Assembly: GCA_016841045.1 (NCBI GenBank)
Contig: JAENZX010000011.1
Coordinates: 1 to 64,000, forward strand
Direction of reading: 5' to 3'
DNA: 64,000 bases
Origin: Thermincola carboxydiphila
Lineage (GTDB): Bacteria > Bacillota > Thermincolia > Thermincolales > UBA2595
The position numbers and the translations under genes were made by a program. Shown piece by piece: positions 1 through 64,000 of this stretch (positions are counted from its first letter, which is position 1; each line of letters starts with the position of its first letter). The notes beneath the pieces are model-generated. The model was not told the DNA's origin. It searched no databases and saw only the letters and a program-made list of their open reading frames with translations.

Positions 1-643
1 TTTCTTCACTGATAATCTTCTGAAAGTCACTGACAATCATTGGATATGGGTGAGGCTCACCTACAGAACCAAGAACATAAAACGTTGTCCTGACATTTGT
101 TACCCAGTCGCTTATTGCCTCATTCATAGCATCCTTTAGTGTACGGCTGCCTGAAGCGACTGATTACACCTTTGCCCCAAGAATCTTCATACGAAAAACA
201 TTGAGTTCCTGTCTTTTAATATCTTCTTCTCCCATGAATACGACACATTCGAGGCCAAATAAGGCTGCCGCTGTGGCTGTGGCCACGCCATGCTGACCAG
301 CTCCCGTTTCAGCAATAACACGCTTCTTCCCCATGCGTTTCGCAAGCAAAACCTGCCCAATGGTGTTATTGATTTTGTGAGCTCCAGTGTGATTGAGGTC
401 CTCCCTCTTAAGGAAAACCCTGGCTCCAGCACAATGCTTCGTTAATCCATCGGCATAGTACAGGTTAGACGGGCGTCCAACATATTGTTTAAGATAATAT
501 TCTAATTCCTTCTGGAATTCAGGGTCCTTTGTGGCTGTTTCATAAGCATTTTCTAATTCATAAAGGGCAGGCATCAGAGTCTCTGGCATATACTTCCCGC
601 CGAACTCACCAAAATGTCCTCTCTTATCAGGAAGTTCATACAT
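1..643 (-). pseudogene. trpB: Tryptophan synthase beta chain, interrupted by an in-frame stop
   Basis: TrpB joins indole and serine to make tryptophan using PLP. The N-terminal part is well conserved, including HTGAHKINN with the PLP lysine (about residue 90) and [16 protein letters not shown]. After ILGAKV a TAA codon (164-166) stops translation, yet the same frame continues as recognisable TrpB ([15 protein letters not shown], then PHPYPMIV) to the window edge, so this is a nonsense change and not a frameshift. Past the stop, the usual GPHPYP reads EPHPYP and the usual VRDFQ reads VSDFQ. These departures are from memory of the family and hint at real decay. The ATG at 643 lies one base after the trpF stop with AGGGGG upstream. 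The 3' end lies outside the window. A sequencing error or a second functional trpB elsewhere remains possible. Confidence 0.8.
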
Positions 644-644
644 C

Positions 645-1253
645 TCAATTCCCCCTCGCATTGCAAATAAAAGCTTCTATCTTAGTAACATCTTTGACAC
701 CATCTGTTTCTACCCCACCACTGACATCAACAGCATAAGGTCTTGCAATCCGGCATGCCTCAGCAACGTTTTGCGGATTTAATCCCCCGGCAAGTACAAT
801 TTTTCCTGCCTCAGAGACAGTGGCGGCAAGATTCCAGTCAAAAGTCCTGCCCGTGCCACCTGCAACTCCAGGGATATATGTATCCAGAAGAAACATTTCT
901 GCATAATCACGGTAAAGTTTCATTTCTTTTAGATAATCGTTATTTTTTATTCTAAATGCCTTAATTACCGGAACATCAATCATTTTACAGTAAGCTGGAG
1001 ATTCACTGCCGTGAAGCTGAACCATGTCAAGCCCACAAGCACTCACAATTTCATTCACGGTTTCTGGCTTTTCATCTACAAACACACCAACCTTTTGCAC
1101 TCCTGCCGGAAGTTGGCTGGTAATGAACGAAACTTGTTTTGGCGTGACTTTTCTCGGGCTTTCTGCAAATACAAAACCCAGGAAATCAGCACCCAGCTCG
1201 GCGGCAATCACCGCGTGATTAACTTCCTTGAGTCCACAAATCTTAATCTTCAT
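645..1253 (-). CDS. trpF: Phosphoribosylanthranilate isomerase
   Basis: Third step of tryptophan synthesis from chorismate: isomerises PRA to CdRP in the cytoplasm. The 202-residue single-domain TIM barrel is of normal length. The N-terminal KIKICGL holds the catalytic cysteine, [19 protein letters not shown] carries the catalytic aspartate and a phosphate loop, and [10 protein letters not shown] and VDVSGGVE form the C-terminal phosphate site. The ATG at 1253 follows AGGAG. It lies 44 bases after trpC and 1 base before trpB, so translational coupling to trpB is likely. Confidence 0.96.
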
Positions 1254-1297
1254 TGGCAGCTCCTATTTAAGTGCTGTTATATTAGTTTAAGTGGCGT

Positions 1298-2071
1298 CTA
1301 ACCTATAAGCTCAGAAACCTTTCGAGCTATGTCGTTTTCCCTCATCAGGGCTTCACCAACCAGCATGGCATGAATTCCATGGTGCCTCAGTCTTGTAACA
1401 TCATCCCTGGTATTGATACCACTTTCACTGACTATAACAATCCTGGGGTCAGTAATTTTTTCTTTCAGCTGAAAAGTTGTTTCCAAACTCGTTTTAAAGG
1501 TCTGCAAATCTCTGTTGTTGATACCTATTATTTCTGCCCCAAGACTTAAAGCTCTACCAAGTTCTTCCTCTGTATGTACTTCTACAAGACACTCAAGTCC
1601 CAGGTTCTCTGCTATATTAAAGAGTTCTTTAAATTCTGTGTCACTGAGAATAGCCATAATGAGTAGTACCGCATCTGCTCCCCAAACGTTTGCCTCATAT
1701 AATTGGTAGGAATCGATAATAAAATCTTTCCTTAGCACCGGCAGATGAGTAATACTACTGACTATCCTAAGGTATTCAGGCTCTCCCATGAAAAACTCCT
1801 GGTCAGTCAGAATCGAGATGGCTTTAGCCCCTGCCTCGGAGTAAATCCTCGCTATTTCTGCCGGATTGAAGTCCGCCCTAATCAATCCTTTCGACGGCGA
1901 TGCCTTCTTTATTTCGGCAATAAGTGAGACACCTTCCGTGTCTCTTAGAACTTTTGCAAAAGACCTTGCTTCGCGTTCTCTGACAATATCCTTTAATTTG
2001 GAAAGTGGTACCCTGGCCTTGTTTTCTTCAACTTCTTTCTTTTTATGTGCAACTATACGGTCTAGAATCAA
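1298..2071 (-). CDS. trpC: Indole-3-glycerol phosphate synthase
   Basis: Closes the indole ring, converting CdRP to indole-3-glycerol phosphate. The 257-residue TIM barrel is the usual size and is not fused to TrpF. Active-site motifs are all present: IAEIKKASPSKG, VLRKDFIID, CLVEVHTEEEL, IIGINNRDL and VSESGI. The start is TTG at 2071 behind GGAGGG. It lies in the trp operon 31 bases downstream of trpD. Confidence 0.97.
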   Translation of the reverse strand: MILDRIVAHKKKEVEENKARVPLSKLKDIVREREARSFAKVLRDTEGVSLIAEIKKASPSKGLIRADFNPAEIARIYSEAGAKAISILTDQEFFMGEPEYLRIVSSITHLPVLRKDFIIDSYQLYEANVWGADAVLLIMAILSDTEFKELFNIAENLGLECLVEVHTEEELGRALSLGAEIIGINNRDLQTFKTSLETTFQLKEKITDPRIVIVSESGINTRDDVTRLRHHGIHAMLVGEALMRENDIARKVSELIG

Positions 2072-2102
2072 TTAAGTCCCTCCGGTTTCCAGACACAAAT
2101 TT

Positions 2103-3140
2103 TTATACTACATAGGCTTCAGAATTTTTATAGCCCTGGCTGAATTCTTTTAATTGATTTAACTTTTCTCTGGCTGCTCCTGATTCAATAGCATCTGCTG
2201 CTAGTTCTATTCCTTCTTTAATATCCTCTGCAGCTCCGGCAGCTACAAGCGCTACCCCGGCGTTTAGTAAGACAATATCTCTACGCGCTCCCTTTACACC
2301 ATCTAGTACTTGCCTGGTAATCACTGCATTTTCTTCAGCAGTGCCCCCTATAAGTTCGTGAAAATCAGGGGGATTAAAACCATATTTCTTTGGCTCAAGC
2401 ATATAAGTAAGTACTCTTCCGTCCCTAACCTCACTCACCTTTGTCTCTCCCAAAGTAGATATTTCATCAAGACCACCTGAACCGTGAACTACAAACGCTG
2501 CCCTGGTTCCTAACTTGGCAAGCACACCCGCGATAATTTCAGTAAGTGCAGAGTCGTATACTCCCAGCACCTGACACTGTGCATCTGCCGGATTTGTGAG
2601 GGGACCCAGCAGATTAAAAACTGTTCTAATACCAATTTCCCTTCTGGGCCCGATGGCATATTTCATTGCTCCATGCAGAGCAGGGGCAAATAAAAATCCT
2701 ATACCCAGTTCATCAATGCAATCCCCGACCTGCTCAGGGGTTAAGTTTATATTAATATCCAGCGCTTCAAGTACATCAGCACTTCCACTGCGGCTGGATA
2801 CGCTGCGGTTACCATGTTTTCCCACCGGTACCCCGGCTGCAGCAACCACAAACGCCGCAGTTGTCGAAATGTTAAAGGTATTGGATCCGTCTCCGCCTGT
2901 ACCGCAGGTATCAATCAGAAGCCCACGGGAGGTTTTAACTTTAGTAGCCTTCTGTCTCATAACTCTTGCAAATCCGGTTATTTCATCAATGGTCTCCCCT
3001 TTTATTCTAAGTGCGGTAATCAGTGCACCAATTTGGGCATCTGTAGCTTTCCCGCTCATGATTTCATCCATTAGATCAACAGATTCTTCTTCGGTCAAAT
3101 GGATACCGCTAACGACTTTATCAAGTGCGCCTTTAATCAT
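2103..3140 (-). CDS. trpD: Anthranilate phosphoribosyltransferase
   Basis: Transfers phosphoribose from PRPP to anthranilate, the second step of the pathway. The 345-residue protein has the family signatures [17 protein letters not shown] (PRPP/Mg binding), [20 protein letters not shown] and [11 protein letters not shown]. There is no fused glutamine amidotransferase domain, consistent with a separate trpG directly upstream. The ATG at 3140 has GGAGGAG about 10 bases upstream. Confidence 0.97.
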
Positions 3141-3184
3141 TCTCTTCTCTCCTCCTCTAAACTAAACCATTCTAGTCTCAAATC

Positions 3185-3757
3185 TCAGCTTATTTTTAGT
3201 TCCAAGAAATTTTTTAACAGTTGTTTGCCGTTTTCCGTCAATATTGACTCGGGATGGAACTGCACCCCTTCAACAGCTAACTCTTTGTGCCTTAGGCCCA
3301 TAATTTCTTCATTGTCAGACCATGCGCTTATCTCAAAGCAGTTAGGAAGAGATTCCTTTTCAACTATTAGCGAATGATACCTTGTGGCTGTAAAAGGAGA
3401 CGGCAGTCCTTGGAAAATTGTCTTTCCATCGTGATAAATCTTGGAGGTCTTTCCGTGCATTAGATTTTCTGCCCTTATAACCTTTCCTCCGTATACCTGC
3501 CCTATTGACTGATGTCCCAGGCATACACCGAGGACAGGTATTTTTCCTCCAACCTCTTTTATGAGATCCATCGATATACCTGCTTCATTGGGAGTACAGG
3601 GCCCTGGTGAAACAACGATGTGTGAGGGAGATAACTCTAAAACTTTCTCTACTGTAATTTTGTCATTACGATAAACCTTTATTTCTTCTCCCAACTCTCC
3701 AAGATACTGGACAAGGTTAAAAGTAAAAGAATCGTAATTATCAATCATTAATATCAA
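3185..3757 (-). CDS. trpG: Anthranilate synthase component II (glutamine amidotransferase)
   Basis: Supplies ammonia from glutamine to TrpE. The 190-residue class I amidotransferase has the nucleophile elbow [13 protein letters not shown], the oxyanion motif [12 protein letters not shown] and the HPE triad motif VQFHPES. The likely start is TTG at 3757, directly after the trpE TGA, because AAAGGAGG lies 8 bases before it; an ATG at 3748 is the alternative. Such proteins often also serve folate synthesis as PabA; a separate pabA cannot be judged from this window. Confidence 0.95.
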
Positions 3758-5239
3758 TCAACCAACCTCCTTTAACATAAGTGTCTCCAACAGTGCTTTA
3801 GCTTTATTAATGGTTTCATCATATTCCTTTTCGGGCTGGGAATCGGCAACTATTCCCGCCCCTGCCTGGATGTAAGTTCTTCCCTTATGAACCACAATGG
3901 TTCGTATGGTAATACATGTATCCATATTTCCTGTAAAGCCAAAATAACCTATTACGCCTGCATAAACCCCTCGTCTTGTAGGCTCAAGTTCTTCGATAAT
4001 TTCCATTGCCCTAATCTTAGGCGCACCCGATACTGTTCCTGCTGGAAAACAGGATTTTAATGCATCGAAACTTGACATTTCAGGCAAAATTTTTCCGCTC
4101 ACTGTCGAAACCAGATGCATCACATGAGAATATCGTTCTATTTGCATAAAACAATTTAATTTTATACTACCATAGTCGCAAACCCTTCCCAAGTCATTTC
4201 TGCCTAAATCAACAAGCATAAGGTGTTCTGCCGTTTCCTTCTCATCTGCCAAAAGCTCCTTCTCAAAGAGTTCATCTTCTGTGTTGTCTTTACCCCTTGG
4301 TCGTGTACCTGCTATAGGACATGTTTGAATTTCGCCATCTTCAACACGTATCAGCATTTCTGGAGAAGATCCTATGATTACTGTTTCATCAAAATTAAGA
4401 TAATATAAATAAGGGGCTGGATTAACCGTTCGAAGGTTTCTGTAAACATCAAACGGTTCACCTTTAAGAGGCATATTGAGACGCTGAGATAAGACAACCT
4501 GGAAAACATCACCGGATTTTATATATTCTTTAGCCTTTTCGACTTTGACCATAAATTCTTCTTTTGTCATGTTTGAATTAAAATCTTGCAAACTTCTGTT
4601 CTTATCATAACGTTGTGCTGAAATCATTACAGGATTACTATGTATCATTTGCTTTATTGCATTAATACTGGAAACTGCTTTTTCATAAGTTTTTTCAGGA
4701 CTGCCGCCGGGTTCGGTATTAACAACTATTTTGACTTTATGTTTGACGTGGTCAAATATTAAAACCATTCGCGTTAAGATAAAGTGACAGTCAGGTATGC
4801 CGAGGTCGTCAACAGTTTCTTCTGGAATTTCTTCAATATATCTGATTAGGTCATAGCCGAAATAACCGACAGCACCTCCATAAAACCTGGGCAGACCTGC
4901 AATTGTAGGTGCCTGATACTCCTCCATAATCTTCCTGAGGTTATCAAGTGGACTTCCAGTTAATTCAGTTTTTATTGTAGTTGTACCCTCATCCTTTTCT
5001 ATCACATTATTACCATTTCGGCAAAAGAAGTTCAGGAAAGGTTCAAAGCCTATAAAGGAGTAGCGAGCGAGGTTTTCCCCTCCCTCTACACTTTCCAGGA
5101 GATAAGAATACCGTCCCTTGCAGACCTTTTTAAAAATAGAGATGGGTGTGTCCATATCCACAAATAATTCCGTATAAACCGGAATTAAATTATAAGTCTT
5201 GCTCATTTGTAAATATTCGGCGCTGTCCGGATAAAACAT
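3758..5239 (-). CDS. trpE: Anthranilate synthase component I
   Basis: Converts chorismate to anthranilate, the committed step. The 493 residues contain an N-terminal regulatory domain with [11 protein letters not shown] (the LLES element is the tryptophan feedback site in known TrpE proteins) and the C-terminal chorismate-binding domain with [54 protein letters not shown] and [17 protein letters not shown]. It is the first gene of the operon; ATG at 5239 follows GGTGGGG. Expression should be controlled by the leader attenuator between 5283 and 5530. Confidence 0.97.
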
Positions 5240-5282
5240 TTAACACCCCACCTTTAAATAATATTATTGTAAAAAGCTCCTT

Positions 5283-5321
5283 TAAAAAACACAAAACCAG
5301 TGCTCAAACGAGCACTGGTTT
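5283..5321 (-). terminator. trp leader intrinsic terminator with overlapping antiterminator
   Basis: On the minus strand a perfect 12-bp stem (arms 5310-5321 and 5294-5305, 4-base loop) is followed by TGTGTTTTTT. Its 5' arm can instead pair with an upstream CTGGTTT (5329-5335) to form a 7-bp antiterminator (partner 5315-5321, loop 5322-5328). The two hairpins share bases and exclude each other, the standard attenuator arrangement. It sits about 45 bases upstream of the trpE start. Confidence 0.88.
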
Positions 5322-5342
5322 ACATCTCAAACCAGACATAAA

Positions 5343-5400
5343 CTCAACTCAGCTCATCTCAGCTCATCTAATCTCTGCTCTTTAAAACTCAACTCTACTC
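5343..5400 (-). promoter_or_regulatory. Eleven GAG/TAG triplets, candidate TRAP-like or HutP-like RNA-binding site
   Basis: Read on the minus strand, NAG triplets begin every 5 bases at 5398, 5393, 5388, 5378, 5373, 5368, 5363, 5358, 5353, 5348 and 5343 (plus-strand coordinate of each triplet's low end). Ten are GAG and one is TAG; spacers are 2 bases except one of 7, exactly one missed register. Known TRAP targets have about eleven (G/U)AG triplets with 2-3-base spacers. The tract ends 7 bases before the antiterminator arm, so a bound protein would block antitermination. Confidence 0.85.
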
Positions 5401-5475
5401 TTAAAAAATTGACTAATCTTCTCTTAGCAATAAACTATTCTCTAGCTTACAACACTAATAACTCTTTTAAATTAA

Positions 5476-5493
5476 CTCATCTCACCTAACCTA
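5476..5493 (-). promoter_or_regulatory. Second, promoter-proximal NAG triplet cluster
   Basis: Four triplets on the minus strand (TAG, TAG, GAG, GAG) lie at exact 5-base intervals immediately after the predicted transcription start. Scattered TAG and GAG triplets continue between this cluster and the main eleven-triplet tract. It may be an extra or initial contact site for the same RNA-binding protein. Confidence 0.55.
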
Positions 5494-5501
5494 TGTGTAA
5501 A

Positions 5502-5530
5502 ATATAACACAGTCCAAGCTCCGCTGTCAA
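5502..5530 (-). promoter_or_regulatory. trp operon promoter
   Basis: On the minus strand a perfect -35 TTGACA (5525-5530), 17-base spacer and -10 TTATAT (5502-5507) lie just after the aroH stop codon. Transcription should start near 5495, so the RNA would begin right before the first NAG triplets. trpE-B therefore has its own promoter in addition to any readthrough from hutP-aroH. Confidence 0.82.
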
Positions 5531-5536
5531 TCTGCA

Positions 5537-5914
5537 CTACAACTTATTTGCCAAATCCGTTCTAAGGGAAGCAGCTTCATCCAAGTACTGGTGTCTAATT
5601 TCAGCCTGGCTTTTGTTGGTATTCACGTGCATAAGCACCCTAATAAGTCGTTCCATACTTCCAGGAACATCTATTTCACGTGCACAGAGTAACGGAACCA
5701 TGTTCCAACCAAGTTCTCTTGCCGCAGTAGCTGGGAAATCCGCATTAAGGTCAGGAGTTGTTGTTAAAAAAACACTCGCTATGTCCTCAGTATTTACATC
5801 GTTCACTTTTACCATTGTTTCCAGGAGCTTTTTGGTGGCATCAAAAATTTCGCGCTGTGTATTCCCCTTAGCAGTTATTGCTCCTCTTATTCCACGAACC
5901 GCTTTCTCTCCCAT
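5537..5914 (-). CDS. aroH: Chorismate mutase, AroH type
   Basis: Converts chorismate to prephenate, the entry to phenylalanine and tyrosine, competing with TrpE. The 125-residue protein matches the monofunctional AroH fold. Residues matching the Bacillus subtilis active site are visible: RGIRGA (Arg), LLCAREIDVPG (Cys and Glu), LIRVLMHV (Arg) and IRHQYL (Tyr). The ATG at 5914 follows GGGAGGA. It lies 17 bases after the HutP-family gene, probably co-transcribed, and directly before the trp promoter. Confidence 0.93.
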   Translation of the reverse strand: MGEKAVRGIRGAITAKGNTQREIFDATKKLLETMVKVNDVNTEDIASVFLTTTPDLNADFPATAARELGWNMVPLLCAREIDVPGSMERLIRVLMHVNTNKSQAEIRHQYLDEAASLRTDLANKL

Positions 5915-5931
5915 AAAACCATCCTCCCTTT

Positions 5932-6354
5932 CTACTTTGAAAGCGCTCTGTGTCCAATACCAATAGCAACTTCATCCAAATGAAGAAGCCCTATTCCGAA
6001 AAATAAAGCTACAGTAATGTGATCTTCATATCGAGCAATGCCGATTTTACCTCCCACGTTAAGGCCTACAGCTTTTGGCATTATCTGGGACAACGCTTCC
6101 CTCGTGGCACCGGCAACTGCACCCTCGTCGGCATGAGTGTCTTTAATAACTCCTTCTCTTTTGCCCGCAACCACAGCCCGTTCAACGATTTTTTTTACTG
6201 ATGTTATGAATTCACCACCGTAATCGACGGCAGCTGTCTTAATACCCAATCCGGCAAACGCTTTCTGAAGGCTCTTTTCTTCATCCCGACTCTCGGAGAG
6301 TGCCATTTTAATTGCTACTGATGCTGTTCTACGACTTCCAATATGTTCAGTCAA
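5932..6354 (-). CDS. HutP-family RNA-binding antiterminator-like protein
   Basis: B. subtilis HutP binds UAG-rich RNA in a histidine- and Mg-dependent way and prevents termination in the hut operon. This 140-residue protein shares the family core (AGATREALSQ, GLNVGGKIGIARY, ITVALFFGIGLLHLDEVAIGIGHRAL). Aligned by eye, the B. subtilis His73/His77 metal pair falls on glycines while the C-terminal His near residue 135 is kept, so ligand use has probably changed; a nearby THADEG histidine might substitute. The start is TTG at 6354 behind GAGGAGG. No hut genes are nearby. Its neighbours are aroH and the trp operon, whose leader is full of NAG triplets, so it is a candidate regulator of aromatic amino acid synthesis. 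The family call is fairly sure; the role is inference. Confidence 0.78.
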   Translation of the reverse strand: MTEHIGSRRTASVAIKMALSESRDEEKSLQKAFAGLGIKTAAVDYGGEFITSVKKIVERAVVAGKREGVIKDTHADEGAVAGATREALSQIMPKAVGLNVGGKIGIARYEDHITVALFFGIGLLHLDEVAIGIGHRALSK

Positions 6355-6376
6355 CTAGTTATTCCTCCTCAAGATT

Positions 6377-6409
6377 AAAAAAACACCTCGTCAGGAGCAA
6401 CCTGGCGAG
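6377..6409 (-). terminator. Attenuator-like terminator in the hutP-aroH leader
   Basis: The minus strand reads CTCGCCAGG, loop TTGCT, CCTGACGAG (one mismatch), then TGTTTTTTT. It lies between the promoter at 6438-6466 and the TTG start at 6354, inside the 5' untranslated RNA of the HutP-family gene. A terminator there implies conditional termination, possibly autoregulation. I found no clear antiterminator partner. Confidence 0.7.
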
Positions 6410-6437
6410 CCATCCTGCCTAAATTTTACTTAGAATC

Positions 6438-6466
6438 ATTATATTATATGAATGTTTAAAAATCAA
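6438..6466 (-). promoter_or_regulatory. hutP-aroH promoter
   Basis: TTGATT (6461-6466), 17-base spacer and a perfect TATAAT (6438-6443) on the minus strand. The start would be near 6431, giving a leader of about 75 bases that contains the terminator at 6377-6409. Confidence 0.75.
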
Positions 6467-6590
6467 TAAATGGAGATCGAGTTCTACCGTTACTGACTTA
6501 TGAAATTTTCTATTGCAAAATTCCACAGTCATATATTAAAATATTATTCGGGTGTCATTTAGTAAAGAAATAAACATTTTGGAGGCTCAA

Positions 6591-6989
6591 GTGCGTTTAA
6601 TTCAAGCTCATACTCAAACAAATCCTGCTACCCGTCAGGACGGTTCTTACACAAACCGGGTTAGAGAAACAGGGATTGTTCTGTCACTAAATGAATTAAA
6701 AACGGGAGGTTACTATCTTTTTAAAGAAAAGTTTGGTATGGTAGCTCTAGTGAAGGTTATTCAGAATACCTCTACCCATGGTTGGATAGGTTTCCGTTTT
6801 AAGATAAAGCGAATTCTATATTCTCCGTGGGATATACCGGTGGGAACAATCTTTGAAAAAGGCTATTCCCCAGATACCTCCGCCTTTCCCACTTCCTGGC
6901 ATTTTGAGCCATGTATGTTGTTAATTAAAACCGAAAAAATATTATTACACCGTAACTGTAAGAGTCTTGATGTTGAATCGGTGTTATAG
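6591..6989 (+). CDS. Hypothetical protein
   Basis: Not recognised. The GTG at 6591 is preferred because GGAGG lies 5 bases before it; an in-frame GTG at 6552 lacks a site. The 132-residue product has no signal peptide or membrane segment. It is mixed alpha/beta in appearance, with aromatic-rich strands (GGYYLFKEKFG, GWIGFRFKIKRILYSPW) that suggest a small beta-rich fold. It is a single gene between the divergent hutP promoter and speD. Function unknown. Confidence 0.6.
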   Translation: MRLIQAHTQTNPATRQDGSYTNRVRETGIVLSLNELKTGGYYLFKEKFGMVALVKVIQNTSTHGWIGFRFKIKRILYSPWDIPVGTIFEKGYSPDTSAFPTSWHFEPCMLLIKTEKILLHRNCKSLDVESVL

Positions 6990-6992
6990 ATT

Positions 6993-7024
6993 AAAGGGGC
7001 AGCTCTAAAGATGTCCTTTTTTTT
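6993..7024 (+). terminator. Weak terminator after the hypothetical gene
   Basis: AAAGG and CCTTT arms around a 17-base interior are followed by a run of eight T. The stem is short and imperfect, but the T run directly after the gene supports termination. Confidence 0.4.
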
Positions 7025-7170
7025 ATATGAGGCACGGAATAAATGTTTTCACGAAATCGATGCCTAATGCATAGTTTATTTTATTATCAAATACTGTATA
7101 TTATTTAGGTCTCATCACAAACTACCTTTTAATGAATAATTAGATTAATTACATATATAAGGTGATAAAC

Positions 7171-7992
7171 ATGAATATTAAACCCCTAAATAAAAAATTG
7201 AAGCTTTTTGGATTTAATAATCTTACCAAAACCCTTAGTTTTAATTTGTATGATGTTTGTTACGCGCTTACTCAGGAACAGCATAAAGAGTACATTGAGT
7301 ACATTGACGAACAGTACAATGCAGACCGATTGGTGAATATCCTAACCGATGTAGCCACAATTATCGGAGCCAACATTTTAAATATTGCTAACCAGGATTA
7401 TGACCCTCAGGGAGCCAGTGTAACTATGCTGGTCGCTGAAAACGAGGTGGTTAACGATGATCCCGTTAAAATGTATGATAAAGAATCTCCTGGGCCATCT
7501 TCCGATGCTGTTGTGGGACATCTGGACAAAAGTCATATAACAGTTCATACATACCCAGAAAATCATCCAGACCGAGGTATCAGTACCTTCAGAGCTGATA
7601 TAGACGTATCAACCTGTGGCAAAATTTCACCTCTTAAAGCACTGAATTACTTAATTACAAGCTTCCAACCAGATATAGCAATAATAGATTACAGGGTAAG
7701 AGGGTTCACAAGAGATGTAAGCGGCAGAAAGTATTTTATAGACCATAAGATTAATTCAATTCAGAACTTTATGTCCAAAAAAACCCGTGAACTTTATCAG
7801 ATGGTTGATGTGAATGTTTATCAGGAAAATATTTTTCACACAAAAATGATTCTCAAAGAATACGACCTTGATCATTATCTATTCCAGGTTGACAAGAACG
7901 AATTGGAGCCCAAGGTCCAAAAAAAAATTAAGCGCCGAATTGAAAAAGAGATGCTTGAGATATTCTATGGCAGAAACATGGTGAGAATTTGA
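7171..7992 (+). CDS. speD: S-adenosylmethionine decarboxylase proenzyme, long bacterial (E. coli-like) class
   Basis: Makes decarboxylated SAM, the aminopropyl donor for spermidine. The 273-residue length and the motif [14 protein letters not shown] match the E. coli-type enzyme, which cleaves itself before the serine to make the pyruvoyl cofactor; the Bacillus type is roughly half as long. [18 protein letters not shown] is the second conserved block with the catalytic cysteine. ATG 7171 is preferred, with AAGGTG upstream; a GTG at 7162 is possible. No speE is adjacent, so aminopropyltransfer must be encoded elsewhere or the product used otherwise. Confidence 0.93.
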
Positions 7993-8181
7993 TAAAAAAC
8001 GACTTTCAAACAACTCGCAGACTTTACAGTAGGTTTCTAAAATGTTACAATTAGTCTAGCTCAAGTTAATCGGTTTAGTGAGGTCCACATTTTTATCCCT
8101 TCTCTAATTTACCAGATAGTTAGGAAGCTAATAAAGTGTATCCCTAAACAATCTGGGCAATAATTTTGAGGAGGTATTTTA

Positions 8182-8487
8182 ATGTATCAAGACAGAAACT
8201 TAACCTGCAAAGACTGTGGTGCGGAATTTGTTTTTTCCGCTTCCGAGCAAGAATTCTATGCTGAAAAAGGCTTTGTAAACGACCCCGGCCGTTGCCCTGA
8301 GTGCAGGGCTGCTAGAAAACAGCAAAACCGTGGAGGCGGGTTTAACCGCGGTCCTCGTCCTCAAAGAGAAATGCATCCTGCAACCTGTTCAGCCTGTGGT
8401 GCTGAAACTCAGGTTCCGTTCCGTCCAAGCGGCGACCGTCCTGTTTACTGCAGCGACTGTTTCTCTTCAAATCGCAACAGGTACTAG
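8182..8487 (+). CDS. Small zinc-ribbon protein
   Basis: The 101-residue protein has two zinc knuckle pairs. An N-terminal CKDC...CPEC lies within the common 'probable zinc-ribbon' domain (LTCKDCGAEFVFSASEQEFY), and a C-terminal CSAC...CSDC is typical of CxxC zinc-binding tails. The linker is Gly/Arg/Pro-rich (RGGGFNRGPRPQR), suggestive of RNA binding. Strong GAGGAGG site and a strong terminator indicate a highly expressed single gene. The molecular function of the family is not established. Confidence 0.85.
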   Translation: MYQDRNLTCKDCGAEFVFSASEQEFYAEKGFVNDPGRCPECRAARKQQNRGGGFNRGPRPQREMHPATCSACGAETQVPFRPSGDRPVYCSDCFSSNRNRY

Positions 8488-8498
8488 TCAAAATATTT

Positions 8499-8540
8499 AA
8501 CCCCCTGCCTCATTGCAGGGGGTTGTGTTTTTTTATTTTT
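8499..8540 (+). terminator. Strong intrinsic terminator after the zinc-ribbon gene
   Basis: AACCCCCTGC and GCAGGGGGTT form a 10-bp GC-rich stem with a short loop (8499-8523), followed by GTGTTTTTTTATTTTT. Confidence 0.93.
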
Positions 8541-8573
8541 TATTTTTTATTTATACTTTCCACATTTTGTTGT

Positions 8574-8602
8574 TTGCCTTTGTTACTGTAATATGTTATA
8601 CT
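8574..8602 (+). promoter_or_regulatory. tRNA-fMet promoter
   Basis: TTGCCT (8574-8579), 17-base spacer, TATACT (8597-8602). It ends 12 bases before the mature tRNA 5' end, as expected for a stable-RNA promoter. Confidence 0.75.
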
Positions 8603-8614
8603 AGATGAAGTTGA

Positions 8615-8690
<76 letters not shown>

Positions 8691-8702
8691 ATTCACAAAT
8701 AC

Positions 8703-8727
8703 AGAACCTGTAGGTTCTTTTTTTTTG
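8703..8727 (+). terminator. tRNA-fMet terminator
   Basis: AGAACCT and AGGTTCT arms are nearly back to back and followed by a run of T, 13 bases after the tRNA CCA end. Confidence 0.8.
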
Positions 8728-8763
8728 CCCAAAAACCTACGCTCCATCAACCAGAGCTTATTA

Positions 8764-10179
8764 TTATAATACCTTTTTTTGGATCTTGTCGCCATTAAAA
8801 GAGAACAGCACACCCTTTCCCTCAACCACTGTTTCGAGATAAACGTTTCTTCCCCAAAGCCTGTAAACATGAGGAAGGGTCTTTTCTAGGTAAAAGAGGT
8901 CGAGATCTCTGCCTTCGTGGTAATGCTTTAAATATAACTCGCCGTTTTTATTGCAATCACTGTCTTCAACAACTATATAGGGGTTACCTCCATTAACAAG
9001 TATGCTGATTAAACCTTCCCTTACTCTCTCCCAGTCTGTATCTATTACCTGCCACTTGGTGTAAACCTTTTTAAAAATGTACAGGTCAAGTTTCTCCACT
9101 AAATCTTTAGTAAGGTAGTTTCGTATAAAGGATATATCATTTTCTGTCTCTCTTACCTCGAATATTTTTTCCAGTCCCTGTCCTCCTGGGCGTCCATACT
9201 TCTCCCGTTCTTCCTCAGTTGGTTCATCCCACCGTTTTTCGATATCCTCCCATATTTTTAACCCAATCAAATAAGGATTTATTCCGGTTCTTGATGGCTG
9301 AATTACACCAGCATGCATCTTGGCAAACTCTATTGTTTCCTCTTCATTCAGGTCTATTTCCCTCATTATGCGCGCATGCCATAAAGTAGCCCATCCTTCA
9401 TTCATTATCTTTGTCTCAACTTGCGGCCAGAAGTACAACATCTCTTCCCGTACTATAAACGCAATATCTCTTTCCCAATCTTCCAGTTGCTTGGAGTTAG
9501 CAGCAATAAAACCAAGTACGTCTTTTTCCGGCTCTTCAGGAAATTTCTTTACCTTCGGACACTTATCTGTCTCTGGTTGTTTATGATCCAACTCCCACAA
9601 ATCATCATACGGGGTTTCTCTTTTACCAGATACAGAGTGCCGGCAGTTCCCGCCCTTTTTCGGGTGTACTTTTCCTATGTCATACCTCGGTTCTATATGT
9701 TCCTGCAGGGCAAGGGCAGCATCCAATACTTCCTCTACCTTCTGGCGTCCATACCGGAATTCATAATCTCTTATCCTCTCTCCACTTCTGGCCATTGTTT
9801 CCACCATGTTTCTGGAAGTATGTCTAAACCACTGGTTATTTTTAAAGAAATCACAGTGGGCAAACACATGGGCAGCAACCATCATGTTCTGAATGACAGA
9901 ATTACCGTCCAACAGAAATGCATAGCAGGGGTTCGAGTTTATGACCAGTTCGTAAATCCTGCTAAGGTTATAGTCATATTGAGTTTTCATCCGATGAAAG
10001 GATTTTCCGAAAGACCAATGAGAGTACCTCGTGGGCATTCCATAAGCGCCAAAGGTATAAATTATATCAGCCGGACATATTTCGAATCTCATAGGATAGT
10101 AATCTAAACCAAATTCTTCGGCTTTAGCAGATATCTTCTCCAGTGATCTTTCAAACTGCAAAATCTCTTCCGGTGTCAT
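8764..10179 (-). CDS. spoVR: SpoVR family protein
   Basis: SpoVR is needed for normal spore cortex in B. subtilis; its biochemistry is unknown. About 471 residues, full family length, with the typical N-terminus TPEEILQFERSLEKI and FGLDYYPMRFEICPADI, and conserved MNEGWATLWHARIM, GINPYLIGLKIWEDI and ENDISFIRNYLTKDL. I start it at the ATG at 10179, matching family N-termini; an upstream ATG at 10215 would overlap yhbH by 20 bases. It is last in a prkA-yhbH-spoVR cluster. Confidence 0.93.
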   Translation of the reverse strand: MTPEEILQFERSLEKISAKAEEFGLDYYPMRFEICPADIIYTFGAYGMPTRYSHWSFGKSFHRMKTQYDYNLSRIYELVINSNPCYAFLLDGNSVIQNMMVAAHVFAHCDFFKNNQWFRHTSRNMVETMARSGERIRDYEFRYGRQKVEEVLDAALALQEHIEPRYDIGKVHPKKGGNCRHSVSGKRETPYDDLWELDHKQPETDKCPKVKKFPEEPEKDVLGFIAANSKQLEDWERDIAFIVREEMLYFWPQVETKIMNEGWATLWHARIMREIDLNEEETIEFAKMHAGVIQPSRTGINPYLIGLKIWEDIEKRWDEPTEEEREKYGRPGGQGLEKIFEVRETENDISFIRNYLTKDLVEKLDLYIFKKVYTKWQVIDTDWERVREGLISILVNGGNPYIVVEDSDCNKNGELYLKHYHEGRDLDLFYLEKTLPHVYRLWGRNVYLETVVEGKGVLFSFNGDKIQKKVL

Positions 10180-10195
10180 CTGATCACAACCTAAT

Positions 10196-11359
10196 TCATA
10201 TTTTGAGCACCTCATCCTGCGGCCTGAAAAAGGCCTTGAGCGCCGTATAAACCCCTGTTTTATCTTTTATCAGCACACTGGTGAACTTGGGGTCTTTAAT
10301 TTTCTTATAGACAGACATGAGAGAACTGGAATTATAATAGAGCCCTTCAATTTCTCCATAGCCAAATATATTACATACATTCAGCAGTTTTTTAACTAAC
10401 TCAATACAAGCCTCATTATCAGCGGGAATATTATCTCCGTCGGAGAAATGGAACGGGTAAATGTTGTAGTCTTCAGGGCGATAACGCTTTTCAATTACAT
10501 CCAGGGCAAGCCTGTATACTGAAGAACACTTTGTTCCCCCGCTTTCACCTTTAGTGAAAAATTCCTGCTCTGTTACTTCCTTCGCTTCTGTATGATGAGC
10601 CAGAAAAACAATATTTACGTTCTGGTATTTAGTCCTGAGAAACCTGACCATCCAGAAGAAAAAACTTCTGGCTATATACTTTTCAAAAGGTCCCATAGAC
10701 CCGGATGTATCCATCATGGCTATAACCACGGCATTTGACTGATACTTTATATCCTCGGTCCAGGTTTTAAATCTAAGGTCATCAGGTATAATTGCATGAC
10801 TGTCTTCACCGGCAAGAGCTTTTCGTTTGATGCTTTCAAGGATAGTCCTACGTTTATCAATATTACTAATTATGCCTTTCTTACGAATATCCCGAAACTG
10901 AAATGAATCAGTTATAAGTTCCTGCTGTCGTTTTTCCTTCAGATTAGGCAGGCCAAGATCTTCAAATATTAGTTCTGCCAGTTCATCAACAGTCATTTCA
11001 GTTTCATAATAATCAACACCCGGTTCGCTGCCGGCCCCCGGGCCTTTTCCACTCTTGCCTGATGAACCGTCTGTCCCAAGCACATCTCCCGGCTTGGTGT
11101 TCCCGTCACCCTGTCCAACATGTTTCTGTTTGTTTTGGTTAAACCGAAAGTGGTATTCCTGTAATGACCTAATGGGAACTTTAACTATCTTTTTCCCTTC
11201 AGACATGATGATACTTTCTTCGGCAACAATGTCAGCCAGGTTCTTTTTAATGGCTTCTTTTACCTTTTCCATATGGCGTTGTTGGTCAGCATAGCCTTTA
11301 CGGTGAAGTGACCAGTCGTCTTTGGAAACAATAAAAGTTCTGTCAAACAACGCCGCCAC
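10196..11359 (-). CDS. yhbH: YhbH/YeaH family (DUF444) sporulation protein with VWA-like domain
   Basis: Encoded with PrkA across spore formers and in stress clusters of Gram-negatives; required for sporulation in B. subtilis, mechanism unclear. 387 residues. The C-terminal half has a von Willebrand A-like MIDAS motif (MMDTSGSMG), with IVFLAHHTEAKEV and HFSDGDN further on. A Gly/Ser/Lys-rich linker lies near residues 80-105. The ATG at 11359 is 9 bases after prkA, and the gene runs into spoVR. Confidence 0.93.
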   Translation of the reverse strand: MAALFDRTFIVSKDDWSLHRKGYADQQRHMEKVKEAIKKNLADIVAEESIIMSEGKKIVKVPIRSLQEYHFRFNQNKQKHVGQGDGNTKPGDVLGTDGSSGKSGKGPGAGSEPGVDYYETEMTVDELAELIFEDLGLPNLKEKRQQELITDSFQFRDIRKKGIISNIDKRRTILESIKRKALAGEDSHAIIPDDLRFKTWTEDIKYQSNAVVIAMMDTSGSMGPFEKYIARSFFFWMVRFLRTKYQNVNIVFLAHHTEAKEVTEQEFFTKGESGGTKCSSVYRLALDVIEKRYRPEDYNIYPFHFSDGDNIPADNEACIELVKKLLNVCNIFGYGEIEGLYYNSSSLMSVYKKIKDPKFTSVLIKDKTGVYTALKAFFRPQDEVLKI

Positions 11360-11367
11360 CCCCAGGT

Positions 11368-13263
11368 TTATCTATTTAGTAAGCTGCCAACGTACTTTAA
11401 TAGCTCGTTAGCACATACTGGACAATAACCATGGTCATCAATAAGTTTTGCAGTTACTTGATTGATTCTCTTAAGCTGTTCGGCATCCGGTGTTTTACTT
11501 GAAGTCGTTATCTTTACGACATCTTTGAGGTCTGAGAAGAGCTTTCTCTCAATAGCCTCCCTCAAACGCTCATGAGAATTGTAATCGAAGGTCTTACCTT
11601 GTCTGGAGTAAGACGATAACCGAATAAGAACCTCTTCACGGAAACTTTTCTTAGAATTTTCCGATATACCTATCTGTTCCTCTATGGAACGCATCAGTTT
11701 TTCGTCCGGATCCATTTCCTCTTCGGTAATTGGATCTTTAACCTTTACTCCATTACAGTACGCTTCAATATTGTCAAGATAATTGTTAAAAATTGTTTTT
11801 GCAGATTCTTCGTATGAGTACACAAATGCTTTTTGGACTTCTTTCTTTGATATCTCATCATATTCTTTTCTTGCTTCAGAGATAAAGTTCAGAAGACGTT
11901 CACGTTCTTCCTTGGAAATTGAAGGATGCTGATCTAAGCCATCTTTCAGTGCTCTTAGAATATCCAGGGCATTAATACATATAGTTCCGCTGCGAATAAG
12001 TGCGGTTGAAATCCGGTTAATTACATACCTTGGGTCTACTCCGCTCATTCCCTCATCAGGGGACTCTGTTCGGAGTTCATTAACATCTTTCTGTTTAAAA
12101 CCTTCAACATCTTCACCATCATACAGCTTCATTTTCTTTAGTAGATCTATACCCTGCTTCTTTGATTCTTTCAGTCTCGACAATACGGAGAATATTGCTC
12201 CTGTTTTCAGAGCGTGGGGAGCTATATGAATATCCTGCATATCACTCTGTGCAATCAGTTTTTCATAAATTTTAACCTCTTGAGACACTTTAAGGTTGTA
12301 AGGTATCGGCATGACAATTATTCTTGACTGCAGAGCCTCGTTTTTCTTGTTGGCGATAAAGCTTTTGTACTCAGATTCATTGGTATGAGCAATAATAACT
12401 TCATCAGCCGATATCAGGGCAAATCGTCCAGCTTTGAAATTACCTTCCTGAGACAAACTTAATAAATTATAAAGGAACTTTTCATCGCATTTGAGCATCT
12501 CCTGCATCTCAAGACATCCCCTGTTGGCAATGTTAAGCTCCCCATCAAATCTGTAAGCTCTTGGGTCTGATTCTGCACCATACTCGGTTATTGTCGAAAA
12601 GTCAATACTGCCTGTCAATTCAGCAATATCTTGAGATTTAGGGTCAGATGGAGTAAAAGTGCCTATCCCGACCCGATCTTCTTCTGATAAAATAACACGC
12701 TCAACAATTACTTTGCTAACATCATTATCATATTTCTCCTGAATCATCATCTTGCAGGATGGACATAACTCTCCCTCAATGTAGACGCCGTACTCTTTTT
12801 CAAACTCCTCTCTCATTTCTTTTGGTATCAGGTGGAGAGGTTCTTCATGCATCGGACATCCCTTAATCCCATATAGAGCCCCTTCATCTAACTTAGAAAA
12901 TTGCTCAAGGCCTTTTTTAAGCATTGCAACAATGGTCGATTTACCACCACTTACAGGCCCCATAAGCAGGAGAATCCTTTTCCTTACGTCTAGTCGCCTG
13001 GCAGCCGGATGAAAGTATTCTTCAACCAATCTTTCGATAGTTTTCTCTAAACCAAATATTTCTTTGTCAAAAAAACCATACTTTTTCCTATCGTTTTCTT
13101 CAGTAATGCCGCAGTATTTAATCATCTGATACACTCTTGCATGGGCCAACTGTGCGACCAGGGGATTTTTAGCTACGATTTCCAAATATTCTCTAAAGCT
13201 GCCTTCCCACTTTAATAGATTCTCCCTCTTTTGATATTCGTCAAGTTTCTGAAGTATTTCCAA
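11368..13263 (-). CDS. prkA: PrkA AAA-domain Ser protein kinase/protease
   Basis: PrkA has an N-terminal AAA domain and a C-terminal kinase-like domain and acts early in sporulation; recent work on the family describes Lon-type protease activity. 631 residues, full length. The Walker A motif GPVSGGKST lies at residues 102-110. GCPMHEEPLHLIPKEMREEF and ELCPSCKMM (a CxxC near a zinc-like site) are conserved, as is NRGCLEMQEMLKCDEKFLY. The start is TTG at 13263 behind GGGGGTGA. A CATATAAT at 13311-13318 upstream could be a sporulation-sigma or sigma-A -10; I cannot decide which. Confidence 0.95.
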   Translation of the reverse strand: MEILQKLDEYQKRENLLKWEGSFREYLEIVAKNPLVAQLAHARVYQMIKYCGITEENDRKKYGFFDKEIFGLEKTIERLVEEYFHPAARRLDVRKRILLLMGPVSGGKSTIVAMLKKGLEQFSKLDEGALYGIKGCPMHEEPLHLIPKEMREEFEKEYGVYIEGELCPSCKMMIQEKYDNDVSKVIVERVILSEEDRVGIGTFTPSDPKSQDIAELTGSIDFSTITEYGAESDPRAYRFDGELNIANRGCLEMQEMLKCDEKFLYNLLSLSQEGNFKAGRFALISADEVIIAHTNESEYKSFIANKKNEALQSRIIVMPIPYNLKVSQEVKIYEKLIAQSDMQDIHIAPHALKTGAIFSVLSRLKESKKQGIDLLKKMKLYDGEDVEGFKQKDVNELRTESPDEGMSGVDPRYVINRISTALIRSGTICINALDILRALKDGLDQHPSISKEERERLLNFISEARKEYDEISKKEVQKAFVYSYEESAKTIFNNYLDNIEAYCNGVKVKDPITEEEMDPDEKLMRSIEEQIGISENSKKSFREEVLIRLSSYSRQGKTFDYNSHERLREAIERKLFSDLKDVVKITTSSKTPDAEQLKRINQVTAKLIDDHGYCPVCANELLKYVGSLLNR

Positions 13264-13483
13264 GCCTTCACCCCCAGGTTGTTCATTTGGTTTTTGTAAT
13301 TCTTTAAGACATTATATGCTTAACTATCCTCTCTGAAAACCAAATGAGTAACATTTTATAAAAGGTTGACCAATTATTTTGCTCAACCATTCAAGGGTAA
13401 TTTTCTTCAATTGAAGGAATTATCATAGTATTAATGCATCAATTTCATTATAGTAAAATCAATAATTGAACGGGGGTGTTAAT

Positions 13484-13636
13484 ATGAAATACTGTAGGAT
13501 ATGTGGAGAAAAACTTGAGCAGAAGGATTTTTTAACCGGAACGTGTGAAGACTGTGAGGCAGCAGTTGCAAAACTTATAATACAAAAGATAGTTAAGGGC
13601 GTAATTCCCAAAAGGTCACGTGTAAGATTAACTTAA
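13484..13636 (+). CDS. Small two-knuckle zinc protein (50 aa)
   Basis: A short ORF starting ATG with GGGGGTG 7 bases upstream. It encodes MKYCRICGEKL, a TCEDCE pair about 15 residues later, and a basic C-terminus (IPKRSRVRLT). Two CxxC pairs suggest one zinc site. It is flanked by its own terminator and divergent from prkA. No family recognised; plausible as a regulator or inhibitor because of size and charge, but that is a guess. Confidence 0.65.
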   Translation: MKYCRICGEKLEQKDFLTGTCEDCEAAVAKLIIQKIVKGVIPKRSRVRLT

Positions 13637-13640
13637 ATAT

Positions 13641-13664
13641 AAAACCCCCCTCAAACGAAGGGGG
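13641..13664 (-). terminator. Terminator for the regulator gene (minus strand)
   Basis: On the minus strand CCCCC, a 9-base loop and GGGGGG lead into TTTTATATTT. It is convergent with the plus-strand terminator at 13673-13704. Confidence 0.7.
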
Positions 13665-13672
13665 ATCCACTT

Positions 13673-13704
13673 GTAAGCATACCGCAGGATGCTTACTTTT
13701 TTTT
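13673..13704 (+). terminator. Terminator of the 50-aa zinc protein gene
   Basis: GTAAGCAT and ATGCTTAC form an 8-bp stem (13673-13680, 13689-13696) followed by eight T. The T run overlaps the 3' end of the convergent regulator gene. Confidence 0.85.
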
Positions 13705-15079
13705 ATTCTGTCAGGAGATTATATTTCTCAAGCTTCTGATAAAGTCCCGCCCTGGATATTCCCAGAATTTTAGCGGCTTTAACTTTGTTATCACCGGTAT
13801 TCTCCAGTGTCTCCTTCAAAATTCTCTTTTCAGTCTCTTCAAGGATACTTCTGAGTGAAAAATCCTGTATCTTTACCTGGACAGGAGATACTTTTTTAAG
13901 ATAAACGGGGAGGTGATAGATTTCAATTGTCTGATCCTCAACCACATTAATAACCCTTTCCATTACCATTTCCAGTTCCCTAACATTTCCGGGCCAGGTG
14001 TGATTAATTAAAACGTTGTAAACCTCAGATGAAACACTAAGCACCTTCTTGCCAAATTCCATGTTATATTTATCGATAAAATGATTTATCAGCGGTTCAA
14101 TATCTTCCTTTCGATCTCTAAGCGGAGGAAGATAAAAACTCATAGCATTCAGGCTGTAGTAAAGTTCCTCCTTAAACATATTATCATGCATCAGGTCTTC
14201 TAGATTTCTGTTAGTTGATGTAATTATCCTTACGTCCAGCTCGATTTCCTCGTGACTACCTATTCTCTGGACTGTTTTTTTCTGCAAGAATTCAAGGATT
14301 TTTGACTGCAGATTTAATGAGATGTCACTGATTTCACAAAAAAATAAAGTTCCTCCCTGAGCTAACTCAAACTTACCAATCTGCCTGGATTTTCCTTTCC
14401 CTGATATGGTATTTGTCTCATTACCGAATAGCTCCTGTTCCAACACCTGTTCCGGTACAGAAGCACAATTCACCTTGATAAAGGGCATGTCCCTACGAGG
14501 GCTTTTAGCATGGAGAGCCCTTGCAAAAAGTTCCTTACCTGTCCCGCTTTCACCTCTAATTAAGATAGTGGTATTGCTTGGAGCCATCTTTTTTACAGCT
14601 TCCCTCAATTGATTAATTATCTGACTCTTACCTACAATTTGGTCTACACTATACTTTGATTCGACCACCCGATCCAACTGTTCTTTATAATAATCAAGCA
14701 TTGCTCTTAAGGAATTTGCCTTATCACTAATTTTTGACAGCAATGCGGCATCTTCAAAAACAGCAACCGCGCCTAATATTTCTTCTTCTTGTAAAATTGG
14801 TGTGATATTCATCAAATATTCATGATTGTTAATAATCACTTTATGCCCAATTTGAGCATTACCTGTTTTTGCTACCTCAAAAAGACGCGATTCAGGTACA
14901 ATGTCGTGGATTAATATACCGGTCAGATCTTCCTTTAAACCTATAATATTTCTCGCAGCTTCGTTCGCCAATATAATGCAGCCATTGCTATCAATAGCTA
15001 ACAGACCATTATAAGTTGAATTGATAATACTATTAAAACCCTGTCCCCAATCTGTGACTATCTTTCTGGACAATGACAT
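13703..15079 (-). CDS. Degenerate enhancer-binding-protein-type regulator (PAS-AAA-Fis HTH)
   Basis: 458 residues: a PAS-like sensor (about 18-115), an AAA domain (about 148-385) and a Fis-type HTH (about 425-456, VKAAKILGISRAGLYQKLEKY). Walker A GESGTGKE (176-183) is intact. However, the sigma54-contact loop GAFTGA is absent (the region after ELFG reads NETNTISGKGKS), Walker B has Cys248 for the usual Asp (GTLFFCEI), and both arginine-finger positions look lost (FKEELYYSLN in place of FR...YYRLN). It is probably unable to remodel sigma54 polymerase and may act like TyrR. The ATG at 15079 has GGAGGAGG six bases before; an earlier in-frame ATG would absorb that site. It is divergent from a small membrane protein gene. 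Confidence 0.88.
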   Translation of the reverse strand: MSLSRKIVTDWGQGFNSIINSTYNGLLAIDSNGCIILANEAARNIIGLKEDLTGILIHDIVPESRLFEVAKTGNAQIGHKVIINNHEYLMNITPILQEEEILGAVAVFEDAALLSKISDKANSLRAMLDYYKEQLDRVVESKYSVDQIVGKSQIINQLREAVKKMAPSNTTILIRGESGTGKELFARALHAKSPRRDMPFIKVNCASVPEQVLEQELFGNETNTISGKGKSRQIGKFELAQGGTLFFCEISDISLNLQSKILEFLQKKTVQRIGSHEEIELDVRIITSTNRNLEDLMHDNMFKEELYYSLNAMSFYLPPLRDRKEDIEPLINHFIDKYNMEFGKKVLSVSSEVYNVLINHTWPGNVRELEMVMERVINVVEDQTIEIYHLPVYLKKVSPVQVKIQDFSLRSILEETEKRILKETLENTGDNKVKAAKILGISRAGLYQKLEKYNLLTE

Positions 15080-15160
15080 ATCCAACCTCCTCCCCAAAAC
15101 AGTCTTTTGATTTATTAATTTTAACTCGCGGGGTAATATATAGCCTTAGTTTTTCCTCCA

Positions 15161-15187
15161 ATGGTCAGATACCATCCCTCAATGGTC
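15161..15187. promoter_or_regulatory. Possible operator in the divergent region
   Basis: ATGGT-N5-ACCAT (15161-15175) is an inverted repeat, followed by a direct copy AATGGTC at 15181-15187. It lies between the divergent regulator and small membrane protein genes, where an autoregulatory site would be expected. Confidence 0.35.
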
Positions 15188-15317
15188 GATATCAAAGAAT
15201 GAACCGCGCATCATTAGACAGTATCTAAATGTATATTTACTTATACACATACACATAATTATATTTAAGATTAACAGATTACTTTATAAAACTATAACTA
15301 TAAGGAAGGATTAGTAT

Positions 15318-15518
15318 ATGGCGGGGAAAATTTTGGCGGCTGCACTTCTACTCTTTGGCGGCGGGGTAACTCTTTACATCGTCTACAGGATGATTCTTGG
15401 TATTATGAAGCCCACTGTACAAAAAAAACCGGGACAAAATTCCCAGCAAAAAGCACCACAAAATAATCTGCAGCTTCAGAATCAGCCGATAGAAAATTCC
15501 ACGGCTAAGAAACCCTAA
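15318..15518 (+). CDS. Small single-pass membrane protein (66 aa)
   Basis: AAGGAAGG precedes the ATG by 8 bases. One hydrophobic segment (about residues 5-28, LAAALLLFGGGVTLYIVYRM) is followed by a Gln/Asn/Lys-rich polar tail. No family recognised. Monocistronic, facing the degenerate regulator across a 240-base intergenic region, so it may be that regulator's target. Confidence 0.6.
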   Translation: MAGKILAAALLLFGGGVTLYIVYRMILGIMKPTVQKKPGQNSQQKAPQNNLQLQNQPIENSTAKKP

Positions 15519-15559
15519 CATTGATTTCTGCAGCACGCATTTGGGAGGATAATCATAAA

Positions 15560-17113
15560 TTATTTACTATTTCTGTCAAAACTCCTATATTGTATCGCCT
15601 CACCGATATGGTTTGCTTTTATAAACTCTTCACCCTGCAGATCGGCAATAGTCCGGGCAACTTTAATTATCCTGCTGTATGCCCTGGCGCTAAGTCGAAG
15701 CCTGTCAAAAGCAGTCTTTATCAAATCGGCCGCCCTGCCTTCCAGTCGACAGTGACGCCTGATTTCCTTAATGCCCATTTGAGAATTTGTAAATATACCG
15801 CTTCCCTCTAATCTATTTTTTTGAACCAGCCTTGCTCTCTCGACATTTCTTCTAATCTCAGCGGAAGTCTCATTCTCAGATTTAGCTTTAGTTCTGACTG
15901 GACTTAAATCCTGATACTTTATACGTGGCACCTCTACCTGGATATCTATTCTGTCCATTAAAGGTCCAGATATCCTGCTTTTATACCTGATAATTTGATT
16001 AGGTGTACATGAGCATTCAACTGATTCATCTCCATAGTAACCGCAAGGACAGGGATTCATAGCGCCAACCAACATCATATTTGCCGGGTAGTCAAAACTC
16101 CCGTTAACCCTGGATATTGAAACTCTGCCGTCTTCAACCGGCTGTCTCAGGGCTTCCAGTGCATCACGACTAAATTCAGGAAACTCGTCTAAAAATAAAA
16201 TACCATGATGTGATAGACTTATTTCTCCTGGCCTGGGAACTCTCCCGCCTCCTACAAGCCCTGATTTTGATATGCTGTGATGAGGTGACCGAAAAGGACG
16301 ACTAGTGATAAGAGGACAGCCGTTTTTTAGCATTCCAGATACACTGTAAATCTTGGTTACTTCCAGAGCTTCTTCCATGGTCATGGATGGCATAATATCT
16401 GATAACCTGCGAGCCATCATTGTTTTCCCTGACCCCGGGGGCCCTGAAAGCAATATGTTATGACCGCCTGCAGCGGCAACTTCCAATGCCCTCTTAACTG
16501 CAAACTGACCCTGTACATCAGCCATGTCACAGCCGTCACCCGTAGATTTGGGTTCTCCATTAAGTAAGCTGTCCAGATTAACATAGTACTCCGGTATTTG
16601 TTCTATCCCCGCTAAATAATTAACTACCTGCCTAAGGCTTCTGGCAGGATGAACGCCAACACCGCCAACAAGTGCTGCCTCATCCATGTTTTCATAAGGG
16701 ACAATAACGGCAAAACTGCGTAATTCATTTCTGGCTGCCAGTATACTGGGCAGTACCCCGGCTATGCCCCTTAATGATCCGTCCAGAGATAATTCTCCAA
16801 GTAAAAACAATTCCTTTGTCCGAACAGCCAACTGTCCCGATGAAATAAGAAGTCCCACGGCTATGGCAAGGTCAAACACCGGACCTTCTTTTTTTATATC
16901 AGCCGGAGCAAGATTGACTGTAATTCTTCCCAGGGGAAACTCATATCCGGAGTTCTTTATCGCTGCCCTGACCCGTTCTTTTGACTCTTTAACAGATGTG
17001 TTAGGTAATCCAACTATGTCAAAGCTGGGTAATCCATTTGAAACATCAACCTCTACATCAACTATGTATCCATTTAAACCCATTATTCCAACACTTTTTA
17101 ATACAGTAAACAA
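15560..17113 (-). CDS. comM: ComM/YifB family Mg-chelatase-like AAA ATPase
   Basis: ComM-type proteins drive branch migration during natural transformation in several bacteria; the role in Clostridia is less clear. 517 residues: an N-terminal Lon-like S5 fold domain (DISNGLPSFDIVGLPNTSV-like block), Walker A GPPGSGKTMMARRL, Walker B ILFLDEFPEF, a zinc-like cysteine cluster (NPCPCGYYG...CSCT) and a C-terminal helical lid. TTG 17113 is chosen as the start: GGGGTGAT precedes it and family members begin about here; a longer ORF to 17155 has no site. In many genomes yraN is just upstream; here a duplicated segment separates them. Confidence 0.94.
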   Translation of the reverse strand: MFTVLKSVGIMGLNGYIVDVEVDVSNGLPSFDIVGLPNTSVKESKERVRAAIKNSGYEFPLGRITVNLAPADIKKEGPVFDLAIAVGLLISSGQLAVRTKELFLLGELSLDGSLRGIAGVLPSILAARNELRSFAVIVPYENMDEAALVGGVGVHPARSLRQVVNYLAGIEQIPEYYVNLDSLLNGEPKSTGDGCDMADVQGQFAVKRALEVAAAGGHNILLSGPPGSGKTMMARRLSDIMPSMTMEEALEVTKIYSVSGMLKNGCPLITSRPFRSPHHSISKSGLVGGGRVPRPGEISLSHHGILFLDEFPEFSRDALEALRQPVEDGRVSISRVNGSFDYPANMMLVGAMNPCPCGYYGDESVECSCTPNQIIRYKSRISGPLMDRIDIQVEVPRIKYQDLSPVRTKAKSENETSAEIRRNVERARLVQKNRLEGSGIFTNSQMGIKEIRRHCRLEGRAADLIKTAFDRLRLSARAYSRIIKVARTIADLQGEEFIKANHIGEAIQYRSFDRNSK

Positions 17114-17183
17114 AATATCACCCCGGTATTTTAATATAATACCAGGGTTCGACACACTTCCACTTTTTTCCTCTTTTTACATT
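17110..17183. repeat. comM 5' region, copy 1 of a 74-bp direct repeat
   Basis: Start codon, ribosome-binding site and upstream leader of comM. The same 74 bases recur in the same orientation at 19145-19218, including a 17-base identical block (17110-17126 and 19145-19161). This is the left edge of the tandem duplication described in the findings. Confidence 0.85.
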
Positions 17184-17221
17184 TAACAACACCCACGAAG
17201 ATAGTTCTTTGATATTGTAAA

Positions 17222-17776
17222 CTACAATTTCTTAGGTTTCACTAATCGAACTTGTCTCCTATGTTTTTTCTTCATGGCAGGTGCAGGAACTGTAAAGTAG
17301 TGTTTACGCACCCCTTGTTTTTCTGCCTTTCCTTCCAGTGACCTCAAATAAAACCATGCGGCCCCAGCTTGCCAGGGGAGAAAAATAAGAAAAAGTAGTA
17401 CAGGACTGTAATACCATCTATAAATACCCAGTGCCTGTAAAACATACCCAAAGTATGTACTAAAACTCGCTGTAATTACAGGGAAAATGTATTTCCAAGG
17501 CTTATTCTGAGGAAAGATGTAAAAAAACATAATGAAATATGCTGTCCATGCAATCGGGGGAAACAACGGTATTCCAAAAGCACCAAAATATTTGAAATTT
17601 ATATAATCTACCATGTGTAAAATACTTGAGAAAAGCAGAAGGGCCAATACATCAAGTACTCCACCAAATAATATACCATAGATTGCAAGACGTCGTATTT
17701 CTTTTCTTGGCACTAGTGCGAATGTCAGAAGTGCAAGTAAGCCCGTATAAATCGGATATATAAAATGTTTAGGCAT
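17222..17776 (-). CDS. Polytopic membrane protein, paralog A
   Basis: 184 residues with about five hydrophobic segments and a basic C-terminal tail ending KPKKL. It shares VPRKEIRRLAIYGILFGGVLD, YINFKYFGAFG, PPIAW and the tail with the genes at 17986 and 19362. No known family recognised. The start ATG follows AAAGGGGTG. It lies inside duplication unit 1, on the opposite strand to its paralogs. Confidence 0.75.
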   Translation of the reverse strand: MPKHFIYPIYTGLLALLTFALVPRKEIRRLAIYGILFGGVLDVLALLLFSSILHMVDYINFKYFGAFGIPLFPPIAWTAYFIMFFYIFPQNKPWKYIFPVITASFSTYFGYVLQALGIYRWYYSPVLLFLIFLPWQAGAAWFYLRSLEGKAEKQGVRKHYFTVPAPAMKKKHRRQVRLVKPKKL

Positions 17777-17985
17777 TGTTTCACCCCTTTAGATTTAATC
17801 TTCCATTTTACATCTGAAATTGTTTACCTAGAAACTTAGTTTGTATCCAATAATATGAATATATACTTGAGGGCACAAAGAGTCATCCCATTTATCTGAG
17901 ATGTATATTACTCCCAAATCAAGAAAAACTAAGGGTGATTAAATTGAAGGATAGAGTTACTGTTAAAAAGTAAAAAGAGAGAGGA

Positions 17986-18609
17986 ATGTTCAGTTTGTTT
18001 TTGCCAACAATACCGACATACTTAAAACCTCCATTGTATACGGCTATCTTAGCGTTAACCATGATAATTACTGTACCAAGGAAAGATATTCGCAGACTAA
18101 TTATCTATGCGATAATGTTCGGAGCATTAATGGACTTAATAGCCTTAACATCTGGAAAGTTGCTTGGCGTATATAACTATATCAATTTCTTCCCTTTAGG
18201 CTATTGGGTAGTTCCTTTTTTCTCTCCTATTTCATGGGCAGTATTCTATATAATGTACTTCTATTTCCTACCTAAACCTAAACAATTGATGTATATATAT
18301 GTAGCATCAGGAATTGGATTTAGTACATTCTTCGCTGAGTTACTTTTCAATTCAGGTATTATGGTTATTCATCCAAAACTCTTTTCTGAAACAGTAGATA
18401 AGTTTCTTTATCCTTTGATGGTTTTTCTATTATGGGTTCCATTTAGCACTTGGGGTTTTCTAAAATTGACCAGTCATTTTGAAGGACAAAAACAAGAAAA
18501 GAAGGTATATAAGAAAAAACTAATGAGTTTAGACTTTAACCCCCAACCTGCCAGAAAGATTGAAAAAGATAATAGGAAGGTCAAATTGATTAAACCAAAA
18601 AAATTATGA
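17986..18609 (+). CDS. Polytopic membrane protein, paralog B
   Basis: Up to 207 residues with about five membrane segments. Conserved blocks are VPRKDIRRLIIYAIMFGALMD, YNYINFFPLG, SPISW, YIMYFYFLP, and the tail ARKIEKDNRKVKLIKPKKL. The AGAGAGG site fits the in-frame TTG at 17995 better than the ATG at 17986. Unknown function; the Arg/Lys-rich tail after the last helix should be cytoplasmic by the positive-inside rule. Confidence 0.75.
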   Translation: MFSLFLPTIPTYLKPPLYTAILALTMIITVPRKDIRRLIIYAIMFGALMDLIALTSGKLLGVYNYINFFPLGYWVVPFFSPISWAVFYIMYFYFLPKPKQLMYIYVASGIGFSTFFAELLFNSGIMVIHPKLFSETVDKFLYPLMVFLLWVPFSTWGFLKLTSHFEGQKQEKKVYKKKLMSLDFNPQPARKIEKDNRKVKLIKPKKL

Positions 18610-18655
18610 TGAAGGCGAATGCTTCATCATGTTTGTTAGAGTTTCTTAATTTATT

Positions 18656-19018
18656 TTAGAAACAATTCTGTAATATTTTAACTTCTTCTATCTGGTTATT
18701 TTGGTCCAGGTAAACAGAACATACATCAAACCTGCATTTTGGTGATACATGATGGTGTTTCATCAGATAATACTCTGCCAACTGCCTGAGTTTCTTCTGT
18801 TTCCTGTAATCCACCGCTTCTTCAGCTTCTCCGTACTTCCTGCCCCTTCTGGTCTTAACTTCCACGAAAACTACGGTGTCCTCATCCCTGGCAATTATGT
18901 CAACTTCACCAAACCTGCAGCGAAAGTTGCGTTCAAGTATAGAATATCCCTTCTCCTCCAGGCTCTTTGCTGCTATTTCTTCACCAAGGTTGCCTATTTC
19001 CTTATGGTTGAGTTTCAT
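18656..19018 (-). CDS. yraN: YraN family (UPF0102) endonuclease-like protein
   Basis: 120 residues, full length for the family. It has the restriction-endonuclease-like core FGEVDIIARDEDTVVFVEVKTRRG and the signature AVDYRKQKKLRQLAEYYL. Function unproven in most bacteria. Family members usually lie in an rnhB-yraN-comM neighbourhood. A broken paralog occurs at 19956-20321. Confidence 0.93.
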   Translation of the reverse strand: MKLNHKEIGNLGEEIAAKSLEEKGYSILERNFRCRFGEVDIIARDEDTVVFVEVKTRRGRKYGEAEEAVDYRKQKKLRQLAEYYLMKHHHVSPKCRFDVCSVYLDQNNQIEEVKILQNCF

Positions 19019-19144
19019 CGATCACACCTCAGGACAGTAGTCCGAACTTTTATAAATTGGCCGCAGATGGCACGATTAACGGCCTTCTACTCAAATTGCC
19101 GGATTGAATTTAGAGTATATGGATAACCGTCATTTCATTAGTAT

Positions 19145-19218
19145 ACAAAATATCACCCCGGCACTTTAATGTAATACCAGGATTCGACATACTTCCACTT
19201 TTTACCTCTTTTTACATT
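19145..19218. repeat. Remnant of the comM 5' region, copy 2
   Basis: About 87% identical by eye to 17110-17183, in the same orientation. Read on the minus strand it contains the comM site GGGGTGATATTTTG followed by only a few codon-like bases before similarity ends near 19140, so comM itself is missing here. It marks the boundary of duplication unit 2. Confidence 0.8.
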
Positions 19219-19361
19219 CAAAACATGTTTGTGGGTATTTCACAATTCCCCAAATTGATTTATTTGCTTTAACAATATTCTATAAAACTAATAGACTGAT
19301 TTTACAACAAAAAATTGGGTATCATAAACGTTAGTGAAGTCTGTTGGAGGTAATAACGAAA

Positions 19362-19913
19362 ATGCCAATTAGCTCCATACCTTTCATTTATACAGCAGTA
19401 TTCGCAACAATTCTTGTAAGTACAGTTCCAAAATCAGAAATACGCCGCTTATCGATTTATGGGATTATCTTTGGTGGTGTGTTTGATTTTGTAATTGTTA
19501 CTATTGCGAATTTGACTGGTTCATTTAAATATATCAACTATGAAGCCTTTGGTTTAATGGGAATTCATTTTATCGCACCAATCTCATGGTCGATATTCTT
19601 TATCATGTATTTTTATTTTTTGCCTAAAAAAAATATATACATTTATATATATACAACTATAGGAATTGTTTATAGTATGTTCTTTTGCCAAATGATTACC
19701 AAATTAGGTGTTTTAAAACTGGCTCATGGGATAATAGACTCAATAGTTCCTTTTGTAATATGGTTTCCAGCAGCGACTTGGGGATTTCTTAGGCTAACTA
19801 CTCCCCAACAGCAAGAGAGCAGGATTCCAATAAGTTTTGTACTTTCGCCTCAGTCTGCAAGAAAGATTGAAAAAGAAGATAGAGAGTTCAAAATAAAAAA
19901 GCTTAAAAAATAG
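19362..19913 (+). CDS. Polytopic membrane protein, paralog C
   Basis: 183 residues with about five membrane segments, related to paralogs A and B: VPKSEIRRLSIYGIIFGGVFD, YINYEAFG, APISW, FIMYFYFLP and tail ARKIEKEDREFKIKKLKK. The ATG at 19362 is preceded by TTGGAGG at 11 bases; a TTG at 19344 overlaps that site. More A/T-rich than its surroundings. Function unknown. Confidence 0.73.
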   Translation: MPISSIPFIYTAVFATILVSTVPKSEIRRLSIYGIIFGGVFDFVIVTIANLTGSFKYINYEAFGLMGIHFIAPISWSIFFIMYFYFLPKKNIYIYIYTTIGIVYSMFFCQMITKLGVLKLAHGIIDSIVPFVIWFPAATWGFLRLTTPQQQESRIPISFVLSPQSARKIEKEDREFKIKKLKK

Positions 19914-19955
19914 TACTGAAGTTGAATACTCATTGAGTAATCCTCAACTACTATA

Positions 19956-20321
19956 TTAGAAACAATTTTCCAGTAATTTGATTTCTTCTATGCCGTTGTC
20001 TGGGGTCAGATAAACAGAATACACATCAAACCTGCACTTTTGTGATACAGCGTAGTGTTTAATCAGATAATACTCAGCCAACTGGCGAAATTTCATCTGT
20101 TTTCGGTAGTCCACTGCTTCTTCGGTTTCCCCGTATCTCTTGCCCTTTCTGGTCTTAACCTCAACAAATACAACAGTTTCACCATCCTGAGCAACTATAT
20201 CTATCTCCCCAAACCTGTAGCGGAAATTGCGGTCAAGTATGTATTATGTACCCCTTCTCCTCAAGCTTCTAACGGCAATTTCTTCACCAAAATTGCCTAT
20301 TTCCTTATGGTTGAGTTTCAT
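19956..20321 (-). pseudogene. Second yraN copy with one in-frame stop
   Basis: The minus strand encodes MKLNHKEIGNFGEEIAVRSL, then a TAA at 20244-20246, and continues in frame as YILDRNFRYRFGEIDIVAQD to ENCF and a normal stop. Against the intact copy there is a 4-base gain and a 1-base loss close to the stop, so the reading frame returns. Much of the other divergence looks synonymous or conservative, suggesting selection before inactivation. Confidence 0.85.
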
Positions 20322-20556
20322 AGATTACACCTCAGGGTCTAAGATTTTAAGCTGAGTACTTTAGTAAATTGGCCACGGATGGTACAGATTGACGCGGATA
20401 CTATGGTCAAAAAAAGGTAGCTAATCAAAGTGCGATTTATGAACACCTTAATCAGCTATTTTTTAACACAATTTTTTTATAATTATTTTTTATTATTTAG
20501 AGATCGCTCTATTTTTTTTTCTGAGATTTTGCCTACCTAAAACGACCTGAACCTCA

Positions 20557-21252
20557 CTAATTTACTTTTGTGAATGTAACATCTACAGGTTCAATTGGAT
20601 TCGTATCATCATCGCCATTTGCTACTTTATTAATTTTAAATTCATAGTCACTATCAAACCATATTTTTGCATAATAAAATTTGCCACTTAACTTGTTGGA
20701 ACTAATATCCAAGTCAATGAAATCATACACGTTAGCCTGGTAAATGCTAAATGCTGTAAGATTATTATCTTCGACCCCAAATCTATACCTTGTACTCTCT
20801 CTACTATCATATATAACTTTTAGACTTAAATGATCTCCCTTGATAATCCCGTCTACTGGTATAGGCCATTGACTTTTATCCTTATAAAATATAAATGAAC
20901 CAGTAACAAAGTTCCCATTTTGCTTTAAAATTAATTTGTTACCATCATAATCCCATTTACCAGTAACGTCCCATGTTTTACTTTTGGAAGTATCATCATT
21001 AGATAAATAAATTGTTCTATTGTTTCCATCCCATTGAACCTCCAAGCCTAATGCCTCACTTACAGCTCTAACAGGTAAATATGAAGTTCCATCTACTATA
21101 ATAACTTCTTTATCCACTCGATTTCCATTTAAATACAATTTAATGTCAGATAGATAGGCTTGAACAGGTTTTGTAGAATTAGCTGCATAGGCTATACCAC
21201 CAAAAAGGAAAATAAATACAGACGTAATAATGGTTAGTTTTTTGATTCTCAT
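20557..21252 (-). CDS. Secreted protein with copper amine oxidase N-terminal-like (stalk) domain
   Basis: 231 residues. A signal peptide (about residues 1-23, KKLTIITSVFIFLFGGIAYA) precedes the domain PVQAYLSDIKLYLNGNRVD...DGTSYLPVRAVSEALG, the 'copper amine oxidase N-terminal' stalk domain widespread in Gram-positive secreted proteins. The C-terminal half is beta-rich, beginning WDVTGKWDYDGNKL and possibly lipocalin-like. ATG 21252 is used because AGAGGTGG lies before it. The role is probably extracellular or surface; the substrate is unknown. Confidence 0.82.
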   Translation of the reverse strand: MRIKKLTIITSVFIFLFGGIAYAANSTKPVQAYLSDIKLYLNGNRVDKEVIIVDGTSYLPVRAVSEALGLEVQWDGNNRTIYLSNDDTSKSKTWDVTGKWDYDGNKLILKQNGNFVTGSFIFYKDKSQWPIPVDGIIKGDHLSLKVIYDSRESTRYRFGVEDNNLTAFSIYQANVYDFIDLDISSNKLSGKFYYAKIWFDSDYEFKINKVANGDDDTNPIEPVDVTFTKVN

Positions 21253-21515
21253 TTTTTCCACCTCTTTAGACATTTTTTCAGTGTATCAATTAATTTTTAA
21301 ATTTGGTCTGATTTATCTTCGACGATATTGTAAAATATTCCTTTAAAAATTTCATTTTTCCTATTAATTTAATATTGGGGCTCTTAATAAAACTTTACGC
21401 TTTTGCGGTTGCCTCTATTTTTACGACCCCCTACGCCACTCCTACAGAATCTATTCTCTGTGAACTCCGTGGTTTCTTCTCTTTTCCCCTCACCTGGCAG
21501 CCCACATCTTCCCAT

Positions 21516-21540
21516 AAAAAAAGAAGGCCCCCCGACCTTC
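21516..21540 (-). terminator. Terminator of the TDT-family transporter gene
   Basis: On the minus strand GAAGGTC, loop GGGG, GGCCTTC, then seven T, starting immediately after the stop codon. Confidence 0.88.
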
Positions 21541-21585
21541 TCATTGTCCATTCTCAATTGTCAATTGTCCATTCTCAACTCTATT
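21541..21585. repeat. AATTGACAATGGACAATTG-type short repeat
   Basis: Alternating CAATTGTC and CATTCTCAA words, with a related copy at 57536-57572. Here it supplies the last codons of the transporter gene. Confidence 0.7.
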
Positions 21586-22497
21586 TTTTGGCCAAAGAAA
21601 TCCGATATATCTGATTAACACGTACAAGGTCATGACAGCCCCTGCCAGTTCCTGAAATTTAACGATATACCCCATTGCTGTAACAGCCAGACCAGACTTA
21701 ATTAGAAACCCATTGGTAAGCTTCATCCCAATACCGCTTATTAGCAGTGGAAAAGTAAATCCGGAATAACTGGGATAGAAATCTATTCTTAAAAGTTTAA
21801 ACATCATTATCATAACCGCTACATACATGACCATTGAGGAGACAATCAGAAACCAAACCAAAGCCATGTTTTTAACCATAAAAGAATTCATATATCCTGC
21901 CAGCAAAAGACTTGCAGGTGCCGCAAAAATAGCAAGAGTGGGTAAGGTTTGTTCTGCCATTTCCTGAACTTTCACAACCCGGTAAATAACGATTGGCAAT
22001 AATACCAGGTAGGTTACCAGACCAAACCAAAAAGCCCCCTGACCCACAATGGCAAGCTTATAAGCAGGCCCGGTTACACTGGCTACCACTATCCCGACAT
22101 AAACTATAAACCAGGATGGGAAAACCTGTTTAATCTTAAAGCTAAAGACAAATCTCCGGGTAAACCACAGAATTAATATGACATGCAGTAGGAATCCTAT
22201 TATCCACATTGCAAACGCCAGGGATGGTTGATATGGTTTTAAATAAGTTGACAAAACCATGATGCCCATAGATAGCGCGGGAAATACACTGGCTACCACA
22301 GGATTCTGCAAACTTTTTCCTATCTCCCTGGGATAGACGGCCATTTTTGCCAGCACTAGAACACAAACTAACGCCGACATTAGGCCAAATAGACTGTGAT
22401 AAACTTCACCATAGGATTGTACAAGATTGCCCGCCGCAGCCAATCCCAGCATAAGCCCCACTATCGGTAAAGGATACTTTTCGAAAAATCCCTTCAT
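21541..22497 (-). CDS. TDT/SLAC1-like family transporter
   Basis: 318 residues, about ten hydrophobic segments, consistent with the tellurite-resistance/dicarboxylate transporter (TehA/SLAC1) family. Recognisable features are the N-terminal PLPIVGLMLGLAAAGNL and regularly spaced helices. The substrate cannot be predicted from sequence; family members move anions such as malate, nitrate or sulfite. The last 12 residues (VENGQLTIENGQ) come from an interspersed repeat, so the native C-terminus may have been replaced. Confidence 0.75.
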   Translation of the reverse strand: MKGFFEKYPLPIVGLMLGLAAAGNLVQSYGEVYHSLFGLMSALVCVLVLAKMAVYPREIGKSLQNPVVASVFPALSMGIMVLSTYLKPYQPSLAFAMWIIGFLLHVILILWFTRRFVFSFKIKQVFPSWFIVYVGIVVASVTGPAYKLAIVGQGAFWFGLVTYLVLLPIVIYRVVKVQEMAEQTLPTLAIFAAPASLLLAGYMNSFMVKNMALVWFLIVSSMVMYVAVMIMMFKLLRIDFYPSYSGFTFPLLISGIGMKLTNGFLIKSGLAVTAMGYIVKFQELAGAVMTLYVLIRYIGFLWPKNRVENGQLTIENGQ

Positions 22498-22523
22498 ATA
22501 TAAACGAAACCCCCTCTTAGAAA

Positions 22524-23033
22524 TCAGTCACAGACAATAGTTTCATCTTTTACTTCAATTATGCCGTCTTGGATAAATTCATTTGCAATCCATCTTGCCA
22601 CATTTCCGGTGATACTGATGCAGTGGTTCTTTCGCTCCTGGCTTTTGAAGTCATCACCCGTCCAGGCCCTGGTTATTACTCGGCAGCAGGTTGAGTTGTA
22701 TTCGTTTTTAATATAGTCATGAAGGTCTTTAGCTTTCTGAAACATTTCTTCCTTCATAGGTTCACCCTTAACTCTGCCAAATACCATGCCCAAAGCCATT
22801 TGACCACCCGAAACTGCGCCGCACAGACAGCCTGCTTTACCCATCCCTATAGGAAATCCACCAGCCAGCTTAACTATGTTGTCATCATAAGGCTTTCCCA
22901 GCAGTTCATTCACTGTTTGCACGACAGCTTCACTGCAAAAAAACGTACCGCTTCTAAAAAGTTCTTCTGCATCTGCCTGAACTAAATCAAGAAGTTCATC
23001 CTTGCCGTAATTCTTTGTATTAACCAAATCCAT
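22524..23033 (-). CDS. C_GCAxxG_C_C family protein
   Basis: 169 residues. The family cysteine pattern is visible: FFCSEAVVQ, GMGKAGCLCGAVSGGQMALG, STCCRVITR and NHCISITG. The spacing suggests a redox or metal site, and the family often sits near oxidoreductases, but its function is unproven. The ATG at 23033 has AAGGGAG upstream. It runs toward the transporter gene with a 26-base gap, so the two may form an operon. Confidence 0.88.
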   Translation of the reverse strand: MDLVNTKNYGKDELLDLVQADAEELFRSGTFFCSEAVVQTVNELLGKPYDDNIVKLAGGFPIGMGKAGCLCGAVSGGQMALGMVFGRVKGEPMKEEMFQKAKDLHDYIKNEYNSTCCRVITRAWTGDDFKSQERKNHCISITGNVARWIANEFIQDGIIEVKDETIVCD

Positions 23034-23313
23034 TCTGCAACTCCCTTTCGAGATATTAATAAAAATAAATTCCAGTGTTATTATAATTTAGGCAGTTCGA
23101 TTTTTCCAACTAAGAATTTTTATCGGCCAGCTTGTTTTAATAAAAAAGATTGATAAGATATGGAGAAATAAAAAATCCCCCTAATCTTTTCTCTGCGTCT
23201 CCGTTCCCTGCTCTGCTTTAAGGTTCTGTCCTTTTCTTTTTTCGCCGCCATCACACCCCATAAATACATGAGGCATACACCCAGAATTTTTATATCTCGT
23301 CTTACAGAAAAGT

Positions 23314-23603
23314 CCGGGAATTCGGTGGGGCGTTGCGCAGGATTTTCCTTGCACCGGCGTCGTGAGGAATCTTACCGAAGTCTCCGCTAAGCGAAGTTAA
23401 AGACCGGAGAAGGATGGCGGAGCCGCCCCTGAAGCAGCTGCGAATCTGTAAGCCGCTTCAACGGCTTACAGATTCGGCGTCCTCCTTGCGAGGAGACGCT
23501 GAATTGGGCGGTTTAGTCTTTAACTTCGCCAGGAGCAAGGTTAGATTCCTCCGACGCAGGTGCGGAAAATCAGTGCAATGCCTCACCGGATTCCCCGGCC
23601 CGG
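23314..23603. repeat. Large imperfect palindrome (about 290 bp)
   Basis: The two roughly 90-base arms match in inverted orientation (about 75% by eye). They include a 14-base perfect pair (23391-23404 with 23516-23529) and are centred on a 15-bp perfect hairpin, 23441-23455 with 23462-23476, loop of 6. Smaller hairpins sit between (GCGTCC...GGAGACGC, GGCGGAGCCGCC). It is GC-rich in contrast to its A/T-rich flanks. No convincing coding content. Confidence 0.85.
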
Positions 23604-23618
23604 ATTCTCGCGAGGATA

Positions 23619-23660
23619 AAAAAAGAGGGCCCCATGTAGTTTATGGGAACCCCCTTCATA
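23619..23660 (-). terminator. nuo operon terminator
   Basis: The minus strand downstream of nuoN forms AGGGGGTTCCCAT paired with ATGGGGCCCTCT (some G-T pairs), followed by TTTTTTT. Confidence 0.8.
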
Positions 23661-23689
23661 AATTTGATTGGTTTTATAATAAAGATTGG

Positions 23690-25126
23690 TTAAAACGGCA
23701 GCAGCGATTTTGCTGCAAGTTGAGACAGAACTGATAATGGCTCTGGCCATACACCAAGGAACACTGTTACTGCCATAGCAACAATCAGTGTAGCCTTTGC
23801 ACCGGCAGGTACGATAATTGGTGCATCATCAGTCGGATCAGCCATATACATAACTTTTGCTACATTGAGATAGTAGTAAACGGATGCCATACTCATAACG
23901 AGACCGGTAACAACCAGCCAGAGATAGCCTTCGTTTACAATTGAAGAGAAAAGGTAAAGCTTACCGGCAAAGCCTGCAAGAGGCGGAATACCGGCCATTG
24001 ACAGGAGGCATAAAGTAAGAACAGCAGCCATCAGCGGTGAGCGCTGAGCAAGACCTGCATAGTCCTTAATTTCATCACTTCCTGTACTAGCTGAGAAATT
24101 CATAACAACTGTAAAAGCTCCAATTGTTGCAAATACATAGATCATGGCGTAAAAAGCAACACCTTTAACCCCTGCAGTACTGGCTGCAATAACTCCAGTC
24201 ATGATGTAACCCGCCTGAGCGACACTGGAGTATGCCAGCATCCTCTTGATGTTAGTCTGAGGAATAGCTACAAGGTTACCTACAACAATGGTCAGTGCCG
24301 CTAATCCTGCAAACAACAGCTTCCAGTAAGGACTAAAAGCCGGGAAAGCTACCATAAACAACCGTAACAGAACAGCAAAAGCTGCTGCTTTTGAACCTAC
24401 GGCAAGGAATGCTGTTACTGGTGTAGGCGCACCTTCGTATACATCAGGTGACCACATCTGAAAAGGTACTGCAGAAATCTTGAAACCAAGCCCTGCAATA
24501 ACAAAGACAAGGCCAACTAACAGAGCAGGAGGCATACCGTTTAATGCCTTAACCTGGGTAGCAACATCAGTTATGATTGTGGTTCCTGTCAAACCGTAAA
24601 CAAGACTTAAACCATAGAGCAGGATACCTGATGACATGGCACCAAGTATAAGGTACTTAACCCCTGCTTCAACTGACTTGCTGTCCCCCTTCTTGAATCC
24701 GGTTAGAATATAGAAGGCAATTGTCATCAATTCGAGTCCAAGGTATAAGGTGACGAAGTCTCCGGCAGATGCAAGAATCATCATACCCAGAGCGGCAAAA
24801 ACCATCATTACAAAGAACTCTCCGTAATGGCTTCCCATCTTCCTCACGTACAGCGTTGCTGAAAGTGTAACCAATATAGCAGCAATTAGGAACAATTGCT
24901 TAAAAAATACCGCGAAGTCATCAATGAAGTACATTCCGTCCAATATTTGCGCATTGACTCCGTAGAATCCAAAACTAAGAAAAAGTATCCCTGTCAGACC
25001 TATACTAACAAGATAACCTAAGCCATATTTCTGCTCCTTGGGAACAATTAGTCCTATAACCAGGACTGCCATTGCCAGAAGAGCGGTAAAGATTTCAATG
25101 TTAAGCATCGTAAGATCAAAATTCAT
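23690..25126 (-). CDS. nuoN: NADH-quinone oxidoreductase subunit N-like antiporter subunit
   Basis: 478 residues, about 14 membrane helices; one of three Mrp-antiporter-like proton channels in the complex I membrane arm. Helix 7-8 motif GAPTPVTAFLAVGSKAAAFAVLLR has the central lysine, and FVTLYLGLELMTIAFYIL carries the conserved helix-5 glutamate. Its ATG overlaps the nuoM stop by one base. It is the last gene of the eleven-gene operon. Confidence 0.96.
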   Translation of the reverse strand: MNFDLTMLNIEIFTALLAMAVLVIGLIVPKEQKYGLGYLVSIGLTGILFLSFGFYGVNAQILDGMYFIDDFAVFFKQLFLIAAILVTLSATLYVRKMGSHYGEFFVMMVFAALGMMILASAGDFVTLYLGLELMTIAFYILTGFKKGDSKSVEAGVKYLILGAMSSGILLYGLSLVYGLTGTTIITDVATQVKALNGMPPALLVGLVFVIAGLGFKISAVPFQMWSPDVYEGAPTPVTAFLAVGSKAAAFAVLLRLFMVAFPAFSPYWKLLFAGLAALTIVVGNLVAIPQTNIKRMLAYSSVAQAGYIMTGVIAASTAGVKGVAFYAMIYVFATIGAFTVVMNFSASTGSDEIKDYAGLAQRSPLMAAVLTLCLLSMAGIPPLAGFAGKLYLFSSIVNEGYLWLVVTGLVMSMASVYYYLNVAKVMYMADPTDDAPIIVPAGAKATLIVAMAVTVFLGVWPEPLSVLSQLAAKSLLPF

Positions 25127-26676
25127 TACAGGTTCCCTCCTATCTGACCGGCAGCTGCAGTTGTGGCCTGAACCATCTTAGCCGCAATAGGCTGAATTCC
25201 GGAGTTTACCATGTCCATTAGGAAGGAGGGGAATACTCCAAATCCTACAATAAAAATAACCAAAACCACTACCGGAATCATGTATGAACCTTTAAGATCC
25301 TGGACATGATCCCATTCTTCCTTACGTGGTCCGAATAGTACATTAGCAACCATTCTCAATACATAAACCGCACCAAGGACAACACCTGTCAAAGCAATGA
25401 TAGCCGGTATCATAAGAGAAGGTTCCTTAAAAGCCCCAACAAAGGTAGTAAATTCAGGAACAAAGCTTACTAATCCAGGCAGACCGGCGGAAGCCATGGC
25501 AGCGATAATAAAAGCTGTTGCTGCTCTTGGCATCTGATGAGCCAAGCCGCCAAGATCAGGAATATACCTTGACTTGGTAACTCCATAGATGTAACCAACC
25601 ATGGAGAAGAAGAGGGCTGACATTACACCGTGTGCAAACATGTTAGCAACTGCACCGTTAAGACCAATAATGTTCATGGATGCAACACCTATGAGCACAA
25701 AGCCCATGTGGCTAACACTGGAGTAACCGACAACGTACTTCATATCCTTCTGAGCAAAGCAGATAAGTCCGGCATAAACTACGTTTGCAACAGCAAAAAT
25801 AGCTATCCAGGGAGCCCACCACTTAGCACCCAATGGTAAAATAAACAGACCGATACGGATTAAACCGTAACCACCAATTTTCTTCAGTACCCCTGCGTGA
25901 ATCATTGATACTGCAGTCGGCGCCCCGGCGTATCCGTCTGGTGACCATGAATGGAATGGGAACATTGAAAGCAGACAGGTGAAGCCAAATGCCATCATAC
26001 CGAAGAGAATTATCTGCATTTGTTCACTAAACTGCACTGTTGCCAGTTTGGCTATATCGAAGGTTGGGTAGCCTAAAGCATCCGCTCCCTGCATATACAT
26101 CCAAATCATAGCTGCCAGCAGAAAGGCACTTCCTATAAGGAGGTAAATGGTCAGCTTCATACCGGCGTATTCCTTGGTAACATCTTTGGTCTTACTGCCG
26201 CTACCCCAGATTATAACCATGATATAGATGGGGATAACAACAACTTCATAGAAGAGGAAGAAGATAAACAGGTCTCTTGCTATAAATGTTCCTATAACTC
26301 CTGCGATAAGTATCAAAAGCAGGATATAGAACTCTTTTGCACGCTTCTCAACACTCCATGATTTGGAGTACACAGATGTGAAGCCAATTATGGTGGTGAG
26401 TAACAGCATTGGAAGGCTGAAGCCGTCTACACCAAGAGAGTAAACCACACCAAGGTCAGTTACCCACGGAATGCTTTCTGTGAAGGCAAAGCCTCCTGTT
26501 GCCAGATTGGTGGTGTAATAAATGTAGTATGCAATAATTGTCAGTACTAGAGAGAAGAAGGTAGTAACCCCGGCAACTGCTTTAATAATCCCGGTCTCTT
26601 CTTTTGGAATGAAAACACTTATTAGAGCTCCGATTACCGGCGCCAGCAATATAAATGTTAATACTGGAAAATCCAT
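25126..26676 (-). CDS. nuoM: NADH-quinone oxidoreductase subunit M
   Basis: 516 residues, about 14 helices, proton-channel subunit of the membrane arm. FIFFLFYEVVVIPIYIMVIIW has the conserved helix-5 glutamate, and GAPTAVSMIHAGVLKKIGGYGLIR has the helix-7 histidine and lysines; YSSVSHMGFVLIG is also typical. One-base overlaps with nuoL and nuoN indicate translational coupling. Confidence 0.97.
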   Translation of the reverse strand: MDFPVLTFILLAPVIGALISVFIPKEETGIIKAVAGVTTFFSLVLTIIAYYIYYTTNLATGGFAFTESIPWVTDLGVVYSLGVDGFSLPMLLLTTIIGFTSVYSKSWSVEKRAKEFYILLLILIAGVIGTFIARDLFIFFLFYEVVVIPIYIMVIIWGSGSKTKDVTKEYAGMKLTIYLLIGSAFLLAAMIWMYMQGADALGYPTFDIAKLATVQFSEQMQIILFGMMAFGFTCLLSMFPFHSWSPDGYAGAPTAVSMIHAGVLKKIGGYGLIRIGLFILPLGAKWWAPWIAIFAVANVVYAGLICFAQKDMKYVVGYSSVSHMGFVLIGVASMNIIGLNGAVANMFAHGVMSALFFSMVGYIYGVTKSRYIPDLGGLAHQMPRAATAFIIAAMASAGLPGLVSFVPEFTTFVGAFKEPSLMIPAIIALTGVVLGAVYVLRMVANVLFGPRKEEWDHVQDLKGSYMIPVVVLVIFIVGFGVFPSFLMDMVNSGIQPIAAKMVQATTAAAGQIGGNL

Positions 26677-28649
26677 TACCTTCCACCTCCTAACAGACTG
26701 AGTGTCGCAGAACTGGGATCAGCGAAGCCCATAATAAGAACAAGTATAACCAGACCGGCAAATAACACTAAAGCATAATGTTGAAGCTTACCAGTCTGGA
26801 TTTTCCTGAGGACACTGCCTAATCCCTGAGCAGCTTTGCCTACTCCGTCTACTATTCCGTCAACAATTGTAATATCAAACCACCAGAGGAATTTTCCAAG
26901 TCCATCAATGATGTTATGAATAATCCAGAGGTAGAACTCGTCAACATAAAACTTGTTGAAAGACAGTTTATACAGTGTAGGAAACTTCTTAGCCAATTCT
27001 TCATGAGATACAGCTTTTTTCAAGTAGATTAAAGCTGCAGCGCCGATACCGATTAATGCAAGAACGGTTGACGATATGATAAGGAACCAATTGGCATGGA
27101 CTTCCTCGAATTCACCCAAACGAACAAAATATCCAAATGCCTGACCCTCTCCAAGTCCGGGCCAGCCTACCCAGCCACCAACAACAGATAATGTTGCTAG
27201 TACTACCAGCGGCATAGCCATTGAGAAGGGTGATTCATGTGGATGTGCATCCTTGTCGCGGAGTTCTCCATGGAAGCAGATGAAGAACATTCTGAACATG
27301 TAAAATGCAGTCATCATAGCGGTAAGAGCAGCCATGATATAGAGCACTGTATATATTCCGGCAAAGTGGCTGTGGCTGTGGCCTGACAATGTTGACATAG
27401 CCCAAGTCACTTCAAGGATCAAGTCCTTACTGAAGAATCCGGCGAATGGGAAAATACCGGCAATTGCCAGACAACCGATGAGGAATGTCCAGTAAGTTAT
27501 CGGCATGTACTTCTTCAGTCCACCATATTTCCAGATATTTGCTTCGTTATGCATTGCGTGGAGAACACTACCTGCACCAAGGAACATAAGGGCCTTAAAG
27601 AACGCATGTGTCATCAGATGGAACATACTTGCTGTAAGACTGCCTGCCCCCAGGGCCAGCATCATGTATCCTAACTGAGATACAGTAGAATAGGCAAGTA
27701 TTTTCTTCATCTCTGTTTGGGTTAATGCTATACACGCAGCAAACAATGCGGTAAAAGCACCCATGATGGCTACAAAAAGCATTGCACTTTCAACGGTTTG
27801 AAATAGAATAAGGCTTCTTCCAACCAGGAACACACCGGCAACAACCATTGTAGCAGCGTGGATCAGGGCACTAACCGGAGTAGGACCCTCCATGGCGTCA
27901 GGAAGCCATACGTGCAGCGGAAACTGGCCTGACTTACCGATAGGACCGAGGAAAAGAATCATCGCAATGGCAGTCAGTCCACCGACGGTGAGATTTGTAT
28001 ACTGCTGAAAGTTTGGTATCATCTCTCCGAGCTGCATAAGATCAAGGGTTCCAAAGTTAATCTGCAGTAAGAGAATACCCAGAAGCAAACCGAAATCCCC
28101 TGTACGGGTGGTGATAAAGGCTTTTTTGGCAGCCTCTCTTGCAGAGTATTTGAAGAACCAGAAACCAATTAACAGGTACGAACACAAACCTACGAGCTCC
28201 CAGAAAACAAACATCTGTAAAAGGTTAGGAGCAATTACCAGTCCGAGCATAGACATGGCAAAAAGTGACAGGTAAGCGTAGAAACGTGAAAAACCTTCAT
28301 CCCCGTGCATATAACCCAGTGAGTAAATCTGTACCAGTGATGCCACAAGGGTGACTACAAATAACATCATTGCTGATGTAGGGTCAATCTGAACACCCAT
28401 TTCAACCTTTAAACCCTCCATACTAAACCAGGTAACCACCTGTTTCAGCGGGTGTTCCACAAACTCGCCTCCAGCTTGGATAACCCCAATACCAACGAGA
28501 ATCGCTAGTAAAAACGAAGTCAACATACAAGTTATTGACACAAACGCACTGGCTTTAGGCAGCGGTTTGAAAACAAAAACTATTAATGTAAAAGCTATTG
28601 CTGGTAGGAGGGGTATTAGCCAAGCGTTGTGAAGAGCAAAATCAATCAT
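26676..28649 (-). CDS. nuoL: NADH-quinone oxidoreductase subunit L
   Basis: 657 residues with about 16 helices. The antiporter core is followed by the C-terminal lateral helix and anchoring helix that clamp the membrane arm. Motifs are FVFWELVGLCSYLLIGFW, GPTPVSALIHAATMVVAGVFLVGR and YSTVSQLGYMMLALG. It begins 33 bases after nuoK. Full length, no missing key residues seen. Confidence 0.97.
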   Translation of the reverse strand: MIDFALHNAWLIPLLPAIAFTLIVFVFKPLPKASAFVSITCMLTSFLLAILVGIGVIQAGGEFVEHPLKQVVTWFSMEGLKVEMGVQIDPTSAMMLFVVTLVASLVQIYSLGYMHGDEGFSRFYAYLSLFAMSMLGLVIAPNLLQMFVFWELVGLCSYLLIGFWFFKYSAREAAKKAFITTRTGDFGLLLGILLLQINFGTLDLMQLGEMIPNFQQYTNLTVGGLTAIAMILFLGPIGKSGQFPLHVWLPDAMEGPTPVSALIHAATMVVAGVFLVGRSLILFQTVESAMLFVAIMGAFTALFAACIALTQTEMKKILAYSTVSQLGYMMLALGAGSLTASMFHLMTHAFFKALMFLGAGSVLHAMHNEANIWKYGGLKKYMPITYWTFLIGCLAIAGIFPFAGFFSKDLILEVTWAMSTLSGHSHSHFAGIYTVLYIMAALTAMMTAFYMFRMFFICFHGELRDKDAHPHESPFSMAMPLVVLATLSVVGGWVGWPGLGEGQAFGYFVRLGEFEEVHANWFLIISSTVLALIGIGAAALIYLKKAVSHEELAKKFPTLYKLSFNKFYVDEFYLWIIHNIIDGLGKFLWWFDITIVDGIVDGVGKAAQGLGSVLRKIQTGKLQHYALVLFAGLVILVLIMGFADPSSATLSLLGGGR

Positions 28650-28682
28650 CTTGTTTTTTGCACCTACCTTTGTTAGTAGAAA

Positions 28683-28991
28683 CTACCATTTTAACCAATC
28701 AAATTCTTCAACATTAACAGATATACGGTCACGGTAAATTGCAACTATTAATGCCAAACCCACTGCTACTTCAGCAGCGGCAACAGCTATAACAAATACT
28801 GCAAATACCTGGCCGACAAGTTCTCCTGTGGTTACATACCTGGAAAAAGCAACCAGGTTAATGTTTACAGCAGTCAGCATAACCTCCAGACCCATCAGAA
28901 TCGCAATGGCGTTTCTTTTTGCCAGCGCTCCGAAGAGGCCTATGCAAAACAATGTTCCGCTAAAAACAAGGAAATGTTCTAATCCGATCAT
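28683..28991 (-). CDS. nuoK: NADH-quinone oxidoreductase subunit K
   Basis: 102 residues, three membrane helices. ILMGLEVMLTAVNINLVAF holds the first conserved membrane glutamate, and AAAEVAVGLALIVAIYR the second; both belong to the proton path. The start overlaps the nuoJ stop by four bases (ATGA). Confidence 0.96.
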   Translation of the reverse strand: MIGLEHFLVFSGTLFCIGLFGALAKRNAIAILMGLEVMLTAVNINLVAFSRYVTTGELVGQVFAVFVIAVAAAEVAVGLALIVAIYRDRISVNVEEFDWLKW

Positions 28992-29482
28992 GAGGTTTTC
29001 TTCACCTCTTTCGCAATAACTATTGCTCCGAGCAACGCAACAGTCAGAAGAATCGCTGCGACTTCAAAAGGTATTACATATTTTGTGAGCATTAATTCGG
29101 AAATTTGACCAACTGTTTCGGTTGGTGGTTCCGCACTGCTGATTGACCAATTTGTGTTAACGGCCATATATGCATTGATTAGTATTAATACTAACGATAC
29201 CAGACCGGCAGCAGCAGCATTTTTAGAAAAAAGGTTGGTTTGTTTCATGTTACCTCTGACAGTTAACATGATACCAAATACTATAAATATTGTTATTGCA
29301 CCTGCATATACCAGTATCTGTACGGCTGCCAGGAAGTCAGCCTGCAGCATTACATAGGTTGCGGCAACACCAATGAATGTTACAACCATGAACAGAGCAC
29401 TGTGAAATATGTTTCTGTTCAAGACCATCATTAATGCCGAGCCTAATGTGATTACTGCTATAATCCAGAACATCACATTCAT
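28988..29482 (-). CDS. nuoJ: NADH-quinone oxidoreductase subunit J
   Basis: 164 residues, five membrane helices. SALFMVVTFIGVAATYVMLQADFLAAVQILVYAGAI-like blocks are diagnostic: ADFLAAVQILVYAGAITIF includes the pi-bulge helix 3 region. It lies between nuoI (25-base gap) and nuoK (overlap). Confidence 0.95.
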   Translation of the reverse strand: MNVMFWIIAVITLGSALMMVLNRNIFHSALFMVVTFIGVAATYVMLQADFLAAVQILVYAGAITIFIVFGIMLTVRGNMKQTNLFSKNAAAAGLVSLVLILINAYMAVNTNWSISSAEPPTETVGQISELMLTKYVIPFEVAAILLTVALLGAIVIAKEVKKTS

Positions 29483-29507
29483 TTGCCTTATTCACCCCTT
29501 AACTTGC

Positions 29508-29936
29508 CTAATCTGTTTCTTCAGGCTTTGCCGGTTTTTCATCTTCCGGGGATGGAACATAACTGCTGAAAAGGTCAAGGTTTACATCATCCCGGAAATA
29601 CTTAGCAAGTTCAAAATTATGATTCCAGAGAAGGGCTTTGGTAGGACAGGTCTCTACACAAAAACCACAGTAAAGACATCTTTCAGTCTTCATGGTATAG
29701 CCTGTCAACTTTTTCTTATTGTTTTCATCCTTCTCGGACTCAATTTTAATAACCTTGTTAGGACATGCATTGGCACACAACCCGCAGGCAATGCACTTAG
29801 GCACCTTCAAGTCAAAGGAACCCTTAAATGCCGGTGGTAAATTAGGCCTTTGTTCGGGGTATTCCTCAGTAATCTTTGGGCCAAACATGTTCTTCAATGT
29901 GATACTAAGTCCTTTTATTAATCCCTGTCCGAACAC
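29508..29936 (-). CDS. nuoI: NADH-quinone oxidoreductase subunit I, two 4Fe-4S clusters
   Basis: 142 residues. It carries clusters N6a and N6b in the peripheral arm: CIACGLCANACPNKVIKI and CLYCGFCVETCPTKALLW, each CxxCxxCxxxCP. A basic, amphipathic N-terminal helix (LIKGLSITLKNMFGP) should lie on the membrane. It is the entry subunit for electrons since NuoEFG are missing from the operon. Confidence 0.96.
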   Translation of the reverse strand: MFGQGLIKGLSITLKNMFGPKITEEYPEQRPNLPPAFKGSFDLKVPKCIACGLCANACPNKVIKIESEKDENNKKKLTGYTMKTERCLYCGFCVETCPTKALLWNHNFELAKYFRDDVNLDLFSSYVPSPEDEKPAKPEETD

Positions 29937-29947
29937 TATATCACCAC

Positions 29948-31009
29948 CTAACTAATAATTCTCTGGTATACGTAAATTCCAATACCGGTAACAAGAATGT
30001 TAGCCAATGAAACCGGAATCAGAAACTTCCAGCCGAAGTGCATCAAGTGGTCAACACGAAGCCTCGGGAAAGTCCAGCGTACCCATAAGAAGGTAAACAA
30101 CATAAAGTAGAGTTTAATCATGAACCATACAAACCCAGGAATTGTAACCCCAAAGATTGTATCCAAACCAAACGGTGCAAGCCATCCACCCAGGAACAGA
30201 GTGGTAGCTATTGCAGAAGCAGCAACCATGCTGGCATATTCTGCCATCATAAAGAGAGCCCATCTGATACCGGAGTATTCAATAAAATAACCGGCTATAA
30301 GCTCCTGCTCACCTTCCGCTAAATCGAACGGAGCCCTGTTTAACTCAGCTGTAGCTGCAACATAGTATACAACAAAAGCTATAAACTGTGGAACAATAAA
30401 CCACATATTCTTCTGGGCAAGAACGATATCTGACATTTTCAGTGAACCTGTCAGCATTACGACACCAAGTATAGAGAATACCATGGGGATTTCATAGCTT
30501 ATCATCTGAGCTACGGCCCTCATACCTCCGATTAACGCATACTTGTTATTGGAAGCCCAGCCTGCCATTAGGATTGACAAGGTACCGGTGGATGCCATAG
30601 CAATAAAGTAAAAGATACCGATGTTCAGGTCCTGGATGACCATCCCTTTACTAAAGGGGATAACTGCAAAAGTAAGAAGTGCAGTTGCAAAGAGAGTGGT
30701 ACTTGCGATTTTAAATACAAACTTATCAGCTGCGGCCGGAATAATGTCTTCTTTAGAAAGGGTCTTAACAACGTCGGCTATCACCTGCCCTATACCGAGC
30801 GGACCCAGCCTGTTAGGACCTTTACGAATTTGAATGAAGGCTGCAACCCTACGTTCTGCCAGAATAAGGATGATAACATGGGTTAGGATGAAAATAACCA
30901 CTGCTAACGCGCCAACGGCGCTCATAATGACTTCGGCAGAAGCAGCAGAGAGGCCCATGCCTTCAAGCCAAGATCTTATTCCATTGGCCAGATTAATTAA
31001 AATTTGCAT
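29948..31009 (-). CDS. nuoH: NADH-quinone oxidoreductase subunit H
   Basis: 353 residues, eight membrane helices; links the peripheral arm to the membrane arm and forms much of the quinone channel. The cytoplasmic loop ERRVAAFIQIRKGPNRLGP and FDLAEGEQELIAGYFIEYSG with its conserved acidic residues are intact. The start follows GGGGAGAAG. The 11-base gap to nuoI fits an operon. Confidence 0.97.
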   Translation of the reverse strand: MQILINLANGIRSWLEGMGLSAASAEVIMSAVGALAVVIFILTHVIILILAERRVAAFIQIRKGPNRLGPLGIGQVIADVVKTLSKEDIIPAAADKFVFKIASTTLFATALLTFAVIPFSKGMVIQDLNIGIFYFIAMASTGTLSILMAGWASNNKYALIGGMRAVAQMISYEIPMVFSILGVVMLTGSLKMSDIVLAQKNMWFIVPQFIAFVVYYVAATAELNRAPFDLAEGEQELIAGYFIEYSGIRWALFMMAEYASMVAASAIATTLFLGGWLAPFGLDTIFGVTIPGFVWFMIKLYFMLFTFLWVRWTFPRLRVDHLMHFGWKFLIPVSLANILVTGIGIYVYQRIIS

Positions 31010-31051
31010 GCTTCTTCTCCCCTAAAACCTATTTTTTAGTTTTCATAAGAT

Positions 31052-32155
31052 TTACCGGTCAACTTCACCAAGAACGATATCAATAGATGCCAGGATAAGA
31101 ACCGCATCCATAATGTGAGTTCCTTTTGCCATTTCAGGGAATGCACTTAACATTACAAAGGTAGGTGCATAGATTTTATTCCTATATGGTTTTGTTGACC
31201 CATCACTTACAAGGTGGAAACCAAGATGACCTTTGGCGTTTTCGATTCTGTGGAATGCTTCGCCTACAGGTGGCTTGATAACTTTGGGGACTTTTGCCAT
31301 AACAGGTCCTTCAGGAATTTCCTTCATTGCCTGCTTAATTATCCTGACACTCTGTTCCATTTCCTTCAGCCTAATAACGAAACGGTCAAAGAGATCCCCG
31401 TTGTGGGTAACAGGTACATCAAATTGCATCCTGTCATATACCAGATACGGTTCATCCCTTCTGAGGTCATAATCTACACCAACACTTCTTAGGTTTGGAC
31501 CGTTAAAACCATAGTCCATGGCCATTTCCTTTGATACAACAGAAATCCCCTTAGTACGGGACTGGAATATTTCGTTCCCAGTCAGCAGTCCGTTGTATTC
31601 TTCAAAGGCAGGCTCAAAACTATCCATTAAGTCTTTTAACTCAGTAAAGAAATCTTCACCAAGGTCGTTTCTGACTCCGCCTATCCTCATGAAGTTAGGA
31701 GTAAGCCTGTTTCCGCCAACCCTGGTAATTAATTCAAGCACCCTGTCTCTTTCACGGAAAATATAAAAGTATCCAGTTGCTCCCGCAACGTCCAGGGCAA
31801 AACTTCCAAGGAAAATACCGTGGCTTCCCAAACGCTGTAACTCAGCAAGGATAACCCTAAGATACTGGGCCCGCTCGGGAATTTCCTCCTCAATACCCAT
31901 CAGTTTCTCTACAGCCATTACGTAAGCCAGCTCGTTAGACAAACCTGAGCAGTAGTCAAGACGATCAGTGTAGGGAATAAACTGGGTATAAGTGCGGGAT
32001 TCCGCTAATTTCTCCAGTCCACGATGCAAATAACCAATATGGTTAACAGCATTCTGAATATACTCTCCATCAAGGTTTAACACACACCGGTAAACACCGT
32101 GGGTACTGGGATGTACAGGTCCCATATTCAGGGTAAGTTCTTGTGTTTTTAACAT
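31052..32155 (-). CDS. nuoD: NADH-quinone oxidoreductase subunit D
   Basis: 367 residues, full family length, not fused to NuoC. The quinone-site loop GPVHPSTHGVYR with the conserved histidine is present, as are the ending DIVLGEVDR and the block GPNLRSVGVDYDLRRDEPY. Homologous to the large subunit of NiFe hydrogenases but lacking its C-terminal CxxC metal ligands. Confidence 0.97.
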   Translation of the reverse strand: MLKTQELTLNMGPVHPSTHGVYRCVLNLDGEYIQNAVNHIGYLHRGLEKLAESRTYTQFIPYTDRLDYCSGLSNELAYVMAVEKLMGIEEEIPERAQYLRVILAELQRLGSHGIFLGSFALDVAGATGYFYIFRERDRVLELITRVGGNRLTPNFMRIGGVRNDLGEDFFTELKDLMDSFEPAFEEYNGLLTGNEIFQSRTKGISVVSKEMAMDYGFNGPNLRSVGVDYDLRRDEPYLVYDRMQFDVPVTHNGDLFDRFVIRLKEMEQSVRIIKQAMKEIPEGPVMAKVPKVIKPPVGEAFHRIENAKGHLGFHLVSDGSTKPYRNKIYAPTFVMLSAFPEMAKGTHIMDAVLILASIDIVLGEVDR

Positions 32156-32204
32156 TATTTCTACACCTCTACAATCCCGAATTTAAGTCTACATATTAGA
32201 ACTT

Positions 32205-32660
32205 CTAAGCATTGTGTTTAAAATCTTTCCGCAGAGGGTGACCCACAAAATCATCCGCCAACAGGATTCTCTTAAGATTTGGATGTCCTGTAAAGGTAAT
32301 CCCCATCAAATCGTAAACTTCTCTTTCCATACAGTCTGCTGCTTTCCAAACTGAGACTATCGAAGGTAACTGAGGGGTTGCCTTGTCGAGTTCAACTTTA
32401 ACTGTCAGCTTATGACGGTAAGTCAAAGAATTCAGGTGATAAACAACCGTAAAATTCTCCGGATAATCTACAGAACTAAGGTTCATGATAAGATTGAGTT
32501 CATAATTCGGGTTATCTCTCAGTTCTTTCATAACCTCTACGATTTTGTCCGGTTTAACCTTAATGGACTGATTTGTATTATCCTCAAAAATTTCAGCACA
32601 TTCGCCAAATTTCTGATTAAGCTCGCCCACCAGAGCCTGACGGTCTACTATCTTATCCAC
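32205..32660 (-). CDS. nuoC: NADH-quinone oxidoreductase subunit C
   Basis: About 151 residues. Conserved blocks are [31 protein letters not shown] and GHPLRKDF. The GTG at 32660 is chosen because AGAGG lies 10 bases upstream and it overlaps the nuoB stop by 8 bases; an ATG at 32681 has no site. Cytoplasmic arm subunit. Confidence 0.93.
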
Positions 32661-33183
32661 GTGTCCCCAACCTCTCACCATTATTTTTAGCCCACTTTTC
32701 GGTGTGCAGAATCTTCTCCCTCAGTGTAAGGAACCCGTAAATCAGTGCTTCCGGTCTGGGTGGGCAGCCGGGAATATAAACATCTACAGGCAGAAAAGTA
32801 TCGGCACCGGGGACAACATTGTAAGAATCTGTAAATGGTCCACCGCTTATGGCACAGCTTCCCATACACATAACATACTTGGGTTCAGCCATCTGCTCGT
32901 ATAGACGTGCAATCAGAGGCTGCATCTTTTTCGTAATGGTACCGGCCACAATCATCAGGTCGGCCTGCCGGGGGCTTCCACGGAATGCTTCGTATCCGAA
33001 ACGTGCAAAGTCAAACTTGGCGCTACTTGTGTTCAGCATCTCAATGGCACAGCATGCAAGACCGAATGTTACGGGGAAAATGGACCTTGATCTGAACCAA
33101 CTTAACAGCTTATCCGTCGAAGTCATAATAACATTGTCTCGGAGCAGTTCATCAACCTGATTTTTGTCTTTTATTAGATCCAT
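32653..33183 (-). CDS. nuoB: NADH-quinone oxidoreductase subunit B (cluster N2)
   Basis: 176 residues. Ligands of the terminal 4Fe-4S cluster N2 are visible: [10 protein letters not shown] (adjacent cysteines), [14 protein letters not shown] and [16 protein letters not shown] 33183 has AAGGAAGGAG seven bases upstream, which rules out the longer frame to 33213. It overlaps both nuoA and nuoC. Confidence 0.97.
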
Positions 33184-33536
33184 TCTAACGCTCCTTCCTT
33201 CCATGCATACCAATATCCGAGTAAGAGAATTGTAATAAAGATGAACATTTCCACAATCGCAAACAGTCCTAAGCTCTGGAACTTGATTGCCCAGGGATAG
33301 AGGAAAATAGTTTCAACGTCAAAGGCTACGAAAACTAAGGCATACATAAAATAACTAAGTTTGAACTGAATCCATGTGTCTCCCTCTGTTTCCAAACCGC
33401 ACTCGTAGGTCAAAAGTTTGGTCGGGGTGGGTTTCTTATGATTACTGTGAAGAATCGCTGATACACCCAGTAAGATCAGCGGAAAAATGATACCGACCAA
33501 AAATATAACACCTACCCCTGCATAACTAGTTAGCAT
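33174..33536 (-). CDS. nuoA: NADH-quinone oxidoreductase subunit A
   Basis: 120 residues, three membrane helices. The conserved cytoplasmic loop [21 protein letters not shown] and the helix [15 protein letters not shown] are diagnostic. First gene of the operon, with AAAGGAGGGAAACG before the ATG. Confidence 0.96.
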
Positions 33537-33586
33537 CGTTTCCCTCCTTTCTAGTTTCTTATTTAATAGAACAATTACTTCATATA

Positions 33587-33616
33587 TCTATACACATAAA
33601 AGCACCCATAAAGCAA
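33587..33616 (-). promoter_or_regulatory. Possible nuo operon promoter
   Basis: TTGCTT (33611-33616), 18-base spacer, TATAGA (33587-33592), giving a leader of about 45 bases before nuoA. The rest of the 427-base gap 33537-33963 holds the probable rnhB terminator and A/T-rich sequence in which I recognise no riboswitch. Confidence 0.4.
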
Positions 33617-33773
33617 TTTTAGAATTTTTGCGGCTCTTTGAATTTTCGCAAAATTCCTTACCTATATGGGAATCTTTTATGCTTATAGTCTTTTGATGAT
33701 AAAACCTCACTCCATTCCCCTGTTAATCAACATGGAGTTAGACACATAACAATATGACAAGAACCTGATTACG

Positions 33774-33800
33774 CAAAAGAAACCAGCCATTACGGCAGGT
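33774..33800 (-). terminator. Probable rnhB terminator
   Basis: On the minus strand ACCTGCC, loop GTAAT, GGCTGGT (one T-T mismatch) precedes TTCTTTTG. It lies about 165 bases after the rnhB stop. Confidence 0.45.
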
Positions 33801-33963
33801 GTCTGTGGTGCTTGTAATCCTTGTCACTAAATATATATTCTCTGGCATGGACAAAAATCCCTGCTTTGCAAAACAAAATTGCCAAAATTTCAGCATATTT
33901 TGTATATTTATGGCGAATTGTTGCCTGATATAGCAGTTATATTTATGATAGTAAATTTTGGAG

Positions 33964-34734
33964 TTACAGGTTTTTAATGAAGGTCCTGCGGTGATGATGG
34001 GAAGGGCCGTATTCTTTTAAGGCTTTAATGTGTTCACTGGTTCCATACCCTTTATGACGGCTAAATCCATACTGCGGAAACTCTCTGTCCAAATTATTCA
34101 TTATTTTATCACGAGTAACTTTGGCAATAATAGATGCCGCAGCAATAGAAACACTTAAACCGTCACCTTTGATAATAGCATTCTGAGGAGTAGAAATGTC
34201 CGGTATTTTGACTGCATCAACAAGGAGATAGTCAGGACATGCAGTTAAATCCTGCACAGCCCTCTGCATCGCCAAAAGACTGGCCTGCAGTATGTTTAGA
34301 TTATCAATTTCCTCAACTGTCGACATACCAACTGACCAAGCTACAGCTTTTTCGGTTATCTCGTGATAAAGCTCTTCCCTTTTAGCAGGTGAGAGTTTTT
34401 TTGAATCATTGATACCCCGTATCCTGACATCCGCAGGTAAAATTGCCGCTGAAGCCACCACCGGCCCTGCGAGAGGACCACGACCAGCCTCATCTATTCC
34501 TGCAACTATCGAGTAGCCTTTTCTCCTAACATCTTCTTCATAAAACTGCAGCTTCTTAAGCCTGATTTCTTCCTTAACATCAAGTGCTTCCTGACGGCAA
34601 AATTGCTGGTATAATTTCCGAACTCCAACACGGTCATCATTACTCAGGGAGTTTCTTACGTCTGCAGCAAGGGAATTCCCTTTTTCAGCTAATAAAAACT
34701 TTACCTCGGCCAGAGTCATCTTCGAAACCTTCAT
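33964..34734 (-). CDS. rnhB: Ribonuclease HII
   Basis: 256 residues; removes ribonucleotides and RNA from RNA/DNA hybrids. Active-site motifs are IVAGIDEAGRGPLAGPVVAS (Asp-Glu), NDSKKLSPAKRE and YLLVDAVKIP (Asp), with SIIAKVTRD downstream. The N-terminal extension of about 70 residues is usual in Firmicute RNase HII. ATG 34734 has GTGGAG upstream; the in-frame ATG at 34776 lacks a site. Confidence 0.95.
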   Translation of the reverse strand: MKVSKMTLAEVKFLLAEKGNSLAADVRNSLSNDDRVGVRKLYQQFCRQEALDVKEEIRLKKLQFYEEDVRRKGYSIVAGIDEAGRGPLAGPVVASAAILPADVRIRGINDSKKLSPAKREELYHEITEKAVAWSVGMSTVEEIDNLNILQASLLAMQRAVQDLTACPDYLLVDAVKIPDISTPQNAIIKGDGLSVSIAAASIIAKVTRDKIMNNLDREFPQYGFSRHKGYGTSEHIKALKEYGPSHHHRRTFIKNL

Positions 34735-34898
34735 ACACACTCCACCTACAACTAGGTTACATAAAATAAAGAACAAAGTAAACTTAAAAATATTGTCAAT
34801 AAAATAATGTATACTGTATTTTTCGGCTTAAGTACCAAAATCCCTTCTCCAGAAATAAAAAAAACTCTTCCTGTTTAAGACTTTTCTGATTTTCACAT

Positions 34899-34928
34899 AA
34901 AAATAAAGGGTTAGCAACGCAACCCTTT
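34899..34928 (-). terminator. rbgA-side terminator
   Basis: On the minus strand AAAGGGTT, an 8-base loop and AACCCTTT are followed by ATTTTTAT, 30 bases after the rbgA stop. It separates rbgA from rnhB. Confidence 0.75.
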
Positions 34929-34957
34929 AATGTACCAAAATAGCACAATAACGACAA

Positions 34958-35812
34958 TTATATGCTATCCAGCGTAAACATTCCAATTTTTGCGGCCCGA
35001 AATTCGTTTAATACAATAACAGCCGCTTTCAGTGTATCAATATTGCCGCCGGAAACAAGACATCCCCTCTTGGCACCAATACTTTTGAGGGTATCATAGG
35101 GATCCGGGGCCAGTTTATCAAGCTTATATCTTTCCATTAGATTTTGAGGCGCTATTTCTGTTAATAAACTAATTAGCTTCACAGTCACTTGTTCAATATT
35201 AATTACTTCATCTTTAATTGCACCTGTTACCGCAAGCCTAAAACCCACTTCAGGATCCTCAAACTTTGGCCACAAGATACCAGGGGTATCTAATAATTCC
35301 AGCCCTTTGCCGACCCTTATCCACTGCTTACCCCTTGTTACACCCGGCCTGTCACCGGTTTTTGTGGAGCCCTTTCCGGCCAGCCTGTTAATAAGTGATG
35401 ACTTTCCTACATTAGGTATGCCAACCATCATCAACCTCACAGGCCGCGGCCTTCTGCCCTTGGAAATAAGCTTCTGAATAATATCCTGGGCCTGGCTCTG
35501 TGCAGTGTTAATGAGTGTGTTTATACCTTTACCCTGTTGGGAATCCAAAGCAATACAGGGGTATCCCCTCTCCCTGGTAAAGTGCGTTTTCCACTTTTCA
35601 GTCTGAGATTTATCGGCTAAGTCAGCTTTATTCAATACCGTTATTCGGAGTTTATCGCCAAGAATATCGTCAATTGCCGGATTGCGGCTGCTGACAGGTA
35701 TTCTGGCATCAAGCAGCTCCACTACCACATCTACGATTTTTAAATTTTCCTGAACCATTTTCCGGGCTTTTACCATGTGCCCGGGATACCAGTGTATCGT
35801 ATCCAATTCCAT
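34958..35812 (-). CDS. rbgA: Ribosome biogenesis GTPase RbgA/YlqF
   Basis: 284 residues; assists late 50S assembly. The circularly permuted GTPase order is visible: G4 VLNKADLAD, G5-like IALDSQQGKG, then G1 GIPNVGKSSLINRLAGK, G2 GVTRGKQW and G3 LLDTPGILWPKFEDP, with an ANTAR-like C-terminal domain. The N-terminal HWYPGHMVKARKM is typical. ATG 35812 follows AGGTGAG; the ORF-extending GTG at 35821 would use that site itself. Confidence 0.95.
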   Translation of the reverse strand: MELDTIHWYPGHMVKARKMVQENLKIVDVVVELLDARIPVSSRNPAIDDILGDKLRITVLNKADLADKSQTEKWKTHFTRERGYPCIALDSQQGKGINTLINTAQSQAQDIIQKLISKGRRPRPVRLMMVGIPNVGKSSLINRLAGKGSTKTGDRPGVTRGKQWIRVGKGLELLDTPGILWPKFEDPEVGFRLAVTGAIKDEVINIEQVTVKLISLLTEIAPQNLMERYKLDKLAPDPYDTLKSIGAKRGCLVSGGNIDTLKAAVIVLNEFRAAKIGMFTLDSI

Positions 35813-35842
35813 GCTTCTCACCTACTGTCCCCTTGGAACTTT

Positions 35843-36367
35843 TCAGAGCTTCTTTGTCCTGTCAAATGGCCAGTAAACAAATATGGCCCGGCCAATAATA
35901 TTTTCATCGGGCAGGGTGCCCCAGTACCTGCTGTCCTCACTGTTATTCCTGTTATCACCCATCATGAAATATTCATTTTCAGGAATTTTAACCGGCCCAA
36001 AATTACTATTATATGTAAATTTTTTGGGCAAAAATGGCTGTTCAAGTACCTTTCCATCAATATATACTTTACTATCTTTAACTTCAATAGTTTCTCCCGG
36101 CAAACCAATCAACCTTTTAATAAAATCACGTTTCGGATTTACAGGATATTTGAAAACAATAATATCTCCCCGCTTCGGTTCACCAAGCCTGTACGTAAGC
36201 TTATTTACAACTATCCTGTCTCCCTTTTTTAATGTCGGCTCCATGGAACCTGACGGAATGTAAAAAGGCTGAAATAAAAAAAATCTAATAATAAACGCCA
36301 ATAAAACAGCAACAATTACTGACTCCAGTATTTCTCTTATCAGATACCCTGTTTCTGATCCCCGCAT
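35843..36367 (-). CDS. lepB: Signal peptidase I
   Basis: 174 residues, Gram-positive type with one N-terminal membrane helix (about 13-33). The catalytic serine is in PSGSMEPTLKKGD and the lysine in KRDFIKRLIGLPGE; YFMMGDNRNNSEDSRYWG is the box E region. Cleaves signal peptides outside the membrane. Lies between rplS and rbgA, the usual place. Confidence 0.96.
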   Translation of the reverse strand: MRGSETGYLIREILESVIVAVLLAFIIRFFLFQPFYIPSGSMEPTLKKGDRIVVNKLTYRLGEPKRGDIIVFKYPVNPKRDFIKRLIGLPGETIEVKDSKVYIDGKVLEQPFLPKKFTYNSNFGPVKIPENEYFMMGDNRNNSEDSRYWGTLPDENIIGRAIFVYWPFDRTKKL

Positions 36368-36474
36368 CGCTACGCACTCCCCCTAATCAGGAACTAAGAA
36401 CTGCATATGCGCTATATATTATAATAGCCCACCAACTAGTAATGCATACTGCAAACTCATTTCAATTATTCCGT

Positions 36475-36504
36475 AAAGACAAAAGGGACTGTTTCCAGTC
36501 CCTT
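36475..36504 (-). terminator. rplS terminator
   Basis: On the minus strand AAGGGACTG, loop GAAA, CAGTCCCTT, then TTGTCTTT, starting a few bases after the rplS stop codon. Confidence 0.85.
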
Positions 36505-36509
36505 GGTTT

Positions 36510-36854
36510 CTATCGACGTAACTCCTTGATTCTGGCAGCTTTGCCTTTTAATGCTCTCAGATAGAACAATCTGGCTCTACGAACCTTACCTCTACGAACC
36601 ACTTCAATCTTATCTATACGTGGAGAGTGTAAGGGAAGAGTTCTCTCAACACCAACTCCGTAGGAGATTCTACGAACAGTAAAGGTCTCTCTCATACCTC
36701 CACCGCGTCTCTTTATTACAACACCTTCAAACAACTGAATTCTTTCACGTCCACCCTCAACAACCTTCAGGTGTACTTTTACTGTATCACCAGGACGAAA
36801 AGACGGAAGGTCTTTTTTCATTTGTTCTTCTTCAATTAACCTGATTATGTTCAT
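36510..36854 (-). CDS. rplS: 50S ribosomal protein L19
   Basis: 114 residues, full length. [62 protein letters not shown] and [14 protein letters not shown] are diagnostic. GAAGGAGGG lies before the ATG. It has its own promoter and a structured leader, so it may be regulated apart from trmD. Confidence 0.98.
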
Positions 36855-36933
36855 TATGTATGCCCTCCTTCCCTGAGACGTTCATCACCCCTGATAACGG
36901 GCAGCGGACCGTCCTTCTTGACCAACATAGGGT

Positions 36934-36962
36934 ATTATAGCATAAGATTACAATAATATCAA
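36934..36962 (-). promoter_or_regulatory. rplS promoter and 75-base structured leader
   Basis: TTGATA (36957-36962), 17-base spacer, TATAAT (36934-36939). The RNA between about 36928 and 36855 is GC-rich with several short inverted segments (GGTCCGCTGCCCG, CAGGGGTGATGAACG, CTCAGGGAAGG). Its position matches the L19 leader known from Firmicutes, but I could not confirm the consensus. Confidence 0.7.
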
Positions 36963-37016
36963 GCCAGTTTTTCCAATTCTTGTGTTTTCAGTAATTCTTG
37001 TATTACTAATTTGGTT

Positions 37017-37610
37017 TCAATAATTAGTTGTTCCACCCTTGTTCCACCAGTTTTCTCCTAAAAGCCTGTCCAAAATAATTGCAACAGCACTTCTTACACT
37101 AAGGTGGTTATAATCCCAAGGACCATAAATGGGTTCTAATATATAGTCTGTCTTTTGCATTGTTTCTTTCTCGATTCCCCAACCTGTACCAAATAAAATC
37201 AAGTATGGCCGCCCGTCCAACATCTGCTCTCTCATTTGTCCGTAACTCACAGTGTTGGGATATACCCTGGCATCAGTAGTTACTGTAATTGGCTTTTCAC
37301 CAGTTTCTCTTCTTATTTGCTCTATGGTATCCTCTAGAGAAGAAATTAATGCCACTCTCTCAAAAGCTGTCTTTCTGTCCTGGTTGTACCTGGCACCATA
37401 ACCATTCTGCCAGTAATTAAGGACATCCTGAACCAAAACCCGCTGTGTCTCAAGAGGATGAATTATATAATACTTCCGTACATTATACGTGCAGGCTGTC
37501 CGGGCGATGTCGTGAATATCCAGATTGGTCACTGACGTTGAAATAATCTCCATGTTTTTGTTGTACACCGGGTAATGGAGAAGTCCTATGAATATGTTTG
37601 GTTGGTTCAA
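37017..37610 (-). CDS. SPOUT-type RNA methyltransferase, COG4752-like
   Basis: 197 residues. HYPVYNKNMEIISTSVTNLDIHDIAR, YYIIHPLETQRVL, LILFGTGWGIEKE and YGPWDYNHLSVRSAVAIILDRLLGENWW fit the 'RNA_Me_trans' family, a trefoil-knot SAM-binding fold. The exact RNA target is not established. The start is TTG at 37610 behind AAGGGGG. It lies between trmD and rplS, a common arrangement in Clostridia. Confidence 0.88.
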   Translation of the reverse strand: MNQPNIFIGLLHYPVYNKNMEIISTSVTNLDIHDIARTACTYNVRKYYIIHPLETQRVLVQDVLNYWQNGYGARYNQDRKTAFERVALISSLEDTIEQIRRETGEKPITVTTDARVYPNTVSYGQMREQMLDGRPYLILFGTGWGIEKETMQKTDYILEPIYGPWDYNHLSVRSAVAIILDRLLGENWWNKGGTTNY

Positions 37611-37650
37611 GTTGTTATCCCCCTTATAGTATGTTATTTCCAGGGGCGTG

Positions 37651-38376
37651 TCATTCTTTTTCCAATAGCTTTTTATCCTGTTTCGGCAAGTCTTCGACCT
37701 TTAACATATCAGGCCTTCTCTCCAGCGTTCTTTTAAGAGACATTTTTCTTCGCCATAACCTTATTCGTTCATGGTCGCCGCTCAACAGAACTTCGGGGAC
37801 TTTGAGCTCACCATATTCACGGGGCCTGGTATACTGTGGATATCCCAGAAGTCCTTCATAGAAAGAGTCAGTCACAAAGGATTCCTCTTCACCCAACACC
37901 CCTGGAATCATTCTGGCAACCGCATCTGTAATTACCATTGCCGGTAATTCTCCACCGGTTAAAACAAAATCTCCGATTGATATTTCGTAGTCGACAAGCT
38001 TTTCTCTGACCCTCTCATCGATTCCTTCGTAATGTCCGCAGATGAAAATAAGGTGCTGTTCCCGCGCCAAGTCTTTTGCTAATTGCTGGTTAAACATCAT
38101 TCCCTGAGGACATAAAAGAATTACTTTAGAATCACCTGTAGCACTTAAAGATTTAACGTACTCAACCGCTTCAAAAATTGGTTCCGGTTTCATAACCATA
38201 CCGGCTCCGCCGCCAAAAGGGTAATCATCTACAATTCGGTGCTTGTCATGGGTAAAGTCCCTTATATTTGTCATTGTAATATTTAAAAGCCCTTTTTCCC
38301 TGGCCCTTTTGATTATACTCGCACTAAAGGGACTTTCAAACATTTCGGGAAAAAGAGTCAGGATATCTATCTTCAT
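37651..38376 (-). CDS. trmD: tRNA (guanine(37)-N1)-methyltransferase
   Basis: 241 residues; methylates G37 next to the anticodon to prevent frameshifting. Motifs are KIDILTLFPEMF, YPFGGGAGMVMKPEP, LIFICGHYEGIDERV and EISIGDFVLTGGELPAMV (trefoil knot). ATG 38376 is preferred, with AGGTG upstream; a GTG at 38385 is part of that site. Follows rimM by 26 bases. Confidence 0.97.
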   Translation of the reverse strand: MKIDILTLFPEMFESPFSASIIKRAREKGLLNITMTNIRDFTHDKHRIVDDYPFGGGAGMVMKPEPIFEAVEYVKSLSATGDSKVILLCPQGMMFNQQLAKDLAREQHLIFICGHYEGIDERVREKLVDYEISIGDFVLTGGELPAMVITDAVARMIPGVLGEEESFVTDSFYEGLLGYPQYTRPREYGELKVPEVLLSGDHERIRLWRRKMSLKRTLERRPDMLKVEDLPKQDKKLLEKE

Positions 38377-38402
38377 TATAATCACCTGTCTAATAGGCAG
38401 CC

Positions 38403-38921
38403 CTATAAATCGAGAAGTCCGTCCAGAGGCTTTATTACGATCTTTTTGCCAATTTTATCAATCTGTCTCACAACTTCTTTTAAGGCCGGTATCATATATT
38501 CTTTCTCTGTACCTTTAACGATATAAACATCGTTACTGCCCGTCTGGATAACATCCCTGATTTTACCCAATTTCAGACCGTCATCAGTCTGTACCTCCAT
38601 ACCGATAATATCAAATATATAATATGTATCATCAGACAGTTCCATCAGTTCATCAGGAGTTATCTTTAAAATACTCCCAACTATATCTTCGGCTGCATTC
38701 ATATCTACTATCTCTTTAAACTTTATAACAAAATAGTTCTTTTGGGATCTTACTCTTTCAATTGTGAGGTTGCCTGTTACCCCTTTTTTTTCGAATATAA
38801 TAATTTCGTTTGCTTTAAATCTCTCGGGAAAATCAGTCAGAGGCCATACACGCACTTCACCCCTGTGTCCCTGGGTATTGATAATTTCACCAACAGATAT
38901 AAGGCTTTTGTTAGTGTCCAT
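38403..38921 (-). CDS. rimM: 16S rRNA processing protein RimM
   Basis: 172 residues; helps 30S head maturation and binds S19. The N-terminal RimM domain begins SVGEIINTQGHRGEVRVWPLTDFPERF, and the C-terminal PRC barrel contains YYIFDIIGMEVQTDDGLKLGKI and EYMIPALKEVVRQIDK. Normal length. Between ylqD and trmD in the classic order. Confidence 0.96.
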   Translation of the reverse strand: MDTNKSLISVGEIINTQGHRGEVRVWPLTDFPERFKANEIIIFEKKGVTGNLTIERVRSQKNYFVIKFKEIVDMNAAEDIVGSILKITPDELMELSDDTYYIFDIIGMEVQTDDGLKLGKIRDVIQTGSNDVYIVKGTEKEYMIPALKEVVRQIDKIGKKIVIKPLDGLLDL

Positions 38922-38931
38922 AAGAACTAAT

Positions 38932-39354
38932 TTATCTCCTTGATGTTCTTCTTATTTCAATGATTTTATCATCACATACCAGAACCTCTACCCCGAAAAT
39001 GTCATTCCAGTCATCGCCGACATTTATTTCGGTTATTGATTCTAGGGTGCCTTGGGCAACTTCTGAGCCTATTGCCATCAGTCCCACATTTTTTAACTGC
39101 TCTGTTAGTCTGTTCTTAGCCTGAATGCGTTTTTGTTTTTCATTCTCCACATGCTGCTTTGCAGCCGGAATTCCAGCAGGGTTTTTCTTTTCCAGTTCTG
39201 CAACCATTCTTTTAATCTGAAAATCCAGTTGCTGCAACTCAGCATCCAGCTTTCTTATGCCATCCTGAATCTCTAAAGCCATTTTTGCCTTAAAATCTTC
39301 AGTAACCTTAACTTTAACCAGGACAGTACGCTTAATAGTTAACGGACCTGACAC
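38932..39354 (-). CDS. ylqD: YlqD family protein
   Basis: 140 residues. A central coiled coil (about 25-90, Lys/Glu/Gln-rich, DAELQQLDFQIKRMVAELE) separates an N-terminal beta strand (TIKRTVLVKVKVTEDFK) and a C-terminal RNA-contact-like barrel (VGDDWNDIFGVEVLVCDDKIIEIRR). This is the layout of YlqD, a conserved Firmicute protein of unknown function encoded beside rimM. Start GTG at 39354. Confidence 0.88.
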   Translation of the reverse strand: MSGPLTIKRTVLVKVKVTEDFKAKMALEIQDGIRKLDAELQQLDFQIKRMVAELEKKNPAGIPAAKQHVENEKQKRIQAKNRLTEQLKNVGLMAIGSEVAQGTLESITEINVGDDWNDIFGVEVLVCDDKIIEIRRTSRR

Positions 39355-39419
39355 ATACCATACCCCCTATGACAACATTAACACCTACAAGCGGCAACAA
39401 GATAAACAGAAGGATTAAG

Positions 39420-39442
39420 TAACGGGGCTCTAAGCCCCGTTA
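39420..39442 (-). terminator. Hairpin between khpA and ylqD
   Basis: TAACGGGGCT and AGCCCCGTTA form a perfect 10-bp stem with a 3-base loop, overlapping the khpA stop codon. There is no T run after it, so it may be an RNA-stability or processing element and not a full terminator. Confidence 0.6.
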
Positions 39443-39667
39443 TACTATCTCCACAACTACTTTTTTACCTTGCCTGGTAGCAGCGGCTTTTACAATGGCT
39501 CTCATAGCTTTTGCTATCCTGCCCTGTTTGCCAATAACTTTGCCCATATCATCAGGGGCTACTCTCAGTTCCAAAACCAGGGATTTGTCGCTATCAACAA
39601 CATTTACTGAAACCTGGTCCGGGTTATCCACTAGGGACTTGGCAAGTAATTCAACTAATTCCTTCAT
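39440..39667 (-). CDS. khpA: KH-domain RNA-binding protein KhpA
   Basis: 75 residues, a single KH domain with the GxxG loop in MGKVIGKQGRIAKAMRAIVKAAA. Binds RNA, usually as a partner of KhpB (Jag). Located between rpsP and ylqD as in most Firmicutes. Confidence 0.95.
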   Translation of the reverse strand: MKELVELLAKSLVDNPDQVSVNVVDSDKSLVLELRVAPDDMGKVIGKQGRIAKAMRAIVKAAATRQGKKVVVEIV

Positions 39668-39687
39668 TCTTGCACCCCCTCGGACTC

Positions 39688-39948
39688 CTATTTACCAGCG
39701 GCCTTTTCAATCAAACCGGCTTTATTTAACAGGGCCCTTACAGTTTCGGATGGTTGTGCCCCAGTCTGTATCCATTTAACTGCTTTTTCTTCATCAAATC
39801 TGATCTCAGCGGGGTTCTTGCACGGGTCGTAATACCCAATTTCTTCAATAAACTTACCGTCTCTAGGGGACCTGGAGTCTGCCACAACAACACGGTAAAA
39901 TGGTTTTTTCTTAGCACCCATTCTCTTTAAGCGAATCCTTGTTGCCAT
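39688..39948 (-). CDS. rpsP: 30S ribosomal protein S16
   Basis: 86 residues. [24 protein letters not shown] and [12 protein letters not shown]-type blocks (here [19 protein letters not shown]) are diagnostic, as is [20 protein letters not shown] precedes the ATG. Full length. Confidence 0.98.
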
Positions 39949-39997
39949 ATTCTATTTCACCTCCTCAATATAATCTTCCAAAAATTTCTTTTTTATA

Positions 39998-41350
39998 CTA
40001 CTTAAAAAATGGGAGTTTAAAGCCTCCGCCTTTCTTAAGATTTTTCTCCATTCCGGAAAACTGCTTCATCATCTTCCTTGTTTCTTCAAATTGTTTTAGC
40101 AGCCTGTTAACCTCACTTACTTTGGTTCCACTGCCTTTGGCAATGCGCTTTTTTCTGCTGTCTTTAATAATTTTGGGGTCATTCCGTTCTTTGGGAGTCA
40201 TGGACTGAATTATTGCCTTCATATGAACCATTTCTTTTTCATCCACAGCACCCTTAAGATCTTTCAGCTGCTTCATCTTACCAAGTCCGGGTATCATCCC
40301 AAGTATCTGATCTAGGGAACCCATTTTCTTTATCTGTTCCATCTGATCGAGAAAGTCCTGTAAACTATACTCCTGAGTTCTGATTTTCCTCTGCAGTTCC
40401 ATGGCCTTATCGCTATCAAGAGTAGACTGTGCTTTTTCTATTAGGCTTAACACATCACCCATACCAAGTATTCTGGAAGCAATACGGTCGGGATGAAATG
40501 GCTCAAGAGCGTCAAGTTTTTCACCCATGCCCGCAAACTTGATAGGTTTACCGGTTACAGCCTTAACGGATAACGCGCCACCACCTCTGGTATCACCATC
40601 TAGTTTGGTGATAATAACACCGTCAATCCCGAGCCGCTCATGGAATGATTGGGCTATATTCACCGCGTCCTGTCCTGTGGTAGCATCCATAACAAATAAT
40701 ATTTCATGCGGGTGGACAGCGTTTTTGACATTTTGGAGTTCTTCCATAAGTTCCTCGTTAATGTGCAAACGTCCGGCTGTATCAATAATTACAATATCAT
40801 TATTGTAGGACCGTGCATGTTCCATAGCCCCTTTTGCGATATCGACAGGATTGGTTTTATCACCAAGGGTGTAAACCGGTATAGATAACTGGTCACCCAA
40901 AACCTGAAGCTGTTTAATAGCAGCAGGTCTATAAACGTCACCAGCAACAAGCAGAGGTCTTCTTCCCTGTTTCCTTAACAGGTTGGCAAGCTTCCCTGCA
41001 GTAGTTGTTTTACCGGCACCCTGCAGCCCTACCAGCATAATCACCGTAGGTGGCTTGGAAGAAATATTTATTTTACTTTGAGTACCACCAAGTAATTCAG
41101 TTAACTCATCATTAACAATCTTGATAACATGCTGCCCCGGTGTAAGGCTTTGCAGTACCTCCTGACCAACAGCACGTTCTTTAACTTTTTTAATAAAATC
41201 CTTAACCACTTTAAAGTTAACATCTGCTTCCAGCAATGCAACCCGGACATCTCTCATTGCCTGGTCAACATCAGCTTCGTTTAATTTACCCTTACCTTTT
41301 AACTTTTGAAATGTATTTTGCAATTTTTCGGCAAGACCCTCAAAAATCAC
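39998..41350 (-). CDS. ffh: Signal recognition particle protein Ffh
   Basis: 450 residues; binds signal sequences and 4.5S/6S RNA and delivers ribosomes to FtsY. N domain, then G domain with LQGAGKTTTAGKLA, DVYRPAAIKQL, DTAGRLH and TKLDGDTRGGG, then a methionine-rich M domain (LDQMEQIKKMGSLDQILGMI, GSGTKVSEVNRLLKQFEETRKMMKQ). The start is GTG at 41350 with AAAGGGGG nine bases before; a longer frame would include that site. Confidence 0.97.
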   Translation of the reverse strand: MIFEGLAEKLQNTFQKLKGKGKLNEADVDQAMRDVRVALLEADVNFKVVKDFIKKVKERAVGQEVLQSLTPGQHVIKIVNDELTELLGGTQSKINISSKPPTVIMLVGLQGAGKTTTAGKLANLLRKQGRRPLLVAGDVYRPAAIKQLQVLGDQLSIPVYTLGDKTNPVDIAKGAMEHARSYNNDIVIIDTAGRLHINEELMEELQNVKNAVHPHEILFVMDATTGQDAVNIAQSFHERLGIDGVIITKLDGDTRGGGALSVKAVTGKPIKFAGMGEKLDALEPFHPDRIASRILGMGDVLSLIEKAQSTLDSDKAMELQRKIRTQEYSLQDFLDQMEQIKKMGSLDQILGMIPGLGKMKQLKDLKGAVDEKEMVHMKAIIQSMTPKERNDPKIIKDSRKKRIAKGSGTKVSEVNRLLKQFEETRKMMKQFSGMEKNLKKGGGFKLPFFK

Positions 41351-41383
41351 AGTTCTTAACCCCCTTTTAAGGTTCAAACAATA

Positions 41384-41734
41384 TTAATCGTTATCCTGGA
41401 TTTCAATAATCTCATTAATAACTTTTCTGATTTCACTTGTAAGGGTCGGGTCATCTTCAACATCATCCAGAAGGGCCAACACTTTATACAGCCTCTCCTG
41501 TTCATCATTAAACTTTTTTATCAGACCTAATTTTTCTTCGAACTCCTGGAGAATTTTTTCGGACCTTTTAAGGATATCGTGTACAGCCTGTCTGCTTATT
41601 TTGTACTCTTCGGAAATTTCACCCAACGAAAGATCCTGTTCATAATACAGTGACAGGATTTCCTTCTGCCTTGGGGTAAGCAGTTGGCCATAAAAATCAT
41701 ATAGCATTGCGACACGTTCAATTTTTTTTATCAA
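41384..41734 (-). CDS. ylxM: YlxM family HTH protein (SRP-associated)
   Basis: About 116 residues. A sigma-70 region 4-like HTH (LLTPRQKEILSLYYEQDLSLGEISEEYKISRQAVHDILKR) is followed by an acidic coiled C-terminus. YlxM homologues modulate SRP GTPase function in streptococci. Start chosen as TTG 41734 with AGGTG upstream; GTG 41743 is possible. Directly upstream of ffh. Confidence 0.92.
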   Translation of the reverse strand: MIKKIERVAMLYDFYGQLLTPRQKEILSLYYEQDLSLGEISEEYKISRQAVHDILKRSEKILQEFEEKLGLIKKFNDEQERLYKVLALLDDVEDDPTLTSEIRKVINEIIEIQDND

Positions 41735-41869
41735 ATTCAACACCTGCGGTGTAAAGTATTTTTCCTTTACAGAGGTATTTTATTAGAATTTACCCGCTTT
41801 GTCAAGCATTAGAGTCTTATAGAGTCTTATATGTTCTTGTAACCAAAACCAAGATTGTCATTCCCCGGC

Positions 41870-41913
41870 CTAAAAAAGAAACAGCGCCCCATTTACTTTG
41901 GACGCTCTTGAAT
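41870..41913 (-). terminator. Terminator of the 58-aa gene
   Basis: On the minus strand AGCGTCC and GGGGCGCT pair around a 9-base loop, followed by GTTTCTTTTTT, 18 bases after the stop. Confidence 0.8.
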
Positions 41914-41930
41914 GTATGTACTTTTTTTCG

Positions 41931-42107
41931 CTAATTGTATTTTCTCTCCTTTAACCGCTTAACCCCTTGTAATTCTTTGTCAATATCATCATCAATATCC
42001 ATCAGCCGGACTAAAAGCTTGGTTTGTTCCTCAGAATTATTATCCATATACCGATCTATCAAGGACTCCCTTTGTGACTTGAGAATTGATAACATTCTTC
42101 CTTTCAT
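41931..42107 (-). CDS. Small acidic helical protein (58 aa)
   Basis: Short ORF with ATG at 42107 and a GGGGG-rich site upstream, and its own terminator. The product is charged and helical (MKGRMLSILKSQRESLIDRY, RLMDIDDDIDKELQGVKRLK), no cysteines or membrane segment. Not recognised; reminiscent of short Spo0E-like or flagellar helper proteins only in being a small helical protein, so I assign no function. Confidence 0.55.
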   Translation of the reverse strand: MKGRMLSILKSQRESLIDRYMDNNSEEQTKLLVRLMDIDDDIDKELQGVKRLKERKYN

Positions 42108-42307
42108 AGTCTCAGCCCCCTTTTTGTCTTTTTTGTGTTTGTGATTTATTTCACTTTATAAGAACAATAATTCGACAATGCTGCAATGTTTTCCTTCTTT
42201 ATTTTTAGATAAATTCGATTTCTTTTTTAAGTTTTGCGACAAAAAAACTTTTTACCCCCGAGCCGCCAGGCAAGCGGAGTCATCTCGCTAGTACCTCTAT
42301 CTTAATG

Positions 42308-42558
42308 AAAGAAAAAACAAAAAACAGTTAACCACAGAGTTACTCACAGGCACTGCTTAATGTCTGAGGACACAGAGGACGCAGAGAGAAATTGCAAGAA
42401 CACAGTTCCATTTGATAGAAGACCGTAGTTTGGGAGACCTCTGACTCTCTGCGTACTTTGCGTCCTCTCTCTTTTGCCCTAAATGAATCGATTCATCTCC
42501 GCGTTTAATTTTTTGTATTTCTTTTTAAAACTGATCAACGTTACTAGATGAGGCACTA
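42308..42558. repeat. Interspersed repeat copy R1
   Basis: Begins with an A-rich GAAAAAAC...AAAAAACAGTTAACCACAGAG segment, continues with GAGGACACAGAGGACGCAGAG, GCGTCCTCTCTCTTTTGCCC, and ends GAGGCACTAG. The first part matches R3 in inverted orientation at 52235-52318 and the last part matches R4 at 56384-56482. Non-coding. Together with 42145-42307 (A/T-rich, nothing seen) it fills the gap downstream of the deaminase gene. Confidence 0.85.
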
Positions 42559-42565
42559 GTATCCA

Positions 42566-43861
42566 CTACTTTACTAACCGGTCTGCGCACTTCTGGACGT
42601 TTTCGAGGATTTCCCGCTCGTCAATACCTTCGACTTTCCCGTGTTTCATGACAACCCGGCCGTCGATAATAACAGTATCTATGTCTGATGACTGGGCTGA
42701 ATAAACAGTATGTGCATAAATATCATGTTTGGGATACAGGTGAGGTTTTTCAAAGTCAATCAGGATTATATCTGCCTTATAGCCGGTTTTAAGCATCCCA
42801 ACATCCGTTAGACCCAGAATCTTAGCGCCGTTTACAGTAGCCATCTCCAAAGCCTGATATGCCGGAATAGCCTTAGCGTCACCAGAATTAACCTTATGCA
42901 AAAGCGCTGCTGAACGCATTTCCTCCAGCATATCAAGATTATTGTTGCTGGCTGCCCCGTCGGTTCCTAATCCTACAGTGACTCCTTCAGCCAAAAGTTG
43001 GGGTATTGGGGCAATTCCACTGGCCAGTTTCATGTTACTCTCCGGGTTATGGGCAACTCCAACGCTTTTCTCTTTTAGGATCTTAATATCCTCTTGAGTC
43101 AGGTGTACACAGTGAGCGCCCAGGACAGGCAAATCAAGAAGCCCTACATCATTAACCAATTCAATGGGAGTCTTGCCATAATTCTTCCTTATATCATCAA
43201 ATTCAGCCTTGGTTTCGGCAAGGTGAATATGTGCTCCAACATTATGCTTTTGGGCCAGTTTTATAACTTTTTCGAGGTATTCGGGCGGACAGGTATTTGG
43301 TGCATGAGGACCAACCATAGTGGTAATCCTGCCACCGGCAGCACCATTCCATTTGGCGATAAACTCATCTGTTTCCTCAAGGGCAAGTTGTGCAGTCGGA
43401 GCAACTCCAATCATGCCGCGGGAAAGACACGCCCTTACACCGCATACCTCAACAGCTTTTGCAACTTCATCCATATAAAAATACATATCGGCAAAGGTGG
43501 TTGTCCCTGACTTAATCATCTCCAGCATGCATAACATGGTCCCCCAATAAACGTCGTCAGCAGTAAGCCTCTCTTCAAGGGGCCATATGCGTGTCGACAG
43601 CCACTCCATCAACGGGAGGTCATCAGCATAACTCCTGAGCAAAGTCATAGCAGCATGGGTATGAGTGTTTACAAAACCAGGCATTGCGACCATACCGGCG
43701 GCATCTATTACTTCCTCTGCACCCCAGTTTGCCGGCGCAGTTCCAACCGGCCCCACAAAACTGATTTTATCTCCTTCAATTCCGATTTCGCCGCTCGTAA
43801 TTTTGTCATCTTGTCCTGTCATAGGAATAACAGTCACATTTTTGATTAACAATTTGCTCAT
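42566..43861 (-). CDS. mtaD: 5'-methylthioadenosine/S-adenosylhomocysteine deaminase
   Basis: Converts MTA and SAH to their inosine forms. 431 residues, amidohydrolase fold. Metal ligands are in GFVNTHTHAAMTLLRSYADD (HxH), AHIHLAETKAE and GLGTDGAASNNNLDMLEEM, with GAHCVHLTQED; the composite pattern matches MTA/SAH deaminases of the TRZ/ATZ group. GGAGG lies before ATG 43861. Last gene of the salvage cluster, 16 bases after the aldolase gene. Confidence 0.92.
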   Translation of the reverse strand: MSKLLIKNVTVIPMTGQDDKITSGEIGIEGDKISFVGPVGTAPANWGAEEVIDAAGMVAMPGFVNTHTHAAMTLLRSYADDLPLMEWLSTRIWPLEERLTADDVYWGTMLCMLEMIKSGTTTFADMYFYMDEVAKAVEVCGVRACLSRGMIGVAPTAQLALEETDEFIAKWNGAAGGRITTMVGPHAPNTCPPEYLEKVIKLAQKHNVGAHIHLAETKAEFDDIRKNYGKTPIELVNDVGLLDLPVLGAHCVHLTQEDIKILKEKSVGVAHNPESNMKLASGIAPIPQLLAEGVTVGLGTDGAASNNNLDMLEEMRSAALLHKVNSGDAKAIPAYQALEMATVNGAKILGLTDVGMLKTGYKADIILIDFEKPHLYPKHDIYAHTVYSAQSSDIDTVIIDGRVVMKHGKVEGIDEREILENVQKCADRLVK

Positions 43862-43877
43862 TTATGATACCTCCTAA

Positions 43878-44468
43878 TCACCACTGACCGTATTTTTCAC
43901 TTTTCTTTTCTTTTATGTCTCCCTGCAATGTTCTTGTAAGGTATATTATCTTTGATATGTTTTCCAAGCTGGAAGTCCATTGGTATGCTTCTTCAATCAG
44001 CTGACCCGTGGCAAAACTGCCATGGCCCCGAATCATAACTACTTTATATTCCTTAAGATACTCCGGCAGTACCCGGGCAACTTCCTCAGAGCCTACAGTA
44101 TGCTCAAAACTTAATATAGGAATCTTGTGAAGCATATACTGCCCTTCGGAATCTATAGGTATAATCTCCTCATCCACCAGCGACAATGCAGTGGCATAGA
44201 CCGGATGTGCGTGCACTATGGCGAGAGCGGACGTATTTTTATAAATGGACCTGTGTACACCAATCTCTGTTGAGGCAAGGGTAATATGACTATCATTTTT
44301 GTCAAGCCCGGTTTCTATAAGATCACTTTCCTTTAATCTTCCCAGCATAGAACCCCTTCTGGTTATAACCAACCGGTCACCAAGCCGAATGCTCATATTG
44401 CCACTGTGAGAACTGTTGAGGCCTTGATGAAACAGGTCACGTCCTATTTGACTGAATTCCCTGTGCAT
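43878..44468 (-). CDS. Class II aldolase/adducin family protein
   Basis: 196 residues of the zinc-dependent class II aldolase fold (fuculose-phosphate aldolase, Ald2 and MtnB relatives). GNMSIRLGDRLVITRRGSMLG binds the substrate phosphate in relatives, STEIGVHRSIYK carries the catalytic-type glutamate, and VHAHPVYATAL and RGHGSFATG supply zinc histidines. It starts one base after AOR. In the DHAP shunt, a homologous aldolase splits methylthioribulose-1-P to DHAP and methylthioacetaldehyde; with mtnP and mtnA nearby that reaction is my preferred guess. MtnB-type dehydratase is less likely as no mtnC/D/E are present here. Confidence 0.85.
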   Translation of the reverse strand: MHREFSQIGRDLFHQGLNSSHSGNMSIRLGDRLVITRRGSMLGRLKESDLIETGLDKNDSHITLASTEIGVHRSIYKNTSALAIVHAHPVYATALSLVDEEIIPIDSEGQYMLHKIPILSFEHTVGSEEVARVLPEYLKEYKVVMIRGHGSFATGQLIEEAYQWTSSLENISKIIYLTRTLQGDIKEKKSEKYGQW

Positions 44469-44469
44469 G

Positions 44470-46251
44470 TTATTTAACCTCCAGTCCGAGTTCAGTTAAT
44501 TTCCGGGACACAGGTACACCTTGGCTGTCCCAACCCCTAAACCTATAATAGTCTGTAAGCATTGGAGAGAGATTAACCACATGTCCCCCGGAAGGACCCT
44601 TCTTTATGGGTTCTTTAAGAAGCCGCTCCGGCAGAGTATCATCTAATTGTGTAAAACCTTCTCTGAGGTTATATAGCCTCTCCAGATTCCATATCCGTTC
44701 ACCTATCACGTGGAGGTCCTGAGGCTGGTATTGATGGCCGGTAACAGCAGTTAAAAGCCGGGCAAAATACTCTTCCGAAACAGCCAGTCCAATAAACCTG
44801 CAGATAATTAGTGAGTCCATAGCTGCATTTATATTCTGATAAAAAATAGTGAGTCCGGCTTTTCCGCTTGTAGAAAAACGATCTACCATTTTGGGTACTC
44901 CCAATATTTCGGGGCCAACCATATAAGCCCTGAGATGGCAGCCACCCCGGTTAGAAGTAGCAAAACCCAAGCCCATTCCCTGAACTCCACGGGGGTCGTA
45001 AGCCGGCAGTTCCAGACCTTTAACCTGCATGGCATATTGTTCCCCACCATATTTGGCGGCAAAGCTCTTGGAACCTTCGGCCAGGTCATCACCAATACCT
45101 TGTCTGTAAGCAATGTCCTCAACAAGCCCCTTTAGTAGGGAGGCATCGCCAAATTTAAGACCCAGGTCAACCATATTATTTTCTGCCATTTCCATGGCAC
45201 AGCCAATAGTTACCCCTGTTGATATGGTATCAAGACCTAAGCGATTGCACAGGTAATTTGCTTCCGCAATTACTTCTAAATCACTTATCCCACACTGGGG
45301 GCCTAATGCCCAAAGAGACTCATATTCGGGGCCTTCCCCCTCTTCAGCCTTAGTACGGGTAACCCTTGAACATTGAACCGGACAACCGTAACAGCCGCTT
45401 TTTTTAACGAAAATCTTTTCAGTTATTGTCTCACCGGAGATGGAATCTGCATCTTCAAACTGAGACTCCTGAAAATTATATGAAGGAAAAATCCCGGACT
45501 CGTTAAAAAGATTAACAAGTACCGGAGTACCGAATTCGGGCAGCCCCTGTGAGGTGATTGGATTTGCCTTAATCCACTTATTTGTTTCGTATAATACGAA
45601 ATTAAGCTTGTCTTCATCAGCAGCTTTTACTGGTAAAGAACCTCTTAAAGCAATGGCTTTTAGGTTCTTTGAGCCCATAACGGCGCCAAGCCCGCCCCTG
45701 CCAAGAGCACGGCTTTGGTCATTCATTATGCCTGAAATTTTAACAAGGTTTTCTCCAGCAGGACCTATACAGGCCACACTGTAGCCGTTTCCTTCCCTTG
45801 AAACAATCATTTCCGTAGTTTCGGGGACATTCTTACCCCACAACCATCCGGCCTCTTTTATATGAGCTTCCTTATCATTAATCACAATATATACCGGTTT
45901 TTCGGCTTTACCTTCGATAATTAATCCATCATAACCTGCTTTCTTAAGCCGTGCTCCCCATAGGCCTCCTGAGTTGGAATCCAGTATCGTGCCTGTCAAA
46001 GGTGATTTTGAGGTGACGCTGAATCTGCCTGATGTGGGAACCTTAGTTCCCGTTAGAGGACCAGTCATAAAGATGAGTTTGTTTTCCTGAGACAGCGGCT
46101 TAACCTCAGGACCTACTTCCTTCCAAAGGTATTCGGCACCAAGCCCCCGACCGCCCAGGAAATGTAGGTAACTTTCCTGATCAGGCTTTTCAACAGAAAT
46201 TGTGCTATCTGAAAGGTTAATCCTTAGAATCTTTCCGGTCCAACCGTTCAT
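44470..46251 (-). CDS. aor: Aldehyde:ferredoxin oxidoreductase (tungstopterin enzyme)
   Basis: Oxidises aldehydes to acids with ferredoxin. 593 residues, near the Pyrococcus AOR length. The N-terminus NGWTGKILRINLS and FLGGRGLGAEYLW is diagnostic. The 4Fe-4S ligands are Cys287, Cys290, Cys294 (SGCYGCPVQCSR) and Cys484 (IICRFIG), matching the known C-x2-C-x3-C plus distant C pattern. ELPAYDPRGVQGMGLGFATSNRGGCHLRAYMV is the cofactor region. It sits between ahcY and the aldolase, which suggests an aldehyde from the latter as substrate; archaeal-like maturation genes are not visible here. Confidence 0.95.
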   Translation of the reverse strand: MNGWTGKILRINLSDSTISVEKPDQESYLHFLGGRGLGAEYLWKEVGPEVKPLSQENKLIFMTGPLTGTKVPTSGRFSVTSKSPLTGTILDSNSGGLWGARLKKAGYDGLIIEGKAEKPVYIVINDKEAHIKEAGWLWGKNVPETTEMIVSREGNGYSVACIGPAGENLVKISGIMNDQSRALGRGGLGAVMGSKNLKAIALRGSLPVKAADEDKLNFVLYETNKWIKANPITSQGLPEFGTPVLVNLFNESGIFPSYNFQESQFEDADSISGETITEKIFVKKSGCYGCPVQCSRVTRTKAEEGEGPEYESLWALGPQCGISDLEVIAEANYLCNRLGLDTISTGVTIGCAMEMAENNMVDLGLKFGDASLLKGLVEDIAYRQGIGDDLAEGSKSFAAKYGGEQYAMQVKGLELPAYDPRGVQGMGLGFATSNRGGCHLRAYMVGPEILGVPKMVDRFSTSGKAGLTIFYQNINAAMDSLIICRFIGLAVSEEYFARLLTAVTGHQYQPQDLHVIGERIWNLERLYNLREGFTQLDDTLPERLLKEPIKKGPSGGHVVNLSPMLTDYYRFRGWDSQGVPVSRKLTELGLEVK

Positions 46252-46269
46252 AGTGAACCTCCACTAATT

Positions 46270-47523
46270 TTACTCTCCGTGTTCCCAACCGTACAGGTAC
46301 TCTTCCTGCTCAGGAGTTAGGTGGTCTATCGTTGTTTCAAGTGAATTGAGTTTGAGTGCAGCAACTCTTTTGTCAATTTCCTCTGCCACTTTATATACTT
46401 TATTCTGCAGTCCTTTTCCATTGTCTAGGATGTATTTTGCCGACAGCGCCTGAAGAGCAAAGGACATATCCATTATTTCCGCTGGGTGCCCGTCCCCGGC
46501 CGCCAGGTTGACGAGACGTCCTTCAGCCAGGAGGTAAATTTTCCTCCCGTCTTTCATAGTAAATTCCTCAATATTCTGTCTGACCACTCGCTTATTGTCA
46601 GCAAGGTCATTTAGTTCGGGTTTATTTATCTCTACGTCAAAGTGCCCTGCATTTGAAAGAATAACGCCGTTCTTCATTTTTTCATAATGCTTGCCGCGGA
46701 TTACGTCTTTGCAGCCTGTTACGGTAATAAATACATCTCCTATGGCTGCCGCATCATCCATACTCATAACCCTGAACCCATCCATATGAGCCTCAATAGC
46801 CTTGATGGGGTCTATTTCGGTAATTATCACTTTTGCACCGAGGCCCCTAGCCTTCATGGCAATTCCCTTGCCACACCAGCCATACCCGGCAACCACTACG
46901 CTTTTGCCTGCTACGATAAGGTTAGTGGTCCTCATTATACCGGTCCAGACAGATTCACCTGTCCCGTAACGGTTGTCAAACAGATACTTACAAAAAGCAT
47001 CATTTACAGCAATCATCGGGAATTTCAACAACCCGGCCTTTTCCATTGCTTCCAAACGGAGAACACCCGTAGTTGTTTCTTCACACCCGCCTATAACCTG
47101 ATCTGATAGGTGGCTGCACTCATTATGAAGGAGATTAATCAAATCCCCGCCGTCATCAATAATTATTTCCGGTTTTGTCTCCAATACTTTTATGAGGTGT
47201 TCCTTGTATTCTTCTGCAGTAGCATTGTACCACGAGTAAACCCGGATTCCATCCTCTGCAAGGGCAGCGGCTATGTCGTCCTGGGTAGAAAGCGGATTAC
47301 TGCCTGATATGGCAACTTCCGCGCCACCGGCTTTTAAGACTTTGGCCAGGTAAGCAGTTTTTGCTTCGAGATGTATACTTACCGCTACTTTTACACCTTT
47401 AAAAGGTTTGGAAGCTTCAAATTCCTTTCGTATCTCATTAAGTACGGGCATATGCTCACTCACCCAGTCGATCTTCAACTTTCCTGACGGAGCCAGCTTA
47501 ATGTCTCTAACTATGTAATCCAT
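46270..47523 (-). CDS. ahcY: S-adenosylhomocysteine (or S-inosylhomocysteine) hydrolase
   Basis: 417 residues, the shorter archaeal/Thermotoga-like form. NAD-binding [49 protein letters not shown] and [12 protein letters not shown] are diagnostic. ATG 47523 has AAGGAGG upstream; the longer ORF is an extension without a site. In methanogens, relatives act on S-inosylhomocysteine made by a deaminase; a deaminase gene of that kind lies three genes on, so that substrate is possible here. Confidence 0.94.
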
Positions 47524-47609
47524 GTCAATCCTCCTTGAATTTGTTGTAATATATTTATTATGTAAATAAAACATTTTATGTATGAGTTAAAATATCGGAC
47601 CAATTAAGA

Positions 47610-47690
47610 CACTTAAACCGCAAAGCACGCAAAGGGCGCAAAGAAAGATCTGGGATCTTTGCGGTTCGAACACTTTTTGCCCTAAATTTA
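47610..47690. repeat. Interspersed repeat copy R5 (CGCAAAG type)
   Basis: Contains AACCGCAAAGCACGCAAAGG and a partly inverse CTTTGCGGTTCG, then TTTTTGCCCTAAATTTAAC, the word shared with R1, R2 and R4. It lies between mtnA and ahcY. The remaining 47524-47609 is A/T-rich with no clear feature. Confidence 0.65.
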
Positions 47691-48719
47691 ACTAAAGATC
47701 TTCAAAAGGTTTTCCTTGTAATGTGGTCTTACTACACCCCGGTCGGTAATAATAGCGGTAACAAGTTCATTTGGGGTTACATCAAATGCAGGGTTAAACA
47801 CTTTAACATCTTTTGGTGCTACAACTTGTCCGAACACAGAGGTTACTTCAATGGACTCTCTCTCTTCAATAGGGATATCGTCTCCTGAGTCAAGTTTCAT
47901 ATCTATGGTTGAAATAGGGGCAGCTACATAGAATGGAATATTATGTTCCTTGCAGAGTACCGCTACTGTATAAGTCCCTATTTTGTTGGCAACATCACCA
48001 TTAGCTGTAATACGGTCAGCTCCTACAACAGCGAGGTCAATCATACCTTTTTTCATAAGGTATCCAGCCATGTTATCTGTTATTAGAGTGACCGGAATCT
48101 TATCCTGTACCAGCTCCCATGCGGTAAGCCTGGCCCCCTGAAGCAGCGGCCTTGTTTCGTCAGCAAATACCTGTATATTTTTTCCTGTCTCATGAGCAGC
48201 CCTAATAACACCAAGGGCTGTACCAAAGCCTGCAGTAGCGAGGGCACCGGCATTACAGTGAGTAAGAATCCTTGCTCCCTCTGGAATAAGTTCATTACCA
48301 AATCTACCGATACTGCGGTTCATCTCCAGGTCTTCCATAAATATTGCTTCTGCTTCCTGTAAGAGAATATCCTTAAGTTCAGAGACAGAATTTGCAGAGG
48401 CCTTTTCGGCTGTATCTACCATTCTCCTTAACGCCCAGAAAAGATTGACTGCCGTCGGACGGGTTGCAGCAAGCATGTCGGAAATCTGCTTAAGCTCACG
48501 TTTAAAATCGACTGGGTCATCTGTACACAGGCCAAATCCACCTAGTGCAAGACCGTAGGCCGCGGCTGCTCCTATAGCCGGAGCTCCACGCACCTTCATG
48601 CTTTTTATAGCGTCAGCAACCTCTTCAGCAGTTTTACAAGCCACATAGTTTACTTCTAACGGCAGCTTGGTTTGGTCCAAAAGCTTGAGGGAGCCGTCTT
48701 CCCATTTCATTGTTTCCAT
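47688..48719 (-). CDS. mtnA: S-methyl-5-thioribose-1-phosphate isomerase
   Basis: 343 residues; isomerises MTR-1-P to methylthioribulose-1-P. THCNAGALATAGFGTALG has the catalytic cysteine and GADRITANGDVANKIGTY the catalytic aspartate. The N-terminus METMKWEDGSLKLLDQTKLP matches family members, and GAAAGG precedes ATG 48719. A longer frame to 48821 would overlap mtnP and is rejected. Confidence 0.95.
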   Translation of the reverse strand: METMKWEDGSLKLLDQTKLPLEVNYVACKTAEEVADAIKSMKVRGAPAIGAAAAYGLALGGFGLCTDDPVDFKRELKQISDMLAATRPTAVNLFWALRRMVDTAEKASANSVSELKDILLQEAEAIFMEDLEMNRSIGRFGNELIPEGARILTHCNAGALATAGFGTALGVIRAAHETGKNIQVFADETRPLLQGARLTAWELVQDKIPVTLITDNMAGYLMKKGMIDLAVVGADRITANGDVANKIGTYTVAVLCKEHNIPFYVAAPISTIDMKLDSGDDIPIEERESIEVTSVFGQVVAPKDVKVFNPAFDVTPNELVTAIITDRGVVRPHYKENLLKIFS

Positions 48720-48732
48720 CTGTAACAACCTT

Positions 48733-49542
48733 TCAGGATAATAGTTTTCCCTGACCAAGGGAACCGAGTTCTGCAATGGCATTCTGACATTCACATTTTC
48801 GTTCTTGTGGAATAATTTCAATGGTCCTCATAACAAGTTTTTTGAGATTTTCATTATTTCGATTCATTGCTTCAACTACCTCGGCATGAGTAAGAGGAGT
48901 TGGAGATATACCGGCTGCATAATTGGTCACCATACCAATCGTAGCATAGCATATTTCTGCCTCCCTGGCCAAGACGACCTCCGGTACACTTGTCATTCCC
49001 ACCAGATCTCCACCAAGGGAACTGTACATTTTTATCTCAGCAGGTGTTTCAAATCGCGGCCCTTCAGTACAGACATATGTACCACTTGTTTTTACAGGAA
49101 GCTTTAAGGTTGCGGCTGCATTTGCAATTATCTTGCGCAGTTCTATACAGTATGGTTCTGTCATATCTACATGCACCACACCCCGTTCACTGTCATCGAA
49201 AAAGGTCTGAATTCTATTCTTGGTGAAATCAAGAAATTGGTCTACCAATATAAACTCGCCTGGCTGCATCTCCAGATTTAGCGAACCGACAGCACCTGTT
49301 GCAATTATTCTTTCGACTCCAAGCTTCTTCATAGCTAGTATATTGGCCCTGTAATTAATTTTGTGGGGTGGTACCGCATGATCTTCTCCGTGCCTGGCAA
49401 GAAATGCTACTGTTGTACCTTCATATTCTCCAAGCTTTACTTTAACAGCGCCGTATTCTGTAGTGACATTTTCCTCAGAAATTCCCGACAACAGGTTTGG
49501 GTCATAAACCCCGGTTCCTCCAATTAAACCGATTTTCGCCAT
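48733..49542 (-). CDS. mtnP: S-methyl-5'-thioadenosine phosphorylase
   Basis: 269 residues; splits MTA to adenine and MTR-1-P. Class I/II phosphorylase motifs are GLIGGTGVYD, FLARHGEDHAVPPHKINYRAN, TGAVGSLNLEMQPGEF, CTEGPRFETPAEIKMY and GMTSVPEVVLAREA with TNYAAG. ATG 49542 with GGAGG upstream (a TTG at 49548 is in-frame). It follows ftsY by 21 bases and precedes mtnA by 13. Confidence 0.95.
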   Translation of the reverse strand: MAKIGLIGGTGVYDPNLLSGISEENVTTEYGAVKVKLGEYEGTTVAFLARHGEDHAVPPHKINYRANILAMKKLGVERIIATGAVGSLNLEMQPGEFILVDQFLDFTKNRIQTFFDDSERGVVHVDMTEPYCIELRKIIANAAATLKLPVKTSGTYVCTEGPRFETPAEIKMYSSLGGDLVGMTSVPEVVLAREAEICYATIGMVTNYAAGISPTPLTHAEVVEAMNRNNENLKKLVMRTIEIIPQERKCECQNAIAELGSLGQGKLLS

Positions 49543-49563
49543 AGCCAAGCCTCCGATTCTTGT

Positions 49564-50472
49564 TTATTCCTCAAATAATGCTTCGACAAAGTCCTGTGGA
49601 CTAAATTCTTTCAAGTCGTCAATTTGTTCTCCAACACCAATAAATTTAACCGGAATATTGAGTTCCGACTTAATACCTATTACAACACCACCCTTGGCTG
49701 TGCCGTCAAGTTTTGTTAAGACTATTCCTGTTACTCCCGCAGCCTGAGCGAAAAGCTTTGACTGACTTATAGCGTTCTGACCAGTTGTAGCATCTAACAC
49801 CAGAAGTACTTCATCAGGCGCATCTGGCATTTCTCTGGAAATTACACGGAAAATCTTTTTCAGTTCTTCCATTAAGTTAACTTTTGTATGAAGTCTTCCT
49901 GCGGTATCTATAATAAGGATATCAGATTCCCTGGCCTTGGCAGCCTGCAGGGAATCATAGACAACTGCTGCAGGGTCTGCACCCTCCTGGTGCTTTATCA
50001 CGTCACACCCTACCCGATTTCCCCAGATTTCCAGCTGATCTATAGCTGCGGCACGGAAGGTATCACCAGCAGCCAGGAGTACGTTTTTTCCATCCTGTTT
50101 AAAATTATTGGCAAGTTTTCCTATGGTGGTTGTTTTGCCCGCACCATTGACCCCAACTACAACAATAACTGTGGGTTTATTCACAGTTTTAAGCTTAAAT
50201 TCCTCTGAACCCATAATATCTGCTACAAGTTCTTTAAGGACATTTTTTAGTTCTCCGCTATCCTCTATTTTGCGCTCTTTTACAGCCTTTCTTAAATCCT
50301 CAACAAGCTCAATAGCGGTATTTACACCAACATCGGCCTGAATAAGCAGCTCCTCAAGCTCTTCATACAATTCATCATCTATTTTTTTACCTGATACAAG
50401 ATTTTCAATTTTAGCTACAAAACCTTGTCTAGTTTTTGTTAATCCTTCTTTTAGTTTAGAAAAAAAACCCAC
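49564..50472 (-). CDS. ftsY: Signal recognition particle receptor FtsY
   Basis: 302 residues, N and G domains with a very short N-terminal A region (MGFFSKLKEGLTKTRQGF). G motifs are VVGVNGAGKTTTIGKLA, AAGDTFRAAAIDQLEIW, LIIDTAGRLHTK, TKLDGTAKGG and GVGEQIDDLKEF. GTG 50472 has GGGGGAG upstream. In most Firmicutes it follows smc; here a JAMM-like gene and repeats lie between them. Confidence 0.97.
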   Translation of the reverse strand: MGFFSKLKEGLTKTRQGFVAKIENLVSGKKIDDELYEELEELLIQADVGVNTAIELVEDLRKAVKERKIEDSGELKNVLKELVADIMGSEEFKLKTVNKPTVIVVVGVNGAGKTTTIGKLANNFKQDGKNVLLAAGDTFRAAAIDQLEIWGNRVGCDVIKHQEGADPAAVVYDSLQAAKARESDILIIDTAGRLHTKVNLMEELKKIFRVISREMPDAPDEVLLVLDATTGQNAISQSKLFAQAAGVTGIVLTKLDGTAKGGVVIGIKSELNIPVKFIGVGEQIDDLKEFSPQDFVEALFEE

Positions 50473-50514
50473 GATGGCTACTCCCCCTAAAATTGAATAT
50501 TTACCCGATAGCTA

Positions 50515-50523
50515 ATTATAGCA
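50515..50523 (-). promoter_or_regulatory. Extended -10 promoter before ftsY
   Basis: TGCTATAAT on the minus strand, a perfect -10 with the TG extension, about 43 bases before the ftsY start. The -35 region overlaps the upstream hairpin and is poor. It would drive ftsY and probably the salvage genes. Confidence 0.5.
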
Positions 50524-50530
50524 AAAATAG

Positions 50531-50556
50531 AAGGTTAAGGCAGTTGCCTTAACCTT
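50531..50556 (-). terminator. Terminator after the JAMM-like gene
   Basis: AAGGTTAAGGCA and TGCCTTAACCTT form a 12-bp stem with a 2-base gap, followed on the minus strand by CTATTTTTGC. Confidence 0.75.
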
Positions 50557-50571
50557 TTAAGTTTAACATAA

Positions 50572-51711
50572 CTAATTTGTTATCTCAATCGGTTTACACA
50601 AATTAGTATACTCTTGAGCAACGCCAAATTTACGGTTCCTTATCTCCGCTTCTTTTTCCGGAGTCTCTGCTTCAAAGAACTTAAGGTTTAACTCTTCATC
50701 CTCATCAGCAAAATCGTAAACTTCTTTAACATTTTCTATTACAGTTGCACCTTTGGTTTTTCCTTCGTTATCGTGACCAATGGCAACTATGGGCCTACCC
50801 CAAGAACCAGGGCCGGCGTTGGCATCTCCCATATGCATAACCCCTGTTCCACCAGGGTGAGTGTGGACAATAACACCGTTTTCGGGAACACCTTTTGAAT
50901 AAATTTCACGCAGCGATTTACCTGAGATGTCAACAGCACTGGAAGCCAGAAGACGGGACGGCACATAACCAATACCACCGATAACAATTTCACCCTTTTG
51001 AGTTATGTGGCCATTCTCATCAACTATTCCCAATGCGGCAACTTCCCTTCCCTGGCCAACCTCCATGGATTTTGCAACAAGTTTATGCGCAAAGTCCTGA
51101 GATATAGATTTTATCCTCACCCGCGGCAGTCTCCATGCCGCCTGTTGGTTAGGACGGAAGACCGGGTCCTGTTCAGAAACATCCACAATAGGCAAATCAC
51201 TTGAGAGATCAAGATATCTTAAACTCAGCTCTGTGGAATCCCTTAGTACTTCTTTCTCCTCACTTGCTGTATGAGCAGCAAGTATCTTAAGTTCAACTTT
51301 TTCTGATTCTGTGGCCAGGTCAAAAAACTCTCCTCTGGGATAGACTATACCAACTCCGGCTAAATTTTCGTTTTTAACACCGATGGCAATCAAGGGCATG
51401 TTAAAGAAGTCAACTCCGGAAACATCCGTAATTAAACCTGTTTTTCCAGGTCTCGTCATAATAAGTACCGAATTCCCTGGAATTGTTTCTAAGCCCTCAA
51501 TGGTACTTTTGCCTTCCATATCGGTTATGTTATCAAGAAGTTTTCTTAAAAGAAGACCGCTTAAGCCGCCTTCAACAACTGCGGTTATCCTGTCAACTAT
51601 TCCCTTTTCATTAATAAATCCGAAACAGCCGGCGTTTCGCCCCTGACCAAGTTCTCGTGTAACACTTACCAGTCTGTTTACAATATATCCTGCAATTCCA
51701 TTTACTTTCAT
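50572..51711 (-). CDS. Two-domain protein with JAMM-like HxHP motif
   Basis: 379 residues made of two similar halves. The N half has VNRLVSVTRELGQGRNAGCF, LSGLLLRKLLD and NSVLIMTRPGKTGLI. The C half has AHKLVAKSMEVGQGREVAAL, PSRLLASSAVD and NGVIVHTHPGGTGVMHMGDA. Only the C half keeps HTHPxGTGVMHxGD, reminiscent of the JAMM/MPN+ zinc signature (HxHP...D) though not a strict match. Family members occur in Clostridia, but I recall no characterised function. ATG 51711 follows GGGGGG. No signal peptide. Confidence 0.7.
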   Translation of the reverse strand: MKVNGIAGYIVNRLVSVTRELGQGRNAGCFGFINEKGIVDRITAVVEGGLSGLLLRKLLDNITDMEGKSTIEGLETIPGNSVLIMTRPGKTGLITDVSGVDFFNMPLIAIGVKNENLAGVGIVYPRGEFFDLATESEKVELKILAAHTASEEKEVLRDSTELSLRYLDLSSDLPIVDVSEQDPVFRPNQQAAWRLPRVRIKSISQDFAHKLVAKSMEVGQGREVAALGIVDENGHITQKGEIVIGGIGYVPSRLLASSAVDISGKSLREIYSKGVPENGVIVHTHPGGTGVMHMGDANAGPGSWGRPIVAIGHDNEGKTKGATVIENVKEVYDFADEDEELNLKFFEAETPEKEAEIRNRKFGVAQEYTNLCKPIEITN

Positions 51712-51817
51712 AAAATCCCCCCGGTTTTTCAACATGCTTCTGTTATGTAGCTTTTCCGGGGGTGAAGGCGTGTATTCTAATAAAAAATATCCAATAACTT
51801 AAGGAAGGATTAAGAGC

Positions 51818-51905
51818 AAAAGAAAAAAATTGAACCACAGAGTGAATGATTCATTTTAGGCAAAAGAGAGGACACAGAGATGGAGTACGCGGAGAGTAAT
51901 GCTTT
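51818..51905. repeat. Interspersed repeat copy R2 (rearranged)
   Basis: GAACCACAGAG is followed by GAATGATTCATTTTAGGCAA and AAGAGAGGACACAGAG, the latter being the inverse of the TTTTGCCCTAAATGAATC end of R1. This looks like a truncated, internally rearranged copy. 51906-52076 next to it shows nothing I can name. Confidence 0.7.
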
Positions 51906-52076
51906 TCCCAACATATTGCTATCTTCCCCAATTATAACTAAAACATTGAAATTTTAAATTTATCCACTATTGGGGTGCCACAGAATAAATTATCATGGTT
52001 AAAAAAGGTTACCACAAAGATGCCCATGCCGCTACACGGTACCATCAGAGGTATGAAAAATGTTCAAGATTAGAAT

Positions 52077-52318
52077 TAATGTCTATCCAAATGAAGAAAA
52101 GACAATCGCAAAGAACGCAAAGGCACGAAGTACACAAAGGTAAAACTTAAAAAATTGAGAAAATGGTATTTACAAAAATTACACTTTTACCTCGATAGAA
52201 AGGATTAAGTTGACGTTAGCAATTTCTCTCTGTGCCCTTTGTGTCCTCAGACCGTTGAGCAGTGCCTGTGACCTCTGTGGTTAACCGTTTTTTTGTTTTT
52301 TGGTCTTCGCTGACTTCT
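52077..52318. repeat. Interspersed repeat copy R3 (inverted)
   Basis: Inverse orientation to R1. Its 52235-52310 part, read on the minus strand, gives GGTTAACCACAGAGGTCACAGGCACTGCTCAA..., about 80% like 42327-42400 by eye. The other end has CGCAAAGAACGCAAAGGCACG. It abuts the smc stop codon. Confidence 0.82.
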
Positions 52319-52320
52319 TT

Positions 52321-55300
52321 TTAACTCACTTTACTCTCTATATCACTAAGCTTCATGGAAACCATTTTTGTAACTTTGGCGTCATCCATTGTCACGCCAA
52401 ATAATACATCCGCGGCTTCCATTGTTCCTTTTCGGTGAGTAATTACTATAAACTGGGTATTTAAGGCAAATTCTTTTAAATACTCCGCAAACCTATCCAC
52501 ATTGGCCTCATCCAAAGCTGCTTCAATTTCATCAAGAACACAGAAGGGACTCGGTTTGGTCTGAAGAATAGCAAAAAGGAGTGCAATTGCTGTAAGGGCT
52601 TTCTCTCCACCAGACAACAGTGAAAGGTGCTGATTTTTTTTACCAGGAGGCTGAGCCAGGATCTCAATGCCGCTTTCAAGAAGATTTTCTTTATCCGTAA
52701 GGACAAGCTCGGCTTTTCCTCCACCAAACAGCTTTGTAAAGACGATGCCAAAATTCTCGTTGATTTCTGCAAAAGCCCGGGAGAACTTTTTGGTCATGAT
52801 TTGTTCCATCTCTTCGATTACACCAAACAGCGACTCTTTTGCCCGGGTAAGATCCTCAAACTGTCCAGTCAGAAAATCGTATCTCTCTTTTACTCTGGTA
52901 TATTCCTCAATGGCTCCTACATTTACATTTCCCAAAGACGATATAACTTCCCTCAACTGCCTGATTCTCGTGGTAACTTCTTTTTTGTTGGTAATTTCAG
53001 TTTTATTGAGAAAGGCCTCTTCATAGGTTTGTTCAAACTCATCTAAAAGTTTGTTTATACTGGATTCAATCTCAAACTCCAGCCTGGTCCTTTTGACCTG
53101 CAGGCTATGAAGCTGTTCCCTGTTCTGGTTAATCTCTTTTGAAGTGTTTCTTATTATACCTTCAAGCTGCTCAATTTCAAGCCCAACAGCCTGCTTATCG
53201 TTTCTCAACTTCTCCAGAATTTCCTGCTGCAATCCCTTTTGTTGGTTGAGGGCTTTGATTTCATCTTCGAGTAAGGCCGTTTCATTCATCAGTGACCTAT
53301 TGAGCTCATCAAAGTCAATAATTTGCTGGTCTTTCTTTTTAATATTTTCTTCTATTTCCCTAATAGAGTTCATGACCCGATCGGCTATTTCGGTCAGATT
53401 TAATTCATCTTGCCTTAGGGCAGCGAGACACACTTTACTTTCGGTAACTCTCTCTTTAAGCTTAATCCTTTCCTCTTCTAACTCAATAAGTTCATTACTG
53501 TGCTTTTCGATACTCTTTCTTGTTTGTTGGTCTTTCGACTGCAGTTGAGACATAAGCTCCTTATTGCGATTAATACCTGACTCTGTGTTTCTCAACTCTT
53601 CCGTCAATGACTGTACTTCCATTTCAGCAATTTTCCTGCTGCTATCAATTCTGTCTTTTTCCTGAAGTAGAATCTGTAAATCTTTTTCCTCTGAGCTTTC
53701 CTTCATGCGAAGTTCCTGTATGATTGACCTTATTTCATTTATCCTGGAAAAGACCTTTTCCAGGTCTTCCCGTTTTGAATCCAGGCGGGATTCAATCTCT
53801 TTTGATTTCTGCTGCAGTTGTTTAATTGTTTCACCTGTCTGTTCAATATCCCGTTCACGGCTTAACAAACCGGTACTGCCCTTTTGATACGATCCACCGG
53901 TCATTGCGCCGCCAGGGTTTACAACATCACCGTCCAAGGTTACTATTCTTGAAACATTGACAGCGTATCTGGCAAGTTCGGTAGCATGTTTGATATTTTC
54001 TGCTATCATGACTCTACCCAGCAGGTACTCAACGATAGGCTTATATTTGGGGTCAAAATTCACAACTTCGGAAGCAGCGCCCACCAATCCCTGGTTTTTT
54101 CCGTTCTTAAACCCCGGTTTTTCTTTAATATTAGGCTTTATAGTACTAAGCGGCAAAAAGGTTGCTCTGCCGCCCCTTTTCCTTTTCAAATACTCGATGG
54201 CTTGTCTCGCATCTTCATCAGTTTCAGTAACAATGAACTGCAGAGACCCTCCAAGGGCTACCTCAAGGGCAGTCTCATACTTTTCAGGTACCTTTAACAA
54301 TTCGGCTACAACCCCGCAGACCCCAGGGCACTCTTTACCGCTTTTACTTTCTTTTAAAACTTCCTTTACACCCCGGTAATAGCCTTCGTAACTGTCGCGC
54401 AGCTCTTCTAAGGCCTTTAATCTAGAAGTTTTTTCCTGCAGAGTACCGCGCAGCTGTTCTGACTCAACACGCAAACCGCTGATTTCACGTTTCATAGTCT
54501 CATTTTTTTGTGCCAGAGTTTTATCTTCACTGGTCAGGCGGTTGATTTCCCTAAGTGTTGCATCTCTGGTATTTTGAAGTTCCTGACTCTTTTGCTGGAT
54601 TGAGTTATATTCATCCTTGCTGTTTGTCTTTTGCTCCTCCAGCTGATCTATCCGTTTTACAAGTGTCCTTAAATTTGCTTCACCTGTACTAATAGAATTC
54701 CTGACACCGGCAATTTCGTTAAGCAAATCAATTATGTCTGCTTTGCTGTCTTCAATCATTTTCTGATCGCCCTGAAATTTCAGGTCGGTATTTTGAAGCT
54801 CTTTTTCCAGGAGTTCTAGTTTTTCCTGCTCGCTGAATATCCTGGCCTTAACTTTTGAAAGGTTGCCCTCATCGCCGGTGAATTTTTCGCGTTCCCTGGC
54901 TTCTTTTATCCTTAGTTCCGATATTTCAGCCAAAAGATTTTGTTTTTGGGATTCTATTCCCTTTAAACGTTCTGCAGCAACAAGAATTCCTGACTCCTTT
55001 TTCTCAATGCCGCTGCCGATTTCATAAACATTTTTCTGCGATACGGCAATTTCTTCATCCAACTTGGTCAAAGCCAGTTTCTTCTCCTCATAAACTGACT
55101 CTGTACCTCTCGCTGCTGTTTCAGACTCTATTAAGCTGTGTTTTAATTGTTCTTCACGGTCGGTAATTTCTCCGAGCTTTTCTTTTTGTTCCATAACCTG
55201 ATTGATAATAAGGTTAACTTCCAGTTGGCCAAGCTCTTCTTTGTAACCCAAGTATTCCTGGGCCTTTTGGGATTGCTCTTCTAAGGGGCCCACCTGAGTC

Positions 55301-55896
55301 TCAAGCTCATGTATAATATCATTTATCCTCAGCAGGTTTTGTTCTGTATCTTCCAGTTTCCTTACAGCCTGCTGCTTGCGGGATTTATATTTGACTATTC
55401 CTGCAGCCTCTTCAATTATAGCCCTTCTATCCTCAGACTTTACACTGAGGATTTCGTCAATTTTTCCCTGTCCGATTATCGAGTACCCTTCTCGTCCAAT
55501 ACCCGTATCCATGAACAGTTCGTGAACATCCTTCAGCCTGCAGGAAGATTTGTTAATCAGGTATTCGCTTTCTCCTGAACGATAAACACGTCTTGTCACC
55601 GTTACTTCGGAAAAGTCTATGGGAAATATCGATGCACTGTTATCTAAAGTAATTGAAACTTCGGCCATTCCTACCTGTTTTCTCTTATCACTGCCCGCAA
55701 AGATAACATCCTCCATCTTGGCGCCGCGGAGACTTTTAGCGCTTTGCTCTCCAAGGACCCATCTAATAGCATCTGCAATATTGCTTTTCCCACAACCATT
55801 AGGTCCGACAATCACCGAAATGCCTGGATTAAACTGCAGGTCTATTTTATCGGCAAGGGATTTGAAACCTTGTATTTCAAGACGTTTTAAGTACAA
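52321..55896 (-). CDS. smc: Chromosome segregation protein SMC
   Basis: 1191 residues, full length. The N-terminal ATPase half has VGPNGCGKSNIADAIRWVLGEQ; a long coiled coil follows; the hinge is near residues 510-670 (CPGVCGVVAELLKVPEKYE, then VVNPGGAMTGGS); a second coiled coil follows; and the C-terminal half has LLSGGEKALTAIALLFAI and PFCVLDEIEAALDEANV (signature and Walker B). Condensin core for chromosome compaction. Separated here from rnc by about 7 kb. Confidence 0.98.
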   Translation of the reverse strand: MYLKRLEIQGFKSLADKIDLQFNPGISVIVGPNGCGKSNIADAIRWVLGEQSAKSLRGAKMEDVIFAGSDKRKQVGMAEVSITLDNSASIFPIDFSEVTVTRRVYRSGESEYLINKSSCRLKDVHELFMDTGIGREGYSIIGQGKIDEILSVKSEDRRAIIEEAAGIVKYKSRKQQAVRKLEDTEQNLLRINDIIHELETQVGPLEEQSQKAQEYLGYKEELGQLEVNLIINQVMEQKEKLGEITDREEQLKHSLIESETAARGTESVYEEKKLALTKLDEEIAVSQKNVYEIGSGIEKKESGILVAAERLKGIESQKQNLLAEISELRIKEAREREKFTGDEGNLSKVKARIFSEQEKLELLEKELQNTDLKFQGDQKMIEDSKADIIDLLNEIAGVRNSISTGEANLRTLVKRIDQLEEQKTNSKDEYNSIQQKSQELQNTRDATLREINRLTSEDKTLAQKNETMKREISGLRVESEQLRGTLQEKTSRLKALEELRDSYEGYYRGVKEVLKESKSGKECPGVCGVVAELLKVPEKYETALEVALGGSLQFIVTETDEDARQAIEYLKRKRGGRATFLPLSTIKPNIKEKPGFKNGKNQGLVGAASEVVNFDPKYKPIVEYLLGRVMIAENIKHATELARYAVNVSRIVTLDGDVVNPGGAMTGGSYQKGSTGLLSRERDIEQTGETIKQLQQKSKEIESRLDSKREDLEKVFSRINEIRSIIQELRMKESSEEKDLQILLQEKDRIDSSRKIAEMEVQSLTEELRNTESGINRNKELMSQLQSKDQQTRKSIEKHSNELIELEEERIKLKERVTESKVCLAALRQDELNLTEIADRVMNSIREIEENIKKKDQQIIDFDELNRSLMNETALLEDEIKALNQQKGLQQEILEKLRNDKQAVGLEIEQLEGIIRNTSKEINQNREQLHSLQVKRTRLEFEIESSINKLLDEFEQTYEEAFLNKTEITNKKEVTTRIRQLREVISSLGNVNVGAIEEYTRVKERYDFLTGQFEDLTRAKESLFGVIEEMEQIMTKKFSRAFAEINENFGIVFTKLFGGGKAELVLTDKENLLESGIEILAQPPGKKNQHLSLLSGGEKALTAIALLFAILQTKPSPFCVLDEIEAALDEANVDRFAEYLKEFALNTQFIVITHRKGTMEAADVLFGVTMDDAKVTKMVSMKLSDIESKVS

Positions 55897-56006
55897 TGAA
55901 AATCTCTCCTTAGAGCCAAACCAATTTCTTTTTAACCCCTCTTTTATTTCTACAAAAGGGCGTCGTTTCCTTCAAATGAATTTTTTAACCAAGGATTTAT
56001 CCCTTT

Positions 56007-56035
56007 TTGAAGGAATTTCTTAATGGACTTAGAAT
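56007..56035 (+). promoter_or_regulatory. cobT promoter
   Basis: TTGAAG (56007-56012), 17-base spacer, TAGAAT (56030-56035). The start would be near 56042, just before the riboswitch. The region 55897-56006 upstream shows nothing further. Confidence 0.65.
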
Positions 56036-56057
56036 ATAAGTATTAAATCAAATATTA

Positions 56058-56230
56058 TTGGTATCAGGTGCCCCTAACTGGGGAGAATAGGGAATTGGGT
56101 TTAAACCCCAAGCGGTCCCGCCACTGTATGTGGGGAATAACCTTCACAAAGCCACTCGTTTAACGGGGAAGGCGAAGTTTAGTGATGATCCACGAGCCAG
56201 GAGACCTGCCTGTACCTGCTGAGTCGTATT
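56058..56230 (+). ncRNA. Cobalamin riboswitch
   Basis: The B12 box GCCAGGAGACCTGCC is at 56196-56210, and upstream core elements are in order: GGTGCCC near 56069, GGGAATTGGGTTTAAACCCC-type stem, GTCCCGCCACTGT, and GCCACT at about 56151. A terminator follows, so B12 probably stops transcription of cobT. Confidence 0.95.
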
Positions 56231-56261
56231 TCGACGGAAAATACGTCTTGTGAATGATGGT

Positions 56262-56298
56262 AAAGTTCACAACCCTTTTGGGTTGTGAACTTTTTGCT
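56262..56298 (+). terminator. Expression-platform terminator of the B12 riboswitch
   Basis: AAAGTTCACAACC and GGTTGTGAACTTT form a 13-bp stem (56262-56274, 56281-56293), followed by TTGCTTT. Overlap of the 5' part with riboswitch-controlled pairing was not resolved by eye. Confidence 0.88.
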
Positions 56299-56326
56299 TT
56301 CCCAGGACTATTCCAGGAGGTGAAAC

Positions 56327-56482
56327 GAAAAAAAGACAACCACTGAGATCACAGAGAAACACAGAGACAGTCTGCCGACGCCTTTGCGTCCTCTCTCTTT
56401 TGCCCTATGTTAATCAATGCATCTTTGCGTTTAATTGTTTTTCTTTAAAAACTGTTTATCAATAATTATTTTTAGGAGGCAC
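56327..56482. repeat. Interspersed repeat copy R4 inside the cobT leader
   Basis: GAAAAAAAGACAACCACTGAG at the left; GCGTCCTCTCTCTTTTGCCC, GCGTTTAATTGTTTTT and GGAGGCACTAG at the right match R1. A good ribosome-binding sequence AGGAGGTG (56315-56322) lies just before it and is now about 165 bases from cobT. The current cobT site AGGAGG lies in the right end of the repeat. Confidence 0.85.
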
Positions 56483-56486
56483 TAGA

Positions 56487-57533
56487 ATGAGTTTACTGGA
56501 AAACACACTAAAACAAATTGGGACCCTTGACAAGGAATCTATGGAGAAGACTCAGGCGAGGCTGGAGGGGCTTATTAAACCGCCGGGCAGTCTGGGTGTG
56601 CTGGAAGAAATGGCACTCCAGTTGAGCGGCATTTATCGAGAACCAATGCCTACAATAGGAAAGAAGGCTATCATAGTAATGGGTGGAGACCACGGAATTG
56701 TAGAGGAAGGAGTCAGTATAGCTCCAATGGAGGTTACGGCTCTGATGATGCCTACTTTTGTCCGGGGACAATCAGGTATGGCAGTATTGGCCAAACATGC
56801 CGGTGCATCAGTTACAGCTGTCGATATTGGTGTTGCCGTACCTTTAGAGGTCCCGGGTGTCCTTAACAGGAAGGTAAAAGCCGGAACCGATAACCTTTCA
56901 AAAGGACCTGCCATGTCACGGGAAGAAGCCGTCAAAGCTATTGAGGTGGGAATAGAAGTTGCAACAGAAGAAATTAAGAAAGGTACCCGGGTTCTTGGAA
57001 CGGGAGACATGGGCATCGGCAACACGACTCCCAGCAGCGCCATTCTGGCTGTCTTCGCAGGCCTTCCAATACCTGATGTAACAGGCATTGGAACAGGAAT
57101 AACAGAACAGGCAGTCAAAAATAAGATTACAGTGATTGAAAAAGCCCTGGAAATAAATAAACCCGACAAAAACGATCCTATCGATGTTTTGGCAAAGGTA
57201 GGCGGCCTGGAAATTGCTGGAATCGCAGGAATTATTCTGGCTGCTGCTGCAAATAGAGTCCCGGTGGTAGTGGACGGCTTTATCTCCAGCGCCGGTGCCC
57301 TGATTGCTGCCCGCCTGGCTCCAAACTCTGTGGAGTTTATGATTGGCTCCCACTGTTCTGCCGAGCATGCTCACAGAACAATGCTGGAAGTAATCGGCCT
57401 AAGGCCCATGCTGGATATGAAGATGCGCCTTGGTGAAGGTTCAGGTGCAGCTCTGACGATGACCATCATCGATGCTGCCATTAAGGTCCTGCATGAAATG
57501 GCTACCTTTGAAGAGATTGGGATAGTGCTGTAA
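56487..57533 (+). CDS. cobT: Nicotinate-nucleotide-dimethylbenzimidazole phosphoribosyltransferase
   Basis: Activates the lower ligand of cobalamin as alpha-ribazole phosphate. 348 residues, full length. KPPGSLGVLEEMALQLSGI, IVMGGDHGIVEEGVS, GTGDMGIGNTTPSSAI, GLEIAGIAGIILAAA and GFISSAGALIAARL are diagnostic; the C-terminal region near LRLGEGSGAALTM-type sequence (here MRLGEGSGAALTMTII) holds the catalytic-type glutamate. Controlled by the upstream riboswitch. No other cob genes are next to it. Confidence 0.96.
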   Translation: MSLLENTLKQIGTLDKESMEKTQARLEGLIKPPGSLGVLEEMALQLSGIYREPMPTIGKKAIIVMGGDHGIVEEGVSIAPMEVTALMMPTFVRGQSGMAVLAKHAGASVTAVDIGVAVPLEVPGVLNRKVKAGTDNLSKGPAMSREEAVKAIEVGIEVATEEIKKGTRVLGTGDMGIGNTTPSSAILAVFAGLPIPDVTGIGTGITEQAVKNKITVIEKALEINKPDKNDPIDVLAKVGGLEIAGIAGIILAAAANRVPVVVDGFISSAGALIAARLAPNSVEFMIGSHCSAEHAHRTMLEVIGLRPMLDMKMRLGEGSGAALTMTIIDAAIKVLHEMATFEEIGIVL

Positions 57534-57535
57534 TG

Positions 57536-57572
57536 AAAATTGACAATGGACAATTGATAATTGACAATTAAT
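57536..57572. repeat. AATTGACAATGGACAATTG-type short repeat, second copy
   Basis: AAATTGACAATGGACAATTG then ATAATTGACAATTAA, related to 21541-21585. It begins just after the cobT stop codon. Confidence 0.65.
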
Positions 57573-57624
57573 ATATATTAGACAATCAAATCTGGAAGGT
57601 TTGTGGATGCAAACCCTCCAGCAT

Positions 57625-57662
57625 AAAACGGCTGATTTTTTCAGCCGTTTTAGTTCTTTCTC
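57625..57662 (+). terminator. cobT terminator
   Basis: AAAACGGCTGA, loop TTTTT, TCAGCCGTTTT (57625-57651), then AGTTCTTTCT. It may also serve the convergent cytochrome gene. Confidence 0.82.
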
Positions 57663-57685
57663 CATGACCATTACGCCAGGAGCTG

Positions 57686-60175
57686 CTATTTATACCAAAT
57701 TTCCATTTTCGCCCCCGCGGGTGAGAGCTCTCCGGTCCCATCATTACTTACAGTGCTGTAGTATCTAACGGTTAAAGAACGATATTCCTTGGCAAAATCG
57801 GCAGAGAAATAAGCTGCATCGCTTGCCGGGGCACCTGAATTAAGCTGCCATCCGTTATCTGCCAAATGTGTGTTATAGAACAACCAAACATCTGATAAAG
57901 CAAGGGGTTTGCGGGCTGAAAATACAACCTGACCGTTTTCGTATCCCGAAGGTGTACCTTTTTCACCTATAAAAATGCCTGCATCCTGAGGTATGGTCCA
58001 TTGTACTTCAGCATATAACGGAATATCTGCCGGCAATTTATCAATCAGCTGTAGGTTATGTGCCTCTGTATGACATCCTTCACAGTTTTTGCTGCGGGCG
58101 GCGATGGTTCTCAGGACTTGTGTATCAGTGCTGGAATGACAGGTATCGCAGGTATAATTATTACCAGTGCTATCAGTCCTCGTCAAGTGATCCTGAGTAA
58201 GAGTTGTTTTATGACACGTTGTACATCTACCATCAATACCGCTGGTATGAATAGCATCGTGACCCTGTTGAGTATTATGACATGCTGAACACTGTGTCTC
58301 ACTATTTATTATAGCAGTTTTAACCTTTGTGTCGTTAGAAAGGTGACAGGATCCGCACTCCATCGGTTTCCCGGTGGTCTTCGAATTTCTATTGTGAGTC
58401 CTGGTAAGATTTGAACCATGACAATCTTTACAGGTACTGTATACTGATTCGTAAACTGTTTCATGAGGAGAATAAATTAAGTGTTTATAAGGATATTCTG
58501 TTTTTTCTGCCGGGTCATAGGGATAGTCAAATCCTACCGGCATTGTAAATGCCCCAGGCCACCAGGCATCTGGAACCCTGCTAAGGGGGGCGTGACAGTT
58601 CACGCAGTCAGTACCCGGTTTGTTTAAAGCCGGCACCGGTGGCATCGGGCTGGTTTTGTTAGTGGTAGTTTTATGTGGATCAAGGGTATCAACCACATCG
58701 TGACAATAATAGCAATAGTTTTCCTGTGTCATCATCTGCCATGCTATTTCATGGCAATGTCCGCAATTTATTGCATCCTGATTTCCGGCCTGCAGAGCAA
58801 TTGCCTCCTGGTCCGGACTTTTAGTGTGTGCCCACTTATTTTGGTCACTATAGTAACGCGTATTATGACATCCTGTACAACCGTTGTTGTTGAATGCCAT
58901 CTCCCCAAAGGTACTTACTCCAAACTGTAAGTTAAACGTAGAACTTAAACCTTCATAATCAACTGCTGCCAGAGAGAGTGCATGATCAGTTTCATTCTCT
59001 ATTTTCGGCATCTGTGAAGTTACGGTTCCCCCGTTAATAGTTACCGGGTACTGCTTACCATCTACAGTAAGAACTGTTTTAGCGGGATCCAGTCCTGTTC
59101 CCATTAAATCAAGGGAAAATGTCAGCAGCGGCTGCAAAGAAGTATATAGTGTCGTAGGATTTAGAAGCATCGGAGGCACATTAAAGGTAACATTATAAGT
59201 TTTACTTGCTTCGTTTCCAAGCTTGTCTTTGACTCTTACATCAATTTTATATGTACCGTTCTTTAGCTCAGGACCAATTATTACATCGCCCTTGATTGTA
59301 GCTTTAACAGGTTGTTGATTTACAGTCATAACCAATGTTGATGGGTCAATCCCATCCGGGTCACGCCACGATATCCTTATGAGTCTCTCATTATCCTTTG
59401 TAATTTTCGTGTATACATTACCTGGCTTAACGTGGGTGATGACTAAAGTTGGTGGTGATATGCTTGGCGTAAAAACAAAATTATAACTTTTAGTTACACC
59501 ACGGTTATTGGATATGTTTCCAGTCACGTTAACCGGAACTTCATTTGCAAGGTTATATACATTAGTCGTTACTGTCCAGTGATCTTTATCGATTCTTTTT
59601 ATTGTAACAGGTCTATCTGTTCCGTTTACATTTATTGTTGCAGTTACATCGTCAGTATCTTTGGAGTTTAAGTTTACCGCGTTAACAGTAATCTGAGGGT
59701 TTAAGCTGGCAACTCTCATACCGTTCCCAGGTTCCGTGGTTATTTCAAAGCCATCCATCGCATACTGCCAGGTAAGTACTGCTGTATTACCAAGAATATC
59801 AGTAACTGTAACAGATACGTCATGAACGCCGCTTGTCATTACAGGACCGTTAATCCAACCCTTGTTATAAGAGTATGTTATTATTGGAGTACCACAGGTA
59901 TCATAAACTGTTGTCGTGTCGTAAGCTATTGTATGGTAAACAATTTTACCATCTACCTTTAATACCACATCAGTTTGCAATACCTTCACAGCCGGGTCGT
60001 CTTCAAACCTTACTTTGATTTGTCCTGCTGACCCTGTAACAACTGAGCCATCTGCGGGTGTTGGATTTGTTAGCACCAAAGTACTTACCGCTTCTGTTTC
60101 AGTAGGGGACCTCATAACTACCGGCATGGTTATCAGCAGTCCTGTAATCAAAATTAAAATAATCCTCTTTAACAT
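57686..60175 (-). CDS. Exported ten-heme cytochrome c with Ig-like repeats
   Basis: 829 residues. A signal peptide (about 1-20, LKRIILILITGLLITMPVVM) is followed by several Ig/cadherin-like beta domains (about 30-430, e.g. NPTPADGSVVTGSAGQIKVR, repeated 'VTVTDILGN/VRVKDKLGN' ends). A cytochrome region follows (about 440-710) with ten CxxCH motifs: CTGCH, CGHCH, CYYCH, CVNCH, CKDCH, CGSCH, CSACH, CTTCH, CDTCH, CEGCH. The last 120 residues lack hemes. No membrane anchor or sortase motif seen. Likely extracytoplasmic electron transfer; partner unknown. ATG 60175 follows GAGGAGGG. Confidence 0.9.
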   Translation of the reverse strand: MLKRIILILITGLLITMPVVMRSPTETEAVSTLVLTNPTPADGSVVTGSAGQIKVRFEDDPAVKVLQTDVVLKVDGKIVYHTIAYDTTTVYDTCGTPIITYSYNKGWINGPVMTSGVHDVSVTVTDILGNTAVLTWQYAMDGFEITTEPGNGMRVASLNPQITVNAVNLNSKDTDDVTATINVNGTDRPVTIKRIDKDHWTVTTNVYNLANEVPVNVTGNISNNRGVTKSYNFVFTPSISPPTLVITHVKPGNVYTKITKDNERLIRISWRDPDGIDPSTLVMTVNQQPVKATIKGDVIIGPELKNGTYKIDVRVKDKLGNEASKTYNVTFNVPPMLLNPTTLYTSLQPLLTFSLDLMGTGLDPAKTVLTVDGKQYPVTINGGTVTSQMPKIENETDHALSLAAVDYEGLSSTFNLQFGVSTFGEMAFNNNGCTGCHNTRYYSDQNKWAHTKSPDQEAIALQAGNQDAINCGHCHEIAWQMMTQENYCYYCHDVVDTLDPHKTTTNKTSPMPPVPALNKPGTDCVNCHAPLSRVPDAWWPGAFTMPVGFDYPYDPAEKTEYPYKHLIYSPHETVYESVYSTCKDCHGSNLTRTHNRNSKTTGKPMECGSCHLSNDTKVKTAIINSETQCSACHNTQQGHDAIHTSGIDGRCTTCHKTTLTQDHLTRTDSTGNNYTCDTCHSSTDTQVLRTIAARSKNCEGCHTEAHNLQLIDKLPADIPLYAEVQWTIPQDAGIFIGEKGTPSGYENGQVVFSARKPLALSDVWLFYNTHLADNGWQLNSGAPASDAAYFSADFAKEYRSLTVRYYSTVSNDGTGELSPAGAKMEIWYK

Positions 60176-60214
60176 AGCATCCCTCCTCACATGCCTTTAG
60201 CCTGATCTTTTTTT

Positions 60215-61315
60215 CTATTGTACGGTAGGTTTGCCCATTTCCTTTAGAACCTCATTCAATAAAGTAACATCAATTACATTATCAATTGTTTTGTTTTTCA
60301 GGTAGCCCGCAGCGGTAAGATAATCAACAGTATCCCTGAAGAAATCCAAATCAGGGGCGTAAGTAACAGTGATTGGCTTCCAAACTTTTAAATAATAATC
60401 AAGGGGAAACACTTTATATTGGGCTACATTTGTAAGTTCCTTAGTGAAATAGTCATCATAATGCTTCTTTGCCATTGCCGGTAGGCGGTCTTTTATTGCG
60501 AGGGCACGTTCTGTTGCCATTACATGTGCTTTAAGTACCAGTTTTACCAATTCGGGATTGCTATCAATAAGTTCTTTTCTGCCCAATAACTGAACGTAGT
60601 CTATATTCGGCTTATCACCAGTCATTGTCAGGAGTACCTTGGAAGGAGCTTTCTGCTCGTCGATCATGTACTTCATTGAAGTTATCAGTGTAATGGCATC
60701 CCATTTGCCTGATATAAACGATTTCGCAAACTCAACCTGTACATCCTGATATTCAACATTTACAGTTCCACCTATTTGCTTGGACTTAAGTCCAACCTTC
60801 TGAAGTTCTTTGTTTAGAAGAATTTCTTCTATATAGTCATGATTGGATATCCCAACAGTCTTACCGTCTAGTTCCTTTACTGACTTGATATCTGGCTTCG
60901 TTACCAGTAAATAGGGTTTGGCTAACAAAGCACCGGCGATAATTCTATATTTGTCACTACCGCCCCACTGAGTAGTTTCAGTCATATACGGGATAAAATT
61001 AGAGCCATATAGATAAAAGAAATCTATATCTTCACTATCCATGAGTTTACCTGTGTTATCCCGGCTCCTTGTATGAACCCACTTTACAGTGTAACCTTTT
61101 TCGGAAAGAAGCTTTTCAAAAATCTTATCATCTCTCCCAATCATGGCCTGAGCCGCAGGTGAGGAACCTGCAATGTAACCAATAGTAATTTCTTTGTCAT
61201 TTTTTTTAACTGAGCTGCTGTCAGTTTCTGTTGATTTCGAATTTGTTTTTGCACAGCCAGCTAACAAAAGTAACGATAAAATTATTCCGATACATAAAAA
61301 AAGTCTTTTCTTCAT
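60215..61315 (-). CDS. ABC-type substrate-binding lipoprotein (NMT1/SsuA-like)
   Basis: 366 residues. A lipoprotein signal peptide with lipobox LLAGC (cysteine near residue 21) is followed by a two-lobed periplasmic-binding-type domain: TIGYIAGSSPAAQAMIGR, GYTVKWVHTRSRD, DIDFFYLYGSNFIPY, VKELDGKTVGISNHDYIEE and SFISGKWDAITLI resemble NMT1/SsuA/TauA proteins. No permease or ATPase gene is adjacent. It precedes the cytochrome gene by 39 bases. ATG 61315 has AAGGAG 8 bases upstream. Confidence 0.82.
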   Translation of the reverse strand: MKKRLFLCIGIILSLLLLAGCAKTNSKSTETDSSSVKKNDKEITIGYIAGSSPAAQAMIGRDDKIFEKLLSEKGYTVKWVHTRSRDNTGKLMDSEDIDFFYLYGSNFIPYMTETTQWGGSDKYRIIAGALLAKPYLLVTKPDIKSVKELDGKTVGISNHDYIEEILLNKELQKVGLKSKQIGGTVNVEYQDVQVEFAKSFISGKWDAITLITSMKYMIDEQKAPSKVLLTMTGDKPNIDYVQLLGRKELIDSNPELVKLVLKAHVMATERALAIKDRLPAMAKKHYDDYFTKELTNVAQYKVFPLDYYLKVWKPITVTYAPDLDFFRDTVDYLTAAGYLKNKTIDNVIDVTLLNEVLKEMGKPTVQ

Positions 61316-61499
61316 AGTCTTCACTCCTTGTACTCCTTGTACTTTAACTATATATAATTAATACGTAATTATTACTTTTTTTACTACCGGTCGTTCATTA
61401 ATGTTTACATAAAGGTCCATTAACGGATGTGCTGTAGTGCTACATAATTATCACAGATATGGGAAAAGTAATGGTAAATTGCTAAAAGGAGCATGACTG

Positions 61500-61949
61500 A
61501 TGAAAGATTTACTTAAAACTATCAAATCCTTTGGTTTATCGGAGTTTTACTTTTCTCTTTCCATTGAAGATAAGGAAAACCTGGCTAAATACTCCAAGTG
61601 GCTGTTTTGCAATTCTGATGAAATATACAGCTACAGCGGCGGCTGTGACGAGTGTTTTATGATAAACAGTGGAGCACAACTCTTATGGGCAACGGCGGCA
61701 AACGCTATTCCTCAGAAGAAACTGGATTTCGCGGAAAAGCTGCTTATACAAGCCCTTGAAATTGCAAAAGATATTGAAGACATTGCCTGGATTCATGCTA
61801 ATCTGGCTCAGGTTTATTATGATAAGCACAAAACCGACCCGTCTGCCGGGAGGAAAAGTATTACTCACTGCCGGAAGCTGATTGAGATTGGTTATTTGAA
61901 ATCATGGGCCCAAAATATGATGGAAGAGTTGGCTGTGTTCCAGGTATGA
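61500..61949 (+). CDS. Hypothetical alpha-helical protein
   Basis: 149 residues, AAAGGAGC upstream. Residues about 70-145 look like TPR-type helical pairs (AEKLLIQALEIAKDIEDIAWIHANLAQVYYDK). A cysteine pair lies at GGCDECFM. No family recognised. It is divergent from the lipoprotein gene and convergent with the radical SAM gene. Confidence 0.6.
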   Translation: MKDLLKTIKSFGLSEFYFSLSIEDKENLAKYSKWLFCNSDEIYSYSGGCDECFMINSGAQLLWATAANAIPQKKLDFAEKLLIQALEIAKDIEDIAWIHANLAQVYYDKHKTDPSAGRKSITHCRKLIEIGYLKSWAQNMMEELAVFQV

Positions 61950-61994
61950 AAAAGAGGCATTAGTTACTCAACTAAGTATTAAGTAACTAATGCC
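61950..61994. terminator. Bidirectional hairpin between convergent genes
   Basis: GGCATTAGTTACT and AGTAACTAATGCC form a 13-bp stem (61956-61994). On the minus strand it is followed by TCTTTTTC, so it best fits the radical SAM gene; on the plus strand the tail is only CCTTATTT. Confidence 0.75.
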
Positions 61995-61996
61995 CC

Positions 61997-63145
61997 TTAT
62001 TTGTCTGCCAATACCGGCAGCCTGGCTCTGTCAACAATACTGTCAAACTTATTACCATCAACACTAACCAGTTTAACAGTCCCGCGCAAAAGAGTATTAT
62101 CAACCACAGTTTTCAGCTCAGATACCGAATATTTCTCTCTGAAATATTCCACATTACTTCCCTTATGACCTCTGACCACCGAAATATCCTGTTGGGGAAC
62201 CGCTATTTCAACAGTATGTTCATTCCGTGTTTGAAGTTTAACTGTTTGAAGTTTGACTGTTTGAGGTTTGACTGTTTGAAGTTTGTCTGCCAGAAGATAC
62301 TCCAGCATGTCGCGTGCCAGTGCAGACTCTACCAGTTCCCTGAAGGCGGGGTGATACGGACCGGCAATTACTTCACCGTCCAGGCTTATCTGTTCACTGG
62401 GCTGTAGTCCTATTCTAATTACATTTATCCCTGCATTTTCGAACATTACCAGGAGCTTTTTGCTCCTCTGGACAGCCTGTTCAACTGATAGCGGGGAATA
62501 TTCCCCTTTTTCATAGAGTTGAGCCAGCTGTGTCCCTCGAAGAACAAGGCAAGGATAAATTCTTACCAAATCTGGCTTTAAAGCAATAAGTTCAAGAGCC
62601 GAATCAGTTTCTTTTTCTTCTGTATCTCCCGGTAAACCAAGGATTATCTGAAAACCCAATTCCATGCCCCAGGCCTTGACTAGAGCAGCGGCCCTAATTA
62701 CATCCCTGCTGGTATGACCCCTGCCTGCTTTGGCAAGGACCTCATCATCCATGGACTGTACACCCAGTTCCACGGTCTGCACACCATAGCCTGACAGAAG
62801 ACTGAGCTTATCTTCATCAACAGCATCAGGACGAGTAGAAACACGTATACCGTCAATTTTGCCCGCTGCCAAAAACTTATAAGCCGGAGTAAGCAGTTCT
62901 CTCTGCAGCTCTTGACTCACAGCTGTACAGCTGCCCCCGTAAAAAGCCACTTCCCGCGTTATACTGCTGTCACCGGGAATTGTATCAAGGTACTCAGTTA
63001 TTTTACCGGCAACCTCCTCCCTGGAAGGCACTTCATTTTGGCCGGTAATCTTTTTTTGATTGCAGAACACACACTGGTGAGGACATCCCAGGTCAGGAAC
63101 AAAAACCGGGATAATGTAGTGAGACTTACTCTTTGGTTTCGCCAT
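61997..63145 (-). CDS. Radical SAM protein, ELP3-like (COG1243-type)
   Basis: 382 residues. The radical SAM cluster motif is CPHQCVFCNQ (CxxxCxxC) near residue 20, preceded by IIPVFVPDLG. VAFYGGSCTAV, RPDAVDEDKLSLLSGYGVQTVELGVQSMDDEVL and LGFQIILGLPGDTEEKE are typical of the oxygen-independent ELP3-like subgroup, encoded next to rnc in Clostridia. There is no GNAT domain, so it is not a true Elp3. It overlaps rnc by 20 bases. A 15-bp tandem repeat adds a KLQTVKPQTVKLQTVKLQT segment. Confidence 0.88.
   Translation of the reverse strand: MAKPKSKSHYIIPVFVPDLGCPHQCVFCNQKKITGQNEVPSREEVAGKITEYLDTIPGDSSITREVAFYGGSCTAVSQELQRELLTPAYKFLAAGKIDGIRVSTRPDAVDEDKLSLLSGYGVQTVELGVQSMDDEVLAKAGRGHTSRDVIRAAALVKAWGMELGFQIILGLPGDTEEKETDSALELIALKPDLVRIYPCLVLRGTQLAQLYEKGEYSPLSVEQAVQRSKKLLVMFENAGINVIRIGLQPSEQISLDGEVIAGPYHPAFRELVESALARDMLEYLLADKLQTVKPQTVKLQTVKLQTRNEHTVEIAVPQQDISVVRGHKGSNVEYFREKYSVSELKTVVDNTLLRGTVKLVSVDGNKFDSIVDRARLPVLADK
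62228..62287. repeat. Four tandem 15-bp repeats inside the radical SAM gene
   Basis: Unit TGTTTGAAGTTTGAC, with one or two changes per copy. In-frame; it encodes five-residue QTVKL repeats near residues 290-305, between conserved C-terminal segments. Confidence 0.9.
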
Positions 63146-63872
63146 CTAAACTGACCTCACCGGATTGTATCTTCAGAAGGGCAATCTTAGCAGCTGCCTG
63201 TTCAGCCTCTTTTTTTGTCCTGCCGCTTCCCAAACCCCACTGGACACCCTGATAGCTGACCGCTGACACAAAGGTCTTACAATGATCAGGCCCATGTTCC
63301 TCCATTATCCTGTAACTCAAGCGGTTTTCTGATTTTTGCTGGACTCTTTCCTGCAGCTGAGTTTTATAATCTGCTGTTATCCCACCAGTTTTTGCTACTT
63401 CGGTAATAATCTCATCCAGCTTCTCGAGAATAAAACGGGTAGCAACCTCCATACCTCTGTCAAGATAAATAGCCCCTATCAGAGACTCTAAAGCATCAGC
63501 GAGAATCGAAGGACGCTGCCTGCCTCCGCTGCGTTCTTCCCCCTTACCCATAAAAAGAAATTCACCAAGGTGCAGCTGCCGGGCAATTGCGGCCAATGAC
63601 CCCTCACAAACTATACCGGCCCGCACTTTTGTAAGTGCACCTTCCGGGTAGTCCGGATATTTCCTGTACAGAAAATCGCTTATTGCCAGTTCCAGAACTG
63701 CATCCCCCAAAAATTCCAGTCGTTGATTGTGTTCGACTATAACATTTTTATTTTCGTGAGCGTAGGAACTGTGTGTAAGCGCCTGAATCAGGTAGTTAGG
63801 GTCCTGCCATTCTATTCCCAATAGTTCCATTAGCACTTTGGTTTTTTTTAGGGCTTCTTCGTCAATAGACAT
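63126..63872 (-). CDS. rnc: Ribonuclease III
   Basis: 248 residues; processes rRNA precursors and other duplex RNA. RNase III domain with ALTHSSYAHENKN, NQRLEFLGDAVLELAISD (signature) and ADALESLIGAIYLDRG, then a dsRNA-binding domain (DYKTQLQERVQQ to SGRTKKEAEQAAAKIAL). ATG 63872 has GGTGATC upstream. Thirteen bases after fabF and overlapping the radical SAM gene. Confidence 0.97.
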   Translation of the reverse strand: MSIDEEALKKTKVLMELLGIEWQDPNYLIQALTHSSYAHENKNVIVEHNQRLEFLGDAVLELAISDFLYRKYPDYPEGALTKVRAGIVCEGSLAAIARQLHLGEFLFMGKGEERSGGRQRPSILADALESLIGAIYLDRGMEVATRFILEKLDEIITEVAKTGGITADYKTQLQERVQQKSENRLSYRIMEEHGPDHCKTFVSAVSYQGVQWGLGSGRTKKEAEQAAAKIALLKIQSGEVSLDGETKE

Positions 63873-63885
63873 ATGATCACCAGGA

Positions 63886-64000
63886 TTATTCTTCAAATTT
63901 CTTTACAACCACAGTAGCATTATGACCACCAAAACCAAAGGAATTGGAAATCGCTACATTAACATCCCTCTGCACAGCTTTATTGGGGACATAATCCAGG
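63886..64000 (-). CDS. fabF: 3-oxoacyl-ACP synthase II, C-terminal end (partial)
   Basis: The minus strand from the window edge encodes [20 protein letters not shown], then [17 protein letters not shown] and a stop at 63886. [13 protein letters not shown] is the C-terminal KAS signature, and the fabF-rnc order is standard in Firmicutes. The 5' part lies outside the window. Confidence 0.93.

Follow-up and report, generated by a model that had tools for sequence, protein, structure and literature searches.

Control of the trp operon by TRAP is a textbook system, which has been studied nearly wholly in Bacillus. HutP uses few triplets, with a spacing other than that of TRAP. In the open-access literature, we found no description of TRAP sites outside Bacillus-type genomes; an earlier description in the subscription literature is possible, and Gutierrez-Preciado et al. 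2007 is reportedly a likely relevant source on such sites. At trpG, trpP and ycbK of B. subtilis, TRAP impedes ribosome binding (PMC11255114). Here, a window of 64,000 nucleotides from Thermincola carboxydiphila (contig JAENZX010000011.1, positions 1 to 64,000) was analysed, in which a trp operon and its upstream neighbours are located as follows:

5932..6354, minus strand: HutP-family gene, upstream of aroH (Pfam)
5537..5914, minus strand: aroH, chorismate mutase type I, upstream of the trp promoter (Pfam)
3758..5239, minus strand: trpE, first gene of trpEGDCFB (Pfam)
3185..3757, minus strand: trpG, glutamine amidotransferase, in the trp operon (Pfam)
2103..3140, minus strand: trpD (position and sequence; same place in relatives)
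1298..2071, minus strand: trpC (synteny)
645..1253, minus strand: trpF (synteny)
164..661, minus strand: trpB, short frame of 165 aa (about 395 aa at this place in relatives)

The frame at 2103..3140 is presumably trpD, judged by its sequence and position, and the short trpB frame may be due to the nearby contig end or to a frame break. Elsewhere in the window, a cobalamin riboswitch lies at 56049-56227 on the plus strand (Rfam RF00174, 122 bits) and a tRNA at 8615-8687. The region before trpE contains the following elements:

5501..5530, minus strand: sigma-70-type promoter of the trp operon (TTGACA 5530-5525, 18-nt spacer, TATATT 5506-5501)
5476..5493, minus strand: four promoter-proximal (G/U)AG triplets in 5-nt register (starts 5493, 5488, 5483, 5478)
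5343..5400, minus strand: predicted TRAP-binding tract of eleven (G/U)AG triplets (3 + 8, one register skipped, 5-nt spacing)
5310..5345, minus strand: proposed antiterminator (core CUGGUUU + AAACCAG; outer stem GAGU + GCUC takes in the last triplet)
5284..5321, minus strand: intrinsic terminator (12-bp stem, GUUU loop, U-rich tail)

The consensus promoter, which an earlier note on this DNA had placed just after aroH, is found there with a predicted RNA start at about 5494 on the minus strand, and promoters of the same form occur at the equivalent position in G001-G004, G006, G007 and G009. The eleven regularly spaced GAG/TAG triplets that the note had counted are also recovered. GAG starts at 5400, 5395 and 5390, one register is skipped, and GAG at 5380 and 5375, UAG at 5370 and GAG at 5365, 5360, 5355, 5350 and 5345 follow, giving ten GAG and one UAG with the last base at 5343. 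The chain score of this tract is 19.1, compared with a best score of 11.8 among 5000 dinucleotide shuffles of the leader and 7.5 among shuffled whole windows (n = 20). It is by far the top-scoring site in the window, and a site at trpD ranks second.

The four promoter-proximal triplets of the note are present at 5493-5478, but they are only mildly unusual, since an equal chain appears in 58 of 5000 shuffles (about 1%). The 95-nt promoter-proximal segment holds 11 (G/U)AG triplets (shuffle mean 9.6; no enrichment), and the role of the four is uncertain. The segment 5493-5415 was considered as a second eleven-triplet TRAP site and dropped, because it is no richer in (G/U)AG than shuffles are.

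Downstream of the main tract, the arms AAACCAGTGCTC (5321-5310) and GAGCACTGGTTT (5305-5294) enclose the loop GTTT and form the terminator stem (-19.1 kcal/mol), followed by the tail TGTGTTTTTT at 5293-5284, while trpE begins further on at 5239. CUGGUUU at 5335-5329 would pair with AAACCAG at 5321-5315, an arm which by sequence is common to terminator and antiterminator; this agrees with the 7-bp antiterminator overlapping a 12-bp terminator with a T tract (5321-5284) in the note. In Rfam, the leader matched no known RNA family, and no T-box was found within the window.

Among the related genomes, mtrB is present in 112 of 199. TRAP tracts in the trpE leader were found in 28 of 32 mtrB-positive genomes and in none of 26 mtrB-negative genomes (p 1.3e-12; the p-values in this work are indicative, as related genomes are not independent), and 4 of the 32 have no recognisable trpE leader. 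The sample consisted of our own locus and the 11 loci nearest by trpE, 20 more mtrB-positive loci ranked by trpE similarity only, and 28 mtrB-negative loci. It was drawn without regard to sites, so the genomes were not picked by their tracts; the scorer and thresholds were set with the near relatives and the first 13 mtrB-negative loci already viewed, and before the last 20 mtrB-positive and last 15 mtrB-negative loci. A blind pattern (seven in-register triplets, one mismatch) applied to the nearest 61 genomes matched 29 of 37 with mtrB and 1 of 24 without it (p 5e-9). Generally, the tracts of relatives have 8-13 triplets with 5-nt spacing upstream of trpE, showing the conserved register that the note had named as a check, and they often finish with GAGCUGAGAUGAG, followed by an antiterminator-terminator pair CUGG...CCAG...CUC, GAG...CUGG. 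In G002, a second run, of ten (G/U)AG triplets whose spacing is mixed, is located upstream of the main tract (L113 11142-11090).

Slippage can produce purine-rich repeats, and the tract might be functionless GAG-rich low-complexity sequence, with the terminator controlled otherwise, such as by a T-box or a leader peptide. We regard this as extremely improbable: the lack of a T-box in the window leaves other control without positive support, none of the 5000 shuffles reached the score of the tract, its register is constant while the spacers vary, and such sites co-occur with mtrB and recur at other tryptophan genes. Taken alone, the leader can be assigned with high confidence, judging from its sequence, to a TRAP-controlled transcription attenuator.

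The genome contains one TRAP gene, mtrB (C64:97991-98188, E 8.5e-41), for which the note had suggested a search. Its product passes the NCBIfam MtrB equivalog (144.8 bits; cut-off 117) and shares 69% identity with TRAP of B. subtilis, the comparison sequence being consistent with the PDB matches. Around the RNA and tryptophan sites, T25, T30, F32, H34, E36, K37, D39, Q47, T49, H51, S53, K56 and R58 are unchanged, and these 13 positions are likewise invariant in 29 other TRAP proteins, which are the best-scoring matches and so a sample biased towards conservation. E36, K37, K56 and R58 are RNA contacts of TRAP (PMC4027176). The TRAP-type attenuation that the note had proposed is thus supported by mtrB itself, by the contact residues and by the co-occurrence. 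No match to rtpA (anti-TRAP) was found in this genome with a query confirmed as anti-TRAP, which is weak evidence as the search was run without a positive control genome. In G047, G123 and G028 (L124, L125, L151), mtrB is located directly upstream of the trp leader, where TRAP may be encoded beside its own target.

The HutP-like protein, which the note had named as another possible binder, would place the leader under the control of histidine rather than tryptophan. HutP recognises NAG triplets in B. subtilis hut mRNA, its gene is the second one upstream of trpE (5932-6354), and the order hutP-aroH-leader-trpE persists within the family and in G021, G039, G054 and G131. Immediately before the trp promoter, hutP-aroH recurs across the family and in several distant genomes (window 5537-6354, L112-L122, L128, L129, L131). 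However, among the 61 genomes, tracts occur in 4 of 5 that have mtrB and no HutP, and in none of 10 that have HutP and no mtrB; moreover, eleven triplets at strict 5-nt spacing suit the TRAP ring. By this presence and absence of tracts HutP was set aside as the binder, it is not required for the leader, and we consider control through it very improbable. TRAP is the favoured binder.

TRAP attenuation requires the tract and the antiterminator to overlap. The note had described the tract as clear of the antiterminator, which is right for the 7-bp core, but the last triplet is probably in an outer stem, as far as can be judged from sequence. In our own leader and in close relatives, GAGU of the last triplet stands opposite (A/G)CUC in the 5' arm of the terminator, and this outer pairing is present in the predicted folds of G009, G011, G043 and G050. 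The lowest-energy fold of our own leader shows longer-range pairing rather than the simple 7-bp antiterminator plus outer stem, and for this reason its exact antiterminator structure is uncertain in the model. In favour of the attenuator, holding the triplets of our own leader single-stranded is predicted to destabilise the structure before the terminator by 13.3 kcal/mol. The outer stem is not open to a covariation test, since its GAG is fixed by TRAP, and the MAFFT alignment of the attenuators is poor in loop regions, so no covariation claim is made.

On this model, with tryptophan in ample supply, the TRAP ring would carry it and wrap the leader RNA along its eleven (G/U)AG triplets as the RNA emerges. 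The wrapping would pull the last triplet out of the antiterminator, TRAP thus presumably acting by dismantling the outer stem, and the terminator would form and end transcription ahead of trpE. Under tryptophan shortage, TRAP would come off, the antiterminator would keep the 5' arm of the terminator and the operon would be transcribed. On transcripts that read through, TRAP on the Shine-Dalgarno of trpD would directly block trpD translation, at the site below:

3142..3186, minus strand: second TRAP site (predicted), eight triplets including one in the trpG stop region; spans the trpD Shine-Dalgarno AGGAGG and ends one base before ATG

From the trpG stop codon to the trpD ATG, the RNA reads GAGauuuGAGacUAGaauggUuUAGuuUAGagGAGgaGAGaaGAGa-AUG (3186-3138). 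Compared with the leader, this site has fewer triplets and no terminator, and it was matched by 0 of 5000 shuffles. The trpD start region scores in 26 of 32 mtrB-positive and 0 of 18 mtrB-negative loci (p 7e-9). Other start regions in the same mtrB-positive operons hardly score (trpG 1 of 26, trpC 1 of 30, trpF 0 of 29, trpB 1 of 30), although the trpD score comes partly from the Shine-Dalgarno itself.

These triplets could be just an extended Shine-Dalgarno, with TRAP acting on the leader alone, as AGGAGG lies inside the site and at trpD many relatives fall short of eleven, with just four to seven triplets. This seems improbable to us, since our own site reaches far upstream of the Shine-Dalgarno, the starts of trpG, trpC, trpF and trpB in those operons and of trpD in genomes without mtrB do not score, and TRAP sites in translation initiation regions have precedent in the B. 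subtilis trpG, trpP and ycbK (PMC11255114). As TRAP impedes ribosome binding at those three genes, a translational gate would be the natural reading at trpD. From these comparisons we infer TRAP binding, tryptophan dependence, termination and the translational block. The whole explanation, attenuator plus trpD block, appears quite likely, with the trpD part graded lower than the attenuator alone. We know of no described case of a TRAP site at trpD.

Predicted TRAP sites were also found outside the trp operon. Contig C2 of our own genome (about 138.2-143.6 kb; L261 5227-5290, 5397-10648) carries an eleven-triplet tract and a terminator before dctP-dctQ-dctM (a tripartite transporter), together with genes for an octopine/nopaline-type dehydrogenase and for a protein resembling 3-hydroxybutyryl-CoA dehydrogenase. 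Among dctP orthologues (at least 60% identity), tract and terminator are present in 7 of 8 genomes (our own, G004, G007, G008, G009, G039 and G127; not G011), the one in G008 being identified by eye with a lower score, while none of 11 dctP paralogues (below 40% identity) has both. The next operon on C2, iorA-iorB-CoA ligase-TrpB2 (L261 10751-16110), has a weaker tract at its start, also in G004, G007, G008 and G009, and a branched-chain-type aminotransferase downstream. IorA is an NCBIfam equivalog of indolepyruvate ferredoxin oxidoreductase (842 bits; cut-off 651). This cluster, at 138.2-149 kb of C2, has two predicted TRAP leaders, of which the first is strong and the other weaker. On contig C40, a purine-rich match resembles low-complexity sequence and was left out of the counts.

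In other genomes, sites precede TrpP-family, TrpX-like, TrpB2, DAHP synthase and phenylacetate-CoA-ligase-like genes. Triplet tracts stand before TrpP-family genes in three genomes and before a gene for a TrpX-like substrate-binding protein (L132, L134, L136, L135), and tracts overlap or adjoin TrpB2 start regions in four genomes (L133 6250-6287, L146 5964-5996, L139 5722-5763, L148 1730-1762).

The solved structures nearest to our DctP are 4n6d (44% identity) and 4nap (40%); 4nap, 4pgn and 4pgp were reportedly solved with tryptophan or indole acids. The next structure group is described as binders of aromatic acids (coumarate, cinnamate, ferulate), and for the tripartite transporter class, a review counts indole acids among the ligands discovered recently (PMC5812351). 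On a coherent reading of the dctPQM and ior genes, indole acids would be taken up and activated, then reductively carboxylated to indolepyruvate, which would be transaminated to tryptophan; the sites at these genes suggest that TRAP governs this salvage as well. We lean moderately towards a TRAP regulon larger than that of Bacillus, in which TRAP would attenuate trpEGDCFB, block trpD translation and repress the salvage genes that lie next to TrpB2 (DctPQM, CoA ligase, indolepyruvate ferredoxin oxidoreductase and transaminase).

The kind of leader is itself already known, whereas the trpD site and the salvage regulon look like a new variation on it. Predicted TRAP RNA sites now extend across a broad set of non-Bacillus genomes and offer dozens of natural leader variants for tests of register, number and overlap. 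If the trpD site is true, one operon would be controlled at two points, by an attenuator and by a translational gate within it. For genes whose annotation says no more than a C4-dicarboxylate-type transporter and neighbours, the leaders of the transporter and the oxidoreductase suggest a testable function (tryptophan or indole acid uptake, and salvage).

Among the described systems, the leader of B. subtilis trpEDCFBA (PMC4027176, PMC3913778) likewise combines eleven (G/U)AG triplets with an antiterminator that bound TRAP would block and a terminator before trpE, and the contact residues of the two TRAP proteins are identical. However, the B. subtilis antiterminator (+60 to +111) covers several triplets (PMC4027176), while here it seemingly covers the last triplet only; its terminator is weak (-12.6 kcal/mol; PMC3913778), while that of our leader is strong; and trpG is inside the trp operon here, unlike in B. 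subtilis. The site at trpD is similar to those of B. subtilis trpG, trpP and ycbK (PMC11255114) in having (G/U)AG triplets across a ribosome-binding region and no terminator, but differs in lying inside an operon already under a TRAP attenuator. The B. subtilis hut operon, controlled by HutP antitermination, shares the NAG triplets before a terminator, and a HutP-family gene adjoins our leader, whereas the number and spacing of triplets here fit TRAP and the tracts do not track HutP.
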